A stretch of 64,000 bases of DNA from Peptococcaceae bacterium. GTDB taxonomy: Bacteria; Bacillota; Desulfitobacteriia; Desulfitobacteriales; Syntrophobotulaceae. Below, piece after piece: positions 1 to 64,000 of the stretch. The position numbers were made by a program, and so were the translations under genes. Location: NCBI GenBank assembly GCA_012839895.1, contig DUML01000015.1:1-64000 (forward strand), in the 5' to 3' direction. The notes beneath the pieces were generated by a model, which saw only the letters and a list, made by a program, of their open reading frames with translations, searched no databases and was not told the DNA's origin. Every line of letters begins with the position of its first letter. Position 1 is the stretch's first letter.

Positions 1-208
1 CCCTTCTTTAATGTTTTGGTTCCAATGAAAATGTTGTAGGGAACGAGCTTTTTTCCTTTTCTAAATGACCGGTTTTGCGGGTTTTTCGTGACCATTTATG
101 TCGATTTTATCATGGCCATTAACATTTTGCTTTGAGTTATTAATTTTCTTTGTTTTTTGTTTTAGCTTTAATTTTAGTTTTAGTTATAACTGTAACTTTA
201 GCTTTGGC

Positions 209-244
209 CTTAAGCTTAAGTTTAAGTTTAAGTTTAAGTTTAAG
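209..244. repeat. Hexanucleotide tandem repeat (YTTAAG)6
   Basis: Six consecutive hexamers are readable: two CTTAAG units (209-220) followed by four TTTAAG units (221-244). The surrounding 150 bases are built from related words such as TTTAG and TTTAAG. Such a run is typical of replication-slippage DNA. No function is evident. Confidence 0.85.
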
Positions 245-297
245 TTATTAGCCATTAACTATTAACTAGTAACCTTAAGCTCTTAGTTTTTGGCCTA

Positions 298-351
298 AAT
301 CTTTGGTTATAGTCTGAATCTTTAGTTAAAGTCTAAATCTTTGGTTATAGT
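298..351. repeat. Three imperfect 19-nt tandem units
   Basis: The word AATCTTTGGTTATAGTCT at 298-315 recurs with a few changes at 317-334 and again (first 16 bases) at 336-351, giving a period of 19 nt. Since 19 is not a multiple of three, a coding role is unlikely. It lies in the same AT-rich lead-in as the hexamer array. Confidence 0.75.
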
Positions 352-589
352 GATCAGGTATTAATTTAAGTCAATATTTATTAAAGTCGCTTTTCATTAG
401 TTTAATATAATTTATTATTAAAGTTATTAGTCATTAACATTTATTTGATTAACCATCAATATTTAAGGTTAACCGCTATTTTGTCGATAAAACAAATATA
501 AGGAAGGAACCCATATACAGATAACAGTTTGGGTTTAGGCAGTTGATAGGATATAATATTTTAAGAATACTGTTTGTTAGAGGTATGTA

Positions 590-1402
590 ATGACAGGATG
601 GAAATGGCAAAGGGGTAGAACCCTTACTTATTTAACTATCCCCGGATGGTCAAAACTAGGGGTTATGGCTGCCTTTGCTGTCCGTACAGGTGGAGCAAGT
701 GAAAATCCTTACTCATCTTTGAATTTAGCCTTACATGTTGGTGACGATCCGGAGGCTGTTCTGCACAACCGGGCTTTATTTCTGGGCGAATTAGGTTACG
801 AAAGCAAAGATTGTGTCGCGGCCGAACAAGTCCATGGGACAAGGGTCCTTTGGGTTACGGCCAAAGACCGGGGACGGGGTATGCAAAGCCTGGAGGATGC
901 CTTGCCAAAATGTGACGGCATGGTAACAGGCGAAAAAGTAGGACTTCTCTGCTTTTATGCCGATTGTGTCCCCATATATTTCTTTGAACCCAGGACAGGC
1001 CTTATCGGCCTTGCCCATGCCGGTTGGCTGGGAACTGCCCACAAAATAGCCCAAGAGATGCTGACAATAATTAAGTCTGCAGGCGGCCGGCCTGAGAATT
1101 GTCTGGCTGCTATTGGCCCTTGTATTGGCCCCTGTTGTTATGAAGTAGGTGAAAATGTTTTAAATGCCTTTAGCGAAAATTTTCATAATCTTGCAATGTT
1201 TTCTTCCAAAGGAGAAGGGAAGTACTATTTAGATTTGGTTAAAGCTAACCAAATGCTTTTGTTGGCAGAAGGATTATGGCCTGAAAATATTTCCATTGCG
1301 GGACTATGTACGGCTTGTCAGCCGGAGAATTTCTTTTCTTACCGAAGAGACGGAGTCACCGGCAGAATGGCTGCTTTCATCGGAAAATCGCTTCGCGGTT
1401 AA
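590..1402 (+). CDS. pgeF: Peptidoglycan editing factor PgeF (YlmD/YfiH, DUF152)
   Basis: 270-residue member of the multicopper-laccase-like DUF152 family. In E. coli the homologue (YfiH/PgeF) corrects mis-incorporated residues in peptidoglycan precursors, and other homologues act on purine nucleosides. The three family metal/catalytic residues are visible: H82 in EQVHGTRV, C126 in YADCVP and H143 in LAHAGW, followed by the IGPCIGPCCYEVG segment near residues 174-186. Length is normal for the family. It opens the conserved ylm cluster (followed by the HlyD-like gene, yggS, sepF and yggT), which supports a cell-envelope or division role. The ATG at 590 has only a weak ribosome site (agaggt). 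Confidence 0.92.
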   Translation: MTGWKWQRGRTLTYLTIPGWSKLGVMAAFAVRTGGASENPYSSLNLALHVGDDPEAVLHNRALFLGELGYESKDCVAAEQVHGTRVLWVTAKDRGRGMQSLEDALPKCDGMVTGEKVGLLCFYADCVPIYFFEPRTGLIGLAHAGWLGTAHKIAQEMLTIIKSAGGRPENCLAAIGPCIGPCCYEVGENVLNAFSENFHNLAMFSSKGEGKYYLDLVKANQMLLLAEGLWPENISIAGLCTACQPENFFSYRRDGVTGRMAAFIGKSLRG

Positions 1403-1432
1403 TTTCCGCACCACGGAGGGAAACAGAAAGTA

Positions 1433-2452
1433 ATGCCCAAAAAACCGAGGAGAAAACCAAATTTTTTGGTTATGATACCAATTGTCCTTCTTTTAGGTTT
1501 CGCTCTCCGGAACTTCCATTCCAGTCTGGTAGTGAAAAGCCTTACTTGGGAGACTGTGCGTCAAGACTGGGTCAAACATGAGAAAACAGTGCAAGCCATC
1601 TTTGCCAATACGGAAGTTGTTATCACCGCACCTGTGGAAGGAGAAGTAACTTATATACGGGAAGACGGGTACAGGTTTAGAAAAGGGGAAATAGTTGCAT
1701 CGCTAAAACCTTCCGGAGTCAGTCACGGGACTGATTTGAGCGAGCAAGCTGTTTTGGCTCCCATCTCCGGTTTATTCTATTCCAATCGGGATAATTTGGA
1801 AGAAATAATGACACCTGAAAACTTGATGAACATGGAGCTGGAAAGACTCTTACTCCAGGCCGAAAAAGCCCTTGAAGCAGGGCAACCGGCAGCGCAGACT
1901 GAGCAACAAGCTGGGCAGCAAGCAGAACAGCAAGCAGGGCAGCAAGCAGGGCAGCAAACAGAGCAAAGTCAGCTCATAAACTCGGGAAAAGTAGTCAATA
2001 AACATGCTCCTCTTGGGAAAATGCTTAACAATCTTTATCCCAGCTGGATGTTTGTTCACCTTGACTTCTCCGTGTCTGTTGCCAAGGAAGATATTGTTAA
2101 GTTTGTTATTGAAGGGGAAGAATATGTAGGGACGGTAATGAAAGTATCCGCCAAGCCCCAAGGGGCGGTCATCCGTTTTACCCAATATGTCAAAGGAACT
2201 ACTGAAAAAAGGCAAAGAGAGATAATTTGGGTTTATAAGCCGCCTACCAAAGGTTTGGTAGTGCCGGTCAAATCCTTATATACTTTGGGAGAAGAGCGAG
2301 GGGTTTTTATTAACAATAACGGCGTAATCCGCTTTCGAAGCGTCAAAGTGCTGGACTCTAATGAGAGTTTAGCTTGCGTCCAAGGTGTTCCGGAGGGTGT
2401 TTCCGTTGTTGTTGATCCTCCGGCTGATCTGGAAGGTTTGCCTGTCAACTAA
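1433..2452 (+). CDS. HlyD/biotinyl-lipoyl-like membrane-anchored protein
   Basis: 339 residues with a positively charged N-terminus, one transmembrane helix (about residues 11-27) and a biotinyl-lipoyl-like half-motif pair: TAPVEGEVTYI at about 65-75 and VLAPISGLFYS at about 107-117. This resembles the adaptor part of HlyD-type membrane fusion proteins. A Gln-rich low-complexity stretch (about residues 151-180) interrupts the region after the lipoyl part. There is no cognate ABC or RND transporter nearby, so a transport role cannot be assumed. Genes of this type often sit between ylmD and ylmE in Clostridia, suggesting an envelope or division role. The start ATG at 1433 is preceded by ggaggg. 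Confidence 0.75.
   Translation: MPKKPRRKPNFLVMIPIVLLLGFALRNFHSSLVVKSLTWETVRQDWVKHEKTVQAIFANTEVVITAPVEGEVTYIREDGYRFRKGEIVASLKPSGVSHGTDLSEQAVLAPISGLFYSNRDNLEEIMTPENLMNMELERLLLQAEKALEAGQPAAQTEQQAGQQAEQQAGQQAGQQTEQSQLINSGKVVNKHAPLGKMLNNLYPSWMFVHLDFSVSVAKEDIVKFVIEGEEYVGTVMKVSAKPQGAVIRFTQYVKGTTEKRQREIIWVYKPPTKGLVVPVKSLYTLGEERGVFINNNGVIRFRSVKVLDSNESLACVQGVPEGVSVVVDPPADLEGLPVN
1883..1972 (+). repeat. Gln-rich coding repeat in the HlyD-like gene
   Basis: Repeated 12-nt words of the type GGGCAGCAAGCA encode alternating GQQA and EQQA units (residues about 151-180). The repeat keeps the reading frame. It is likely a slippage-prone flexible linker. Confidence 0.75.
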
Positions 2453-2561
2453 TGTGATATTAATTTTCTGCAAATTAGATGATATTATCCTGAAAAAGCA
2501 GGGGATTAACAGGTAATGTAGAACATATAAAAAGTTGGGCAGATAAAGAAGGTAGAAAAAA

Positions 2562-3251
2562 ATGGATATACAATATAATATTATAACCATCAAAGAAAAA
2601 ATAAAGGCGGCAGCCGAAAGAGCCGGACGGCAAAATGAGAAAATTGAAATAGTTGCTGTCACTAAAACTGTTTCTCCCGAAAGGATTCAAGAGGCTTATC
2701 AAGCTGGGCTAAAGAATTTTGGCGAAAACAGAGTCCAGGAGTGGCAGCAGAAAAAAGACTTTTTACCTGCGGACTGTAAATGGCATATTATTGGCCGGTT
2801 ACAGACCAATAAAGTTAAATACTTGGATAAAAGCGTGGTTTTGATTCATTCCCTGGATAGGTTTTCCCTTTTGGAAAAACTCCAAGCCGAAGGGGAAAAA
2901 CGCCAGATTATTTGGCAGACCCTTGTTCAGGTCAATGTAGCTCAAGACGAGGCTAAGGCCGGTTTGGCTGTTGAGGAAGTCAAGGACTTTGTGGAAACAG
3001 TTAAGTCTTATTCCCATGTCCGGGTGCTGGGGTTAATGACCATTGGCGCCCTGGACGCCAGTCCGGAGGAAACCAGAGGCTTTTTCCGCCAATTAAGAGA
3101 AATCAAGGAGGAACTGATTAGAAAAGGTATCAGCCAAAGGGAAGAACTTCCGCATCTTTCAATGGGCATGAGCCAGGATTATGAATTAGCAGTGGAAGAA
3201 GGGGCAACTCTGGTACGTATAGGAAGTTCTATTTTCGGACATAGAAATTAG
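2562..3251 (+). CDS. yggS: YggS family PLP homeostasis protein (YlmE/PLPBP)
   Basis: 229 residues of the alanine-racemase-like fold type III PLP-binding protein family, which controls pyridoxal-phosphate levels and amino-acid pools rather than catalysing racemisation. The PLP lysine is K35 in AVTKT, followed by FGENRVQE and WHIIGRLQTNKVK. The C-terminal SMGMSQDYELAVEEGA and VRIGSSIFG segments bind the cofactor phosphate. Position between an envelope gene and sepF matches ylmE. Family members usually read GHLQ where this has GRLQ, a minor change. Confidence 0.93.
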   Translation: MDIQYNIITIKEKIKAAAERAGRQNEKIEIVAVTKTVSPERIQEAYQAGLKNFGENRVQEWQQKKDFLPADCKWHIIGRLQTNKVKYLDKSVVLIHSLDRFSLLEKLQAEGEKRQIIWQTLVQVNVAQDEAKAGLAVEEVKDFVETVKSYSHVRVLGLMTIGALDASPEETRGFFRQLREIKEELIRKGISQREELPHLSMGMSQDYELAVEEGATLVRIGSSIFGHRN

Positions 3252-3325
3252 TGTAAGAAAAATCCTCAATTGCCAAAGCTGTTAAAATAAATTACAATCA
3301 CTATTAAGAAGTGAGGGGGATATTA

Positions 3326-3865
3326 ATGGCCAGTTTATTCGACCGGTTTATTGGATTAATGGGTTTTGGAGATGACGAAGAGGAGGAAGATTTTGTTTCT
3401 GAGGAAATGTCTGAAGACTATAAAGGCAGGGGAGAAAGTAAGTTCCGCAATCTGAATTCTTGCGAAAGTATTGGCAAAGACCCCTCGCCTACAGAAACTT
3501 TCACCAGGGAAGTCCCTTTAAGAGGGATTGCTTCGAAAAGAAAACCTGCTTCGGTTGTCAGTATCCATACTCAAAAACAAGTGAGAGTAATTGTGGTGGA
3601 GCCGGTTTCTTTTGAAGATGCCCAGAGCATTGCCGAACATCTTAAAGCCCGCAAGGCCGTGATATTAAATCTGGAACAAACAGATATAAATATTTCTCAA
3701 AGATTAGTGGATTTTATTTGCGGTGCTACATATGCTTTAGGTGGGAATATGCAAAAAGTAGGCAATGGAATTTTCCTCTTTGTCCCCAATAATGTTGATA
3801 TTAGCGGGGAACTAAGTTATAAATCCGGCGACCAAGACTACTTATGGCCTAAAATGAATAAATAG
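3326..3865 (+). CDS. sepF: Cell division protein SepF
   Basis: SepF binds FtsZ and the membrane and helps assemble the Gram-positive division septum. The protein starts with the amphipathic membrane-binding helix MASLFDRFIGLMGFG, has an acidic, Ser-rich linker (residues about 15-80), and ends in the SepF core with VVEPVSFEDAQSIAEHL and the FICGATYALGGNMQ region. I chose ATG 3326 over the upstream GTG 3311 because gtgaggggga (3311-3320) is the ribosome site for 3326 and because family members start with this helix. It forms a division pair with yggT downstream. Confidence 0.94.
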   Translation: MASLFDRFIGLMGFGDDEEEEDFVSEEMSEDYKGRGESKFRNLNSCESIGKDPSPTETFTREVPLRGIASKRKPASVVSIHTQKQVRVIVVEPVSFEDAQSIAEHLKARKAVILNLEQTDINISQRLVDFICGATYALGGNMQKVGNGIFLFVPNNVDISGELSYKSGDQDYLWPKMNK

Positions 3866-3899
3866 TTATCTGTACAGTTAGGGGGTTATTGCCATTTCG

Positions 3900-4187
3900 T
3901 TGCTTCTATGGATTTATCAAGTTACCAGTATGGTTATAGTGATTCTGCAGTGGGCTATTGTAATCAGAGCCTTGCTGTCTTGGATTCCTATTTCTCCTTA
4001 TAACCCCATTGTCAAAATCCTTTATGAATTAACCGAACCGCTTTTAAAACCTTTCCGGGCCATCCGGATTGGCGGAGCAGCGGGGATGATTGATTTTTCA
4101 CCGGTTTTTGCGATTTTAGCTTTGATGTTGATTAGACAGTTTGTGCTCTATCCCCTTTTTAGTTTAATTGCCCGTATTATTTATTAA
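3900..4187 (+). CDS. yggT: YggT family membrane protein (YlmG)
   Basis: 95-residue integral membrane protein with two hydrophobic helices (about residues 5-27 and 66-92) separated by the family signature LLSWIPISPYNPIV and LTEPLLKPFR. YlmG/YggT proteins act at the division site and in membrane organisation, though the exact function is unknown. The start is a TTG at 3900 downstream of agttaggggg; no in-frame ATG is better placed. In B. subtilis ylmG is followed by ylmH and divIVA; here both are absent and ileS follows directly after its T-box leader. Confidence 0.9.
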   Translation: MLLWIYQVTSMVIVILQWAIVIRALLSWIPISPYNPIVKILYELTEPLLKPFRAIRIGGAAGMIDFSPVFAILALMLIRQFVLYPLFSLIARIIY

Positions 4188-4313
4188 GAGCACTTTCTTT
4201 TTGGGCAGTTATTTTATATAATATTAAAAGCCATTTAACGTCTAAAAAGCTATTTAACGTATAATATTTTAAAAGTTTTCTAAAATAAAAGTAAAAAAAT
4301 AAAAGTAAAAAAC

Positions 4314-4568
4314 GATGATGAGGAGTTATCTTGAATAGCTGCTTTACCAGCGAGCAGGGACGGTGGAAGCCTGTAAAGTATGTCCAAGATGGATCACCTC
4401 GGAGTGATCGGTTGAAAGTTTGGAGTAAACCGATCCGGCTGTTCCCGTTAACGAACGCTAAAGTGCCCGGCATTTGTGCTGTCCGTCCTTATAATATTTT
4501 GGAGGGGGCAAGTCGGGAATTAAGGTGGTACCGCGAGTAACTCGTCCTTGATTTGGGGCGGGTTTTTT
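4314..4568 (+). promoter_or_regulatory. T-box leader for ileS (isoleucine tRNA sensing)
   Basis: Classical T-box riboswitch upstream of ileS. The T-box core aaggtggtaccgcg lies at 4522-4535. Its UGGN bulge is TGGT (4526-4529), whose last U would pair with discriminator A73 of tRNA-Ile. In stem I the context ggATCacctc places a specifier codon ATC (Ile) at 4393-4395. An intrinsic terminator (4541-4568) ends the leader. Uncharged tRNA-Ile should pair with the specifier and bulge and stabilise the antiterminator, raising ileS expression on isoleucine starvation. Confidence 0.95.
4541..4568 (+). terminator. T-box attenuator terminator of ileS
   Basis: ctcgtcc (4541-4547) pairs with the G-rich arm gggcggg, using some G-U pairs, followed by six T residues. 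It competes with the T-box antiterminator. Confidence 0.9.
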
Positions 4569-4599
4569 AAATATTGGTAAACATTAGGAGGAATAATTA

Positions 4600-7365
4600 A
4601 TGGATTATCGCGACACATTGAATTTACCCCAGACCGATTTTCCCATGCGAGGCAATCTGCCGGAAAAGGAGCCGGAGATTCTAGCCAAATGGGAAAAAAC
4701 TAAAATCTATGAAAAGGTCCAAAAAACCAGGGAAGGAAAAGAACTATTTGTCTTGCATGACGGTCCCCCCTATGCCAACGGGGATATCCACCTGGGTCAT
4801 GCTTTAAATAAAGTTCTAAAGGATATTATTGTCAGGTATAAAACCATGCGGGGTTATAACGCACCATATGTACCGGGCTGGGATACGCACGGTTTGCCTA
4901 TTGAACAGCAGGTCATTAAAAAGCTTGGTCTTAACCGTCATGCGGTTTCGGTTCTGGATTTTAGAGCCAAATGCCGGGATTACGCCCTGGAGTATGTGGA
5001 AATTCAGAAAGAGCAGTTTAAAAGGTTAGGGGTCAGAGGAGACTGGGACAATCCCTATCTTACTTTAACTAAAGACTATGAAGCCGCTCAAATCGGGGTT
5101 TTTGGCGAAATGGCCAAAAAAGGCTATATTTACAAAGGTCTCAAACCGGTTTATTGGTGCCCGACTTGCGAGACCGCTTTGGCTGAGGCTGAAATCGATT
5201 ATGCTGATAGAAAATCGGCGGCCATCTTTGTCAAATTCCCGCTGAAAGACAGCCAAGGGCTTTTCTCGGAAGAAAATAGCTATGTTGTTATTTGGACAAC
5301 AACTCCCTGGACTATTCCCGCTAACCTGGCTATCTGCGTTCACCCTGAATTTGTCTACGCTTTGGTGCAGGATGGCAACGAATCTCTAGTCTTGGCTGAA
5401 GAAATGCTCCCTGCTCTTAGGGAGTTGTGGGGTAAGGAATTGCCTGTTAAGAAAACTTTCCGGGGCAAACAGCTGGAAGGGGTAGTTTGCCGGCATCCTC
5501 TTTTTGAACGGGATTCACTTCTTATCTGTGGTGAGCATGTCACTCTGGAGCAGGGTACTGGTTGCGTCCACACCGCTCCCGGACACGGGGAAGATGACTT
5601 CCTGGTAGGTAAGCAATATGGCCTGTCTGTTCTTTGTCCGGTTGATCATCAAGGAAAGTTCACTGAGGAGGTTGCTCCTTATGCCGGGGTGAAAGTGGAA
5701 AAGGCCAATGATTTAATTATTAAAGACCTGGAGACTGCCGGGATGTTGGTTAAGGCTGACAAGATCACCCATAGTTACCCCCATTGTTGGCGTTGTAAGA
5801 ATCCAATTATTTTTAGGGCTACCGAACAATGGTTTGCTTCCATTGACGGTTTCCGGCAGGAAGCCTTGGCTGAAATAGATCAAGTCCAATGGATTCCAGC
5901 TTGGGGTAAAGACAGAATTTACAATATGATTGCCGATCGAGGCGATTGGTGTATCTCCCGTCAAAGAACTTGGGGAGTGCCGATTCCGATTTTTTACTGC
6001 GAGGAATGCGGCAAAGAGATTATCAACGATACCACAATTAAAAACTTGCAAGAGATCTTCAGGCAAGAAGGCTCTGACGCCTGGTTTGCCCATTCGGCTG
6101 CAGAACTCTTGCCCCCGGGATTTAGGTGTGAATGCGGTTCGCAAACCTTCCGCAAAGAGACTGATATTATGGATGTCTGGTTTGACTCCGGTACCAGCCA
6201 TGTGGGGGTTCTTCAAAAAAGACCGGAACTTAAGTGGCCGGCAGATATGTATTTGGAAGGTTCCGACCAACACCGGGGCTGGTTTAATTCTTCTCTTTCT
6301 ACTTCCGTAGCGGCTTTTGGGAAGGCTCCCTATAAAAGTGTCTTAACCCATGGCTTCTTAGTAGATGAAAAAGGGCGGAAGATGTCCAAATCCTTAGGCA
6401 ACGGTGTTGATCCCTTGCAAGTGGTTCGAGATATGGGCGCCGATATTTTAAGGCTTTGGGTATCTTCGGCGGACTATAAAAATGATGTGGCGGCTTCTCC
6501 CAGAATTATGAAGCAAATGGCGGAGGCCTACCGGAAAATAAGAAATACCTTGCGCTTTTTGCTGGGTAACCTCTATGACTTTGACCCGGCGCAAAACAAA
6601 GTCGCTTATCCGGATTTAAAAGAGATAGACCGTTGGATTTTGCATAGACTAAGCAGGGTCATCGAGCGGGTGGTTAAGGCTTATGATGATTATGAATTCC
6701 ATGTGGTTTATCATACCGTGCACAATTTCTGCACAGTGGAATTAAGCGCAATTTATCTTGATATTGTCAAAGACAGGGTTTATGTTGAAGCCAAGGATTC
6801 GCTCCAGAGAAGGGCTGCTCAGACCGTTATGTATGAGCTCCTTAACGCTTTGGTCCGCCTTCTGGCCCCGATCTTAGTGTTCACTGCCGATGAGATTTGG
6901 TCTTATATTCCCGGGAATAAGGAAGATACGGATGTCCAGATGGAATTTATGCCCAAAGTCCAAGAGGAATGGCTGGATAACGCTCTCGAAGAAAGGTGGG
7001 CCCGGATCCTGGATTTAAGGTATGATATCACCAAGGCTTTAGAAGTAGCCCGCCAAGAAAAGTTGATTAATCATTCTTTAACAGCGAAAGTAGATCTTTA
7101 TGTAAGCGACGAGGAAACTTATTCTTTCTTGGTTGGTATTGAGAATTTGAAAGAGATTGTTATTGTTTCCGATCTAAAAATTCATTTCAGGGAAGAAGCG
7201 CCTGAAAGCGCACAGGAAGGAGAAAATTTTGCAGGGGTCAAAATCTTGGTTTCCCCGGCTCCCGGTGGCAAATGCGAACGCTGCTGGATGTACAGTGAGG
7301 AAGTCGGAAACGATAACGAACATCCCGAGCTGTGTCCCCGCTGTTTGGCGGTTATAAAAGGATAG
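4600..7365 (+). CDS. ileS: Isoleucyl-tRNA synthetase
   Basis: 921-residue class I aminoacyl-tRNA synthetase that charges tRNA-Ile. The HIGH motif is HLGH at residues 64-67 (context GDIHLGHALN), and the KMSKS motif is near residue 594-598 (GRKMSKSLGN). The C-terminal zinc module carries C892, C895, C912 and C915. An editing (CP1) domain with TTTPWTIPANLAI is present. Length is that of bacterial-type IleRS. The ribosome site aggaggaa precedes ATG 4600. Controlled by the T-box immediately upstream. Confidence 0.98.
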   Translation: MDYRDTLNLPQTDFPMRGNLPEKEPEILAKWEKTKIYEKVQKTREGKELFVLHDGPPYANGDIHLGHALNKVLKDIIVRYKTMRGYNAPYVPGWDTHGLPIEQQVIKKLGLNRHAVSVLDFRAKCRDYALEYVEIQKEQFKRLGVRGDWDNPYLTLTKDYEAAQIGVFGEMAKKGYIYKGLKPVYWCPTCETALAEAEIDYADRKSAAIFVKFPLKDSQGLFSEENSYVVIWTTTPWTIPANLAICVHPEFVYALVQDGNESLVLAEEMLPALRELWGKELPVKKTFRGKQLEGVVCRHPLFERDSLLICGEHVTLEQGTGCVHTAPGHGEDDFLVGKQYGLSVLCPVDHQGKFTEEVAPYAGVKVEKANDLIIKDLETAGMLVKADKITHSYPHCWRCKNPIIFRATEQWFASIDGFRQEALAEIDQVQWIPAWGKDRIYNMIADRGDWCISRQRTWGVPIPIFYCEECGKEIINDTTIKNLQEIFRQEGSDAWFAHSAAELLPPGFRCECGSQTFRKETDIMDVWFDSGTSHVGVLQKRPELKWPADMYLEGSDQHRGWFNSSLSTSVAAFGKAPYKSVLTHGFLVDEKGRKMSKSLGNGVDPLQVVRDMGADILRLWVSSADYKNDVAASPRIMKQMAEAYRKIRNTLRFLLGNLYDFDPAQNKVAYPDLKEIDRWILHRLSRVIERVVKAYDDYEFHVVYHTVHNFCTVELSAIYLDIVKDRVYVEAKDSLQRRAAQTVMYELLNALVRLLAPILVFTADEIWSYIPGNKEDTDVQMEFMPKVQEEWLDNALEERWARILDLRYDITKALEVARQEKLINHSLTAKVDLYVSDEETYSFLVGIENLKEIVIVSDLKIHFREEAPESAQEGENFAGVKILVSPAPGGKCERCWMYSEEVGNDNEHPELCPRCLAVIKG

Positions 7366-7423
7366 ATAACCCTGTTTTAACTCTGTTTGCAGCAAAGCAT
7401 TTGTCGATTAAAGATACCTCGAC

Positions 7424-7464
7424 AAGAGGGGCTATTGTAAAAAATTGCTAAGCAATAGCCTCTT
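7424..7464 (+). terminator. Hairpin downstream of ileS
   Basis: aagaggggctattg and caatagcctctt form a stem of about 12 bp with a small bulge and a loop of about 15 nt. The 3' flank (atattt) is only weakly T-rich. It immediately abuts the dispersed element at 7465. A closely similar hairpin occurs downstream of metK (44563-44604). Confidence 0.55.
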
Positions 7465-7640
7465 ATATTTGTTGCATTACCCGCTCACCACGCGACGAAG
7501 CTGTTCACTTGCTGCTACAGCTACTGCACCTAAACCTCCGGGCACTTACCCGCTGTGAACCACAGTGCAGTTTAACGCTGCAAAAGCTGCGCTCACAACG
7601 CTTCTCTGCTTTACGGTTCGCTAAGTAATGCAACAAATAT
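7465..7640. repeat. Dispersed structured element, copy 1 (176 bp)
   Basis: The element is bounded by a perfect 16-bp inverted repeat (7465-7480 and 7625-7640). A second copy at 16279-16456 is nearly the same along its length. Internal complementary pairs are gttcac/gtgaac (7503-7508 with 7555-7560) and actgcac/gtgcagt (7523-7529 with 7565-7571). They interleave in the order A-B-A'-B', compatible with a pseudoknot or alternative folds. It has no significant ORF and is visibly more GC-rich than the flanks. It fills most of the ileS to chemoreceptor gap (7366-7776). Nature unknown: possibly a non-autonomous mobile element or a structured RNA. Confidence 0.85.
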
Positions 7641-7776
7641 ACATTTTAATACACTTGGAGATTAACCGATTAGCTGAAAAAATACCAGAGATAGACAAAA
7701 AAAGTATTTAGCGGTATGATATATTTATGGGTAATTTTGTCTTACAAACAAAAATAGGGGGAAGGAGGGAGAATTT

Positions 7777-8634
7777 ATGAAACTCAGTCTGGATATTGCC
7801 AATAGAATAGTTAATGTCATCTATGAGAACTGCGGCTATCATTGCATCGTCGGCGACGAGCAGGGTAAGATTATTGCCGATTCCGCTCGCGAAAGAATAG
7901 GAAAGGTACATAAAGGTCAAGCTCGCATTCTTTCTTCCAGTATTAATGAAATATCAGTTACTAAGGAGCAGGAATTGGCGTCCGGCGGAACTGACAGGGA
8001 AGGGTATAATATTGCTATCATCTATCAGGACAAGAAATTAGGTTGTTTTGGCATTGCAGGACCAGTGGATATTGTTACCCCGATTGCTAAAGTGGCTGCA
8101 GGAATGGTGTCGACAATGATCCGGGATGAAGAGCTCAGAAACGTCCTGCGGCAGCAAGTCGAAAAGTTGAACCAATCTATTGAAATTGTTGCCAGTGCTG
8201 TGGAGGAAGTTGCCGCTTCTGCTGAAGAGGTGGCAGCCATCAGCCAAACTGTAGCCAATGCTGTTCTCGAAGGGCAGGAACAAGTGAAGAAGACAACTAA
8301 TATTATTGACTTTATCCGGCGGGTGGCGGTTCAGACGAATCTCTTAGGGCTGAATGCGGCTATTGAAGCCGCGCGGGCTGGAGAACACGGCAAAGGTTTT
8401 TCAGTTGTAGCCGATGAGGTTAGAAAACTAGCTGAAGAAAGCAATCGCTCCACAGACGAAATAGATCAAATTCTCACTCAGTTTGAGGAAGTTATTGCGC
8501 GGATCAGTGAAGGAGTAAAACAGAATAATGCTGTTGTTCAAGAACAGGCAAAGGCTACCCAAGATATAACCGGGATTGTCCAAACTGTGCAACAGGTTGG
8601 ATTTGATCTCGATTCTATAGCCAGTCAATTATAA
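7777..8634 (+). CDS. Soluble methyl-accepting chemotaxis-like protein with diacid-sensor domain
   Basis: 285 residues, no transmembrane helix. Residues 1-125 resemble the putative sugar-diacid recognition domain of CdaR-type regulators ([38 protein letters not shown]). Residues about 130-285 form a short MCP signalling coiled coil with the conserved hairpin tip [20 protein letters not shown] and [13 protein letters not shown], the CheA/CheW contact region. It would be a cytoplasmic receptor for a small organic acid. No che genes are in the window, so the partner is elsewhere. An excellent ribosome site (ggaaggaggg) precedes ATG 7777. The signalling domain is short and may work in non-flagellar signalling. 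Confidence 0.85.
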
Positions 8635-8640
8635 TACTTT

Positions 8641-8680
8641 GCTGCTTGAAAAATAAGGTCCAATCCTGAAGCAGTTTTTT
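8641..8680 (+). terminator. Possible terminator after the chemoreceptor gene
   Basis: ctgctt and aagcag flank a loop of about 20 nt and are followed by six T residues (8675-8680). The stem is short, so the call is tentative. Confidence 0.45.
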
Positions 8681-8866
8681 GACTTGCTGGATATTTAGGG
8701 AGACTTACCTGGAATTATGGCTAATAGAGCTTAAATGGTGTACAATAATACTGGGGGACTAGATAGCTTGAAAACCGGAAACCGATAACGGGTGTCGGGG
8801 CTTAAGCGGAAATATTGAGGATAGAGAATAGATGAGGAAGCAAATTATTACGAGGAGTGAAATGTA

Positions 8867-9442
8867 ATGAATACTTTTCAAGTCCCAATAGGAGTTTCCA
8901 ACCGCCATCTTCATCTTTCTCTGGAAGATATTGAAGCGCTTTTTGGAGAAGGCTATACTCTTTCTAAGAAAAAAGACCTCAGCCAGCCAGGTCAATTTGC
9001 CTGTGAGGAAACGGTAACTATTGTCGGCCCTAAAGGTAGTATTGGGGGAGTAAGAATCTTGGGTCCGGCCCGCAAGGAATCTCAAGTAGAATTAGCTCTA
9101 ACGGATGCTTTCAAGTTAGGTTTGCAAATTCCTGTCAGAGATTCCGGCAACCTTGAGAATACCCCGGGCATTGAAATTATCAACGGAGATAGGAAAATTA
9201 GCCTCAAAAGAGGGGTAATTGCCGCCATGCGGCATATTCACCTAAGCGTAGAGGATGCTCAAAAGTATGGCCTGAAAGATAAGGACATTGTTAAGGTATC
9301 CGTTGACAGTCCTCGTGGTGGAGAATTCAATAATGTTTTAGTCCGGGTTAGTCCTAATTATGCTCTTGATTTCCATATTGATACCGACGAAGCTAATGCT
9401 TTTGGGCTTCGTAACGGTGACATAGCGACAGTAATATATTAA
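8867..9442 (+). CDS. pduL: PduL-type phosphate acyltransferase
   Basis: 191 residues of the PduL family, which interconverts acyl-CoA (propionyl- or acetyl-CoA) and acyl phosphate. The two zinc-binding repeats are visible: SNRHLHL with H14 and H16, and MRHIHL with H123 and H125. The phosphate-binding LGPARKESQ segment is at about 65-73. It lacks the N-terminal encapsulation extension of microcompartment PduL forms, and no shell genes are nearby. In many Clostridia such a lone PduL replaces Pta in acetate/ATP metabolism; that role here is an inference. Ribosome site gaggagtg before ATG 8867. Confidence 0.93.
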   Translation: MNTFQVPIGVSNRHLHLSLEDIEALFGEGYTLSKKKDLSQPGQFACEETVTIVGPKGSIGGVRILGPARKESQVELALTDAFKLGLQIPVRDSGNLENTPGIEIINGDRKISLKRGVIAAMRHIHLSVEDAQKYGLKDKDIVKVSVDSPRGGEFNNVLVRVSPNYALDFHIDTDEANAFGLRNGDIATVIY

Positions 9443-9520
9443 TAATTTAACAAATTAAAAATTTTAGAAATATTACCAGGGCTTTATTATAAGCCTTGAT
9501 AGTCTTGATATTGAGATTGT

Positions 9521-9575
9521 GCCAGGTAGTTCCCTGTGTTAAGATAGATAAGGCAAGGGAACAACTGGCTTTTTT
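9521..9575 (+). terminator. Intrinsic terminator after pduL
   Basis: gccaggtagttccct pairs with agggaacaactggc (one mismatch or bulge), followed by six T residues. It ends the pduL transcript and separates it from lspA. Confidence 0.85.
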
Positions 9576-9667
9576 CTTATTTAAGCCGGGACTTATCGCT
9601 TGGTAAGCAAAAATAGTATTGGAAAATATAAAAAAATACTGTAGGAAGTAGCAGGAGGTTAGAGGAC

Positions 9668-10099
9668 TTGCAGATTTGGTTGACTTTAGCAATTGTCGTG
9701 CTCGTGGATAGGATAAGTAAGTTTCTTATTCAAACCAACATGGAACTGGGAGAAAGCCTAGAAATAATCCCAGGTTTTTTCCATTTAACTTATATCCAAA
9801 ACCCCGGGGCGGCTTTTGGGATGCTGGCGGGGAAGAATTGGTTATTTGTTATTACCGCTATTTTAGCTCTGGGCGCGATTTTCTATTTTCAAGCCAAAGT
9901 AACGGATACGCTGATGCGCATTTGTCTGGGAATGGTTGGCGGGGGTGCCTTAGGCAATCTCTATGACCGGCTTTTCCTGGGCAAAGTGGTTGATTTTTTA
10001 GATTTTAAAGTCTGGTCATATATTTTTAATATAGCCGATAGTATGATTGTTGTGGGTGGATTTTTGCTGGCTTTTTTAATTTATAGGCATTCCACCTAA
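9668..10099 (+). CDS. lspA: Prolipoprotein signal peptidase (signal peptidase II)
   Basis: 143-residue integral membrane aspartic protease that cleaves lipoprotein signal peptides after lipidation. Four hydrophobic helices are apparent. Signature blocks: VDRISKF (13-19), NPGAAFG (45-51), GGALGNLYDR (92-101), with catalytic aspartates D109 in VVDFLDF and D124 in FNIADS. The TTG start at 9668 follows the site aggaggttagagg. Together with rluD downstream it reproduces the lspA-ylyB pair of Bacillus. Substrates in this window would include the lipoproteins at 11995-12699 and MetQ. Confidence 0.95.
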   Translation: MQIWLTLAIVVLVDRISKFLIQTNMELGESLEIIPGFFHLTYIQNPGAAFGMLAGKNWLFVITAILALGAIFYFQAKVTDTLMRICLGMVGGGALGNLYDRLFLGKVVDFLDFKVWSYIFNIADSMIVVGGFLLAFLIYRHST

Positions 10100-10284
10100 G
10101 TTGTGGCCCTTGTTAACCCCTTATTCTTAGAAGTGCATAATACTATTAGCAAAGTGGAATTACTAATCGATTATTGGTACTGAGAGGGATCCGTTTTGTT
10201 AAGGTAGTATAAGATAGCGGCATAGTCGGATAAAGTCTAAAAGTGTGCGGAACAATAAATAATAAAGGCAGGTTGAGGGTCATT

Positions 10285-11253
10285 GTGAATAAAAACCTGG
10301 TTCAGGAAGAATTTGTTTATGAGGAATGGCAGACTATTACCGTTTCTCCCGGTCGACGTTTGGATGTGGCTTTAGCGGAGAAAACCGAGAAAAGCCGCAG
10401 CTATATTCAGACTTTAATACAAGAAGAAAGAGTTCTTGTCAACGGGCAGGTCAAGAAAGCAAACTATAAAGTCCAGGAAGGCGACCAGGTTGAGATTAAT
10501 TTTCCTGAGCCCCAAGCACTTGATGTCTTGCCTGAGAATATCCCCCTGGAAATAGTTTATGAAGATAATGATTTAGTAGTAGTTAATAAACCGCCGGGGA
10601 TGGTTGTTCACCCGGCACCCGGGTCTTGGCACGGTACATTGGTTAATGCTTTGCTTTATCATTGCCGGAATCTGTCGGGGATTAATGGGGTGATAAGACC
10701 GGGGATTGTGCACAGAATAGATAAAGACACTTCCGGACTGTTGGTAGTTGCAAAAAACGATGAGGCCCATCACAAGCTTGCTGAACAGATCAAAGAGCAT
10801 AGTGCCGGTCGTAGTTATCGAGCTATAGTTCATGGGGTCTTAGCGGAACCGTCCGGAACAATTAATGCCCCCATTGGGCGTGATCCTAAAGACAGGAAAA
10901 AGATGGCGGTAGTCTTTCATAATTCCAAAGAAGCCATAACCCATTATTATGTGTTAAACAGATATTACGGATTTACAGAAATCAGAGCGGTGCTGGAGAC
11001 CGGAAGAACGCACCAAATAAGGGTCCATATGGCCTACATAAAACATCCCGTCCTCGGGGATCCCCTTTACGGTCCGAAAAAGAACCCTTTTGGTTTACAG
11101 GGGCAGGTGCTGCATGCCGAGTCCTTAAGTTTTCTTCATCCAGCTTCAGGCCGCAAAATGGAATTTACCGTAGACCCTCCGCCTGCTTTCCTGGAAGTTT
11201 TAAACAAGCTAAAAAATATGACAGAGTATAATTCGGAGAATGAATATGAGTAA
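10285..11253 (+). CDS. RluA/RluD family pseudouridine synthase (YlyB)
   Basis: Isomerises uridines in RNA, most likely 23S rRNA. It has an N-terminal S4 RNA-binding domain (RRLDVALAEKTEKSRSYIQ) and the catalytic motif HRIDKDTSG (Asp about residue 146), then GRTHQIRVHM and LGDPLYG. The frame is open from 10243, but I prefer GTG 10285, which follows gttgaggg and gives the usual N-terminus. It overlaps the downstream transporter gene by a few bases, implying co-translation. The exact target position cannot be told from sequence. Confidence 0.9.
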   Translation: MNKNLVQEEFVYEEWQTITVSPGRRLDVALAEKTEKSRSYIQTLIQEERVLVNGQVKKANYKVQEGDQVEINFPEPQALDVLPENIPLEIVYEDNDLVVVNKPPGMVVHPAPGSWHGTLVNALLYHCRNLSGINGVIRPGIVHRIDKDTSGLLVVAKNDEAHHKLAEQIKEHSAGRSYRAIVHGVLAEPSGTINAPIGRDPKDRKKMAVVFHNSKEAITHYYVLNRYYGFTEIRAVLETGRTHQIRVHMAYIKHPVLGDPLYGPKKNPFGLQGQVLHAESLSFLHPASGRKMEFTVDPPPAFLEVLNKLKNMTEYNSENEYE

Positions 11254-11929
11254 TGAAATAATTTTCTTTATAGAGTTTCTGCTGACTTTTTCCCTTTTAC
11301 TGATGGCTTATAAACTTTTTGGCAAAACCGGGGTATACGTTTGGATAGTGCTTTCCACCGTACTGGCCAATATTCAGGTTACGGTAACTATTGGGATCTT
11401 TGGCATGGTTGCTACTCTAGGCAATATTATTTATGGTTCCAGTTTTCTCGCTACCGATATCCTCTCGGAAAAGTACGGTATTAAAGAAGCCCGGCGCGGG
11501 GTTTATATAGGTTTTTTTGCCAATATAACGACGATGGTTATTATGCAGTTGATTATCCGCTATACCCCCCACAGTTCTGATTTCATGCTGGAGCATGTGG
11601 AACAAATTTTTATGTTTTTCCCCAGGATAGTGGTGGGAAGTTTAGCAGCCTTTTTATTTTCCCAATTGCATGATACCTGGGCTTTTGAATTCTGGAAAAG
11701 GCGTTTTCCCCGTCATTTGTGGCTGAGAAGTAACTTCAGCACGATAGTCAGTCAAGCCCTGGACACAGTAATTTTTGTCACCATTGCTTTTGGTGGAGTT
11801 TATGATACGGAAATTGTGGCCGGTATCGCTTTATCCACTTACTTGCTTAAATTTATTGTTGCAATACTTGATACACCCTTTATGTATTTGGCAGCCCGGA
11901 TTGAAAACTTCGTTTGGGGCGAAAAATAA
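11246..11929 (+). CDS. Queuosine precursor transporter (VUT/YhhQ family)
   Basis: About 227 residues with six or so hydrophobic helices and the family signature ATLGNIIYGSSFLATDILSE, which marks vitamin-uptake-like transporters of queuosine precursors (preQ0, preQ1 or queuine). Start ATG 11246 is favoured by spacing to cggaga, although ATG 11240 is also in frame. It overlaps the end of the pseudouridine synthase gene, so both are probably co-transcribed as an RNA-modification pair. Substrate choice among the three precursors is not predictable. Confidence 0.87.
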   Translation: MSNEIIFFIEFLLTFSLLLMAYKLFGKTGVYVWIVLSTVLANIQVTVTIGIFGMVATLGNIIYGSSFLATDILSEKYGIKEARRGVYIGFFANITTMVIMQLIIRYTPHSSDFMLEHVEQIFMFFPRIVVGSLAAFLFSQLHDTWAFEFWKRRFPRHLWLRSNFSTIVSQALDTVIFVTIAFGGVYDTEIVAGIALSTYLLKFIVAILDTPFMYLAARIENFVWGEK

Positions 11930-11934
11930 TTTGG

Positions 11935-11958
11935 CAAAAAGCAAGATGGAAGCTTGCT
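11935..11958 (-). terminator. Terminator of the minus-strand lipoprotein gene
   Basis: On the minus strand AGCAAG and CTTGCT form a stem with a 7-nt loop followed by TTTT. It lies about 40 nt after the stop of the lipoprotein gene. Confidence 0.55.
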
Positions 11959-11994
11959 AATAGCGATTAAGGCATCTATTTTATAGTATTAACG

Positions 11995-12699
11995 TTATAG
12001 TAATAACGCGCCGGCAGGGATCGCTAAATCTTCGGGCCGCACCGCGCCTTCCCCAGTTTTAAAATTACAATAAAGCCTTTCAGAAATATTTCCGTTGTAA
12101 TTGTTTTGAATCTTGACCGGCAAGCCGGTAACGGAGCTAACCCAAACTTTGGTGCTGCCCTGGTTATTTTTAAGTATTTCGGTAATAAAGCAGAGTTCGC
12201 CTTCATATTCTTCTTCCTGCAAAGTGCTTAGCTCCGGCGCTATTTTATCAAGGTACCAGAGAATTGTTTGCTCTCGAGGAGTCAGGAACTCAGTGACTTT
12301 TCGGCCTGAGTAGCTCTGTGCCAGTTGGGGGTATTTCCCCAAATAATAACGTCTATGTTCCAAGGTATCGTAATTATAAATATAGCCGGTTATTTCACTT
12401 TCTAAAAGTTCGTTGTTTCGATTAAACTTAGTTATATGTTCTGTTTTTAAAATATTGTCTTTAAGCCAGACCTTGGAAGTGTTTTCAATTACTATCCCAC
12501 CGGAATAATGGGAAACTACAGGTACTTCTTCATAATAGAGTTCAGTAATGTTTTTGCTCTCAGCAAGGATTTGGCTTAAAAGAGCCTTTCTTTCATTATT
12601 AATAACAGGCGTGCTCGCAGGCGGAGAACTGCTGCAAGCAGTCAACATGAGTAAAAAAAGAAAAGTACTAAGCAAATATTTTAATCTTACTCCGGGCAA
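11995..12699 (-). CDS. Lipoprotein, LolA-like fold candidate
   Basis: 234 residues with a lipoprotein signal peptide: a hydrophobic segment (about 8-21) ending in the lipobox LTAC with Cys about residue 22. The mature part is rich in beta-prone segments, such as TSKVWLKDNILKTE and TKVWVSSVTGLPVKI, resembling LolA/LppX-type lipid-binding lipoproteins of Firmicutes. It is an extracellular membrane-anchored protein of unknown function. Start TTG 12699 follows agagagg on the minus strand. It is a single gene, convergent with the transporter and divergent from the pyr operon. Confidence 0.78.
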   Translation of the reverse strand: MPGVRLKYLLSTFLFLLMLTACSSSPPASTPVINNERKALLSQILAESKNITELYYEEVPVVSHYSGGIVIENTSKVWLKDNILKTEHITKFNRNNELLESEITGYIYNYDTLEHRRYYLGKYPQLAQSYSGRKVTEFLTPREQTILWYLDKIAPELSTLQEEEYEGELCFITEILKNNQGSTKVWVSSVTGLPVKIQNNYNGNISERLYCNFKTGEGAVRPEDLAIPAGALLL

Positions 12700-12980
12700 A
12701 GGGATTCCTCTCTTTAAATAATACTTATTTGAATTTTTAAAATGAGCGATTTTAATACTCCAAAAATAGAAACTAATCAGGGTATTATCAGGATATCCAC
12801 TTTAAAGGTTCCTTTCAGTAATATTAGACTATGCATAAGACTCAAATATTACGCTTACCTTATAAATTTTTGTAAGGAAATTTATTTTTTGTAAGGAACT
12901 TTAATGCTTATTGCCAAAAGGTTTCTTCCGGATTCTTACAGGTTTCTTTATAAGACCGGAAGAAGTGTTTGTTAGGACCG

Positions 12981-13009
12981 TTGACTTTTAGGCAGGATTG
13001 TCCTAGACT
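12981..13009 (+). promoter_or_regulatory. Candidate sigma-A promoter of the pyr operon
   Basis: TTGACT (12981-12986) and TAGACT (13004-13009) are spaced by 17 nt. The -35 matches five of six consensus bases and the -10 four of six. It would place the start of the transcript just ahead of the PyrR-binding segment. Confidence 0.55.
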
Positions 13010-13040
13010 ATCATTAACCGAGAAAAAAGCAAGCCTTTAA

Positions 13041-13120
13041 GTATTGTCCCGTGAGACAGGCAAGGCAGTAATATTAGTACTTTTCATGGAGAACTGTCTG
13101 GGCTTTGCAGACAGTTTTTT
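13041..13120 (+). promoter_or_regulatory. PyrR-dependent attenuator upstream of pyrR
   Basis: The segment tcccgtgagacaggcaagg (about 13047-13065) matches the PyrR-binding anti-antiterminator consensus (TCC-GAGAGG-CAAGG type). It is followed by a terminator, aactgtctg/cagacagtt with a T-run (13092-13120). With UMP, PyrR should bind the first segment and favour termination. Confidence 0.85.
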
Positions 13121-13172
13121 GGTATTTGCCTTAAGTTTACTGGGCCAAAATCTTAATAATCAGGGAAGGTGA

Positions 13173-13727
<555 letters not shown>

Positions 13728-14027
13728 AAAAGAAGTTAAAAAAATTACCGATGACTTCGATGTAATAACTTCTTGCTAAACAAAAAATTGAGAACTCTGA
13801 CCATTTTCTTATCCCTTTAAATTTATCCTGTGAGATAGCCAAGGGTACGAGAACTGTTTAATTCCTCCTGCTTTTGGCAGGAGGTTTTAATTTAAAAGCA
13901 CTTTAGAAAGATCTTCTCTTTTCAATGAATACAATAAAAATTACTTTTGTTAAGAATTGTTTTGTTGAGATTTGTTAATAAATAAAGATCTTAACTAAAG
14001 GGCAAATTTAGAAGAAGGAGGCTTATT
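13728..14027 (+). promoter_or_regulatory. pyrR-pyrB intergenic region with second PyrR attenuator
   Basis: The PyrR-binding-like segment tcctgtgagatagccaaggg lies at about 13825-13844. A perfect terminator cctcctgc/gcaggagg with a short loop and TTTTAATTT follows at 13864-13892. In B. subtilis pyrP and a second attenuator sit here; pyrP is missing in this genome. The remaining 130 bases before pyrB are AT-rich and hold its ribosome site (agaaggagg). Confidence 0.83.
13864..13892 (+). terminator. Attenuator terminator before pyrB
   Basis: cctcctgc (13864-13871) and gcaggagg (13877-13884) form a perfect 8-bp stem followed by TTTTAATTT. Confidence 0.85.
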
Positions 14028-14966
14028 ATGCAGTGGAGACATAAAGATTTACTGGATTTGGACACTCTGACAGCTGAAGAGATCAGGCATATTATCAAGA
14101 CAGCCCAACCCATGAAGGAAATACTTTCCCGTCCGATGAAAAAACTTCCGACTTTAAGAGGTAAGAATGTTGTTTTATTGTTTTACGAATCAAGTACCAG
14201 AACTCGGACTTCCTTTGAAACAGCGGCCAAGATTTTGGGGGCTGATACTACCAATTTCTCCGTAGCGGTTAGCAGTGTCAATAAAGGGGAAAGCCTCCTG
14301 GATACGGCTAAAACTTTACAAGCCATGAATGTTGATTTGGTTATTGTTCGTCATTCCAGTTCCGGTGCGGCGGAGTTTTTGGCCAATGTTTTGGAGGCTG
14401 GGGTGATTAACGGCGGTGACGGCCAACATGCTCATCCGACCCAAGCCTTGCTGGATTTTTATACCCTTCAGGAAAAACTGGGCGGCTTTGAAGGAAAAAA
14501 GATTGTTATTGTCGGCGATATCCTTCACTCCAGGGTGGCGAGAAGCAACGTCCTGGGTTTAAAGAAACTGGGGGCGGATGTCACCCTGGTTGGTCCTCCT
14601 ACTCTTTTGCCGGATGAAATGAAATACCTTGGAGTTAAGCTGTCCTACGACCTAGATAAGGAACTGCCCGGAGCAGACGCTGTCATGGCTTTGCGCCTTC
14701 AGCTGGAGAGACAGCAAAGCGGGCTTTTCCCTTCGATTCGGGAATATAGCAAGTTGTACGGCCTTAGCCTGGAAAGGCTGAAAAAAACCGGCAAAAAAAC
14801 CATCGTAATGCATCCAGGTCCAATGAACAGGGGAGTCGAGATTATGAGCGACCTGGCGGACAGTGTCCAGTCGGTGATTGAAGAACAGGTTACCAACGGA
14901 GTTGCCGTGCGGATGGCATTAATTTATTTGCTGATAGGGGGAGGGACAGGCAATGTGGTGGATTAA
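14028..14966 (+). CDS. pyrB: Aspartate carbamoyltransferase catalytic subunit
   Basis: 312 residues. It makes carbamoyl-aspartate from carbamoyl phosphate and aspartate, the first committed step of pyrimidine synthesis. The carbamoyl phosphate loop STRTRTSFE starts at S56, and HPTQALLDFYTL and MHPGPMNRGVE are further active-site blocks. No pyrI regulatory subunit follows, consistent with the Firmicutes catalytic-trimer type. It overlaps pyrC by 14 bp. Confidence 0.97.
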   Translation: MQWRHKDLLDLDTLTAEEIRHIIKTAQPMKEILSRPMKKLPTLRGKNVVLLFYESSTRTRTSFETAAKILGADTTNFSVAVSSVNKGESLLDTAKTLQAMNVDLVIVRHSSSGAAEFLANVLEAGVINGGDGQHAHPTQALLDFYTLQEKLGGFEGKKIVIVGDILHSRVARSNVLGLKKLGADVTLVGPPTLLPDEMKYLGVKLSYDLDKELPGADAVMALRLQLERQQSGLFPSIREYSKLYGLSLERLKKTGKKTIVMHPGPMNRGVEIMSDLADSVQSVIEEQVTNGVAVRMALIYLLIGGGTGNVVD

Positions 14967-16275
14967 GAAAGCCCTGGTGCTGGATCCTGCTCAAGGTTAT
15001 ACAGGAGAAAGAGATGTTTTGGTTAAAGACGGTTTCATCTTGAAAGTTGGCAATTTCCTGGAGGAAGATGTACCGGAGTTTTTTGGGCAGGAGAATTTAG
15101 AGGGCGTAAAGATAGTCGAAGCCGCCGGTAAGTATTTATTTCCTGGTTTGATCGATGTGCACGTCCATTTGCGGGAACCGGGACAAGAGGATAAAGAAGA
15201 TATTCGAAGCGGCTCGCGGGCGGCTGTGAGAGGAGGTTTTACCTCGGTCTTAGCCATGGCCAATACCAAGCCTGTAATTGATCAAAGGGCTTTGGTAGAA
15301 TTCGTCCGCCTCCAAGGGGAAAGGGCTGGGATGGCCAGGGTCTATCCGGTGGCGGCTGTTACGAAAGGTTTCCAAGGTCAGGAACTGGTAGAAATGATGG
15401 ATATACGGGAAGGGGGAGCGGTGGCCTTTTCCGACGATGGTTTGGGAATTCAAAATGCAGAGATTATGCGCTTGGCTTTTGAATATGCCAAGTTGACAGG
15501 TTGTCCGATTATTAGTCATTGTGAGGATGAAAATTTGGCTGCCCGAGGGGTAATGCGCCGTGGGGAAGCAAGCGCCAGATTGGGGTTAAAAGGTATTCCG
15601 GCCAGTGCCGAAAGTGTTATGGTGGCGAGAGACGTCCTACTAGCCGGAGAGGCGGGAGGCAAGCTTCATATCGCCCATGTCTCCACCAAAGAAAGCGTCA
15701 TGATCATCAGGACGGCTAAAAAATTGGGCATAGATGTTACAGCGGAAGTTAATCCCCACCATTTGCTTTTCAGCGATCAAGATGTGGGTTTAACCAGGAC
15801 GGACTTGAAAGTCAATCCTCCTCTGCCGACCAAAGAGGACCAGGAAGCTTTGCTGGAAGGGCTGCTGGATGGGACAATTGATATGCTGGCTACTGATCAT
15901 GCCCCTCATACCTGGGAAGAAAAGGCTAAACCTTTCCCTGAAGCTCCTTTTGGGATAAATTCGCTGGAGACAGCTTTAGCCGTTGTTTGGCAGGAGTTGG
16001 TAGAAAAAGGCAAATTGCCTGCGCTTAAAGTCATTGAGCTTTGGTCCCGTAACCCTGCCCAGCGCTTTAACCTACCGGGGGGGACACTGGAAACAGGTTC
16101 TCCTGCTGATCTTGTTTTATTTGATCCGGCTTATAAAGAGAGGATTACAGCGGAAAGCATGGAGTCTAAGGCTCAGAATACACCTTTCCTGGGACAAGAG
16201 CTACAGGGTTTCCCGGTAATGACTTGGGTGGGCGGGAAACTGGTCATGGCGGACAGGAAGGTTATCTGTAATTAA
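14953..16275 (+). CDS. pyrC: Dihydroorotase
   Basis: 440-residue type I zinc amidohydrolase that cyclises carbamoyl-aspartate to dihydroorotate. Metal ligands H70 and H72 lie in DVHVHLREPG; later metal-site blocks are ISHCED, HIAHVST and the ATDHAPH segment. The start ATG 14953 lies inside the end of pyrB, implying translational coupling. Four nucleotides after its stop begins the second copy of the dispersed element, where carA-carB are located in B. subtilis. Confidence 0.97.
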   Translation: MWWIKKALVLDPAQGYTGERDVLVKDGFILKVGNFLEEDVPEFFGQENLEGVKIVEAAGKYLFPGLIDVHVHLREPGQEDKEDIRSGSRAAVRGGFTSVLAMANTKPVIDQRALVEFVRLQGERAGMARVYPVAAVTKGFQGQELVEMMDIREGGAVAFSDDGLGIQNAEIMRLAFEYAKLTGCPIISHCEDENLAARGVMRRGEASARLGLKGIPASAESVMVARDVLLAGEAGGKLHIAHVSTKESVMIIRTAKKLGIDVTAEVNPHHLLFSDQDVGLTRTDLKVNPPLPTKEDQEALLEGLLDGTIDMLATDHAPHTWEEKAKPFPEAPFGINSLETALAVVWQELVEKGKLPALKVIELWSRNPAQRFNLPGGTLETGSPADLVLFDPAYKERITAESMESKAQNTPFLGQELQGFPVMTWVGGKLVMADRKVICN

Positions 16276-16278
16276 AGT

Positions 16279-16456
16279 ATATTTTTTGCATTACCCGCTC
16301 CTACGCGCGCCGAAGCTGTTCACTTGCTGCTACAGCTAATGCACCTAAACCTCTGGGTACTTACCTGCTGTGAACCAAGGTGCATTTTAACGCTGCAAAA
16401 GCTGCGCTCACAACGCTTCTCTGCTTAAACGGTTCGCTGAGTAAAGCAAAAAATAT
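16279..16456. repeat. Dispersed structured element, copy 2 (178 bp), inside the pyr operon
   Basis: Copy of the element at 7465-7640, in the same orientation. Its termini (16279-16294 and 16441-16456) pair at 15 of 16 positions. Relative to copy 1 the change G to T in the left terminus is matched by C to A in the right one. The internal stem aatgcacc/ggtgcatt (16338-16345 with 16379-16386) differs from copy 1 by a compensated C-G to A-T pair. It lies between pyrC and pyrK without an intrinsic terminator after it, so it is presumably transcribed within the pyr mRNA. Confidence 0.85.
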
Positions 16457-16523
16457 AAGGATATATTGCTAAATTTTAAAAGAAGAGCACAGTTATAATA
16501 GTTGCCTAACAGGAGGGAGCCAC

Positions 16524-17366
16524 TTGTATCTAAACGAAAAAGTCGTTGAAAACCGGCTTGTTGGCCATCCTGGCCAAGCTATTTATAAAATGGTTTTAAA
16601 GGGGCAGGCAGCGCAAACCGCTCAGCCCGGGCAATTTGTCCATATTCGTGTAGCTGAGAGCTTTGACCCCCTTTTAAGGAGGCCTTTAAGTATTGCCGGG
16701 ATAAACCGGGAGAGGGAAGAAATAACCATCTATTACCGGGTAGCAGGTAAAGGTACGAGATTGCTCAGCCAAATTAGAGCTAATGAATATTTAAGTGTTT
16801 TAGGGCCCTTAGGGACAGGTTTTACGATTCCACGGGATGGGGAATTCTTGCTTATTGCCGGCGGGATAGGGGTTTTCCCTATTTATTCATTAATGGAGGC
16901 TGTGGCGCAGCCCCAGGTAAAAATAAAGCTGTTTTGGGGCGGGGAAAACAAAGAGTTTTTGGAAAGTGCCGGCCTAAAGCATTTGCAGGATTTAGGGATA
17001 GATTATGAAATAACAACTTTAGATGGAAGCCTGGGGCAACAGGGTTTAGTAACCGACCCTTTCCGAAAATATTTGGCAGAAGTATCAAATAGCTTTGCTG
17101 GGGTGAAAGACAAAACGAAAACTCCACCTCTTTGGGCAGCCGCTTGCGGGCCGCCTGGGATGCTTAAGGCTGTTACTGAGATTTGCTTGGAGAATGGTAT
17201 TCCTCTGGAAGTATCTTTGGAAGAACGGATGGCTTGCGGGGTAGGAGCCTGTTTGGGGTGTGTCTGTACAGTGCGGGATGCGGCAGGCAACCTACGGAGA
17301 AAAAGGGCCTGCAAGGATGGCCCGGTTTTTGAAGCCAAGGAGGTTGTTTGGGATGCAGGAGTATAG
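16524..17366 (+). CDS. pyrK: Dihydroorotate dehydrogenase electron transfer subunit PyrK
   Basis: 280 residues of the ferredoxin-reductase fold. N-terminal FAD-binding half with RRPLSIAGI, then [13 protein letters not shown] in the NAD-binding half. The C-terminal [2Fe-2S] ligands are C238, C243, C246 and C263 (CGVGACLGC context). It passes electrons from the PyrD flavin to NAD. Start is TTG 16524 behind aggagggagcc. Its 3' end overlaps pyrD by 14 bp, matching their role as partner subunits. Confidence 0.95.
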
Positions 17367-18321
17367 CAATGGCCACCAGGTAGATTTAACAACAAGGTTA
17401 GGGACACTGGTTTTACGAAACCCGGTTATCACCGCTTCCGGCACTTACGGCTTTGGGGAAGAATATGCTGCCTATTGCTCTCCGTCTTCCCTTGGAGCCA
17501 TAACTGTTAAAGGCATTACTCCGCTGCCGCGCTTAGGAAACCCTGTTCCCAGGCTGGCTGAGACACCTGCCGGTTTGTTAAACTCTGTGGGCTTGGAAAA
17601 CCCCGGCCTGGAAGAATTTATTAATTCCTACCTTCCTAAATTAGCCCAGCTGGATACTGCCGTAATTGTGAATATCTCCGGTTTTTCCCTGGAGGATTAT
17701 TCTTTAATGGCATCCGCCCTGGAGGAGCATAGCCGGCCAAAAAACAGGGATCAGGCCCGAAGTGGGGGAATTGCCGCTTTGGAAGTAAATATTTCCTGCC
17801 CGAATATTAAGCACGGAGGGATGGCTTTTGGGACCAATCCCAAAAGCGCTGAAGCTGTCGTTCAGGCCGTGAAACGGAATACAACTTTGCCTGTTATCGC
17901 CAAGCTGTCCCCGAATGTCACCGACATAGCGGAAATGGCCAAAGCGGTCTCGAGCGGCGGAGCAGACATTATTTCTCTAATCAATACCTTATTGGGGATG
18001 AGCATTGATATCCGAACGCAAAAACCGGTTCTTGCCAATAAAATGGGCGGCTTGTCCGGGCCGGCAATCCGGCCGGTAGCCGTCAGGATGGTTTACCAGG
18101 TCTATGAAGCAGTTGAACTGCCGCTCATTGGCATGGGGGGAATTGCGACCTGGGAGGATGCCGTCGAGTTTATGTTAGCCGGAGCAAGTGCGGTGAGTAT
18201 TGGGACGGCAAACTTTGTGAATCCCATGGCACCGTTGGAAATCCTAAAAGGTTTGGAGGACTACTGCCGGCAAAGAGGCTATCATTCTGTGCAGGAAATT
18301 GTCGGGCTTGCCCACGGGTAA
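17353..18321 (+). CDS. pyrD: Dihydroorotate dehydrogenase, class 1B catalytic subunit
   Basis: 322 residues. Oxidises dihydroorotate to orotate with FMN, coupled to PyrK and NAD. It shows the class 1 active-site Cys in [13 protein letters not shown], the [12 protein letters not shown] region and [11 protein letters not shown] near the C-terminus. A longer frame opens at 17260, but ATG 17353 is preceded by aaggagg at ideal spacing and gives the family N-terminus, so I use it. Confidence 0.95.
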
Positions 18322-18416
18322 AACCTGTTTTTCTTTATATAAAACAGCAAAAACACAAAGAATGATGAAAAAAGGAAATTATTACTATATAATTAAATTG
18401 TAAAGGATAGATGCTA

Positions 18417-19106
18417 ATGACTGTTCGACAAGATTTTCTAAAAAAAGTTATTGTAGCTTTAGATGTGGATTCCGGGGAAAAGGCCTTGGAGCTGGCTCAA
18501 GTTCTTCAAGGCAGCGGTTGTTGGTTAAAAGTCGGCTTGGAACTTTATGCTCGGACGGGATTAGCTTTAATTGCCGAGTTTAAACAACTGGGATTTAATA
18601 TTTTTTTGGATTTAAAACTGCACGATATACCCACAACAGTGGAAAAAACTCTGAAAATCTTGGTAGCTTCCGGGGTGGATATGCTTAACGTCCATTGTAG
18701 CGGCGGCTATGAGATGATGGCCAGGGCGGCTGAAGTCTGCCATAAGGCCAATAAGAAAATAATCGGTGTTACGGTTTTAACCAGTATGGGGGGAGATGAG
18801 CTGCCCACTATCGGCATCCAAGGGGATGTGGAAGAGCAGGTTGTCAGGTTAGCCAAATTGGCACAAAAAGCAGGTTTGGACGGGGTTGTGGCTTCTCCTC
18901 AGGAAGCGGGGCTTCTCCGCCGGGAATGTGGAGCGGAGTTTCTCCTGGTTACACCTGGAATTCGTCCGGCCTGGAGCGCGAAAAATGACCAAGTGCGGGT
19001 TTTAACCCCTGCCGAAGCGCTGGCAGCAGGAAGTTCCTATTTAGTAGTTGGCAGGCCGGTTACTCAGGCTGATAATCCCAGAGAAGCCTTGGAAAGGTTA
19101 TTCTAG
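18417..19106 (+). CDS. pyrF: Orotidine 5'-phosphate decarboxylase
   Basis: About 229 residues of the subtilis-type OMP decarboxylase, giving UMP. The catalytic Asp-Lys-Asp network is in DLKLHDIPTT, with VTPGIRPAW and SYLVVGRPVTQA closing the phosphate site. ATG 18417 is chosen over ATG 18411 because aaaggatag sits too close to the latter. Part of the pyr operon, followed by thpR. Confidence 0.96.
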   Translation: MTVRQDFLKKVIVALDVDSGEKALELAQVLQGSGCWLKVGLELYARTGLALIAEFKQLGFNIFLDLKLHDIPTTVEKTLKILVASGVDMLNVHCSGGYEMMARAAEVCHKANKKIIGVTVLTSMGGDELPTIGIQGDVEEQVVRLAKLAQKAGLDGVVASPQEAGLLRRECGAEFLLVTPGIRPAWSAKNDQVRVLTPAEALAAGSSYLVVGRPVTQADNPREALERLF

Positions 19107-19137
19107 GCTCGCTTAGAGTTAGAAATAAGGTGAAATA

Positions 19138-19671
19138 ATGCGGCTATTTATAGCAATTAATCTTTCAGAAAGCCTCAAAGATGAAATAGCAAGTATTATG
19201 CAAAACCTTAAAAGCTTTGCTTTGCAGGGGAATTTTACCCGGCGGGAAAACTTGCATCTAACCCTGGCTTTTTTGGGGGAGGTTGCTCCTACTAGGATAG
19301 AAAGCATTAAACAGGCTATGGACAAAGTAAGCGGCGGGCAGTTTACCCTTTCTATCCGTGAGCTTGGGCATTTTCCGAGAAGCGGCGGGGATATCTACTG
19401 GTTAGGAGTTGAGAAGAACTCTTCTCTTCTCAAACTACATACAGAGCTTTGCCGAGAGCTTAAAGCTGCAGGATTTAAGCTGGAAGGGCGGGGGTTTAAA
19501 CCCCATTTAACTCTTGGAAGGCAGATTGTATTAAGAACTGCTTTTGACCAAGCAGAATTTTCTAGTAAGATTCCTCCTCTTTTTCAGGAAGTGGATAGAA
19601 TAAGCTTGATGAAATCTGAAAGACCGGACGGGATACTGACGTATACCGAGATTTATTCTAAATATTTATAA
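19138..19671 (+). CDS. thpR: RNA 2',3'-cyclic phosphodiesterase (ThpR/LigT)
   Basis: 177 residues of the 2H phosphoesterase family. Both HxTx motifs are present: HLTLAFLGE near residue 39 and HLTLGRQ near residue 121. Family members open 2',3'-cyclic phosphates on RNA ends and were first described as 2'-5' RNA ligases. It is inserted between pyrF and pyrE with short gaps, so it is likely co-expressed with pyrimidine biosynthesis, a setting without an obvious biochemical reason. Confidence 0.9.
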   Translation: MRLFIAINLSESLKDEIASIMQNLKSFALQGNFTRRENLHLTLAFLGEVAPTRIESIKQAMDKVSGGQFTLSIRELGHFPRSGGDIYWLGVEKNSSLLKLHTELCRELKAAGFKLEGRGFKPHLTLGRQIVLRTAFDQAEFSSKIPPLFQEVDRISLMKSERPDGILTYTEIYSKYL

Positions 19672-19748
19672 AAAAATACTCGAAATAAATAATATAAATA
19701 GTTAAATACCTAGTGTAAAATACCTAGTTCGGAAGGTGGAAGAGGATT

Positions 19749-20357
19749 ATGGCTTTTAACTCACAAAGTACTCAGAAATTAGACTCAAAACAAATCCTGC
19801 AAATTTTTAAAGATACCGGCGCCCTACTTCAAGGACATTTTTTGCTGACTTCCGGCAAACATAGCTCCCAGTATATGCAGTGTGCGCAAGTTCTCCAATA
19901 CCCCAGGCTGGCTGCTCAACTTGGCCAAGAACTGGCTGCCAAGTTTAGTGGCCTGGAAATTGAAACCGTTGTTGGGCCTGCTATGGGGGGTATTATTGTC
20001 GCCCATGAAGTAGGAAGGGCTTTAGGTGTTAAAGCTATTTTTGCCGAAAGACAAAACGGAGAAATGGTTTTAAGAAGAGGATTTAAGCTTTCCCCGGGAG
20101 AAAAAGTCCTGGTGGTGGAAGATGTGATTACCACCGGAGGATCCGTGCAGGAAGTGATTAATATTGTCCGGGACGCCGGGGCTTTGCCTGTTGGGGTAGG
20201 GGTGCTGGTGGATCGCAGCGGTGGAAAGGCAGCTTTTGCTGATCTGGTCTTACAAAGCCTTCTCCAATTGGATCTGGAAGTTTACGAACCGGAGAATTGC
20301 CCCCTTTGTGCCCAAGGCCTACCTTGGGAAAAGCCCGGCAGCAGGGGAATTAAGTAA
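19749..20357 (+). CDS. pyrE: Orotate phosphoribosyltransferase
   Basis: 202 residues. Joins orotate and PRPP to give OMP. PRPP loop VLVVEDVITTGGSVQEVI (about residues 117-134). The SGKHSSQYMQCAQVL N-terminal segment and a Cys-containing C-terminal tail (CPLCAQGLPWEKPGSRG) match the Clostridia/Thermus-type subfamily. Last gene of the pyr operon, following thpR after 77 bp. Confidence 0.95.
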   Translation: MAFNSQSTQKLDSKQILQIFKDTGALLQGHFLLTSGKHSSQYMQCAQVLQYPRLAAQLGQELAAKFSGLEIETVVGPAMGGIIVAHEVGRALGVKAIFAERQNGEMVLRRGFKLSPGEKVLVVEDVITTGGSVQEVINIVRDAGALPVGVGVLVDRSGGKAAFADLVLQSLLQLDLEVYEPENCPLCAQGLPWEKPGSRGIK

Positions 20358-20436
20358 GAACTGTTTACTTTTTTTTAAAAAGCAAAGCCTTTAAGGGAAC
20401 AGCCAAAAACTAAAAAAACATTGCCTGGGGATAAAA

Positions 20437-21432
20437 ATGAAAAGGCATTTAAAAATTTTAAACCGGAATAAACAAGGAATAGAAAACTTAAAGGATTTGG
20501 GCCAAACTTTTATTGACGCCGACCAAAGGTTCATTTCTTTAAAAGACGAAAATCTTAAGTATCTTTTTGTGAATAAAGCACTGGCAAGCTTTTTCCAAAA
20601 AGAAGCTTCAATGATTATCGGCCGGGATGACTTTGCTTTAACGGATAAAGAGTTGGCAGCTTTATTTCAGAAAACCGATATGACTGTTCTGGAGAAAAGA
20701 ACAATCTTAAGGGATGAGCTCATGTGGGAAAATAAAGTTTTTGAATCCTCAGGAACAGCTTGATTATGTTTTAAACGAGAGTCTGAGGTTGACGGGGAGT
20801 AAATTTGGTTATATTTATCTCTACGATGAAGAAAACCAGGAGTTTATTTTAACCTCCTGGTCTAAAGATGTATGGCTGAGTGCCGCGTTGTGGAAAAAAA
20901 GACTAAGTACCAGCTGGCCAAAACCGGTCTTTGGGGTGAAGTTGTCCGTCAGAAAAAACCTATTATCGTCAATGATTATGAATTACCTAACAAGCTCAAG
21001 AAAGGGTATCCCGAAGGCCGTATCCGACTGGCCAAATTTATGTCAATTCCTATAATTATTGATGGTCATATTGTTGCTGTCGCGGGATTTGCCAATAAAG
21101 AAGAAGACTATGATGAGAATGATATTTATCAGGTCACTGCTCTAATGAATGGGGTTTGGTATGCCAAGGAGAGAAGAGAGCGGACTCAGGAATTGGTTGA
21201 AATAAACCGTTCTTTAAAGAGCAGCAAGAAAAGCTTCAACTTATCCTGGATTCTGCCGCTGAGGGAATATATGGGATTAACCATTGAAAATGCCGAAAAT
21301 ATGATGTATGTGGAGAAGACCCTGGAGCGGAAAAAATTTAACGAGGCATTTATTAAAACTGGGATGCCTTTATCAAGCTGCTTGCCAAATAGAAAATTCT
21401 ACAATTTTTTTTACCATGAAAAGGATTTTTAG
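20437..21432 (+). pseudogene. Decayed PAS-GAF-PAS-GGDEF signalling gene
   Basis: Pieces of one sensor protein lie in successive frames. 20437 to about 20740 encodes a PAS domain (FISLKDENLKYLFVNKALA). A shift leads to the first half of a GAF domain (LNPQEQLDYVLNESLR to SWSKDV, about 20740-20868). A second shift at about 20870 continues the same GAF (ECRVVEKKTKYQLAKTG to GFANKE). A third shift near 21215 gives the start of another PAS (EQQEKLQLILDSAAEGIYG), ended by TGA near 21287. The final LSSCLPNRKFYNFF resembles the start of a GGDEF domain (LTGLPNRxFF). At least three frameshifts and a truncation make it non-functional as one protein. The shifts would have to be confirmed against reads. 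Confidence 0.85.
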
Positions 21433-21510
21433 TAATTAAGGCGAATATAAAAATTATAATAAAAATAATTATTATGTAATTATTATTCATTTTGCAAGGG
21501 AGGGTTTGTA

Positions 21511-22653
21511 ATGCCGGAAAGTTACTATCAATGGGCAATGAAAAAAGGAATCACCCGCCGGGAATTTCTTAAATTTTGCACAGCTATGGCTGCAATGCTT
21601 GGTTTGGAAGCCAGCATGGTGCCTAAAATCGTGCATGCTTTAGAGACAAATCCCAGAGTGCCTGTTATCTATCTTAATTTACAGGAGTGTACTTGCTGTA
21701 GTGAATCTTTATTACGCGCCGGCCATCCGCTGGCTGCGGATTTAATTCTGAATATGATTTCTTTGGATTACATGGAAGTATTGCAGGCCGCTGCCGGCGA
21801 GCAAGCTGAAGAGGCCAAGCTTAAAACCATGAAAGAATTCCATAACAAGTATCTTTTGGTTGTGGAAGGAAGCGTAAGCTTAGCTGAAGACGGAGTGTAT
21901 TGCACCATTGGCGGTAGGACTACTGCCGATGTTTTGCAAGAAGCAGCTGAAGGTGCCTTGGCGGTTATCGCCTATGGAACCTGTGCCACAGACGGTTGTG
22001 TTCAAGGCGCCTATCCTAATCCTACCAAAGCAGTTGGTATTCATGAGGTAGTTAAAAATAAACCGGTAATCAAGGTTCCGGGGTGCCCCCCAATTGCTGA
22101 GGTTATTACGGGAACCATTGTGCATTATTTAACTTTTGGCGTGCTCCCGGAATTAACACCTCAAGGAAGGCCTAAGGCCTTTTACCAGCATACTATTCAT
22201 GACAATTGCAACCGCAGGGCTTTCTTTGACAAGGGACTGTTTGTGGAATCTTTTGATGACCCGGGAGCCCGAGAAGGCTGGTGTTTATTCAAGATTGGCT
22301 GTAAAGGCCCGTCTACTTATAATGCTTGTGCCATAACCGGCTGGAATGAAGGGACAAGCTATCCTATCAAGTCCGGGCATCCCTGCTTAGGATGTTCAGA
22401 AGATAAGTTCTTTGACAAGGGCTCTTTTTATTCCCCAATGGATAAAGTTTTACCGGAACCGAGCGTCGAGGACATAAATAGAATTAACAAAAATAAAGTG
22501 ATTATCGGCGTTGCTGCCGGGGCTGCTGCCGGTGCCGTAGGCGGAGGAGTTGCCACTGCCGCTTTTCTAGCTAACAGGAAGGATAAAAAGCTATACATTG
22601 ATCCGGAGGATTTCTATAAGATTAAAAACCAGGACCAAAATCAGTCTGAATGA
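21511..22653 (+). CDS. [NiFe] hydrogenase small subunit, Tat-exported
   Basis: 380 residues. The twin-arginine signal is TRREFLKFC (R16-R17) followed by a hydrophobic stretch, so the heterodimer is exported folded. Iron-sulfur ligands: proximal cluster C60 and C63 (QECTCCSES), GTCATDGC and PGCPP; distal cluster HDNCNRR and CLFKIGCKGP; medial cluster CAITGWN with PCLGCSE. A C-terminal Gly/Ala-rich transmembrane helix (about 330-350) anchors it outside the membrane. This fits a group 1 uptake hydrogenase. No cytochrome b subunit follows. Strong site gggaggg before ATG 21511. Confidence 0.94.
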   Translation: MPESYYQWAMKKGITRREFLKFCTAMAAMLGLEASMVPKIVHALETNPRVPVIYLNLQECTCCSESLLRAGHPLAADLILNMISLDYMEVLQAAAGEQAEEAKLKTMKEFHNKYLLVVEGSVSLAEDGVYCTIGGRTTADVLQEAAEGALAVIAYGTCATDGCVQGAYPNPTKAVGIHEVVKNKPVIKVPGCPPIAEVITGTIVHYLTFGVLPELTPQGRPKAFYQHTIHDNCNRRAFFDKGLFVESFDDPGAREGWCLFKIGCKGPSTYNACAITGWNEGTSYPIKSGHPCLGCSEDKFFDKGSFYSPMDKVLPEPSVEDINRINKNKVIIGVAAGAAAGAVGGGVATAAFLANRKDKKLYIDPEDFYKIKNQDQNQSE

Positions 22654-22714
22654 AGATAGAGTGTTAAGCTTGTCTATTCTAGACTACTATAATATATAGA
22701 AAGGAATAGAGAAT

Positions 22715-24430
22715 ATGGCTACGAAGAGAATTGTGATAGATCCGGTTACCCGTATCGAAGGTCACCTACGGGTGGAAGCTGTGGTTGAAGGCAACAAAAT
22801 AACTGATGCTATAAGCTCCGGAACAATTTTTCGGGGGTTAGAAATAATCCTTCAAAACCGTGATCCAAGGGATGCTTGGGCTTTTGCGCAAAGAATCTGC
22901 GGTGTTTGTACCCATGTCCATGCTCTGGCCTCCATTCGAGCCGTTGAAGACGCTTTGCAGATTACCATTCCCAAAAACGCCAATCTTATTCGCAATATCA
23001 TGTCGGCAACTCAGGATATTCAGGACCATGCCGTTCATTTTTACCATTTACATGGCTTTGATTGGATAGATGTTGTCAGTGCCTTGAAGGCAGATCCTGC
23101 CCAGACCAGTGCCATTGCCATGTCTATTTCCAAATGGCCGTTATCCAGTACAAGCTACTTTACCGAAATCCAGAATAAAATTAAAAAATTGGTAGAGAGC
23201 GGTCAATTGGGCATCTTTGCTAATGCTTACTGGGGGCATCCGGCCTATAAACTTCCGCCGGAAGTCAATTTGCTTGGTGTTGCCCATTATCTTGAGGCTC
23301 TAAATTGGCAAAAGGAAATTGTGAAGATTCATGCTGTCTTTGGTGGGAAGAACCCGCATCCCAACTATACCGTGGGCGGGGTACCATCCGCCATTAATCT
23401 CCATAGCCACGGCGTAATTAATATGGAGCGTTTGAACCTTGTTAAATCTAAAATCGATGAAGCCAAGACCTTTATTGAGCAAGTGCTTATCCCCGATATT
23501 TTAGCGATAGCCGGCTTTTATAAGAACGAGCTCTGGGGAGGCGGCATAAGAAATTATATGTCTTATGGCGATTATCCTCAGACTTCTATTAATGAGCCCG
23601 ATAGCTTCCTGGTTCCCCGTGGGGTTGTTCTTGATGGAGACCTTACGCGGGTATATGAAGTCGATCTGAAGGATCCGGAACAGATTCAAGAATTTGTCGA
23701 CCATTCCTGGTTCCGTTATGATAATCCGGATGCCGGGCTACATCCCTGGGATGGGAAAACCGAACCCCAATATGATGGGCCTAAACCTCCTTACCAGTAT
23801 CTGGACGAAAACAAGGGATACAGCTGGTCCAAGAGCCCTCGTTGGCAGGGCAAGCCTATGGAAGTCGGCCCCTTAGCCAGATTTGTTGTTGCCTATGCTA
23901 AGGGTGATGAGGAAATCAGGCATTTAGTGGACAGTGCTTTGCAAAAACTGGATCTTCCTCTCGAAGCTCTCTTCTCCACTCTCGGCAGAACATTGGCCAG
24001 GGCTTTAGAGACCCAGCACCGGGTCAATCTTTTAGAAAAATTCTACAAAGATTTAATTTCTAATATTAAAGCGGGAGATACAGCAACATTTAATAATGAA
24101 AAATGGAATCCTGAGACCTGGCCGGCAGAAGCCCAGGGAGTAGGTTTCTGTGAAGCTCCGCGAGGATCCTTAGGCCATTGGGTGAAAATTAAGGACGGTA
24201 AAATAGCCAATTACCAAGCGGTTGTTCCCACCACTTGGAATGCTTCCCCCAGGGACGCCAAGAAGCAGCTTGGAGCTTATGAAGCGTCGATAATCGATAC
24301 TCCTCTTGCTAATCCTGAGCAGCCCTTGGAGGTTTTAAGAACCATTCATTCTTTTGATCCTTGCATAGCTTGTGCTTGCCACTTGCTTGATCCTCAAGGG
24401 CATGAGTTAAACGTTGTTAAGGCCTATTAA
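22715..24430 (+). CDS. [NiFe] hydrogenase large subunit
   Basis: 571 residues carrying the bimetallic active site. N-terminal CxxC is C62 and C65 in RICGVCTHVH, and the C-terminal CxxC is C550 and C553 in DPCIACACH. The 15 residues after H556 are the extension removed by the maturation protease encoded next. It travels out with the small subunit by its Tat signal. Oxidises H2, feeding electrons to the membrane; the acceptor is unknown. Confidence 0.96.
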   Translation: MATKRIVIDPVTRIEGHLRVEAVVEGNKITDAISSGTIFRGLEIILQNRDPRDAWAFAQRICGVCTHVHALASIRAVEDALQITIPKNANLIRNIMSATQDIQDHAVHFYHLHGFDWIDVVSALKADPAQTSAIAMSISKWPLSSTSYFTEIQNKIKKLVESGQLGIFANAYWGHPAYKLPPEVNLLGVAHYLEALNWQKEIVKIHAVFGGKNPHPNYTVGGVPSAINLHSHGVINMERLNLVKSKIDEAKTFIEQVLIPDILAIAGFYKNELWGGGIRNYMSYGDYPQTSINEPDSFLVPRGVVLDGDLTRVYEVDLKDPEQIQEFVDHSWFRYDNPDAGLHPWDGKTEPQYDGPKPPYQYLDENKGYSWSKSPRWQGKPMEVGPLARFVVAYAKGDEEIRHLVDSALQKLDLPLEALFSTLGRTLARALETQHRVNLLEKFYKDLISNIKAGDTATFNNEKWNPETWPAEAQGVGFCEAPRGSLGHWVKIKDGKIANYQAVVPTTWNASPRDAKKQLGAYEASIIDTPLANPEQPLEVLRTIHSFDPCIACACHLLDPQGHELNVVKAY

Positions 24431-24460
24431 ACTAACTACTAAACTTAAAGGAGTGCTGTT

Positions 24461-24937
24461 TTGTCAAACGTTAAAGTCTTGGGAGTCGGCAACCTTATAA
24501 GACAGGACGAAGGCCTTGGTATTCATCTTTTGCAAGCTTTACAAAATAAATTGCCCCCTGTCACGCCATCCGGGCTTGAACTCCTGGATGGCGGAACCGG
24601 GGGGCTTGTTCTCCTGGATTATGTGGAAAGCGCCGATAAATTACTGATCTTAGATGCAGTGGCGGCAGGAAGGAAACCGGGGGAAATCGTTATTTGGCAG
24701 GAGGAGGAAATTCCTTATTTTATTGCGTCCAAAATGACCGCTCATCAGGTTGGTTTGGCCGAAGTATTGCACTGGGCAAAATTCAGGGGAAAGTATCCTC
24801 AGGAAATTGTGGTGGTTGGAATCCAGCCCAAATGCCTGGATTGGGGTACCGAGCTGAGTGAAGAAGTGCGTAATTCTTTGCCTGCTGCCTTAGAAGAGGT
24901 TCTAAACATTTTAAAAAAATGGGGCGTAAAACTCTAA
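24461..24937 (+). CDS. Hydrogenase maturation protease (HyaD/HupD family)
   Basis: 158 residues. Cleaves the C-terminal extension of the large subunit after nickel insertion. Nickel-sensing residues expected for HybD-type proteases are E17 (NLIRQDEGLG), an Asp in LLDYVES or LILDAV and the His in MTAHQVGL. The TTG start at 24461 follows aaaggagtg. It closes the hydrogenase cluster. HypA-F factors needed for the cofactor are not in this window. Confidence 0.9.
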   Translation: MSNVKVLGVGNLIRQDEGLGIHLLQALQNKLPPVTPSGLELLDGGTGGLVLLDYVESADKLLILDAVAAGRKPGEIVIWQEEEIPYFIASKMTAHQVGLAEVLHWAKFRGKYPQEIVVVGIQPKCLDWGTELSEEVRNSLPAALEEVLNILKKWGVKL

Positions 24938-25104
24938 TTCGAAAATACTCTATTTCTCGTTGAATCTAATTCTTTAGAATCTATCTTGCAGAATCTAATT
25001 CTGTAAATTTAATTCTGTAGAATCCAATTCTCGAGAATACTCCTGCAGCGCTTTTCCTCTTTTTAATATATCAAATATTTTTAAATTTAAAATTAAGGAA
25101 GAGA
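24938..25104. other. Convergent intergenic region with short self-similar words
   Basis: Between the convergent hydrogenase and gcv operons the sequence repeats words such as AATTCT, GTAGAAT and AGAATC several times (about 24955-25045), many of them partial palindromes. No clear intrinsic terminator with a T-run was found for either operon. Confidence 0.5.
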
Positions 25105-26526
25105 TTAAAATTTAAAATTAAGAATTGCTTCATGGAAAGTTTCGGCCAGAGTGGGATGAGCGTGGATCATATCTTGAATATCTGTAGCCTTAAGCCCCTG
25201 GTGCAAGCTTAAGGCAGCCTCATGGATCAAATCACTGGCATGAGGCCCTAATATGTGGACGCCGAGAATTTCTCCGGTCTCTTTATTGGCAAGAACTTTA
25301 ATTAAGCCTTCACCTTCACCCAAGGTGAGGGCTTTTCCGTTGGCGCCGAACATGGCTTTACTGACCTGGTAAGGAATGTTTTGGCTTTTAGCTTCTTCTT
25401 CAGTCAAGCCCACGGCAGCTATTTCCGGAAAAGTAAAAACGCAGGAAGGCACAACCGGAGTTGATTTTTTCACACTTGGGTTTTGAGTGGTTTGGTTTGT
25501 CCCGGTCTTAGTTTCCCTGGAAGCGAATAATTTTTCGGCCACAATTCTCCCCTGGTGGGAAGCTACATGGGCGAGCATTTGACCGCCGATAACATCGCCA
25601 ATGGCATAAATACCGGGAACAGAAGTGGCGAAATCTTCGTCGACCTCAATTCCCTGCCGGTTATAACGGACACCTGCTTCCGCAAGCCCTAGACCTTCGG
25701 TTTGGGGCACACGGCCGGTGGCAAGCAAGACAATATCAGCGTTAAACTCCAAGGCGGCTTCATTTTTGCCTTGGGCGAAAATAAGCAAACCGTCTGCCGA
25801 CTGCCGGATTTCCTTTACTCTGACGCCTGTTTCAATTTTTAGTCCTTTCTTTTTCAGGAGAGGATTAAAGCGCCTGACCAGTTCTTCATCCATCATGGGC
25901 AGGATGCGGGGCAATAATTCCAGGACGGTCACTTCACTGCCGAAGGACTGGAAGACAGCCGCTAATTCCATGCCGATTACCCCGCCGCCGATAATAACCA
26001 TTCTGCCGGGAACTGTCGTCAGATCTAAAACTTCCTTACTGGTGAGCACTCCCGGCAGGTCCGTGCCGGGGATCGGAAGGTCGGCGGTTCTTGAGCCTGT
26101 GGCCAATAAGATATACCGGGCTGTGATTTTTTCCGGGATATCGTCAGGACTTGAAGGAGTGATTTCCACAGTTGTAGGGTTCAGCAGGCGGGCTTTGCCT
26201 TTAAGAACCTGGATGCCATGAATTTTCATGAGCTGATTTAACCCGGAGTGCAGGCGCTCGACGATTTCTTGTTTGCGCGCCTGCACTTTCTGCATATCCA
26301 GAGAAAACCCGAGGAGGTCCACTCCGAACTCCTGGGCTTTTTTTAACGTATTAATTATTTCGGCATTTTTATAAAAAGCTTTGGTGGGAATACAACCCCA
26401 GTGGAGACAAGTTCCTCCCAGGGCATGCTGCTCAACCAGAATCACTTTAGCTCCCAACTGGGCAGCCCTAAGGGCAGCTGTGTAGCCGCCCGGGCCTCCG
26501 CCAATAATAATTAAATCATGTTCCAT
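25105..26526 (-). CDS. lpdA: Dihydrolipoyl dehydrogenase
   Basis: 473 residues. FAD-dependent enzyme that reoxidises the lipoyl group of GcvH with NAD. FAD motif GGGPGGYTAALRAA (9-22), redox pair C40 and C45 in GGTCLHWGCIPTK, NAD motif VIIGGGVIGMELA and the catalytic His-Glu pair in HAHPTLAETFHEA near the C-terminus. Last gene of the minus-strand gcv operon, so it is probably the L-protein of glycine cleavage, though it could also serve other 2-oxoacid complexes. Confidence 0.96.
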   Translation of the reverse strand: MEHDLIIIGGGPGGYTAALRAAQLGAKVILVEQHALGGTCLHWGCIPTKAFYKNAEIINTLKKAQEFGVDLLGFSLDMQKVQARKQEIVERLHSGLNQLMKIHGIQVLKGKARLLNPTTVEITPSSPDDIPEKITARYILLATGSRTADLPIPGTDLPGVLTSKEVLDLTTVPGRMVIIGGGVIGMELAAVFQSFGSEVTVLELLPRILPMMDEELVRRFNPLLKKKGLKIETGVRVKEIRQSADGLLIFAQGKNEAALEFNADIVLLATGRVPQTEGLGLAEAGVRYNRQGIEVDEDFATSVPGIYAIGDVIGGQMLAHVASHQGRIVAEKLFASRETKTGTNQTTQNPSVKKSTPVVPSCVFTFPEIAAVGLTEEEAKSQNIPYQVSKAMFGANGKALTLGEGEGLIKVLANKETGEILGVHILGPHASDLIHEAALSLHQGLKATDIQDMIHAHPTLAETFHEAILNFKF

Positions 26527-26564
26527 AGCATTCGTTCCTTATTGTTAATAAATTTTTATTTAAT

Positions 26565-26606
26565 AATTTTTGTAAAAAATATTTCGAAATATTTTTTACA
26601 AAAATT
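26565..26606. repeat. 42-bp perfect palindrome between gcvPB and lpdA
   Basis: Centred on TTCGAA (26583-26588), each 21-base arm pairs completely. Arms are AT-rich (left arm starts AATTTTTGTAAAAAAT). The RNA would form a long stem with almost no loop. It lies in the 128-bp gap between gcvPB and lpdA, where it might act as a processing, stability or partial termination element. Confidence 0.85.
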
Positions 26607-26654
26607 CTTTGAATATATTATTTTGGATATTTTATAAAGAGTATTCTGTGTTTA

Positions 26655-28127
26655 CTATTTGTTGGTCTCCGGCTGCCAACGAAGTTTTGGGTGGCGAGCC
26701 GCGGCCGCTTCATCCAAGCGTTGCACCACAGTACTATAAGGCGCGGAACGGACTAATTCCGGATCTGTTTGAATTTCTTCCACAATAGCCTTCAGAGCGG
26801 CAATAAATTCGTCCAAGGTTTCTTTGCTTTCGGTCTCGGTAGGCTCCAGCATCAAAGCTTCCTGGACAATCAGCGGGAAATAAATTGTCGGCGGATGATA
26901 ACCATAATCTAAGAGCCTTTTGGCGATATCCAGGACCGCTACTCCTTGGCTGTGATAATTTTGGCCGGAGAAAACGCACTCATGCATGCAGATCCGGTCA
27001 TAGGGAAGAAGGAAGAGCCCTTTTAACTTCTGCAGCAAATAATTGGCATTTAAGACTGCGTTTTCCGAGACTTCTTTGAGGCCTTTGGCTCCCAGGCTTA
27101 AGATATAGGCATAAGCCTTGACCATCACAGTAAAATTCCCGTAGAAAGAACGTACTTTGCCCAAAGAGAGGGGCAGGTCGCCATCAAGATAATATTTGCC
27201 GTCGCGGAATTCCACCAGGGGCTTGGGCAAGAAGGGAATTAAATCTTTTTTGACTCCCACCGGTCCTGAGCCGGGGCCGCCTCCACCGTGGGGAGTGCTG
27301 AAAGTCTTGTGCAGGTTGAGATGGACCACATCAAAGCCCATATCACCCGGGCGGGCAATTCCCAAAATGGCGTTGGCATTGGCGCCGTCATAATAAAGGA
27401 GTCCGCCGGCAGCATGAATGATCTCGGCAATTTCCGTAATATTCTCATCAAACAAGCCTAAGGTATTGGGATTAGTAAGCATTAAGCCTGCCAGTTCGGG
27501 ACTAACGGCAGCTTTTAGGGAGTCAAGGTCAACTCCCCCTTGGGCATTGCTTTTAACTTGTATAACTTCAAAACCGGCCATGGCGGCAGAAGCCGGATTG
27601 GTGCCGTGGGCCGAATCGGGGACGATTATTTTGGTCCGCCGGCTTTCCCCCCGGGCGGTGTGGTAAGCTTTAATAGCCAATAAGCCGGCTAACTCCCCGT
27701 GGGCGCCTGCAGCAGGCTGGAGCGAAAAACGGTCCATGCCGGTTATCTCCGAGAGCATTCTATCCAGTTCATACATAATTTGCAGGCAGCCCTGGACAGT
27801 TTCTTCAGCCTGATAGGGATGCACATGCAGGAATCCGGATAAACGGGAGACCACTTCATTTACTTTGGGATTGTATTTCATGGTACAGCTGCCTAGAGGG
27901 TAAAAACCGGCATCCACGCCGTAATTGCGCTGGGATAAGCGGGTGAAGTGACGGACGGTATCCAATTCGCTTACTTCCGGCAAAAGAGGGGGCTTTTCTC
28001 TTAAAAAATCAGCCGGCAAGAGTTCGCTTACTTCTTTTTCCGGTACATCACAAGGCGGGAGTGAATAGCCTTTCCGTCCCGGTTGGCTAATTTCGAAGAT
28101 TAATGGAGTTTGCTTATTTTGCGCCAT
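26655..28127 (-). CDS. gcvPB: Glycine dehydrogenase (decarboxylating) subunit 2
   Basis: About 490 residues, the C-terminal half of the split P-protein. Decarboxylates glycine with PLP and moves the aminomethyl group to lipoyl-GcvH. The PLP lysine is in [16 protein letters not shown]. The TNPNTLGLF and YYDGANANA blocks are conserved. I use ATG 28127, which follows gtaggtggg, rather than the in-frame GTG 28139 inside gcvPA. The gene starts 1 bp after the gcvPA stop codon, fitting coupled synthesis of the two halves. Confidence 0.96.
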
Positions 28128-28128
28128 C

Positions 28129-29469
28129 TTATTTCCCACCTACTTTCTCTACCAGGAGATCAATTTCTTCTTTGGTTCTTTTCTCGGTCACTGCTAGTAG
28201 CCAAGTATTCTTAAGTTCAGGGTATACTTTTTGTAAAGGATATCCGCCTATGATCTTGCTTTCTAACAGATTGGCATTAAGATCTTCCGGTGATACTGGA
28301 GTTTTAACGGCAAATTCCTTAAAGAAAGGTGCGGTATAAAGGGGGTCAAACCCTGGTAATTTAGTGATTTGTTCCATAGCGTAGTGGGCTTTTTGCAGGC
28401 AGAGGTAGGCTACTTCTTTAAGCCCTTCTTTGCCCAGCAAAGTTAAATAGATTGTCGCTGTCAGGGCATTTAAAGCATGATTGGAACAAATATTGGAAGT
28501 CGCTTTTTCCCGGCGGATATGTTGTTCCCGGGCTTGGATAGTTAAGGTGAAGGAGCGCCGGCCTTTTTTATCGGTAGTTTGGCCTACAATTCTTCCAGGC
28601 ATCTTACGCAATAATTTTTCGGTAGCGCAGAAAAAGCCTAAGTGCGGCCCGCCAAAACTTAAGGGATTGCCCAAGGACTGGCCCTCACCGACTACAATGT
28701 CGGCACCGCATTCCCCGGGAGATTTAAGAAGGGCTAAAGCAATAGGGTCAGCGCTGACAACAAAGAGAGCCTTGTTGTTATGAGCAATTTCCGCTAATGT
28801 GGGCAGAGACTCGATTGCTCCCAAGAAGTTGGGGTATTGCACCAAGAGGGCGGCAGTTGCCGAAGAAATAGCCGATTTTAGTTCTTCCAAATCCAGGGTG
28901 CCATTGATAAAGCCAATTTCCTTGACTTTAATTCCTCTGGCCCGGGCATAGGTTTTAAGAACCTCCCGGCTTTCCGGATGGACTGAGCTGGCTACCAGCA
29001 CTTCATCGCGTTTTACAGCCTGGCAAGCCATGAGCATGGCTTCAGCCAGGGCGCTGGCCCCGTCGTACATGGAAGCGTTAGAGATCTCCATGCCGGTCAG
29101 CTCACACATCATGGTTTGGAATTCAAAAATAGCCTGCAGGGTTCCTTGGCTAAATTCAGGCTGGTAAGGGGTGTAAGCCGTATAGAATTCCTGCCGGGAA
29201 ATTAGGGTATCAATAACACTGGGGATAAAATGGTCGTATACTCCGGCCCCCAAGAAGCAAATATTGTCTTCCAGGTTGTTGTTCCGGCCGGCCAGGGCTT
29301 TCAAATGTTTGAGGAGGTCCATTTCCGAAAGAGCTTCAGGGAGGTTAAGATTTTGCTTCAAGCGGACTTCCTTTGGGATATCCCTAAAAAGCTCTTCCAG
29401 AGAGTTTAACCCAATTTCCTTTAACATCTCTTCCTGTTGCAGGGCGGTATTGGAAATGTATCTGGACAA
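28129..29469 (-). CDS. gcvPA: Glycine dehydrogenase (decarboxylating) subunit 1
   Basis: 446 residues, the N-terminal half of the split P-protein. Visible family blocks are [47 protein letters not shown] and [12 protein letters not shown]. It works as a heterotetramer with GcvPB. It begins 2 bp after the gcvH stop, in the order gcvH-gcvPA-gcvPB. Confidence 0.96.
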
Positions 29470-29471
29470 AC

Positions 29472-29855
29472 CTATTCCTCCTGTTCGCAGACTTTTTCAT
29501 ATTCTGCCGGATCAAGCAAATCTTCAATTTCAGCTGGATTACTGATTTCCAGGGTAACAATCCAGTTTTCATAAGGGTCTTGGTTGACCAGCTCAGGATT
29601 GTCGAGTAAAGCCTCATTAACTTCGCTGACGGTACCGGATAAAGGGGCATAGACATCGGCAGCGGCTTTCACGGATTCAACTACAGCCAAAGGAGCGCCC
29701 TTAGTTACTTCATCGTTTACTTCAGGCAATTCAACAAACACGATTTCTCCCAGGTGCTCTTGGGCATAATCGGTAATCCCGATAAAAACTGTATTGCCTT
29801 CAATCCGTACCCATTCATGGGAAGAAGTATACTTCAGGTTTTTAGGGATGTTCAT
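29472..29855 (-). CDS. gcvH: Glycine cleavage system H protein
   Basis: About 127 residues. Lipoylated carrier that shuttles the aminomethyl group between P, T and L proteins. The lipoyl lysine is K63 in VVESVKAAADV, with the SSHEWV start and GEIVFVELP block. ATG 29855 is preceded by cggaggttg at good spacing; the in-frame TTG 29864 lies within that site. The 17-nt tandem array lies upstream, between gcvT and this gene. Confidence 0.96.
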   Translation of the reverse strand: MNIPKNLKYTSSHEWVRIEGNTVFIGITDYAQEHLGEIVFVELPEVNDEVTKGAPLAVVESVKAAADVYAPLSGTVSEVNEALLDNPELVNQDPYENWIVTLEISNPAEIEDLLDPAEYEKVCEQEE

Positions 29856-30318
29856 TAATTTCAACCTCCGTTTTTCTCATTTATATAAAATAATTAATTA
29901 AGCTGAACAAAATCTTAATGGTTGAACAATGTCTTTATATTATTATGTCGTACTGAACATATGCAGGCTTGAGCAACACGTCACTCTGAACATATGTTAT
30001 TCATGAGCGTCATTCCTTTAAGCATCTAGTCATTCTAAGAAGTATGTCATTCTAAGCATTATGTCATTCTAAGCATTATGTCATTCTAAGCATTATGTCA
30101 TTCTAAGCATTATGTCATTCTAAGCATTATGTCATTTTAAGCGTTATGTCATTCTGAGCATTATGTCATTTTAAGCGTTATGTCATTCTGAGCATTATGT
30201 CATTTTAAGCGTTATGTCATTCTGAGTGAAACGAAGAATCTTTCACTTGGCAAAGACCTGAATTTAGATACCTTATTTTTATATTAGATACCTTATTTCT
30301 ATATATAGGCAGGTATTA
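29856..30318. other. gcvT-gcvH intergenic region
   Basis: This 463-bp gap inside the gcv operon is dominated by the 17-nt tandem array and its decayed copies from about 29945 on. No open frame of note is present. The gcvH ribosome site is at its 29860s end. Confidence 0.7.
30010..30250. repeat. 17-nt tandem repeat array in the gcv operon
   Basis: Ten contiguous 17-nt units run from 30047 to 30216. Units 1-5 are identical (TCATTCTAAGCATTATG); units 6-10 alternate between TCATTTTAAGCGTTATG and TCATTCTGAGCATTATG, so a 34-nt dimer was duplicated. Less regular units extend left to about 30010. The right end is TCATTCTGAGTGAAACGAAG (from 30217), a word like the GTCATTCTGAGCGAAGCGAAGA sequence dispersed in many bacterial genomes. 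The 17-nt period rules out a coding repeat, and there are no spacers, so it is not CRISPR. Confidence 0.92.
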
Positions 30319-31416
30319 TTATGTTTTTTTATAACGTTTTTGATAAAAAGGTTTAGGGATAATTCTGGCTTGAGGATTATTCTTGCGGATGACAATCTCG
30401 ATAGTTTCCCCTTCTTGGGCGTACTGGGATTCAATTAAGGCCAGCCCTACGTTTTTCTTCAGGCTTGGTGCCAGACCTCCGGTGGTGACATGACCAATAC
30501 TTTTGCCATTCTTTTGGACTTCATACTCGCTCCGGGGCAAGCCTCGCTCGATCATTTCGAAACCTACCAGTTTACGGGGAACGCCTTCCGCTTTTTGCTT
30601 GGCTAAAGCCTCTTTGCCTATAAAGTCGGCTTTGTTTAATTTAACGAACATTCCTAGCCCTGCCTCTAATGGAGTGATCTCAGGGCTAAGTTCATGGCCA
30701 TAGAGAGGCAAGGCCGCTTCAAATCTTAGAGTATCTCTCGCCCCCAGGCCTATAGGTTTCAAGCCGTGTTTTTGGCCTTCTGCCAGGATCGCCTGCCAGA
30801 GTTCCGGGGCTTTGGCCGGCTCCACATAGAGCTCAAAGCCGTCTTCTCCGGTGTAGCCGGTACGTGAAACCAAAGCCGGTATACCGCTTACCGTAAGGCC
30901 AGGCAGGAAACGGAAAAACTTAACCTCATTCAAGTTAGTAGCAGTCAGGGCTTGTAGGATGGTTTGAGCCAGAGGACCCTGGAGAGCCAGCTGGGCGTAT
31001 TGTTCGGAAACATCTGTGACTATAACCTGGCCTTCTTCATGTTCTTTAAGCCAGGCAAAATCCTTGGCTGTGTTGGCAGCATTGACCACCAAGAGGTAAT
31101 GGTCGGGCTTATACCTGTAGACTATTAAGTCGTCGACAACTCCGCCGTCAGGATAACACATCAAAGTGTAATAGACCTGATAGTCCTGCATGGTGGAAAT
31201 ATCGTTGGTCAACATTTTTTGCAGAAATTTTTCGGCATCAGGCCCTTGAACAAGTATTTCACCCATATGGGAAACATCAAAGAGGCCGGCAGCCGAGCGG
31301 ACAGTCTCGTGTTCTTTCAGAATGCCTTCATATTCTACGGGTAAAGCCCAACCGCCGAAGTCAATGATTTTTCCCCCTGCGGCCAGATGCAGGTCATAAA
31401 GTGGTGTCTTTTTCAA
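30319..31416 (-). CDS. gcvT: Aminomethyltransferase (glycine cleavage T protein)
   Basis: 365 residues. Releases ammonia from aminomethyl-GcvH and forms methylene-tetrahydrofolate. Conserved blocks: FGGWALPVEYEG, GLFDVSHMGEI, SRTGYTGEDGFELY and LGARDTLRFEA, the latter two lining the folate site. First gene of the operon. It is preceded by a leader with terminator-like hairpins and followed by the tandem array. Ribosome site ggaggtgg. Confidence 0.97.
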   Translation of the reverse strand: MKKTPLYDLHLAAGGKIIDFGGWALPVEYEGILKEHETVRSAAGLFDVSHMGEILVQGPDAEKFLQKMLTNDISTMQDYQVYYTLMCYPDGGVVDDLIVYRYKPDHYLLVVNAANTAKDFAWLKEHEEGQVIVTDVSEQYAQLALQGPLAQTILQALTATNLNEVKFFRFLPGLTVSGIPALVSRTGYTGEDGFELYVEPAKAPELWQAILAEGQKHGLKPIGLGARDTLRFEAALPLYGHELSPEITPLEAGLGMFVKLNKADFIGKEALAKQKAEGVPRKLVGFEMIERGLPRSEYEVQKNGKSIGHVTTGGLAPSLKKNVGLALIESQYAQEGETIEIVIRKNNPQARIIPKPFYQKRYKKT

Positions 31417-31463
31417 TTATTCCACCTCCATGGTTTAGTATTTGCATTTTTTCGTAAAACCAA

Positions 31464-31522
31464 GCTTCCGGCAGTAGGAAGCAAAGAGAAAACAGAGGAG
31501 GGACTGATTTGTCTCTCCTCTG
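31464..31522 (-). promoter_or_regulatory. Attenuator-like hairpins in the gcvT leader
   Basis: On the minus strand a strong stem (CAGAGGAG...CTCCTCTG, 31493-31522) is followed by TTTTCTCTTT, which reads as an intrinsic terminator ahead of gcvT. A second hairpin, GCTTCC/GGAAGC (31464-31482), follows. The leader from the promoter is about 160 nt. The glycine riboswitch core (CCGAAGG and the second conserved bulge) could not be found, so the sensing mechanism, if any, is unknown. Confidence 0.6.
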
Positions 31523-31579
31523 CAAGACAACTTGGGAGATATCGTTTTTAAGGCGTCGCATTTTAGCATATTATAGTTC

Positions 31580-31608
31580 ATTATAATTGTTCGATCTAAA
31601 GATGTAAA
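31580..31608 (-). promoter_or_regulatory. Candidate promoter of the gcv operon
   Basis: Minus-strand TTTACA (31608-31603) and TATAAT (31585-31580) are spaced by 17 nt, matching sigma-A consensus at five and six of six positions. Confidence 0.7.
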
Positions 31609-31662
31609 TAGGTTGAGAGACCACACTTTGCATTTTTATACTTATATATTAATTTTTATACC

Positions 31663-32580
31663 TTAAACATATTCTAATAAATAGATGAGTCCGGAAACGG
31701 TAAGGGCACTTAACAAGGTAGAGACAAAGACTATTTGGGAAGCATATTCCGGTTCGCTTTCAAATTCCCTGGCGATAACCGCCATATTGACAGCGGTAGG
31801 TGTGGAAACCCCTACTATTAAACTTTTGGCCAGAATCCCCTCAATTCCCAGGAATTGAACAAGGAAGAAAGCTATGAAGGGAGCAATGATCAGCCGGAGG
31901 AAACTGGCGAGCAATATATCTTTTAACCTGGCGGTTAATTTTACTTCAGCCAGTTGAATTCCCAGGGTTATAAGGGCCATACCGATAAAGGCGTTGGCGA
32001 TATTATCCAGGGGAATCAAGAGAAATTGGGGAATGACAAAATTAGTAGACTTTACAATGACTACGAGGATTAAGACATAAATTGCGGGCATTAAGAGCAT
32101 ATTTTTTAGGGCTTGTCTATTATTTGTCTTCCCGGAAGAAGCTTGAAAAACACCAAAAGTATTTCCTAAGACTGTTTGAATTAAGATTATAAATATTTGG
32201 GCGGCAGTGGTCAGCGGATTATGAAAGGTAATTTCTATCAGGGGCAGTCCGTAATTTGCAGCATTAAAAAACAAGAGGGAATTAACAAAGATTTTTTTTA
32301 TCCCTCGTGGATAATGGAGCAGGCGGGAAACTAATTCCCCTAAAAGAAACATTATTATTAATAAAGCTATTAGAAAAATAAAGACTGTACGAAACAATTC
32401 CCAGGTTGCTTCGGTATAATAGATCTTGGTGAAAATGATGGCTGGCGTAAGGATGTAAAGATTTATTTTCGTAAAAGTACGAATATCCAGTTTCAGTTTT
32501 TTTTGCGCAATGAATCCTACCGCAATCAATATAAAAATAGGGAGTATAATATTTGTTATAATACTTAGAAATGTAAACAT
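31663..32580 (-). CDS. AEC family transporter (auxin efflux carrier type)
   Basis: 305 residues, about ten hydrophobic helices in two halves. Typical AEC features are the N-terminal ILPIFILIAVGFIAQKK and the C-terminal VGVSTPTAVNMAVIAREF helix-break region. Family members carry organic acids such as malate or other anions; substrate is not predictable. It lies downstream of nothing obviously linked, on the same strand as rqcH, with 133 bp between them. Confidence 0.87.
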   Translation of the reverse strand: MFTFLSIITNIILPIFILIAVGFIAQKKLKLDIRTFTKINLYILTPAIIFTKIYYTEATWELFRTVFIFLIALLIIMFLLGELVSRLLHYPRGIKKIFVNSLLFFNAANYGLPLIEITFHNPLTTAAQIFIILIQTVLGNTFGVFQASSGKTNNRQALKNMLLMPAIYVLILVVIVKSTNFVIPQFLLIPLDNIANAFIGMALITLGIQLAEVKLTARLKDILLASFLRLIIAPFIAFFLVQFLGIEGILAKSLIVGVSTPTAVNMAVIAREFESEPEYASQIVFVSTLLSALTVSGLIYLLEYV

Positions 32581-32713
32581 GGCCCCTACTCCGTCTTTTT
32601 CTTTCTGAGCTTTTGGTATTCAATTTAAATATAACATAAATATTTTAACTTAGAAAATATAGAAGATAATTGCGGTTAATTGTGGAAGTTTTCTAAATAT
32701 TACAGGATAGTTT

Positions 32714-34561
32714 TTATTCAGTTTCTTCTGTGGCCAGCAAGCGTTCAATATTTTCTTTAGTCGGAGTAATAACCAGGGACCAGTGCTGGTCGTATACCAC
32801 CATCCCCGGCTTTGCTCCCCGGGGTTTTTTAATATGTTTGACGTGGGTATAATCAACCGGGATTTGAGATGACCCTCGGGCTTGGCTGAAGTAAGCGGCT
32901 AGTGTGGCTGCGTCTTCCAAAGTGGAGTCATCCGGAAACTCCTGTTTATCCCCTAAAGGGACAATAACATGCGAACCGGGTATGTTTTTGACATGCAGCC
33001 ACAGGTCTGTCGGTTTGGCTTCCCGCCAAGTCAGGCGGTCATTTTGCCTGTTATTGCGCCCCACAATAATGGGGCAGCCGGTTTTGGAGAAATAGACATG
33101 AGGCCGGGACTGTTTATCTTGCTCTTTTCTCTTAGCAGAAGCTTTGCTCGGGGAAGTTTTTTTGGTTGCCAGTTCGGCTAAACCTTTGCGCCGGGCATGC
33201 TTGCCGGAGATATACCCTTGGTCAATCAATTCCTGGTGAATTTCTTTTAATTCTTGGTTGGTGGCAGCTTGTTCAATGCTTAGAGCCAGGCTTTGCAGGT
33301 AAGCAATTTCTTCTCTCGCTGCTTCTAACATTGGTTCTGTATTACGGATAGTGGATTTGGCTTTATTGTAGAGCTTAAAGTAGCGTTGGGCATTTTCAAT
33401 CCCGTTTAAATTCGGTTCCAGGGCAATTGTCAGTGGTTTGAAATCAGGGTCAGTATAATCCTCCACCGTAATTTCTTTCATCCCGGGGGAGAGTTTATAA
33501 AGATTAGCCGTTAAAAGTTCACCATATTTTTGGTAGCCCAGTCCTTTGGCCGCTTTAGTTAATGCGCTCTCATATATTTGGCACTTTTTGCTGACCTGGT
33601 TAAGGTGTTCGTTGATCACTTTGCTTAGAGAGCCCCGGATGGCTTCCGTGTTGTTATAGTTGGTTTTGGCCTCATAAAAAAGGTTGACGGCCTCATTCAG
33701 GGTTTGTGTTTGCTGCCTGGCTAAACCCAAATATTGTTCATAGGGTTCAAAAGTAAAAGCCAGCGGTAGGTTAGATTGTTTCGGGGATTGATAATAAACA
33801 CAGGGATTAAGCACGGCGCTGTCTTTCTGGAGCAGAAAATGAGCATAGGCTTGGAAGAGGCGGCTTAAATCTATTTCTCCGCAGGTATCCAGGATGGCAT
33901 CCGGTTCCAGACCTGCTCTCAGCGCAATTTCCCTGGCCAACTCCGGGCTGAGCCCGTTAAACAAGTCCAATAAAGCCTCGCTTACTTTTCTATTGAAGTT
34001 ATATTGGAGAAGATGGCTAATCCATTGTTCTTCATTGGCTATTGGCTCTATTTTGTTTTGTGAAGGAGGGGCTATGTAGGGTTTACCCGGAAGAACTTCC
34101 CGGTGCCGGCTTAAAACATGGGAATAGCGTCTAAGCCCGTCAAGAATAGTGTTGGTCTGAGGGTCTACAAGAATTAGGTTGCTGTGTTTGCCCATTATTT
34201 CCAGTAGCAAATAATAATCTTGCAAGTCACCCCTTTCGTTGTAATTTTGAATGGTAATTTTCACTATGCGTTCCAACCCGATTTGCCGGATTCCGGTAAT
34301 CTTGCCGCTTTCCAAATGCTTGCGCAAGATCATGCAAAACATAGGGGGAGAAACCGGGTTGTCTTTGCTCTTTTCCGTAAGATGGATTCTGGCAGCTGTG
34401 CTGCCGGCGTTTAAGAGCAAACGGAAGTTCCGTCCGGCACTTCTTAAGAGCAAGTGGACTTCTTCTTTTTCCGGTTGTTGAATTTTGTCAATGCGGGTGC
34501 CGATGATCAGCGGTTCCAGTTCTCGAATTAGATGGTAGAGGGTAATGCTGTCCAAAGCCAT
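32714..34561 (-). CDS. rqcH: Ribosome quality control protein RqcH (NFACT family)
   Basis: 615 residues. RqcH binds obstructed 50S subunits with a nascent chain and adds C-terminal alanine tails that mark the product for degradation; older annotation is fibronectin-binding protein. Order: NFACT-N (MALDSITLYHLIRELEP on), a central helical and coiled-coil region (about 270-440), and the NFACT-R domain with GCPIIVGRNNRQND and DLWLHVKNIPGSHVI. A Lys/Ser-rich linker (about 465-490) precedes NFACT-R. Divergent from the P-ATPase gene. Confidence 0.93.
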   Translation of the reverse strand: MALDSITLYHLIRELEPLIIGTRIDKIQQPEKEEVHLLLRSAGRNFRLLLNAGSTAARIHLTEKSKDNPVSPPMFCMILRKHLESGKITGIRQIGLERIVKITIQNYNERGDLQDYYLLLEIMGKHSNLILVDPQTNTILDGLRRYSHVLSRHREVLPGKPYIAPPSQNKIEPIANEEQWISHLLQYNFNRKVSEALLDLFNGLSPELAREIALRAGLEPDAILDTCGEIDLSRLFQAYAHFLLQKDSAVLNPCVYYQSPKQSNLPLAFTFEPYEQYLGLARQQTQTLNEAVNLFYEAKTNYNNTEAIRGSLSKVINEHLNQVSKKCQIYESALTKAAKGLGYQKYGELLTANLYKLSPGMKEITVEDYTDPDFKPLTIALEPNLNGIENAQRYFKLYNKAKSTIRNTEPMLEAAREEIAYLQSLALSIEQAATNQELKEIHQELIDQGYISGKHARRKGLAELATKKTSPSKASAKRKEQDKQSRPHVYFSKTGCPIIVGRNNRQNDRLTWREAKPTDLWLHVKNIPGSHVIVPLGDKQEFPDDSTLEDAATLAAYFSQARGSSQIPVDYTHVKHIKKPRGAKPGMVVYDQHWSLVITPTKENIERLLATEETE

Positions 34562-34617
34562 AATTTAAGCCTCTCCTTGTTTAAGTCTCATTACAGTATA
34601 CCATAGCGTTGTTAAAA

Positions 34618-34648
34618 CCTTAAGGTGAAAGGTCTTAAGGCTTTTTTG
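34618..34648 (+). terminator. Terminator-like hairpin in the P-ATPase leader
   Basis: ccttaag (34618-34624) and cttaagg (34634-34640) form a 7-bp stem followed by cttttttgttttttt. It is oriented toward the plus-strand ATPase and lies between two divergent starts, where an ordinary gene-end terminator is not expected. A second hairpin, gctttgg/ccaaagc with TTTT, is at 34725-34750. This may be an attenuated leader. Confidence 0.5.
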
Positions 34649-34789
34649 TTTTTTTAAACATCATCAAAGAGTAATTTTTTGGGGACAGGCTGAATAGCAT
34701 GTACAAAAGATTATTTTATAGAATGCTTTGGGATTTTTTCCAAAGCTTTTCAACTTAAGGTTAAGGAAGAATAAAAAGGAGGAACAGGC

Positions 34790-37531
34790 ATGCAAGGGCA
34801 CATATGGCATATCTTAACCGGAGAGGAAGTTTGCAAAGGATTGCATGTTGACCCGGAAAAAGGGCTTAGTGATAAAGAAATAAACCGTCGCCTATTGGAA
34901 TTCGGTCATAATACACTGGCCGTCAAAAAAGGGGTAAATCCGGTTTTCTTGTTTTTAGGTCAGTTTAAAGACTTCATGGTAATGGTATTAATGATTGCTA
35001 CCTTGATTTCCGGGCTTTTGGGCGAAATTGCCGACGCTGTTACTATCCTGGCCATTATTTTAATCAATTCTGTTCTTGGCTTCATCCAGGAGTACAAGGC
35101 CGAGAGATCAATGGAAGCGTTGCGAACGCTGGCAGCTCCGGAGGCAACGGTTCTGCGCAATGGGGACATAACAAAGATTCCGGCTTCGGAACTTGTTCCC
35201 GGGGATATTGTCATGGTCGAAGCGGGGGACAGGATCCCCGCCGATCTTCGCTGGTTGAAAGCAATTAATATTAGGGTGGAAGAATCGGCCTTGACCGGTG
35301 AGTCCCAGCCTGTGGCTAAAACGGACCAGGCTCTTGAGGATGAATATCTCCCCATCGCCGATCGTAAAAACATGGGTTATATGGGGACAGTTGTGGTTAA
35401 TGGGCGGGGTATAGGAGTGGTGGTCGCTACAGGGATGGCTACGGAAATGGGGATTATCGCCGGCATGATCCAGGAAGTTAAAGATGAAGAGACTCCCTTA
35501 CAACGCCGGCTAGCCCAGCTGGGGAAATACTTGGTCGCCTTATGTTTAGCTGTTTGCTTGGTAGTGGTTATAACGGGTCTCTTGCAAGGGGAAAGCTTCA
35601 CTAAAATGTTCTTTACCGGGGTGTCCTTGGCTGTCGCCGCTATCCCTGAGGGTTTGCCTGCTATTGTTACTGTAGCTTTAGCTATCGGAGTGCAGCGGAT
35701 GGTTAAACGCAATGCCATCATCCGTAAGCTCCCGGCAGTGGAAACTTTAGGTTGCGCTACGGTGATTTGCTCCGATAAAACTGGGACTTTAACTCAAAAC
35801 GAGATGACAGTAAGGAGAATTTACTGTGACGGGCAAATAATTACGGTTAGCGGCCAAGGTTATGATCCCAAAGGGGATTACCACGGGGCGGATCCATATA
35901 ATGATAAAGGTGTTTTAAGGGAACTGCTGAAATGTGCTGCTCTTTGCAATAATGCAGTTCTGACTAAAAGGGGCTTAAGGGTTCCGGGGCTATTCCGGGG
36001 AAGGAGCCAAGACAAGGTCTGGAGTATTGACGGCGACCCCACGGAAGGAGCATTGCTTGTGGCTGCGGCCAAAGCCGGATTATGGCGGGAAGGATTGGAA
36101 CGCAAAGAACAAAGGATAGCGGAAATACCTTTTACTTCGGAACGCAAAATGATGTCGGTTATTTATAAAGGAAAGCAAGGTTATAAAGCTTATATTAAAG
36201 GTGCTCCGGATGTGATCTTGCCTTTGTGTACCCAGGAATTAACTGCCCAGGGGGTTGTGGATCTAACAGCGGAAAGGAGAAAACAAATTCTTTTTATAAA
36301 TGATGAAATGGCTAATCACGCCCTCAGAGTCTTGGCTTTAGCGGTTAAAAATGTTTCCCCCGGCGAACAGAACGGCCAGGTAGAGAAAAACTTAATTTTT
36401 GTCGGCTTGATGGGAATGATTGATCCTCCCCGTCCCAGTGCCATTAAAGCCATAAAAGTTTGCCAAGCAGCCGGAATTAAACCTGTGATGATTACCGGAG
36501 ACCATAAGCTGACTGCCCAGGCTATTGCCAGGGAATTGGGTATTCTTAAAGGGCGGAATCAACTGGTGGTCACAGGTCCGGAACTAGACAGGATGACAGA
36601 TGAGGATTTGGAAAAATGCGTTATGGATATTTCGGTTTTTGCCAGGGTGGCACCGAGGGATAAACTGAGGATTGTCAGGGCTTTAAAAAAGAAAGGGCAA
36701 ATTGTAGCCATGACCGGCGACGGAGTCAATGACGCGCCGGCGGTGAAAGAAGCGGATATTGGCGTAGCTATGGGCCAGACGGGGACGGATGTTACCAAGG
36801 AAGCTTCAGCGATGATTATTGCTGATGACAATTTTGCAACCATTGTAGCCGCCGTTGAAGAAGGCAGAGGAATCTATGATAATATCCGGAAATTTATCCG
36901 TTATCTTTTATCTTGTAATCTGGGAGAAGTACTTACCATGTTTTTAGGCACATTGGTCGGCCTACCGCTGCCTTTGCTGCCGATCCAGATTCTGTGGGTC
37001 AACCTTGTAACGGACGGCCTGCCGGCTATGGCTTTAGGGGTGGACGGTACTGAGCCGGATATTATGAAAAGAAGCCCCCGGGAGCCCAATGAGAATGTTT
37101 TTGCCCGGGGTTTAGGTCGGAAAATCTTAATTAGAGGCAGTATGATCGGAGTGGGAACTCTCTTGGTTTTCGTTTTAGGCTTATGGTATGGAGTAGGACT
37201 CTTGGCAGCCCGGACCATGGCTTTTACCACTTTGGTCTTTTCCCAGCTTTTCCACGTTTTTGACTGTAAATCTGAGCAGCGGGGGATTTTTGAAGTCGGG
37301 CTCTTTTCCAATCCGTTCTTAGTTCTTGCGGTTATGGTCTCAACTCTCATGCAATTAAGTGTTATTTACTTGCCTTTTATGCAAAATATTTTCAAGACAA
37401 CGGCTCTAGTTGGTTGGCAATGGCTTTTGATATTGGCCGTAGCAGGCGGGCCGACTATCATTATTGGTTTTCTAAGGCTCTTGCGTAAAAACCTGCGACG
37501 GAAGAAACACTTGGCCTTGGCCAGGCGTTAA
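34790..37531 (+). CDS. Calcium-transporting P-type ATPase (type IIA)
   Basis: 913 residues. The phosphorylated Asp is in CSDKTGTLTQNE (about residue 328). The transmembrane 4 ion motif is AAIPEGLPAIVTVALA, as in SERCA-type pumps. Also present are the TGES actuator loop (ALTGESQPV), a GAPD segment in the nucleotide domain and the hinge TGDGVNDAPAVKEADIGVAMG. N-terminal cation ATPase domain (1-70) and about ten membrane helices. It probably exports Ca2+ from the cytoplasm, though Mn2+ is possible. Excellent site aaaggagg. Confidence 0.94.
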   Translation: MQGHIWHILTGEEVCKGLHVDPEKGLSDKEINRRLLEFGHNTLAVKKGVNPVFLFLGQFKDFMVMVLMIATLISGLLGEIADAVTILAIILINSVLGFIQEYKAERSMEALRTLAAPEATVLRNGDITKIPASELVPGDIVMVEAGDRIPADLRWLKAINIRVEESALTGESQPVAKTDQALEDEYLPIADRKNMGYMGTVVVNGRGIGVVVATGMATEMGIIAGMIQEVKDEETPLQRRLAQLGKYLVALCLAVCLVVVITGLLQGESFTKMFFTGVSLAVAAIPEGLPAIVTVALAIGVQRMVKRNAIIRKLPAVETLGCATVICSDKTGTLTQNEMTVRRIYCDGQIITVSGQGYDPKGDYHGADPYNDKGVLRELLKCAALCNNAVLTKRGLRVPGLFRGRSQDKVWSIDGDPTEGALLVAAAKAGLWREGLERKEQRIAEIPFTSERKMMSVIYKGKQGYKAYIKGAPDVILPLCTQELTAQGVVDLTAERRKQILFINDEMANHALRVLALAVKNVSPGEQNGQVEKNLIFVGLMGMIDPPRPSAIKAIKVCQAAGIKPVMITGDHKLTAQAIARELGILKGRNQLVVTGPELDRMTDEDLEKCVMDISVFARVAPRDKLRIVRALKKKGQIVAMTGDGVNDAPAVKEADIGVAMGQTGTDVTKEASAMIIADDNFATIVAAVEEGRGIYDNIRKFIRYLLSCNLGEVLTMFLGTLVGLPLPLLPIQILWVNLVTDGLPAMALGVDGTEPDIMKRSPREPNENVFARGLGRKILIRGSMIGVGTLLVFVLGLWYGVGLLAARTMAFTTLVFSQLFHVFDCKSEQRGIFEVGLFSNPFLVLAVMVSTLMQLSVIYLPFMQNIFKTTALVGWQWLLILAVAGGPTIIIGFLRLLRKNLRRKKHLALARR

Positions 37532-37659
37532 CTTCAGAGCAAATAGTTGACCCCTTCCGGTTAGCATAGTATTCTTTAAGGAAAAGGTGTTTTAGTAGCC
37601 GTAGACCTTGTTGATTAGATAATCAGGCTGGGCAAGGAACGATGGAAGGGGGGAAACTT

Positions 37660-38505
37660 GTGGATTTTATAAAAATGCATGGTCTGGGGAATGATTTTAT
37701 TTGCCTGGATCATTTTGTTTTTCCGTCTGAGATGGATTATGGGGAACTGGCCCGTCGACTTTGCCACAGGCAATTTGGTATAGGAGCGGACGGACTTATT
37801 GTTGTTCTACCTTCCTCGCAAGCTGATGCCAGAATGCGAATTTTTAATCCGGACGGTTCTGAACCGGAAATGTGCGGGAATGGGATCCGTTGTTTTGCCC
37901 GGTATATTTATGATGCCGGCTATGTGCCAAAAGAGGAGCTTAGTGTTGAGACTTTAGCGGGAATTCTGACCGTAAAGCTTAAACTGGAAGGGAAAAAAGT
38001 ACAGTGTGTAACAGTTAATATGGGGGAACCTTGCCTTGATCCGGCAAAAATCCCGGTCTTGACGGGAAGCGCTTTGGCAGTAGAGAAGGAAATTGAGGTA
38101 GCCGGCCGTAAATTGACTTTTACCGGCGTATCCATGGGCAATCCTCATTGTGTTGTATTCGTGAAAGACTTTGCCCAGCTGGACTTTAAAACTCTGGGGC
38201 CCGCTTTAGAAAACCATAGCCTTTTTCCTAAGAAAACCAATGTGGAATTTACCAGGGTGGATAACCGGCGGGAAATTACCGTTAAAGTCTGGGAAAGAGG
38301 AGCCGGACCAACTTTAGCTTGCGGTACCGGAGCTTGTGCCGCCGTCGTGGCTGCGGTTCTGGAAGGTCGTACAGAAAGAGAAGTTACTGTTCATCTTCCC
38401 GGTGGAGATTTACAAATAGTATGGGGAGAGAATAATCAAGTTTTGATGACCGGACCGGCTGTTTATGTTTTTCGGGGCAGTCTGATTAATGATCGTTTTC
38501 AGTAA
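37660..38505 (+). CDS. dapF: Diaminopimelate epimerase
   Basis: About 281 residues. Converts LL-diaminopimelate to the meso form for lysine and peptidoglycan. The two catalytic cysteines are in MCGNGIRCFARYI and ACGTGACAAV. GTG 37660 is preceded by aagggggg and gives the family N-terminus (DFIKMHGLGNDF); ATG 37642 overlaps that site. Next to dapL, whose product it uses. Confidence 0.96.
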   Translation: MDFIKMHGLGNDFICLDHFVFPSEMDYGELARRLCHRQFGIGADGLIVVLPSSQADARMRIFNPDGSEPEMCGNGIRCFARYIYDAGYVPKEELSVETLAGILTVKLKLEGKKVQCVTVNMGEPCLDPAKIPVLTGSALAVEKEIEVAGRKLTFTGVSMGNPHCVVFVKDFAQLDFKTLGPALENHSLFPKKTNVEFTRVDNRREITVKVWERGAGPTLACGTGACAAVVAAVLEGRTEREVTVHLPGGDLQIVWGENNQVLMTGPAVYVFRGSLINDRFQ

Positions 38506-38607
38506 CATGGTCGCATACCAAGAGTTGAAGCATTAGGAAGGGCAATTATTGTTAGGTAATTATTATAGTTTTTTAAGGTTTATTTTTAAGGAGGATTCAG
38601 GAATAAT

Positions 38608-39843
38608 ATGGCATTAATTAATGAAAACTACTTAAAATTACCCGGAAGTTATCTTTTCTCGGAAATAGCCAGGAGGATTAAGGAGTTTCAAAAGGCGAAT
38701 CCTCAGGCCAAAATCATCAGGATGGGCATAGGAGATGTTACCCGTCCCTTAGTCCCAGCAGTAATTGAAGCTATGCACAAAGCTGTGGATGAGATGGGGC
38801 GGCCGGAGACTTTTCGCGGTTATGGGCCTGAACAAGGTTATCAGTTTTTGGCCCAAAAAATAATTGACTATGATTTTAAACCTTTGGGGATTGAGTTAAG
38901 TATCGATGAAGTGTTTATTAGCGACGGAGCCAAAACCGATACCGCCAACTTCCAGGAACTTTTTGGGCTTAATAACGTTATTGCCGTAACTGATCCTGTT
39001 TATCCGGTATATGTTGAAAGTAATGTCATGGCCGGAAGGACGGGTTATCCTGATCAGAACGGACAGTTTGAGGGTATTGTCTATCTGCCCTGTACGGAAG
39101 AAAATGGGATGAAACCGGCCTTACCCTCTACCAAGGTGGACCTGATTTATCTTTGCTATCCCAATAACCCTACAGGGATGACCCTTACTAAAGAAGAACT
39201 GAAGCAGTGGGTGGATTATGCCCGTGCCAATAAGTCAATTATATTATTTGATGCTGCTTATGAAGCATTTATTCAGGAAGAAGGAGTACCCCATAGCATC
39301 TATGAGATCGAAGGAGCCCGGGAAGTAGCTGTAGAATTCCGGAGTTTCTCTAAAACGGCCGGTTTTACCGGGACAAGGTGTGCCTACACCATCTTGCCCA
39401 AAGAAGTTATAGCTTATGACTCGGAGGGTAGAGCCCATAGCTTGAATAAACTATGGTTAAGGAGGCAAACCACTAAATTTAACGGTGTTTCCTATCCGGT
39501 TCAGGCTGCAGCAGCAGCTGTCTTTTCCGAGGAAGGTCAAAGACAGGTAAAAGAAACAATAGCATATTATTTGGAAAATGCCCGGATTATCAAAGAAGGG
39601 CTGGAAGAAGCGGGTTATAAGGTATTTGGAGGGGAAAACGCTCCTTATATCTGGTTAAAAACCCCCAATAACATGCCTTCTTGGGATTTCTTCGATAAAC
39701 TTATGCAAGAAGCCCATGTGGTAGGGACCCCCGGGGCAGGTTTTGGACCAAGCGGGGAAGGCTATTTTCGTTTGACAGCCTTTAATACCAGGGAAAACAC
39801 TTTGGAGGCTATTGAAAGGATTAAAACAAAAATGACATTCTAA
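38608..39843 (+). CDS. dapL: LL-diaminopimelate aminotransferase
   Basis: 411 residues, fold type I PLP enzyme. It converts tetrahydrodipicolinate directly to LL-diaminopimelate, bypassing the succinylase and acetylase routes. PLP lysine in [26 protein letters not shown] and FDAAYEAFI contact the cofactor. The N-terminus [19 protein letters not shown] is typical of DapL rather than AspC. Adjacent to dapF, so the end of meso-DAP synthesis is in one place. Confidence 0.97.
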
Positions 39844-39852
39844 AGGCAAAGC

Positions 39853-39897
39853 AAAGACTTCTTCCAGCTGGCTTGGCCGTAGGAAAAGGTCTTTTTT
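39853..39897 (+). terminator. Intrinsic terminator after dapL
   Basis: aaagacttcttcc and ggaaaaggtcttt pair at 12 of 13 positions, including one G-U, and are followed by TTTT. It closes the dapF-dapL unit. Confidence 0.85.
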
Positions 39898-40057
39898 ATC
39901 AAGGCAATAAAACCCTCGAATGTATATAGCAGAGAAGGTAAGGCTATCTATAAAACAATTAATATAGTAAAAGAATTAGTACAAAGATTAATAAAAGGAT
40001 TAATAATAGGCAAGCTAAAAAATAACAAGGGATAAAAGGAAAAAGGAGTAGAATGAA

Positions 40058-40936
40058 TTGGTTAACAGTATGACCGGGTTCGGAAGAGGAGAGGCCGAAG
40101 GACTGGGATATCATTTTTCCCTCGAAATTAAAGGGGTAAACAGCCGCTTTTTGGAAGTTGTTGTTAAGATACCCAAAAACTTAATCGGCTGGGAGGAAAG
40201 AGTGCGCAAAATTATTCAGGACAAAGTTAGCAGGGGACGAATTGAGGTTTATATTAATATTAAGGAAACAGGAGAAAAAAAGAGATTTGTCAAGGTTGAC
40301 AAAGATTTATCCCTGGCGTATGATAATTCCTTGAAGGAACTGGCTAATTTGCTGAATACGGCTTATCAAACAGATATTTACCGTTTAATAACCTTGCCTG
40401 AAGTGATAAGTATCGAAGAAGCAGAGCTTGACACTGATTCTTTGTGGCCGCTAATGGAGAAGGCCTTAGACGCTGCTCTTGCAGAACTCCTTGAAATGCG
40501 CCGGCTGGAAGGCCAAAAGTTAGTTGAGGATTTGCTGCAAAAGTTGAGCAGCTTGGATGAAATAAGAAATGAGATTGCAGTCCGCGCTCCTCTGGTAGTG
40601 AGTGAGTACCGGCGGAAGCTCAAAGAGAAATTGGCGCTTTTATTAAACGATACCGGGATAGATGAAACAAGGCTAAATATGGAAATTGCTCTCTTTGCCG
40701 ACCGTGCTTCTATTGAAGAGGAGTTGGTCAGGTTGGCAAGTCATCTGGAGCAATTTAAAAGTGCCGTTTTTTCTTCAGGACCGGTTGGCCGGAAACTTGA
40801 TTTTCTTGTACAGGAAATGAACAGAGAGATTAATACCATCGGTTCCAAGGCCAACGACCTGGAGATTTCCAAATTAGTGGTGGAAGGTAAAAGTGAACTG
40901 GAAAAAATACGGGAACAAATTCAAAACATTGAATAA
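40058..40936 (+). CDS. yicC: YicC family endoribonuclease
   Basis: 292 residues beginning NSMTGFGRGEA, the family N-terminal signature, with the ending EKIREQIQNIE. Homologues are RNA endonucleases involved in small-RNA turnover and stationary-phase survival. Start is TTG 40058 after aaaaggag; ATG 40070 is in frame but too far. First gene of the yicC-remA-gmk-rpoZ-coaBC-metK run, matching yloC-remA-gmk-rpoZ order in Bacillus. Confidence 0.93.
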   Translation: MVNSMTGFGRGEAEGLGYHFSLEIKGVNSRFLEVVVKIPKNLIGWEERVRKIIQDKVSRGRIEVYINIKETGEKKRFVKVDKDLSLAYDNSLKELANLLNTAYQTDIYRLITLPEVISIEEAELDTDSLWPLMEKALDAALAELLEMRRLEGQKLVEDLLQKLSSLDEIRNEIAVRAPLVVSEYRRKLKEKLALLLNDTGIDETRLNMEIALFADRASIEEELVRLASHLEQFKSAVFSSGPVGRKLDFLVQEMNREINTIGSKANDLEISKLVVEGKSELEKIREQIQNIE

Positions 40937-41006
40937 CTAAAGTTCTACAACAATGTGGGGACTTAAATAGCGAGCTTCGAACATTAAATTTATAGGAGGG
41001 AACGAT

Positions 41007-41276
41007 TTGGATATCAAACTTATTAACATTGGTTTTGGCAACATTGTTACAGCTAACAGGATTATTGCTATTGTCAGTCCGGAATCTGCCCCAATAAAAA
41101 GAATAATTCAAGAAGCGCGAGATGCAGGTTTGCTTATTGACGCTACATATGGAAGAAGAACGCGAGCCGTGGTGATTTGTGACAGCCATCATGTCATTCT
41201 TTCCGCTGTCCAGCCTGAAACTGTAGCTCACCGTTTAACGGCTAAAGAAGCTGCTAACGACGACCCCACAGATTAA
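41007..41276 (+). CDS. remA: RemA family regulator (DUF370)
   Basis: 89 residues of the DUF370 family. In B. subtilis RemA is a DNA-binding activator of matrix and osmoprotection genes that forms rings. Conserved stretch [36 protein letters not shown] and [18 protein letters not shown] start 41007 after aggaggga. Placed as in Bacillus between yicC and gmk. Confidence 0.95.
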
Positions 41277-41295
41277 AAGCATTAGGAGGATTAAA

Positions 41296-41904
41296 GTGAT
41301 AAGTAACGAGGGGATGCTGGTTGTAGTATCTGGTCCGGCAGGAGTAGGCAAAGGAACACTTTGCCGGGCTCTGTTTGCCGCTTGGCCAGGTTTAGAATAT
41401 TCTGTCTCTGTAACTACACGGAACCCTCGGCCGGGTGAAACCGAAGGCAAGGAATATTATTTCCGAACCAGGGAAGAATTCATGGAAATGATTAAGAATA
41501 ATGAATTTTTGGAGTGGGCTGAGTTCTGTGGAAATTATTATGGGACTCCAAGATTTCATGTGGAGAGTGTTTTAGCGCGGAAAAAGACAATTTTATTGGA
41601 AATCGATATTCAAGGTGCCAAACAAGTGAAAGCAAAATATCCGGACGGGGTATTCATCTTTATCGTTCCGCCTTCTCTTGCTACCTTGTCCCAAAGACTC
41701 CGTTCCAGGGGCACGGAGCCGGAAGATGTCATAGAACGTCGTTTGGCTACCGCCCTTAAGGAGTTAGAAAATATTTATGACTATGATTATGTTGTGGAAA
41801 ATGACGAAGTCGATGTGGCGGTAGAAAAGCTGAAGAGTATAATAATAGCAGAAAAATGCAGGGTAAAGCGCAAGTCTTTTTCTTTTAAGGGGGAAATCAA
41901 ATGA
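41296..41904 (+). CDS. gmk: Guanylate kinase
   Basis: 202 residues. Phosphorylates GMP to GDP. P-loop [12 protein letters not shown] (about 13-24), GMP-binding [11 protein letters not shown] and EYYF, lid with [17 protein letters not shown]. Start GTG 41296 after aggagg. Overlaps rpoZ by 4 bp (ATGA). Confidence 0.97.
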
Positions 41905-42104
41905 GACAACCTTCTTTGGATATCCTAATGTCCGAGGTGGACAGTAAATATACTCTGGTTGTTGTTGCCGCGAAGCGAGCCCGGGCCCTGATGGATAACT
42001 CCAACTCTGAGGAGATTAAGGACATCAAGCCTGTCAGTCGCGCTTTGGAAGAAATAGCCGAGCATAAGTTAAGATACGAGTTTGTTAAAGAAGGTAACAA
42101 ATAA
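41901..42104 (+). CDS. rpoZ: DNA-directed RNA polymerase omega subunit
   Basis: 67 residues. Conserved [14 protein letters not shown] and [17 protein letters not shown] blocks of omega, which helps RNA polymerase assembly and ppGpp response. Overlaps gmk (4 bp) and coaBC (1 bp), showing tight translational coupling. Confidence 0.94.
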
Positions 42105-43321
42105 TGCTTAAAGGAAAAACCATCCTCTTAGGCGTGACAGGAGGAATTGCAGCTTATAAATCCGTAGAAATAGTAAGCAGGCTGCGTAAAGAAGGAGCCC
42201 AAGTAGATGTTGTCATGACTAAAGCGGCAACTGAATTTGTCTCGCCTTTAACTTTTAGGAGCCTCTCTTTAAGGCCTGTTTATACGGATATGTTTGCTGA
42301 GCCTAAATCCTGGAACGTTGAGCATATTGCCTTGGCTGAAAGAGCTGATTATGTTCTGGTTGCCCCGGCGACTGCCAATATTATTGCCAAAATGGCTTTA
42401 GGCCTTGCCGACGATTTTCTTTCTACGGTGCTCTTAGCAGTAAGAAAACCAATATTGGTGGCTCCGGCTATGAACCAGGCCATGTATCACCATCCTGCCA
42501 CGCAGCAAAACCTCAAGACTCTCAGAGAGAGAGGGGTTCATATTATTGGGCCCGCCCGTGGATTTCAGGCTTGCGGGAGCGAAGGCGAAGGCAGGATGAG
42601 CGAACCGGCGGAGATTTTGGCGAAACTCATGGCTTTAATAAGCGCCAAGCAAGTATTACAGGGTCAAAAAGTATTGGTAACGGCTGGTGGGACCCGGGAA
42701 CCAATTGATCCGGTAAGATATATTGGTAATTTCAGCTCGGGGAAAATGGGCTATGCTATTGCTTCCGCCTTTGCAGAAGCAGGAGCGGACGTTACTCTGG
42801 TCAGTGCTCCTACAGCTCTTCAACCGCCTGTTGGAGTTAAGGTTATTAATGTTTTAACGGCAGAGGATATGTATCGGGAAGTATTAAAGCTGTATAAAGA
42901 CCAGGATATTGTGATTAAAGCAGCTGCGGTCGCCGACTATCGTCCTCAAATATGTAAAGAACAAAAAATTAAAAAAAGCGGAGAGAATTTAGTTCTGGAA
43001 TTGGTCCCTAACCCGGACATATTAGCAGCTTTGGGAGAACAAAAAGAGCATCAGTTTTTAGTTGGTTTTGCGGCCGAAACAGAGAATATTTTACATAATG
43101 GCCTAGAAAAAATGAGAAAGAAGAAAGCTAATATGTTGGTGGTTAATGATGTGACCAAGCCGGGAGCCGGTTTTGGCACGGATACTAATATAGTTAGTTT
43201 TCTTTTTGAAGACGGAACCCGGAAAGATTTGCCAAGAATGAGCAAACTGGAAATAGCCCGGGAATTGGTTAAAGAAATAGCTGCCTTAAAAAAGGAAAAG
43301 GATACTAAAAAAAAGGAGTGA
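42104..43321 (+). CDS. coaBC: Bifunctional phosphopantothenoylcysteine decarboxylase/synthetase
   Basis: 405 residues. N-terminal flavin CoaC part: [15 protein letters not shown], the active-site His in [13 protein letters not shown], and [12 protein letters not shown]-terminal CoaB part from about residue 190: [28 protein letters not shown] and [10 protein letters not shown]. Makes 4'-phosphopantetheine from phosphopantothenate for CoA. In operon with rpoZ. Confidence 0.96.
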
Positions 43322-43328
43322 TTTCTGG

Positions 43329-44510
43329 ATGGTTTACAAATTATTTACTTCAGAATCCGTTACGGAAGGACATCCTGATAAAATATGCGACCAAATTTCA
43401 GATGCCATCCTGGATTCCGTGTTAAGGGAAGACAAATATGCTCGTGTAGCCTGTGAAACAGCCGTTACTACCGGTTTAGTCTTGGTTAGCGGGGAGATAA
43501 CCACCACTTGTTATGTAGATATTCCCAAAATCGTTCGCGATACCGTTCGTCAAATAGGCTATACAAGAGCAAAATACGGCTTTGATGCCGATACTTGCGC
43601 AGTTTTGACTTCAATTGGCGAACAATCTTCGGATATTGCCATGGGTGTGGACAGGGCTTTAGAGGTTAGAAATTCAGATACCCAAGAAGAAGAAATTGGT
43701 GCTGGGGATCAAGGCATGATGTTTGGTTATGCTACCAACGAAAGCGAAGGTTATATGCCTTTGCCAATTGACTTGGCCCATAAACTGGCCCGGAGGTTGG
43801 CTGAGGTCCGCAAATCGGATTTGCTGGATTATTTAAGGCCGGACGGGAAGACTCAGGTTACCGTGGAATACCGGGACGGGAAGCCGGTCAGAGTAGATAC
43901 AATAGTCATTTCTACCCAGCATCATCCGGAGGTAAGCCAAGATCAAATTCGCAGGGATATTCTGGAAAATGTGGTGGCTCCAATAATACCTTCCGCAATG
44001 CTTGATGATAATACGCGCTATTTTATTAATCCTACAGGAAGGTTTGTCATAGGAGGTCCTCAAGGAGATGCCGGACTCACCGGCCGTAAAATAATTGTTG
44101 ACACTTATGGCGGTATGGCCAGGCACGGCGGTGGCGCTTTTTCCGGTAAGGATCCCACTAAAGTAGACCGTTCCGGCGCTTATGCCGCTCGGTATGTTGC
44201 CAAAAATGTGGTGGCTGCAGGTTTGGCCGAGCGTTGTGAAATTCAAGTAGCCTATGCTATCGGAGTAGCCCATCCCGTATCCATTTCTGTAGAGACTTTT
44301 GGCACGGGTAAACTGAGCGATGAAAAAATTGTCCGGCTTATCAAAGAACATTTTGATTTGCGTCCGGCTGCAATTATTCGGGATTTGGATCTTCGCCGGC
44401 CGATTTATCAGCAAACGGCGGTTTACGGTCATTTTGGCCGAACGGACTTGGATTTGCCTTGGGAAAGGCTGGATAAAGTTGAAATCCTCAGAGAAAGCGC
44501 AGGGCTTTAG
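43329..44510 (+). CDS. metK: S-adenosylmethionine synthetase
   Basis: 393 residues. Makes SAM from methionine and ATP. Conserved [32 protein letters not shown], and [16 protein letters not shown]. Starts 7 bp after coaBC, so probably in the same transcript. Unlike metNIQ it has no SAM riboswitch directly upstream. Confidence 0.98.
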
Positions 44511-44827
44511 AAGCAAAAAACTAAAGCTATTACAAAACTGAAGTTATTACGATTTAAAGGTTGGGGCTATTGCCAAACGAAAATTTGTTAGGCAATAGCC
44601 CTTTCCCTCAATAGTGCAAAAAATATACTTTCTTTGAGATTAAAGAAAGAACTAAAATTAATAAAAGTATAATACTTTTAAGAATTGTTTTATTGTTATA
44701 TAATAATGGCATTATTTATAATTAGGATTTAGGACAGAGGCACAACGGATATATTTTTAAATATTAGGGTTTATTTTATGGTCAAATGAATATAATCTAA
44801 ATGATTTGAGGCAGGAGGACTGATAAG
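44511..44827. other. metK-paaK intergenic region
   Basis: 317 bp holding the metK terminator (44563-44604), then AT-rich sequence with several TATAAT-like words (such as 44699-44704 and 44791-44796). None has a good -35, so no promoter is called. The word agtgcaaaaaatatac (about 44613-44628) resembles the right terminus of the dispersed element. Confidence 0.6.
44563..44604 (+). terminator. Intrinsic terminator after metK
   Basis: ggggctattgcc and ggcaatagccc form an 11-12 bp stem with a loop of about 16 nt, then ctttccc. Same GGCTATTG core as the hairpin after ileS (7424-7464). Confidence 0.75.
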
Positions 44828-46087
44828 ATGGACAAAACTGAATTGTTAAACGGTTTAAGGAAAACTATCCAACAAGTTTTGAAAGCTCCGTATTATCAAA
44901 AAAAGCTGGCTGAAGTAGGTATCTTTTATCCGGCAGATGTGAAAACTTTGGAGGACTTCCAGAGAATCCCTTTAACAGAAAAAGAAGACCTGCGTCAAAA
45001 CTATCCTTTTGGCTTGATGGCTGAGCCATTAGAAAAAATTGTCCGTGTCCACGCTTCCTCAGGGACAACAGGTAAACCTACTGTTGTTGGCTATACCCGG
45101 GAAGATATTAAACTCTGGGCTCAAATTGTGGCCAATAGCTTAAGGCGGGTTGGAGTTACTTCCAACGATGTTATCCAAATAGCATATGGCTATGGCTTAT
45201 TTACCGGGGGGATGGGCTTGCACTATGGCTGTGAAGAACTTGGTGCTATGGCTATTCCTATTTCCGGAGGGAATACCCACCGCCAATTAATGATCATGCG
45301 GGATTTTGGCAGCACGGTGTTATGCTGTACACCGTCTTATGCTTTGTATCTGGCTGAAAGCCTGGAAGAAGCAGGGATATCCAAGGAAGATCTCAAACTT
45401 AGAGTTGGAGTTTTTGGCGCTGAACCATGGACGGAACGAATGAGAGCAGAGCTAGAAGCGCGCTTAGGGATTAGAGCTCTGGATATTTACGGCCTGAGTG
45501 AAATTATGGGACCGGGAGTGGCTATGGAGTGCCTAAAGTGCAATGGTTTGCATATTGATGAACATTTCTATCCGGAAGTACTGGATGAAGAAGGCAATAT
45601 CTTACCGGAAGGAGAAACGGGGGAATTGGTCTTTACCAGCCTTGGGAAAATGGGATTCCCGGTCTTACGCTATCGAACCAAGGACTTAAGCAGTATCACT
45701 TACGGTACTTGTGAATGCGGCCATACAGGTTGGTCTATGCAGAGAGTTTCGGCACGGGTAGATGATATGCTCATCATCCGCGGCGTAAATGTCTTCCCCA
45801 GTCAAATTGAAGAAGCTATTTTATCAGTGGGTGGAATTGAACCTCATTACTTAATTGTTGTAGATAGGGAAGCCAATCTCGATACGTTGGAAGTCTTAGT
45901 GGAAGTCAGCCCTGACAGCTTTTCGGATGAAATCCGGGAATTGGAGCAATTACAAGATAAGTTAAAGGCCAAAATTGAAGATACTATTGGCATTTCAGCC
46001 CGGGTTCGCTTGGTAGAGCCCAAGAGCATCCCTCGTAGTGAAGGCAAAGCCAAGAGGGTAGAAGATAAACGGAAAAAAATTTTTTAA
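44828..46087 (+). CDS. Phenylacetate-CoA ligase family adenylate-forming enzyme
   Basis: 419 residues, length normal for PaaK. AMP motif ASSGTTGKPTVVGYT (about 78-92), IYGLSEIMGPG and the C-terminal domain with RVSARVDDMLIIRGVNVFP. Activates an aryl acid such as phenylacetate or an indole/aryl acetate to its CoA thioester. Followed by an ACT protein, a pairing common in anaerobes that ferment aromatic amino acids. Substrate not determined. Confidence 0.9.
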   Translation: MDKTELLNGLRKTIQQVLKAPYYQKKLAEVGIFYPADVKTLEDFQRIPLTEKEDLRQNYPFGLMAEPLEKIVRVHASSGTTGKPTVVGYTREDIKLWAQIVANSLRRVGVTSNDVIQIAYGYGLFTGGMGLHYGCEELGAMAIPISGGNTHRQLMIMRDFGSTVLCCTPSYALYLAESLEEAGISKEDLKLRVGVFGAEPWTERMRAELEARLGIRALDIYGLSEIMGPGVAMECLKCNGLHIDEHFYPEVLDEEGNILPEGETGELVFTSLGKMGFPVLRYRTKDLSSITYGTCECGHTGWSMQRVSARVDDMLIIRGVNVFPSQIEEAILSVGGIEPHYLIVVDREANLDTLEVLVEVSPDSFSDEIRELEQLQDKLKAKIEDTIGISARVRLVEPKSIPRSEGKAKRVEDKRKKIF

Positions 46088-46149
46088 CATAATTTTAACC
46101 TAGAAATAATTTTTTGATTGGTAGAAAAATATAAAAACAATTGAATATA

Positions 46150-46158
46150 TGGTATAAT
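46150..46158 (+). promoter_or_regulatory. Extended -10 promoter candidate before the ACT gene
   Basis: TGGTATAAT is a perfect TGnTATAAT extended -10 about 50 nt upstream of the ACT gene; no good -35 is seen. Confidence 0.45.
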
Positions 46159-46211
46159 TTGTTTAGTATGGCTTATTTCTCCTATTAATAGGATAAGGAG
46201 GACTGAAAACT

Positions 46212-46613
46212 ATGCTTCAGCTGTCCATTTTTCTGGAAAATGCTAAAGGACGCTTAGCTCAAGTACTTAATTTATTAGCCGAGCAAGGAGTAAATATTAG
46301 AGCCCTTTCCTTGGCTGATACTAAGGATTATGGAGTGTTAAGAATTATTGTGGAGAACCCTGAAGAAGTTGCCGCCAAATTGCGCCAACATAACTGCGTA
46401 GTGAAGTTAACCCCGGTTTGGGTCCTTAAAGTACCGGACCGTCCCGGTGGGCTTGCTGAAATCCTGAGTAAGCTGGTAGATGAGGGGGTTATTGTTGAAT
46501 ATATGTATGCTTTTGTTGAGAAAGAAAATGAACAGGCTCAAGTTGTATTAAGAGTCCGGGATAAGGATATTATGCAGGCAGCAATGGAAAAGGTTATGGC
46601 TGAAAGGAATTAG
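46212..46613 (+). CDS. Tandem ACT domain protein
   Basis: 133 residues made of two ACT domains: LSIFLENAKGRLAQVLNLLAE at the start and VLKVPDRPGGLAEILSKL from about residue 75. ACT pairs bind small ligands, usually amino acids. Proteins of this type are commonly found next to paaK-like genes, so it may sense an aromatic amino acid or its product; that role is an inference. Confidence 0.87.
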   Translation: MLQLSIFLENAKGRLAQVLNLLAEQGVNIRALSLADTKDYGVLRIIVENPEEVAAKLRQHNCVVKLTPVWVLKVPDRPGGLAEILSKLVDEGVIVEYMYAFVEKENEQAQVVLRVRDKDIMQAAMEKVMAERN

Positions 46614-46767
46614 TCCCAATTTCCTATTGAAAGGAAAAAGCAGGGCTTGTCATAATTAGGATTAACTGGATTAGGATAACTGGTGATGGAGGAAAAATGG
46701 GTTTAGAGGATGGAGTTTTTTAGATTCATAGCCCATAACCTAGATTGAGAAGATAAGGGGGGCAAAA

Positions 46768-47841
46768 ATGTCTACAGTTCAGAAAAATGAGGAGGGAAGT
46801 TTAAGTTTGGAGCCTGCTACATGGGAAACAGCCATATTGTTTCTCGACTGTGAGGGCTATTGTAAAGGCCTTAATAATGGCTCCATAATTTTCCTCGACA
46901 AACTGACAGGAGGATTATACAGTAAACATTTATCCGAGCTCGGTTCCCAGGATTTTAATATTTTAAAAGCTCTCCGGCCGGAGAATCAGGCTGTCTTAAT
47001 GGAACATCTGCAAAAGTGTCAAGGTGAGGACAATATCGTTAAATCCATTTTGCAGTTTCAGTCCCCTCAAGGGGGCTATCGGCACTTGGAAGTCATTTCT
47101 TTTCCGGGCTGCCAGAAAGATAATTATTTTTTGAGTTTAGTGCATGATCTTAATTATCTATACAGCCTTAATGCTATGTTGGTCCGACTGGAAGAACTAA
47201 ATTTAGTCGGAAAGATCGCCGGCAGCGTAGCTCATGAGGTGCGCAACCCTCTTACTGTGGTCAGAGGTCATTTGCAATTACTCACTTGGGATAAAGCTCT
47301 GGCAAATGTTAATGAACGCCTGGAAACCATGATTATGGAAATTGACAGAGCGGTTGAAATCCTGAATGAGTTGCTATATATGAGCAGACCTAGAAAGCCT
47401 AGAATGGAAAGGGAAAATATTAATACAATTTTAAATAATCTCTATCAGCTCCTGAATGCTGAGGCTCTGGTAAATCTTCATGAAGTGGTCTATGAGCTGG
47501 AAGAAGTACCGGATGTCATGCTGGATAAGAAAAAATTCCGGCAAGTTGTTTTGAATCTGGTGAATAACGGCTTGCAGGCCATGGAGGAACACGGAAAGGT
47601 TATTATCCGGACTTATTCTAAAGACGGTAAAGTCTATTTTTCTGTTAAGGATCATGGTAAAGGTATTCCGCCTGAAATTCTGCAAAAACTCGGCACTCCT
47701 TTTTTAACAACCAAAACTAATGGAACTGGTTTAGGGCTGGCTGCCTGCTATAATATCATTGCTGAGCATAAAGCCAAAATGGAAGTCGAAACCGGCCCCG
47801 AGGAGACAACCTTTACTGTTATTTTTAATGCAGCAGATTAA
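46768..47841 (+). CDS. Soluble PAS-like sensor histidine kinase
   Basis: 357 residues without membrane helices. A divergent N-terminal sensor region (1-140, PAS-like) precedes the H-box GSVAHEVRNPLTVVRGH (His about 155) and the HATPase_c domain with NLVNNGLQAM, DHGKGIPPEIL and TNGTGLGLA. The H-box resembles sporulation-type phosphorelay kinases that phosphorylate Spo0F. No response regulator is adjacent, so it is an orphan kinase. Ribosome site aagggggg. Confidence 0.88.
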   Translation: MSTVQKNEEGSLSLEPATWETAILFLDCEGYCKGLNNGSIIFLDKLTGGLYSKHLSELGSQDFNILKALRPENQAVLMEHLQKCQGEDNIVKSILQFQSPQGGYRHLEVISFPGCQKDNYFLSLVHDLNYLYSLNAMLVRLEELNLVGKIAGSVAHEVRNPLTVVRGHLQLLTWDKALANVNERLETMIMEIDRAVEILNELLYMSRPRKPRMERENINTILNNLYQLLNAEALVNLHEVVYELEEVPDVMLDKKKFRQVVLNLVNNGLQAMEEHGKVIIRTYSKDGKVYFSVKDHGKGIPPEILQKLGTPFLTTKTNGTGLGLAACYNIIAEHKAKMEVETGPEETTFTVIFNAAD

Positions 47842-48073
47842 ACCGGCTAATTCCTAACCGCTTTTTAGACTATTAGTCTAAAAATTTAGGGATATTAGGA
47901 ATTTAATGGGTATAATTTAAATAGATATAAATTTTTATATATAAAAAGAATTAAGCTTCGTAAGAGATAATGATTTTGCTATCATTATTTTTTTTATTTT
48001 CAGGGATAAACAAATCATACCCCTACTCCATACACTATGATGGAGAAAATCTTGCTAAAAGGAGGAAAACAAA

Positions 48074-49414
48074 TTGAGTTTTCTGTATTCCAAATTGGAT
48101 TACCGGGATTTGGTAGTAGGGGTAGACAGTTTGGTGGAACTCGCTAATGGTAAAAAAATCAAGGGGATAAACTTTGATAATGCCGCAACCACTCCGCCTT
48201 TTAAAGCAGTTATGGAAGAAATCAGCCGATTTGCTCCTTACTATGCATCCATTCATCGCGGCGCAGGTTATAAAGCCCGAATATCCTCGACAAGATATGA
48301 AGAAGCCAGAAACATTGTTAAGAGTTTTGTCGGTGCCGATAAAGAAAAAGACATCGTAATTTTTGTTAAAAATGCAACGGAAGCCATTAATAAAGTAGCC
48401 AACAGGCTGGCTCAAAAGAGCGAAGCGAGTTCCGAACAAGAGAAAGACGTTATTTTATCAACGACTATGGAGCACCATTCCAATGATTTGCCCTGGCGTA
48501 ACAAATATCTGGTAGATTACATAGCAGTGGATGAATGCGGCCGCTTGGTATGGAAGGACTTCCATGCTAAGCTGGAAAAATACAAAGGAAGAGTTAAGTT
48601 GGTAACTGTTACAGGAGCCTCGAATGTTACCGGCTATGTCAATCCCGTCCATCGCCTGGCGGAATTGGCCCATAAATATGGAGCTAAGATTCTGGTTGAC
48701 GGTTCCCAGCTTATTCCCCATATGCCCTTTGAAATGAAAGCATATTCTTCCGGCAAACATATTGATTTCTTAGTCTTTTCCGCTCATAAAATGTATGCAC
48801 CTTTTGGAGTCGGGGTTCTTATAGGTCCTAAGGATTTCTTCAATGAGGGAGAGCCGGATTATCCGGGAGGGGGCACTGTTCGGGCTGTGACTCACGAACA
48901 AGTAATCTGGAATGACCCTCCGGCTAAAGAAGAAGCCGGAACCCCCAACCTAATGGGGGTTGTGGCTTTGGCGTCCGCTATCCGGACCTTGAGGGATATA
49001 GGGATGAAAAACGTTTACAGACATGAACAAGCCCTAACAAAACAGCTTTGCAATGGCTTAAAAAAAATCAGCTGTATTGAAGCTTATTGTATTGACGATG
49101 AACAAGAACGGGTTGGCATTGTGTCCTTTAATATGAAAGGAATCTACCATGAAAAATTGGCTGCAATGCTGGCCGGAGAAGCTGGGATCGCCGTCCGGAG
49201 CGGCTGTTTCTGTGCTCATCCTTACGTTATAACTCTCCTGGGCATCACCCCTGACCAACAACAAAAAATTATCAACAATCCTTTGGCCGCTAAACCCGGA
49301 ATGGTTAGAGTTAGTTTTGGGATTTATAATAATCACGAAGAAGTGGAGAAACTCTTGGAAATCTTACAGGAGATTGCCAAAGACAGGAAAAAATATCTTA
49401 ATAAGTACAGCTAA
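48074..49414 (+). CDS. Cysteine desulfurase-like aminotransferase class V enzyme
   Basis: 446 residues, somewhat longer than SufS/IscS (about 400). PLP-binding blocks: NFDNAATTPP, TMEHHSNDLPWR and the lysine in FSAHKMYAPFGVGVL; the candidate catalytic cysteine is in RSGCFCAHP, as in group II (SufS/CsdA). Likely mobilises sulfur from cysteine (or selenium from selenocysteine). No SufE/SufU or isc scaffold is nearby; instead a DsrE-like protein follows, which could receive the persulfide. TTG start 48074 after aaaggagg. Confidence 0.85.
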   Translation: MSFLYSKLDYRDLVVGVDSLVELANGKKIKGINFDNAATTPPFKAVMEEISRFAPYYASIHRGAGYKARISSTRYEEARNIVKSFVGADKEKDIVIFVKNATEAINKVANRLAQKSEASSEQEKDVILSTTMEHHSNDLPWRNKYLVDYIAVDECGRLVWKDFHAKLEKYKGRVKLVTVTGASNVTGYVNPVHRLAELAHKYGAKILVDGSQLIPHMPFEMKAYSSGKHIDFLVFSAHKMYAPFGVGVLIGPKDFFNEGEPDYPGGGTVRAVTHEQVIWNDPPAKEEAGTPNLMGVVALASAIRTLRDIGMKNVYRHEQALTKQLCNGLKKISCIEAYCIDDEQERVGIVSFNMKGIYHEKLAAMLAGEAGIAVRSGCFCAHPYVITLLGITPDQQQKIINNPLAAKPGMVRVSFGIYNNHEEVEKLLEILQEIAKDRKKYLNKYS

Positions 49415-49613
49415 ATGAAACTGCCAATCGAAAATACAACTAAATTAAATTGTCAACCGTCGCGCCAGAGTGATTTCTTGAGCAGCCTATTCTTTTATAA
49501 TCCCCGTAGTTGATAGTTGGATTCAAGGGCTGATAGTTGAATTAAAGGTATAAAGCTGCAAAAAGTTATTTAAACTAGTAGAGATAAAAAAATGGTGATG
49601 GCGGTGAAAAACA

Positions 49614-50096
49614 GTGGAAAAACAAAAAAAAATCAGCCTGCTTGTTTTTAGCGCTGAGTACGACAAAGCCCTGGCAGCGTTCATTTTAGCCAATTCAGCC
49701 CGGGAGTTAAATCTGACGGTAAATATGTTCTTCGCTTTTTGGGGGCTTTGCCTATTAAGAGACCCGGCCAAAATGTCTTTGGAAGAAAAAAGCGCCTTGG
49801 AAAAAATGTTCAGCTTGGCAGCCCCCCAGGGTCCTGAAGCTTTGCCCTTATCTAAAATGAATATGGGCGGAATAGGCAAAGCTCTGCTTCAAGAGATGAT
49901 GGAAGAACACGAAACACCCTCTTTATCCGTTTTCGTAAATGGAGCGCAAAAAAAAGGGGTAAACTTCTTTGCCTGCAAGCTTTCCCTGGAAGTAATGGGC
50001 TTTAAACAGGAGGAAATGTTACCAGATGTAAAGATTCTAACTGCGAAAGAATATCTGCAAGATGCTTTAGAAGCAGATATTCAATTGTTTATTTAA
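49614..50096 (+). CDS. DsrE/DsrF-like sulfur relay family protein
   Basis: 160 residues of the DsrE/F/H-like fold (often labelled peroxiredoxin family). N-terminal strand-helix LLVFSAEYDKALAAFILANSA, then FFAFWGLCLLR and the conserved Cys in FFACKLSLEVMGF. Proteins of this group carry persulfide sulfur. Downstream of the desulfurase-like gene, suggesting a donor-acceptor pair. Start GTG 49614 is preceded by a weak site. It overlaps the convergent gene at 50089 by 8 bp. Confidence 0.8.
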   Translation: MEKQKKISLLVFSAEYDKALAAFILANSARELNLTVNMFFAFWGLCLLRDPAKMSLEEKSALEKMFSLAAPQGPEALPLSKMNMGGIGKALLQEMMEEHETPSLSVFVNGAQKKGVNFFACKLSLEVMGFKQEEMLPDVKILTAKEYLQDALEADIQLFI

Positions 50097-50397
50097 TTTT
50101 GGGGATTCTATACTCCTTGTCGGGATCATCGGCATCAATAACAGTTGTATACGGCTCATTCCGATTGTCAATGTCACTTGCGTTGTTGCGGTGAACCCTT
50201 GGTCCTATGGTAAAAGTGTGGACGGTAAAAGTTCCGGCTGAAGTATTTCTCCTATTGGGAAAGAATTTTAGATAAATCAACCTACCGAGAACAGCCACCC
50301 CAACTACTAGCAATAATAACCAAAAAGCCAGGATGGCCAGAGTAACTATGCCAATGGAAATTGCTGTCCATAATAATAATCTAACGGCATTTGACAA
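50089..50397 (-). CDS. Small membrane protein of unknown function
   Basis: 102 residues. A long hydrophobic stretch (about 7-42, probably two helices) is followed by a basic patch (KFFPNRRN) and a hydrophilic tail. Not recognised. Seven base pairs after the stop of the upstream minus-strand membrane protein gene, so both are likely one operon. Convergent and overlapping with the DsrE-like gene. Confidence 0.7.
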   Translation of the reverse strand: MSNAVRLLLWTAISIGIVTLAILAFWLLLLVVGVAVLGRLIYLKFFPNRRNTSAGTFTVHTFTIGPRVHRNNASDIDNRNEPYTTVIDADDPDKEYRIPKIK

Positions 50398-50404
50398 TGT
50401 TTAA

Positions 50405-51028
50405 TCACCTCTTGCGTTTGGCTTGCCCTTGTTTGCCCCGGGACTTGGCCTTAGCTATTTTCTTCCTGTCAGGGGATAATTCTTTGTACAGTCCGTATAT
50501 TCCCGCTGCTATAATGACAACTACAGAAATATAGGCAAAGTAAAAGATAGTGAAGAAACTCCGGAATTTTGCCAAAATTTCTCCCAAAGGAAGCAGGGAA
50601 AGTATACTAAGAAACACTAAAACAGCGGCTACACCTAAATAAAGATAGAGCCTTTGTTTAATGGTTGTCTGCAAATAATCATCTTCGAGGGAAGCGGCAA
50701 CCGCTATGGAACCTTGACAAAGAAGATAAACAAGATACATATTGGCAATAAACAGAATAGCTTTAACGATATCTAAAGCAAAAGAGAAAGATAGAAGGAA
50801 CTCCGGATGGTATGTGAAGTTGTAGACCTTTACCACAGATAGAGCTAGAATTGGCGGGATTAATTTATCAGCTAGAGCAAAATATTTATTTTCTTCAGCC
50901 AAAGTCTTTAAACCTTTATAAATTAAATAATACCCAAGAACATCCGGGAGAATATCAATACCTTTAAAGGCATAAAAATCAAGCTGGAGAAGTATTCCCC
51001 AAAAAAGATAAAAAAAGCTGGAATGCAT
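50405..51028 (-). CDS. Multi-pass membrane protein of unknown function
   Basis: About 207 residues with five or six hydrophobic helices and a very basic C-terminus (GKQGQAKRKR). The N-terminal segment with DFYAFKGIDILPDVLGYYLIYKGL resembles a group of uncharacterised Firmicutes membrane proteins. ATG 51028 follows aaggaggc; an upstream in-frame start at 51082 lacks a site. Function unknown. Confidence 0.72.
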   Translation of the reverse strand: MHSSFFYLFWGILLQLDFYAFKGIDILPDVLGYYLIYKGLKTLAEENKYFALADKLIPPILALSVVKVYNFTYHPEFLLSFSFALDIVKAILFIANMYLVYLLCQGSIAVAASLEDDYLQTTIKQRLYLYLGVAAVLVFLSILSLLPLGEILAKFRSFFTIFYFAYISVVVIIAAGIYGLYKELSPDRKKIAKAKSRGKQGQAKRKR

Positions 51029-51315
51029 ATTAAGCCTCCTTATATAAGTAAATGAGATCCCTATTTCAAAAACAGGGTACAATAATTACAATAAGATATC
51101 TATGCTTACTATAATGTTTATTATTATAGATAATCCAGGTAATTTCAAGAACTTACAGAAAATTATTTATTTTAATCAGAAAACATTTTATTTTTAAATA
51201 TAATAAACGTAATAAACGTTCTAACAATAAGCATTAAGGAAATATTTCTAAGAAAAATAGTTTGGTCTCAGCTCAGAATTATGATAAGATAAGCAAAGAA
51301 AGGGGGATATGGAAA

Positions 51316-51804
51316 TTGTTCGTTGGATTGGCTCTTTCCCTAATTATTCTGGGACTAATACTAATATTTTTAGAGATTTTCATTTTACCCGGATTTGGAA
51401 TGGCAGGGATTCCGGGATTACTGCTAATGCTGTTTGGGGTCTACCTAGCAGCGGATAATTTTGCGGAAGGAGTTATTTACCTTTTAGTCACTTTCCTTGC
51501 AACCGGGCTGCTGATTTTCATCGGTTTAAAAACAGGCCATCTGAAGAAACTCTGGCGCAGGATTTCCTTAGAAGAAAAGCAAAGCAGCAACGAAGGTTAC
51601 GTCGCTCCCAAAGAAGAATATGTTCAATACCTGGGTAAGACCGGGACAGCACTCACTCTGTTGCGTCCGGCAGGATCCGCTCTGATTGACGGAGAAAAGG
51701 TAGATGTGGTCACGGAAGGAAGTTACATTTCTAAAGGCTCGAAGATAAAAGTAATTGCCGTTGAAGGCACAAGAGTTATTGTCGCTAAGGATGAAGAAAA
51801 CTGA
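51316..51804 (+). CDS. NfeD-like membrane protein, short form
   Basis: About 162 residues. Three to four hydrophobic helices (LALSLIILGLILIFLEIFILPGFG, then MLFGVYLAAD and the VTFLATGLLIFI helix) and a C-terminal OB-fold NfeD domain (LGKTGTALTLLRPAGSALIDGEKVDVVTEG). Partner of FloA, encoded 32 bp downstream. TTG 51316 follows aaaggggg; the frame is open from TTG 51262 but without a ribosome site. Acts in membrane microdomains. Confidence 0.87.
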   Translation: MFVGLALSLIILGLILIFLEIFILPGFGMAGIPGLLLMLFGVYLAADNFAEGVIYLLVTFLATGLLIFIGLKTGHLKKLWRRISLEEKQSSNEGYVAPKEEYVQYLGKTGTALTLLRPAGSALIDGEKVDVVTEGSYISKGSKIKVIAVEGTRVIVAKDEEN

Positions 51805-51836
51805 GTAGGAGGTGAAGCCCTGTAAAGGGCGATTTT

Positions 51837-52835
51837 ATGGAAGCGCTTATTATACCGGCGATTTTAATTATTCTGATCCTTGTATTATTAATGGTTCTCT
51901 TTACTTTTATTCCTGTAGGGCTCTGGATTTCAGCTTTGGCTGCTGGAGTCAATGTGGGCATATTCACCCTGGTGGGGATGAGACTCAGAAGAGTTATTCC
52001 CAGCCGGATTGTCAACCCCTTGATCAAAGCCCATAAGGCCGGACTCGGTCTTAGTACGGCCCAGCTTGAGGCCCATTATTTAGCGGGAGGAAATGTTGAT
52101 AGAGTTGTTAATGCCTTAATTGCGGCGGAAAGAGCAGCTATTCCCCTCAAATTTGAAAGAGCGGCGGCAATTGACCTGGCAGGCCGGGATGTCCTGGAAG
52201 CTGTTCAAATGTCGGTTAATCCCAAAGTAATAGAGACTCCTATTGTCTCTGCCGTAGCGCAAAACGGTATCGAGTTAAGAGTAAAAGCCCGGGTAACGGT
52301 GAGAGCCAATATTGACCGCTTGGTCGGCGGTGCCGGGGAAGAAACAATTATTGCTCGTGTAGGTGAAGGTATTGTCACCAGTATCGGTAGCTCAGTATCC
52401 CATGCCGACGTCTTGGAAAACCCGGATGTTGTATCTCAGACCGTCCTGAATAAAGGGCTGGATTCCGGGACAGCCTTTGAGATTCTTTCCATTGATATTG
52501 CCGATGTCGATGTGGGCAAAAACATCGGTGCCCAGCTGCAAACTGATCAGGCTGAAGCCGACAAGCGGATTGCCCAGGCTAAGGCAGAAGAGCGCCGGGC
52601 TATGGCTGTGGCCAGGGAGCAGGAAATGAAGGCTAAAGTTGAAGAAATGCGGGCTAAAGTAGTTGAGGCTGAAGCGGAAGTGCCGAAAGCTTTGGCCTAT
52701 GCTTTCCGGGAAGGCCGTTTAGGAGTAATGGATTATTACAACCTTCAAAATATTATTGCCGACACTAAAATGAGAGAATATATAGCCGGAACGGCCAAGG
52801 GAGATGAGACCGATCCCCGGATACCTAAAAAGTAG
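51837..52835 (+). CDS. floA: Flotillin-like protein FloA
   Basis: 332 residues. N-terminal membrane hairpin (about 3-46), SPFH-type domain, and the conserved [31 protein letters not shown] coiled-coil region given here by its flanks (about residues 222-275). FloA organises functional membrane microdomains in Gram-positive bacteria. With nfeD upstream it forms the usual pair. Ends 12 bp before the Gly-rich gene. Confidence 0.96.
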
Positions 52836-52846
52836 GTGATTATTAA

Positions 52847-53524
52847 GTGGATTTTTTTACTTTTATAATTATTGCTGCTTTTATTTACAGCATTTTTTCT
52901 AAAAAAGATAAACCGCCCCAGCGCGGCCAAAGAGGTTCTCAGGGTCCTCGGCCCCAAACCGGGACTCCGGCTCCCCGGAAAAAGCGGGAGAGCATTTTCG
53001 AAAGCCTGGAAAGGCAGTTGCGGGAGTCGGCGGAACAACTTGAACGGGAATTGCAAAGCGGTAGGGCTGCACCGCCCAAGCCGACAACGGTGGAAACATA
53101 CCGGCGGAAGAAAGAGTACCGCCCGTCTTCAACTCCTCGCAGCGCTCGCAGCCCAATTCCGGAAGGAGCCTGGGGTCAGGAAGGCCGTTCCAGGTACGAT
53201 AAGTATCCTAGTACCCAAGGAACTCAGGGCTTGGAAGGAACTCCAGGCAGAGAAGGGCTGGGCGGTCAAGAAGGTACCTGGGGAACAGAGGGAATTTGGG
53301 GTACAGAAGGCGCCTATTATGCCCAAAAAGAAGCCGGCAGAGCCAGCGCAATTGAACAAAGCGAAATTGGCTTAGCGAGTCCGATATATGGTTCACAAAA
53401 GCGAAGAACAGGGACTTTTGTCTTTTCCCCTTCCCAAGTAGTGCAAGGTATTATCTGGTCGGAAATCTTAAAAGAGCCACGCGCCAAGAAAACTTTTGCA
53501 AGAAGTAAGGGTTCACTAATGTAA
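52847..53524 (+). CDS. Membrane-anchored Gly/Glu-rich low-complexity protein
   Basis: 225 residues, not recognised. One N-terminal helix (FFTFIIIAAFIYSIF), a basic, proline-rich stretch, an acidic coiled-coil-like segment (ESIFESLERQLRESAEQ), then Gly-rich repeats with words like TEGIWGTEG and REGLGGQEG (about 110-165). The C-terminus (VFSPSQVVQGIIWSEILKEPRAK) is compact and probably the conserved part. GTG 52847 has only a weak site. In operon with nfeD and floA, so it may be a microdomain client or scaffold. Confidence 0.75.
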   Translation: MDFFTFIIIAAFIYSIFSKKDKPPQRGQRGSQGPRPQTGTPAPRKKRESIFESLERQLRESAEQLERELQSGRAAPPKPTTVETYRRKKEYRPSSTPRSARSPIPEGAWGQEGRSRYDKYPSTQGTQGLEGTPGREGLGGQEGTWGTEGIWGTEGAYYAQKEAGRASAIEQSEIGLASPIYGSQKRRTGTFVFSPSQVVQGIIWSEILKEPRAKKTFARSKGSLM

Positions 53525-53562
53525 AAACTTCAGATAGTACAAGTCGGGAATAATGTCCTCTT

Positions 53563-53616
53563 AATAATAGCTGCCCTCTTAGCAACTTAGGTGTTAAGGA
53601 GGCGGCTATTCCTTAT
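53563..53616 (+). terminator. Terminator of the nfeD-floA operon
   Basis: aatagctgccctctt and aaggaggcggctatt pair almost fully around a loop of about 15 nt, then cctt. It closes the nfeD-floA-Gly-rich operon. Confidence 0.75.
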
Positions 53617-53733
53617 TTTAAATTTCTTATTATAATCTCAAATTGGAAGTGTTAGAAAAATGAATATTCAAATTTTCGGTGTCAAAAAATGCTTCGCCTC
53701 TGTGCATAATATCAAAATGCTAACTAGAATATC

Positions 53734-53762
53734 TTGCTATACCTCCATAATCTAGGTATAAT
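53734..53762 (+). promoter_or_regulatory. Promoter of the padR operon
   Basis: TTGCTA (53734-53739) and TATAAT (53757-53762) with a 17-nt spacer. The PadR-like inverted repeat covers the spacer. Confidence 0.65.
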
Positions 53763-53786
53763 AAATACATCGAACATATAGGTATA
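53738..53786. promoter_or_regulatory. Likely PadR operator (TATACCT/AGGTATA)
   Basis: Inverted repeat TATACCT (53738-53744) and AGGTATA (53754-53760) overlaps the promoter, and a further AGGTATA half-site is at 53780-53786, just ahead of the ribosome site. The geometry suggests autorepression by the PadR protein encoded next. Confidence 0.65.
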
Positions 53787-53807
53787 GGGCATATGGAGGT
53801 TATTATT

Positions 53808-54152
53808 ATGGCCATTGACAAGAATCTAATGTCCGGTAGCACTACTCTCCTAGTTTTGTCCCTGTTGGAAACTAAAGACCAGTATGGTTATGAAATGATT
53901 AAAGAACTGGAGCGTCGCTCGGAAAAAGTGTTTACTCTGAAAGAAGGTACCCTCTACCCAATCCTGCACAAACTTGAAAATGACGGCATGATAACTTCTT
54001 ATGAAAAAGAAAGTACGGCCGGGAAAAGGAGAAAATATTACTCCCTGACAAAGGAGGGAAAAAAGCTGCTGGCTGCCAAAAAACAAGAGTGGTTGGCCTT
54101 TTCCCAAAAGGTTAACCAGGTAATTGGAGGTGAAGTCAATGCCTTCAGCTAA
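53808..54152 (+). CDS. PadR family transcriptional regulator
   Basis: About 114 residues. Winged helix with TLLVLSLLETKDQYGYEMIKEL and the wing KEGTLYPILHKLENDGMI, then RKYYSLTKEGKKLL. Short PadR subfamily (s1-like). ATG 53808 is used because catatggagg is its ribosome site; ATG 53793 lies inside that site. Overlaps the next gene by 14 bp. Likely represses its own operon through 53738-53786. Confidence 0.93.
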   Translation: MAIDKNLMSGSTTLLVLSLLETKDQYGYEMIKELERRSEKVFTLKEGTLYPILHKLENDGMITSYEKESTAGKRRKYYSLTKEGKKLLAAKKQEWLAFSQKVNQVIGGEVNAFS

Positions 54153-54876
54153 GTTACCTTTGTCAGGAAGCGGGGAGGAATTTTGCCGCAAGGTCTGTTC
54201 CTTTGTTCGCTATAAAAAAGCTCACCGGCAAATTTATGAAGAATTGCACAATCATATTGAAGACCATGCCGAGTATCTGCGGGAACAGGGAATAGCGCCG
54301 GAAGAGGCGGAAAGGCTGGCTGTACAAGCCATGGGCGATCCGGAAGAAATCGGCCGGGAACTGGATAAACAGCACCGGCCGTTAATAGAAAGGCTGCTTG
54401 CTATAACTTCTGTGGCTAAAATAATTGGGATTTTATACGGAGTGTGGGTATCACTTTATATAGCTTTCATTGTTTTGCTTACCGTGGGTTCGCTGGTTGG
54501 CTCTATGAACTACACGGTAGAAAAAGAAGACATTCTCTATAGCGAAAAGTTATCACAAAAGCAAAGGGTCGGAGCCGTTACTTATAAGTTGCAAAAGATA
54601 ACGGTTACCGATGATAGCAGTATCTTGGTTGATTATCTGTACTATGGCCATAATCCGGATATTATTCTGCGTGGTTGGACTTCCCCAACTCTTCGAGTCT
54701 ATGACCCGGAGGGCAATCCTTATAATTCTAAAGGCTCAAGTAAAGCTGGATTTATACACAAAAGTCAGGTAGTAGTGGAAGGATATGACCTAAGCAAGGG
54801 TAGTATTGTCCTTAAAGCTCCCAGCTTTTACGGCGATGTGGAATTCCGTATTCCCCTTAGGGAGGTACAGATATGA
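54139..54876 (+). CDS. HAAS-domain membrane protein
   Basis: About 245 residues. Residues 1-85 form an HAAS/DUF1700-like helical domain (VRYKKAHRQIYEELHNHIEDH, EEAERLAVQAMGDPEEIG). One or two membrane helices (about 92-120) lead to an extracytoplasmic beta-rich domain. Genes of this type follow PadR regulators in Firmicutes, often as signalling or regulatory partners. ATG 54139 follows ggaggtg. Overlaps padR and the next gene (4 bp ATGA). Confidence 0.8.
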   Translation: MPSAKLPLSGSGEEFCRKVCSFVRYKKAHRQIYEELHNHIEDHAEYLREQGIAPEEAERLAVQAMGDPEEIGRELDKQHRPLIERLLAITSVAKIIGILYGVWVSLYIAFIVLLTVGSLVGSMNYTVEKEDILYSEKLSQKQRVGAVTYKLQKITVTDDSSILVDYLYYGHNPDIILRGWTSPTLRVYDPEGNPYNSKGSSKAGFIHKSQVVVEGYDLSKGSIVLKAPSFYGDVEFRIPLREVQI

Positions 54877-55574
54877 GCAAGAAAAAAAGAATAGCTGTTA
54901 ACCTCCTAATCTTTGCTTTGCTCTTAATGGTCTTTATGACGGTGGAAGGGGCGGCTTTAACCCCTGAAGGGGCACTTAAAAAGCAGGAACGGACCAGAAA
55001 TTACGGACATTCCGAACCAATAGCCTTAATAGAGCAAGGAAAACATAAGTTTTTCTTATGCAAGTTCAGGGATCATTATTCTTGTCCGGCGGTAAAACGG
55101 GGGTTCCTGGGATTTTGGTACGAAAGTCAGGCAGGGTGCGCCTGGGGAGATGAGAACAAAAAGGAAAAGGCGGTAAATTGCTCCTTAACGGGAGAGCGGA
55201 ATAAAGAAGAAAAGCTTGATACTCTTTATATCTACGGAATTATCAATGATGACAGGATAACATCTTTGGATATAGAGATTTTCATAGAAAATTCTCAGGG
55301 AGAACGGATTATTAAGAAAACAACGGCCGTAAGGCCGGAGCAAGCAGGAGCTGTCGGTAAAAAAAGTGAAAAAGAGCAAAAAGTCGGAGCTGAAAAGGTT
55401 ATAATCGGTGAAGCAGGCGGGATGGGGAAAATAAGTCAAGTAGGCGAAACCGGCGTAATTTATCAGGACATGTTTTTTGCAGTTATTAATGAGCCTGGCA
55501 TGAGCAATTATTACTGTCATAAACTCTCCGCCTTTGATCAAGACGGGAATCTAATATTTGAGGAAGAAAGATAA
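54873..55574 (+). CDS. Secreted or membrane-anchored protein of unknown function
   Basis: 233 residues. N-terminal basic residues and a hydrophobic helix (about 10-27) act as signal peptide or anchor. The exported part holds five cysteines (such as FFLCKF, YSCPAV and AGCAWG), a low-complexity Lys/Glu/Gly stretch (about 150-180) and a final YYCHKLSAFDQDGN segment. It was not recognised. Third gene of the padR operon, coupled to the HAAS gene by a 4-bp overlap. Confidence 0.7.
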   Translation: MSKKKRIAVNLLIFALLLMVFMTVEGAALTPEGALKKQERTRNYGHSEPIALIEQGKHKFFLCKFRDHYSCPAVKRGFLGFWYESQAGCAWGDENKKEKAVNCSLTGERNKEEKLDTLYIYGIINDDRITSLDIEIFIENSQGERIIKKTTAVRPEQAGAVGKKSEKEQKVGAEKVIIGEAGGMGKISQVGETGVIYQDMFFAVINEPGMSNYYCHKLSAFDQDGNLIFEEER

Positions 55575-55594
55575 CGTTCTTGTTACACGAATCA

Positions 55595-56269
55595 TTATAT
55601 ATTCTCGATCTGCCAGTCAATCGGTTCCTTGCCGATGGATATTAGAAAGGCATTAGCTTTGGAAAACGGCTTGCTGCCGAAAAACCCGGCGTGGGCGGAA
55701 AGCGGGCTGGGGTGGGCGGATTTAATAATACAGTGCTTAGGGTCAGTAATCAGGCTTTGTTTGGATTGGGCAAATTTTCCCCAGAGGATAAAAACAACAG
55801 GGTCCGGTCTCGCGTTTAGCAGGGAGATTACTCTGTCTGTGAAGTACTGCCAGCCAATATTACTGTGGGAGTTGGCTTGTCCCGCCCTGACTGTTAAAGA
55901 AGCGTTTAAGAGTAGTACTCCTTGGTCAGCCCATTTTTTCAAATAACCATTATTAGGGATGTAGCAACCTAAATCGTTTTGCAATTCCTTAAAAATATTA
56001 ACTAAAGACGGCGGCGGTTCCACCCCTGGTTTCACGGAAAAACTTAAGCCGTGAGCTTGGTTTGGACCATGGTAAGGGTCTTGACCTAAGATAACTACTT
56101 TGACATCTTTATAGTCGGTAAAATGCAAAGCGTTAAAGATATCGTACATGTCAGGATAGATTTTTCTGGTCCGGTATTCATTAATCAAGAATTTTCTTAA
56201 GCGAAGATAGTATTCTTTGGTAAATTCGTCCTTAAGTAAATCGTGCCAGCCGTTTCTTAAAATTTGCAT
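55595..56269 (-). CDS. ung: Uracil-DNA glycosylase (family 1)
   Basis: 224 residues. Removes uracil from DNA. Water-activating motif [27 protein letters not shown] and the minor-groove [13 protein letters not shown] loop are intact. Convergent with the padR operon. Confidence 0.97.
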
Positions 56270-56484
56270 TCGCTATCACCAGAAACAATTATAGCATGAT
56301 GTACTGCTCTTTCACGATAGAAATTACTTTTTTCACCAAGAAAAGGTTTATTTTATTTGTTAATTTTATTTAATGGCGCTTTTTAAAGGAATAGGAATTT
56401 ATTTATGGAATATTCTTTGTGTTATTTCCAGCAAGGGGGAATGTAAGCGGCGTATTTTGCTAAGCCAAAGGAGGAACATTTTAT

Positions 56485-56604
56485 ATGCCTACTATCTACG
56501 ATGTGGTTTCTGTGATTATGCTGGTTATATTAATTGCCATTTTCTTTAATGTGGCCAAAATTTTTTATGGTATAGTACAAAAAATTAAACAAAAGCATGG
56601 GTAA
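56485..56604 (+). CDS. 39-residue single-helix membrane microprotein
   Basis: A short frame starting MPTIYDVVSVIML and ending KIKQKHG has one hydrophobic helix (about 6-23) and a basic tail, giving a predicted inside C-terminus. It is preceded by aaaggagg (56467-56474), spaced 10 nt from the ATG. Not recognised. It sits alone between ung and the metNIQ terminator. Confidence 0.6.
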   Translation: MPTIYDVVSVIMLVILIAIFFNVAKIFYGIVQKIKQKHG

Positions 56605-56675
56605 CAGAATATCCGAAAAAATGCGGTAAGTCTATGGAACAGGAGAAAGGTAGCCAAACAAAAATATATTAGGGC

Positions 56676-56731
56676 AACAAAAACTAATAAGGACCGTTTT
56701 AGGCACTTTAAGCCTGAAAACAGTCCTTATT
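56676..56731 (-). terminator. Terminator of the metNIQ operon
   Basis: AATAAGGAC and GTCCTTATT, extended by CGTTTTAGGC with GCCTGAAAAC, form a stem of about 19 bp. On the minus strand a T-run (AGTTTTTGTT) follows. Confidence 0.88.
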
Positions 56732-56759
56732 GGCAACATATTTAAGTGACAAAGTTATC

Positions 56760-57611
56760 TTAGAATGCCGGGACTACAGCACCTTGGTATTTTTCCTCGA
56801 TGAATTTTTTAACATCTTCGGTGTTGAGTTCAGCAGCCAATTCTTTTATGAGGGGATCATTAGCTTTTTCAGGTTTTGTGACCAAGATATTGGCATAGGG
56901 TGAGTCTTTGCTTTCGATGAAAAGGGCATCTTTGGTAGGATTGAGGTTTGCTTCCAAGGCATAGTTGGTATTAATTACTGCGGCGGTAATTTTGGGATCA
57001 CCCAGCACCCGGGGAAGCTGAGCGGCATCGATCATTTTGATTTCAAAGTTTTTCGGATTTTCCACAACGTCGTCTACGGTACCTAAAATCCCTGTGCCTT
57101 CTTTAAGTTTGATTAAACCTGCTGCTTCCAGGACACTTAAAGCCCGGCCGCCGTTAGTGGGGTCATTGGGGATGGCGATAGTTTCGCCTTCGACTAAACC
57201 GTTAAGGTCGGTTGCTTTTTTGGAGTAGATGCCCATTGGTTCGATATGAACTTTAGCGACACTAACCAGGTTAAGTTTACGCTCGGCATTGAAGCTTTCC
57301 AGATAAGGAATGTGCTGGAAATAGTTGGCATCTAGTTCGCCACTGTCGGTAGCCAGGTTGGGCTGGACATAGTCATTAAAGACAACGATTTCCAGATTAA
57401 TTCCTTTTTCAGCCAGCTTAGGCTTGATGAATTCCAAAACTTCGGCATGAGGAATAGCGGTTGCGCCTACTTTTAATGTTTTGGTCTCGGCCGGTTGATT
57501 ATTATCACCGCTCGCTTTTTCAGCGGGTTGGCTGCAGCCGGACAGAGCCAACGCAAGGGTCAAAAGGCTAACTAAGATTAAAGTAATTAAACTTTTTTTA
57601 GAATTGAACAT
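56760..57611 (-). CDS. metQ: Methionine ABC transporter substrate-binding lipoprotein
   Basis: 283 residues of the NlpA/MetQ family. Lipobox LSGC at about residues 23-26, then KVGATAIPHAEVLEFIKP. Blocks FNDYVQPNLATDSGELDANYFQH and AIPNDPTNGGRALSVLE are diagnostic but given here only as landmarks. Anchored outside; delivers methionine to MetNI. In operon under the SAM-I riboswitch at 59455-59610. Confidence 0.95.
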   Translation of the reverse strand: MFNSKKSLITLILVSLLTLALALSGCSQPAEKASGDNNQPAETKTLKVGATAIPHAEVLEFIKPKLAEKGINLEIVVFNDYVQPNLATDSGELDANYFQHIPYLESFNAERKLNLVSVAKVHIEPMGIYSKKATDLNGLVEGETIAIPNDPTNGGRALSVLEAAGLIKLKEGTGILGTVDDVVENPKNFEIKMIDAAQLPRVLGDPKITAAVINTNYALEANLNPTKDALFIESKDSPYANILVTKPEKANDPLIKELAAELNTEDVKKFIEEKYQGAVVPAF

Positions 57612-57702
57612 TCTCTTTTCCTCCCTTTATTTTTCTTATAGTCCTCAACATTCCGGCTTACTGCTCATAGGGCCCTTAGAGCCATCCACCGGTTTGTTTT
57701 GG

Positions 57703-58395
57703 TTAACGGTGAGAGAATTTTTGGGCCAGAGTTGTTCCCAGCCATTGGATGACTTGCACTATTACTACCAAGATTAAAACAGTGATTATCATCATATCAG
57801 TACGGTAGCGGTTATAACCATACTGGATAGCTACGTCACCTAAGCCGCCGCCGCCGACGGCACCGGCCATAGCCGTATAAGCGATAATGTTAATGGTTGT
57901 AATGGCCACTCCTAAAATCAGCGAGCTTTTGGCTTCCGGCAAGAGGACCTTGTAGATAATTTGCCAGGGTGAAGCCCCCATGGATAAGGCTGCTTCAATT
58001 ACCCCGGGCGAAACTTCTCTTAAAGAGCTTTCCACCAGCCGGGCTACAAAAGGAGCCGCCGAGACTACCAAAGGGACAATTGCCGCCGTGGTACCGATGG
58101 AAGTGCCAACAATCATGGTTGTGAACGGAATTAAAGCTACCATGAGGATAATAAAGGGGATTGAGCGGAATATATTAATCACAGTCCCTAAGGTCCTTTC
58201 GACCCAAGGGTTGGGTAAAATATGGCCGGCAGAAGTAATGACCAGAAAAACTCCCATGGGAATACCCAGCACATAAGCCAGAAACGTGGAGAAAATAACC
58301 ATATAGATTGTTTCATTTAATGCTTTGGGTATGATCCGGGCTAAGGATTCCCAATAGGCGGGGTCGGAAAACATTGCGACTAAATTAGTATCCAT
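57703..58395 (-). CDS. metI: Methionine ABC transporter permease
   Basis: 230 residues, five to six helices. ABC permease EAA-type loop in EAALSMGASPWQIIYKVLLPEA. Forms the methionine importer with MetN and MetQ. Overlaps metN by 11 bp. Confidence 0.95.
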   Translation of the reverse strand: MDTNLVAMFSDPAYWESLARIIPKALNETIYMVIFSTFLAYVLGIPMGVFLVITSAGHILPNPWVERTLGTVINIFRSIPFIILMVALIPFTTMIVGTSIGTTAAIVPLVVSAAPFVARLVESSLREVSPGVIEAALSMGASPWQIIYKVLLPEAKSSLILGVAITTINIIAYTAMAGAVGGGGLGDVAIQYGYNRYRTDMMIITVLILVVIVQVIQWLGTTLAQKFSHR

Positions 58396-59410
58396 TATGA
58401 ATCACCTCTACTGCTAAATTTTTCTGAGCCAGATAACGATGAGCTTCGGCCAAGTTTTCCGGAGAACCTTGCAGTTCCAAGGTCAGTACTCCAAAGAGGG
58501 TGGAACGTAGCCGGTCAATGCTTCCATAGAGAATATTAACGGTAATGCCGCATTCCCGGATTAGTCCGGAAATTATCGGTTCGGAAGCGGCTGAGCCCAG
58601 GAAATTAACGTTGACAATTTGCGAACCGGGGTGTTGAGCCAATTCCCGCAATAATTGAGGCGGTAATTTATTAGGAAAGACACTGGCAACAAACTCTTTG
58701 GCGATATTGGACTTGGGCGACAGAAAAACAGATTCTAAAGAGCCTTTTTCAACGATTTGAGCCTGGTCAATGACAGCAACATCAGTACAAATCTCTTTGA
58801 TTACTTTCATTTCATGGGTAATGATGACAATGGTTAAATTAAATTTTTCATTAATCTCTTTCAGCAGTTCCAGGATGGAGACTGTTGTTTGAGGGTCTAG
58901 AGCGGAGGTGGCTTCATCGCAAAGCAGGACTGCAGGGTTGGTTGCCAGGGCCCTGGCAATGCCTACTCTTTGTTTTTGGCCGCCGCTAAGCTGGGCTGGA
59001 TAAGCGTCGGCTTTTTGTTCCAAGCCGACCAGGGGTAACAATTCCTGGACACGGGCGGCAATCTTTTTTTTAGGCCACTGAGCTATTTCCAAGGGAAAGG
59101 CGATATTGTCGGCAACAGTTCTGGATTCCAAAAGGTTAAAATGCTGGAAAATCATTCCGATATTTTGGCGAGCTTGACGTAATTCTTTGCCGGTTAAAAG
59201 GGTCATATTCTGCCCATTAAGGATTACTTCCCCCTTGGTAGGTCTTTCCAACATATTTATACAGCGGATGAGAGTGCTTTTCCCTGCTCCGCTTAAGCCT
59301 ATAATTCCATAGACAGAGCCTTTTGGGATATGCAAATTTATATCTTTTAAGGCAGTGAATGATCCATTTGGAGTTTTAAATACTTTGCTCAGGTTTTTAA
59401 TCTGAATCAT
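58385..59410 (-). CDS. metN: Methionine ABC transporter ATP-binding protein
   Basis: About 341 residues. Walker A GLSGAGKSTLIR, signature LSGGQKQRVGIARAL, Walker B VLLCDEATSALD. C-terminal NIL regulatory domain (about 260-341), which binds methionine and inhibits transport. ATG 59410 follows agaaagg; the upstream start at 59443 is not well placed. Confidence 0.96.
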   Translation of the reverse strand: MIQIKNLSKVFKTPNGSFTALKDINLHIPKGSVYGIIGLSGAGKSTLIRCINMLERPTKGEVILNGQNMTLLTGKELRQARQNIGMIFQHFNLLESRTVADNIAFPLEIAQWPKKKIAARVQELLPLVGLEQKADAYPAQLSGGQKQRVGIARALATNPAVLLCDEATSALDPQTTVSILELLKEINEKFNLTIVIITHEMKVIKEICTDVAVIDQAQIVEKGSLESVFLSPKSNIAKEFVASVFPNKLPPQLLRELAQHPGSQIVNVNFLGSAASEPIISGLIRECGITVNILYGSIDRLRSTLFGVLTLELQGSPENLAEAHRYLAQKNLAVEVIHNGY

Positions 59411-59454
59411 TGCCCATTTCCTTTCTCTAGTTATTTTCTGCATTCTTGGTTATT

Positions 59455-59610
59455 ACCAAAAAAATAACTCCGCGAGGAACCCGCGGAGTTGTTGTAACGG
59501 TTTTCCTCTCATCTTTCAGATTAACTCTGCTGGAATTAGCACCGCTGCATAAAAATGCCGGTTGCCGGGTTTCATTGGGCCAGTCCCTCCACCACTCTGG
59601 ATAAGAGTTT
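59455..59610 (-). promoter_or_regulatory. SAM-I riboswitch controlling metNIQ
   Basis: Read on the minus strand the conserved SAM-I core is present: CTTATC and AGAGNGGNGGAGGGACTGG (flanks near 59600), GAAACCCGGCAACC and GGTGCTAATTCC. A terminator with AACTCCGCG/CGCGGAGTT and a T-run (about 59460-59490) follows. High SAM should terminate transcription of the methionine importer. Confidence 0.97.
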
Positions 59611-59649
59611 TTTTGTTATAAGTTTTCAAAGAAAGCGTATTTAACAATA

Positions 59650-59678
59650 AATATATCTTGCTAATAAGCAAATGTCAA
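59650..59678 (-). promoter_or_regulatory. Promoter of the metNIQ riboswitch transcript
   Basis: Minus-strand TTGACA (59678-59673) and TATATT (59655-59650) with a 17-nt spacer. It lies about 40 nt before the riboswitch. Confidence 0.8.
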
Positions 59679-59855
59679 TAAATTTTTTTAGGAGATTTGT
59701 GGAAGTTTTTTGCAATGAAAGGGCTTGCCCCTTTGTTGTTATAGCATTGCCACGAGTGATTGAGCTTCACTTTTGCTTAAGTTATAATGTATTGAACAAC
59801 TAATTTATATTGTATTAAACAACTATTAAACTAATATCAAGAAGCGAAGTGCCAT

Positions 59856-60557
59856 ATGAGATACGAGGGAATTAAAAAGGGCATCTTTTTGGAACGGCCA
59901 AACCGGTTTATTGCTTATGTTGAAATAGAAGGTCAAATTGAAGTTTGCCATGTGAAAAATACCGGCCGCTGCAGGGAATTGCTCATCTCTGGGGCTAAGG
60001 TTATAGTTCAGGAAAGCAGCCATCCAGGCCGAAAAACCAAGTATGATTTAATAGCTGTATGGAAAGGGGAGCGACTTATCAATATAGACAGTCAGGCTCC
60101 TAATGTCATTTTCAGGGAATGGCTGAGCTCAGGTTTATATTTTCCGGACCTTAAGACCGTTAAATCCGAACAAAAATATGGAAATTCACGCTTCGATTAT
60201 TATCTTGAGGCAGGGGAACGAAAAATTTTCGTTGAGGTCAAAGGTGTAACCCTGGAACAGGAAGGAGTGGCCCTTTTCCCGGATGCCCCAACATTGCGGG
60301 GAGTGAAACATCTCCAAGAACTGGCAACCTGTATGGAAGAGGGTTATGAAGCTATGGTTATTTTTATTATCCAAATGAAAGGAATACGCTATATGGCGCC
60401 TAACGACAAGATGCATCCTGAATTTGGAGATACACTGAGGGAACTTTTTCATAAAGGGGCTCAAGTGCTGGCTATTGATTGTCAGGTTACTGAGAATGAA
60501 ATCATCCCTGATTCATTAGTGCAAGTAAAGTTGAATAATATCTTTCTGTCATGGTAG
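59856..60557 (+). CDS. sfsA: SfsA family DNA/RNA nuclease-like protein
   Basis: 233 residues. N-terminal RPNRFIAYVEIEG and CHVKNTGRCRELL, and C-terminal YYLEAGERKIFVEVKGVTLE, where the E-V-K residues form a nuclease-like PD-(D/E)xK core. First described as a sugar fermentation stimulation protein. Complete length. Divergent from metNIQ. Confidence 0.93.
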   Translation: MRYEGIKKGIFLERPNRFIAYVEIEGQIEVCHVKNTGRCRELLISGAKVIVQESSHPGRKTKYDLIAVWKGERLINIDSQAPNVIFREWLSSGLYFPDLKTVKSEQKYGNSRFDYYLEAGERKIFVEVKGVTLEQEGVALFPDAPTLRGVKHLQELATCMEEGYEAMVIFIIQMKGIRYMAPNDKMHPEFGDTLRELFHKGAQVLAIDCQVTENEIIPDSLVQVKLNNIFLSW

Positions 60558-60616
60558 GATGGAATTGCTTATAGTTTTTATTAAGCTGGCTTATTTAGCT
60601 GGAAAGGAGACAAAAA

Positions 60617-61510
60617 ATGATCGCCAAATTTGCCAATGTTTTTCATGATCATGAAAAATATTCGAATAAAGATTATTTGCTGAATAAAGTAACCTCTAGG
60701 CTCCTCAGGCAGGTAGCCAATATCTTTTTAAAAGGCTTAAGGACTAAAGTCCAGACTTACGGGGGGAAAGGCCGGCTGGATTTAAACGCCTCATTAAAAG
60801 AATTATGCAATATTATATGTCAAAGTGTGGATCTGGAAAAGACGAACAGCTGGGACTGGTATTTTTTGCTTGAAGATTATCAGGCAGCCTTTCAGAGGTT
60901 CTTAGTTAAACCTTTTCCGGTTTTTATGGATGCCACCGGTAAAGTTGCCCTGGAATTTCTGGAGGGGGATGAACTGGTAATAAAAGAGTTAAACGAGGCT
61001 TTCTCTGACAATAACATTGGTTATAGATTGCAGAATAACCCGGCTTCCCCTTGGGTCTGTCTGGATCCCAGCGTAAAACAGTTGGTAGCTACTCCGGAAG
61101 CCGAAGCAAGAGAAACAGCTTGGCAATCGGAGAGAGAGGCACTGGAGCAAATCAAGCGAGTTAGGGAGCGACTTTGGCAAGGCGGAAATGAAAAAAAAGA
61201 AAATGAAAAGGAAGTAAAAGAAGCGCTTCAAGATTGCATAGTGGCATTAGATGCATTCCTGAAGGAAACTACCGGGACAGAAAAAACCGAGGATGCCTTG
61301 GCAACGCTGCAAAAAAATAACAATTGGGGGCCCAAGTGGCTTTTGGAAGACGGCTTGCTGGCTGGAGAACTGTTAAGGAAAGCCGCCGGTAATGAGCAGT
61401 TAACGGACAGGAAGTTAACCTTTGAACAAGCTGTTTATTTGGTCGACAGAGTTTTGGCTTTCGCCAATTACTTAAGGGCGGTAGGGCAAAATTCTAAGGA
61501 TCCTACTTGA
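60617..61510 (+). CDS. Unknown protein, weak AbiJ/HEPN-like resemblance
   Basis: 297 residues, soluble, not confidently recognised. Residues about 115-150 (FLEGDELVIKELNEAFSDNN and IGYRL) recall the AbiJ N-terminal domain 4. A highly charged helical linker (175-205) follows. The C-terminal 90 residues (EALQDCIVALDAFLK, TFEQAVYLVDRVLAFANYL) recall the helical HEPN-like end of abortive infection proteins, but the Arg-x4-6-His RNase motif is not visible. Both similarities are from memory of patterns and need profile tests. Strong site gaaaggag. Confidence 0.5.
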   Translation: MIAKFANVFHDHEKYSNKDYLLNKVTSRLLRQVANIFLKGLRTKVQTYGGKGRLDLNASLKELCNIICQSVDLEKTNSWDWYFLLEDYQAAFQRFLVKPFPVFMDATGKVALEFLEGDELVIKELNEAFSDNNIGYRLQNNPASPWVCLDPSVKQLVATPEAEARETAWQSEREALEQIKRVRERLWQGGNEKKENEKEVKEALQDCIVALDAFLKETTGTEKTEDALATLQKNNNWGPKWLLEDGLLAGELLRKAAGNEQLTDRKLTFEQAVYLVDRVLAFANYLRAVGQNSKDPT

Positions 61511-61634
61511 CAGTTGGCTGTTACTTTCATAAATTAAAGTATAAAAGAGCTAATTTATTTTGGAAGAACTAAAGAACGGTCGTAAATTGTTATCTTTGGA
61601 GATCTAATAAGGATCCTGTCCGGGAGGTGTACTT

Positions 61635-61967
61635 ATGTGGACTGATGAAAGGCTGAAAGATGATTTAACAGATTCACTTTTTGAGGCTATTTTGCTTTTA
61701 GAGACTAAAGAGGAGTGTTACCGTTTCTTTCAGGATATTGCCACAGTCGCCGAGATTAAAGCTTTGGCCCAACGCCTGGAGGTGGCCAAGATGTTGGAAG
61801 CCAATGTAACTTATACTCAGATTGCCAATCTGACCGGGGCTAGTTCAGCCACTATCAGCAGAGTAAAACGCTGTCTGAACTATGGTGCCGACGGTTATAA
61901 ATTAATCCTGAAACGTTTGGCCGAAAAGGAAAAGAAAGCAGCAGTTGAAGGAGAACCGTCTAAATAA
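61635..61967 (+). CDS. YerC/YecD family TrpR-related regulator
   Basis: 110 residues. TrpR-like all-helical protein with helix-turn-helix MLEANVTYTQIANLTGASSATISRVKRCL (given by its ends; residues 54-82). Family members are frequently beside histidine genes and hisZ follows here at 62182, so it may regulate histidine synthesis; inference. Ribosome site gggaggtg. Confidence 0.92.
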   Translation: MWTDERLKDDLTDSLFEAILLLETKEECYRFFQDIATVAEIKALAQRLEVAKMLEANVTYTQIANLTGASSATISRVKRCLNYGADGYKLILKRLAEKEKKAAVEGEPSK

Positions 61968-62181
61968 ATTTTGAACGTAGGTTTAAGAGTTATATAGTTT
62001 AAGAGTTATATATAAAAATAGTTACTTATTATTTGAGATTAAAATACTTAGATTTGCGATTAAATTCTGGATCTTATAATAAAAATTTAAGCCATAAAAA
62101 ATTCAAACAATTATAAGACCTAAATTATGAAGCGTATTAAAAAAATTACCAGTAAAAGTAAAGTTTAGAGGTGCAAAGCTT

Positions 62182-63351
62182 ATGGAAAGATCTCCCTTGG
62201 GGCTTAAACTCCCGGAAGGGATGCGCGATCTCCTGCCAAATGAGTTGGCCGCTCTGGAAAAGCTGGAAACAAAAGCCTTAAATGTCTGCAAAAATTGGTC
62301 CTACCAAAAAGTTCTTACTTCCGGCTTGGAATACCGGGCTTGTCTTGAACCGGACGCCGATGCCGAAGATAATCTCTATAAATTTTTTGATCAAAACGGC
62401 CATGTCCTGGTATTGCGCCCAGAGTTTACAACCCCGATTGCCCGGCTGGTTACAACCAGGCTTAAAAATGAACAGTTTCCTTTAAGGTTTTGTTATAGCG
62501 GGGATGTCTATAGAAATAATGCCGGCCGCTACCGGGAGTTTCGCCAGGTAGGCGTCGAATCGATCGGCTCCGGTTCGGATTTGGCGGATGCCGAAGTGAT
62601 TGCTTTAGCTGTTGAGATTATGCGCGAATTGGATATTAAGAACTTCCAAATCAGTTTAGGACACAATGGTATTTTTTCCGGCTTGGCAAAAGAGATGAAG
62701 TTTGACGCCAAGCTTCAAAAAGAACTGGAAAATGGTATCGCCCGCAAGGACATGGTGAAATTAGAAAGTATTATCTCGCAAAATGACCTCCCGGAGGCTG
62801 CTAAAGAATTACTTTTGGCTTTGCCACACCTTACGGGCCAAGAAGAAGTCTTGGACAAACTGCAAAACTGGAATAATATTTTGGCTATCAGAAGGGCTGT
62901 AGAGTCTTTAAGGACAATTTATCTCTATCTCCGGGAATTTGGGGTTAAGGATTACATTACTCTGGATTTGGGAATTCTAAGAGGCTTTTCTTATTATACC
63001 GGGGTGATTTTTGAAGGTTATTTGCCGGGAATTGGCATGCCGGTGATTGAAGGAGGACGATATGACGGTTTGTATGCCGATTTCGGGATGAACCTGCCTG
63101 CAACCGGTTTTGCCGTTAACCTTGGGGTCATGTTGGAACAGCTGGAGGAATTTGAATTAGAAACCGCCGATGTTCTAGTCTATGGACAATCTCCGGGTAA
63201 AGTGATTAAACGCTGCCGGGAATTAAGAAAAGCCGGCAAGAAGGTTGAGATGGCTATTGATTTTATGACTGATACGGATGCCAAGAATTTAGCTTCCAGC
63301 CGGGGAATTCCTCAAGTGGAAAAAATCGAAAACACACGTGACCCGCGCTAA
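62182..63351 (+). CDS. hisZ: ATP phosphoribosyltransferase regulatory subunit
   Basis: 389 residues, HisRS-like but without tRNA-binding domain. LPEGMRDLLPNE, RPEFTTPIARL and FSYYTGVIFEGYLPG are HisZ blocks. HisZ complexes with the short HisG to catalyse the first histidine step. No hisG follows; a terminator and pfkA do. hisG must be elsewhere. Confidence 0.93.
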   Translation: MERSPLGLKLPEGMRDLLPNELAALEKLETKALNVCKNWSYQKVLTSGLEYRACLEPDADAEDNLYKFFDQNGHVLVLRPEFTTPIARLVTTRLKNEQFPLRFCYSGDVYRNNAGRYREFRQVGVESIGSGSDLADAEVIALAVEIMRELDIKNFQISLGHNGIFSGLAKEMKFDAKLQKELENGIARKDMVKLESIISQNDLPEAAKELLLALPHLTGQEEVLDKLQNWNNILAIRRAVESLRTIYLYLREFGVKDYITLDLGILRGFSYYTGVIFEGYLPGIGMPVIEGGRYDGLYADFGMNLPATGFAVNLGVMLEQLEEFELETADVLVYGQSPGKVIKRCRELRKAGKKVEMAIDFMTDTDAKNLASSRGIPQVEKIENTRDPR

Positions 63352-63369
63352 CTGGCATTATAATTTTTT

Positions 63370-63396
63370 GGTGCTGAAAGCACCTGTCATTTTTTA
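63370..63396 (+). terminator. Terminator after hisZ
   Basis: ggtgc/gcacc around a TGAAA loop, then tgtcatttttta. Short stem, plausible. Confidence 0.55.
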
Positions 63397-63453
63397 TAAT
63401 AGCTTTCAACCCTTTTGGAGGATCTTTCTAACTTATAGAAAGGGGATATGGCT

Positions 63454-64000
63454 ATGGTGAAAAAAATAGCTGTCTTAACCGGTGGAGGAGATTGTCCCGG
63501 CCTTAATGCCGTTATTAGGGCCATAGTTCGCACGGCGACCCATGCCGGAATAGAAGTCATCGGCGTCCGAGACGGTTTTAAGGGAGCTATCGAAAGAGAA
63601 TTCCTGCCTTTAGGGCTTGAGCAAGTATCCGGAATTCTTCCCAGGGGCGGTACTATTCTGGGGACATCCAATCGTGATAACCCTTTTGCCTACACGGTAG
63701 TGCGGGAAGGGCAAACAGTTCAGGAAGATTGTTCGGATCAAGTAATTAATAACCTTAAATCTATTGGAGCTGAAGTCCTGATAGTGATCGGCGGTGACGG
63801 CAGTTTAAATATCGCTTTGGAATTATCCTATAAAGGTTTGAAGGTTGTCGGGGTTCCCAAAACTATTGACAACGATCTTTTTGCGACGGATTATACCTTT
63901 GGTTTTCAGTCCGCGGTGGAGACAGCCCAGGAAGCGCTGGATAAACTACATACTACAGCCGAATCCCATCACCGGGTGATGATCCTGGAGGTAATGGGCA
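63454..64000 (+). CDS. 6-phosphofructokinase (partial, runs off window)
   Basis: First 182 residues only. LTGGGDCPGLNAVIR at the N-terminus, GTSNRDNPF, the nucleotide/phosphate motif VIGGDGSLN and VPKTIDNDLF with the catalytic Asp. GGDGS is ATP-type, whereas the Lys in PKTIDND is found in PPi-type and group III enzymes. It phosphorylates fructose 6-phosphate, donor uncertain. ATG 63454 has better spacing to aaagggg than ATG 63448. Confidence 0.92.
   Translation, partial: MVKKIAVLTGGGDCPGLNAVIRAIVRTATHAGIEVIGVRDGFKGAIEREFLPLGLEQVSGILPRGGTILGTSNRDNPFAYTVVREGQTVQEDCSDQVINNLKSIGAEVLIVIGGDGSLNIALELSYKGLKVVGVPKTIDNDLFATDYTFGFQSAVETAQEALDKLHTTAESHHRVMILEVMG

Follow-up and report, generated by a model that had tools for sequence, protein, structure and literature searches.

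Although long intergenic fold-back repeats such as ERIC were recognized decades ago, there is still no consensus on their mechanism. ERIC elements, or IRUs, are dispersed intergenic imperfect palindromes of more than 100 bp which are predicted to form one long stem-loop and occur in several genera (PMC2267715). The bcr1 repeats of the Bacillus cereus group have a length of about 150-167 bp, are intergenic, share a common predicted fold and are present in tens of copies (PMC2267715). REPs have 20-40 bp, many end in GTAG, and they are linked to RAYT transposases (PMC3733652, PMC2817692). The BrickBuilt MITEs of Porphyromonas gingivalis are short, non-coding and intergenic; they possess inverted-repeat ends and sometimes tandem repeats (PMC4596501). 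Here we describe a new family of non-coding hairpin repeats which comprises hundreds of copies and spans a bacterial class.

Two window copies and their family

The window, i.e., the entire stretch of 64,000 nucleotides analysed, stems from a Peptococcaceae genome and contains two copies of the element with 90% identity to each other (Table 1). A preliminary description had located both correctly and had pointed to positions at which a difference between the copies is accompanied by a difference in the pairing partner. Base by base this is accurate: G7471-C7634 is T16285-A16450 in copy 2, C7524-G7570 of the internal stem is A16339-T16385, and the C/A apposition C7530/A7564 of copy 1 is a C-G pair in copy 2. 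When read on the minus strand, C7530/A7564 is a G·U wobble. Two copies alone are weak evidence of compensation; it is the larger alignments which carry the case. The flanking open reading frames come from a mechanical call rather than from a gene finder, and the gene names are our reading of the translations. Directly to the left of copy 1, at 7426-7464, a short inverted repeat, GAGGGGCTATTG...CAATAGCCTCTT, is discernible by eye; a repeat finder lists none in 7380-7480. The window further contains a T-box leader upstream of ileS (4306-4552, plus strand) and a SAM riboswitch (59506-59607, minus strand), both above the Rfam gathering score.

Table 1. Positions of the fold-back element, its parts and the neighboring genes in the window
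Feature	Position	Strand	Remarks
Copy 1, fold-back element	7465..7640	-	Between ileS and a methyl-accepting-type sensor gene; functional fold on the minus strand
Copy 1 core	7472..7633	-	Full-length match to covariance model R1 at 171.3 bits
Left terminal arm, copy 1	7465..7482		Pairs with 7623-7640; sequence varies between genera, complementarity kept
Right terminal arm, copy 1	7623..7640		Complementary to 7465-7482
Tandem G·A step 1, one side	7485..7486	-	Alignment columns 156-157; 21/21 sequences
Tandem G·A step 1, other side	7618..7619	-	Columns 15-16
Tandem G·A step 2, one side	7505..7506	-	Columns 133-134
Tandem G·A step 2, other side	7593..7594	-	Columns 43-44
Copy 2	16279..16456	-	pyrC-pyrK gap of the pyr operon; junction without element in relatives
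Copy 2 core	16286..16449	-	Model R1, 158.2 bits
ileS	4600-7365	+	Left neighbor of copy 1; named from translation
Methyl-accepting-type sensor gene	7777-8634	+	Right neighbor of copy 1; named from translation
pyrC	14953-16275	+	Left neighbor of copy 2; named from translation
pyrK	16524-17366	+	Right neighbor of copy 2; named from translation

The element is not confined to the window. A blastn search of the genome yields 16 matches, nine of them near full length at 87-100% identity, the remainder fragments. Full copies in this genome have 170-178 bp. Across the family, a core of about 160 nt is extended to 180-210 nt by the terminal arms. From an alignment of 21 sequences (A2) a covariance model of 162 positions (R1) was built; a second alignment (A3) comprises 105 copies. 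Of 83 class genomes, the class being taken as Desulfitobacteriia from the named hosts, R1 finds the element in 61; in a phylum sample it does so in 13 of 398 genomes, three of these outside the class. The E-values of the model are rough owing to a short calibration. Individual genomes are densely populated: R1 recovers 53 copies or more in G032 and 42 or more in G046, each count being limited by how many candidates were scored. In a named genome collection the exact apical-loop pattern occurs in Desulfosporosinus, Heliobacterium mobile, Heliobacterium chlorum, Heliorestis and a Peptococcaceae MAG. The initial impression that no named family matches is borne out for Rfam: release 15, searched with the window and 20 diverse loci, has no match to the element at the gathering threshold and nothing consistent below it, and no description was found in the open-access literature.

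The copies are intergenic. Of 101 placed copies, 75 lie between co-directional genes, 19 between convergent and 7 between divergent ones; 32 copies have the folding strand sense to the genes and 43 antisense. Among the neighbors of 105 copies no protein family recurs beyond ordinary paralogues and conserved gene neighborhoods. A gene leader or riboswitch was rejected, as neither an orientation nor a gene family is preferred. A search for carriage by phages or plasmids gave no match.

Fold, covariation and folding strand

The consensus fold is a single, nested, long bulged hairpin of 51 pairs. Folding is better than in shuffled sequences on both strands (z = -5.0 for plus, -4.4 for minus). In A2, 90.4% of the cells are paired and 100 cells carry two-sided changes compared with 27±4 in shuffled and 11-21 in slid controls. 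In A3 the respective numbers are 1415, 443±28 and 180-268; A2 is the fairer test because A3 was fitted to the model. The covariation in both alignments supports a folded structure which is either under selection, as had been surmised from the two window copies, or actively maintained. Random, uncompensated changes do not prevail among the many copies: two-sided changes are far above the controls. In all 21 sequences of A2, two tandem G·A steps are present without variation, and the loop bases of the element are conserved. The interleaved A-B-A'-B' stems of the preliminary description, thought to be compatible with a pseudoknot or two alternative folds, do not hold up. The candidate pair GTTCAC/GTGAAC displays one-sided changes only, and 9 of the 21 copies can form it in full. 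A plus-strand or pseudoknotted fold is weaker and without compensation.

Structured RNA or cruciform DNA had initially been proposed. The structure stands; what had escaped notice is that it forms on the window's minus strand. In A2, wobbles read on the minus strand are 68 G·U versus 18 A·C, and among the single changes in G032's core helices the ratio is 19:1. This G·U excess over A·C points to the minus strand as the folding strand, although some lineages do not show it (13:12 in G075). The share of G·U is 8% in a SAM riboswitch used as control, 7% in the 21-sequence set and 4% in the 105-copy set. These figures do not distinguish RNA from DNA, as much of the excess seen in SAM at variable pairs comes from pairs with a G·U consensus.

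The terminal arms behave differently from a conserved sequence. Within one genome they are wholly different between copies, yet pair near-perfectly, and in copies from other genomes the sequence is different and complementarity is retained. G·U cells are scarce in them. In the outer arms of G046 and G075, 136 two-sided Watson-Crick changes stand against 3 one-sided G·U.

Presence, absence and nesting of copies

In G045 at least 15 copies are a near-identical unit with common ends and unrelated flanks. In a second subfamily of this genome the core is inverted inside the same outer frame. Presence/absence polymorphism is observed. At the pyrC-pyrK junction the element is found in the window genome only; G005, G008 and other relatives which keep the gene pair lack it, and in G005 the gap is 15 bp. 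A composite of about 300 bp containing the element (locus L147, G032) is missing at the orthologous site in G031; this may be an insertion in one genome or a deletion in the other, and the occupied/empty pair has no clear target-site duplication. Another copy (L155/L178) is common to two species and half deleted in a third (G031 at L155). Some Desulfosporosinus genomes carry the element in the mraY-murD gap; in others it is decayed or not there at all. This gap is also crowded by REP-like motifs, GGGGACGGTTCT/AGAACCGTCCCC, which interrupt copies of the element at L180, L196-L198 and others. In G012 (L264-L267) the element resides between a transposase gene, which we take to be IS1182-like, and the end of an IS-like unit present in four near-identical copies.

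Orthologous copies record clean changes from one Watson-Crick pair to another, three in L155/L178 and four in L056/L066. These indicate that the fold is maintained in place and not merely inherited from founders. Such upkeep could be due to selection, to correction from the other arm, or to gene conversion between copies.

The hairpins are themselves sites of further hairpins. In G045 (L402-L404) extra hairpins are located at the first bulge and in the apical loop, with additional hairpins inside those. Inserted segments fold much better than shuffles in 8 of 11 cases (z -2.5 to -5.4); three are weaker. The apical site is occupied in G011, G033 and G045 by an apparently related insert. A double hairpin of about 50 bases, CGCTCCTTGCCATCC.TGGCA..CGCG.CAT.AG.CCATCC.TGG, is found in the apical loop at L034 and L040 (G011), L187 (G033) and L402-L403 (G045), i.e., in three genera, and L021 (G003) matches it in part. 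Other repeats adjoin the element. At L082-L111 (G045) these are degenerate 7-mer arrays (TGACTCC, TGAATTC, TGAGTAC and similar) and a module, CATCAGTGGTGCCGCATAGCGGCATGGGAGTC, the like of which recurs near element copies in G046 and G032. At L141-L159 (G032) a repeated, structured-looking GGTTGGAAACGTCCTGTTTCCAACC...GCTCGCTTA... lies beside many copies. In G046 (L120-L123) there are four pairs of inverted copies, spaced 130-210 bp apart.

Possible origins and relation to known repeats

What are these elements? Our preferred reading, to which we assign a probability of roughly 0.6, is a new family of fold-back repeats, non-coding and non-autonomous, which are or once were mobile; one strand folds as a long hairpin, and spread would take place as, or through, this folded single strand. 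From a family with a kept fold we infer movement as a folded DNA strand. Most plausibly, a DNA hairpin would be exposed during replication and be handled in trans by enzymes of the host or of mobile elements; after insertion, selection, templated correction from arm to arm, or the two together would keep the fold long-term, and occasionally the element may be carried inside an insertion sequence. Against this reading count that no target-site duplication is definable at the copies and loci compared, that no ORF-carrying parent was found in G045 or near the 105 copies, and that no mobilizing enzyme was identified. Likewise, that the fold persists at shared loci could signify a host function. 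A bolder version, a hairpin mobilome, is tentative: here a new type of mobile element would be defined by the shape of the folded strand and not by its end sequences, any complementary arms would do, bulges and the apical loop would be landing sites for other hairpins, and movement would not involve Y1/HUH enzymes.

For ERIC and REP, roles in processing, mRNA stability or attenuation have been proposed. By analogy, the element might be a structured RNA in host transcripts, selected at the RNA level, with its spread as a by-product. The fold kept at orthologous loci, where unpaired bases are no less conserved than paired ones, agrees with this, as do the G·U excess on one strand and the avoidance of divergent promoter gaps (7/101). 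Nonetheless, we consider it unlikely. The copies occur in both orientations relative to genes, so that only about half would be transcribed on the folding strand; copy 1 has no promoter or terminator enrichment and copy 2 just three weak minus-strand promoter-like sites; one copy is half deleted in G031; and G·U is scarce in the terminal arms. Alternatively, the arms may owe their complementarity chiefly to template switching within the hairpin, i.e., quasi-palindrome correction, with little selection; in favor of this are the near-perfect pairing of arms that are wholly different between copies of one genome and the 136 to 3 ratio of the outer arms. Such a process should erase conserved mismatches, yet the tandem G·A steps are invariant and loop bases conserved, and it explains neither strand asymmetry nor dispersal; as the main explanation it is improbable.

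The element might also be a SINE-like retroelement whose minus-strand RNA is reverse-transcribed in trans. The one-strand fold and the short tandem tracts abutting some copies fit this notion, whereas a consistent tail, a target-site duplication and a promoter were not found and no reverse transcriptase recurs near the copies, which makes it very improbable. Least credible of all is a REP/REPIN family mobilized by a RAYT or IS200-type Y1 transposase. The element is palindromic, intergenic and in G046 partly arranged in inverted pairs, but it is several times longer than REPs, and PF01797 (Y1/HUH transposase) has no match in the window genome or in G012, G005, G033, G056, G075, G077, G079-G081, G046 and G027, many of them rich in the element. 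For current activity this mobilization is largely refuted.

The class-wide range and hundreds of copies of the new family, its unrelated yet pairing arms and its occupied, decayed and probably empty orthologous sites render two questions testable: whether the DNA or the RNA strand is under constraint, and how movement proceeds without an obvious transposase.

Compared with described repeats, the element shares with REPs, BIMEs and REPINs its palindromic nature, the intergenic location and the occasional inverted pairs; it differs by its length, 170-178 bp in this genome, and has no RAYT-type link. Like MITEs it is non-coding, short and dispersed in many copies. In MITEs, however, the conserved inverted repeats at the ends are shared with a parent that carries a transposase; here the arms vary by copy, neither a common terminal sequence nor a parent IS nor a target duplication was found, and the whole length is structured. 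In fungal mitochondria double-hairpin elements insert into the loops of other hairpins; the likeness, to be taken as a lead, is the hairpin-in-loop insertion, the differences are the compartment and a much shorter length. bcr1 is described for one species group, whereas the present element spans a class and beyond, and its terminal sequence varies by copy. A close likeness is to ERIC: both are intergenic, dispersed, shared across genera and made up of a single long imperfect stem-loop. ERIC is about 127 bp long, the element 160-210, and the two, compared by description, belong to different phyla with no known sequence relation. In contrast to ERIC, the element has terminal arms that are interchangeable, tandem G·A steps, and hairpins nested in its loops. 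Neither a REP nor a demonstrated MITE nor an Rfam RNA, it resembles ERIC or bcr1 in the way it works, as a long intergenic repeat that folds back on itself.
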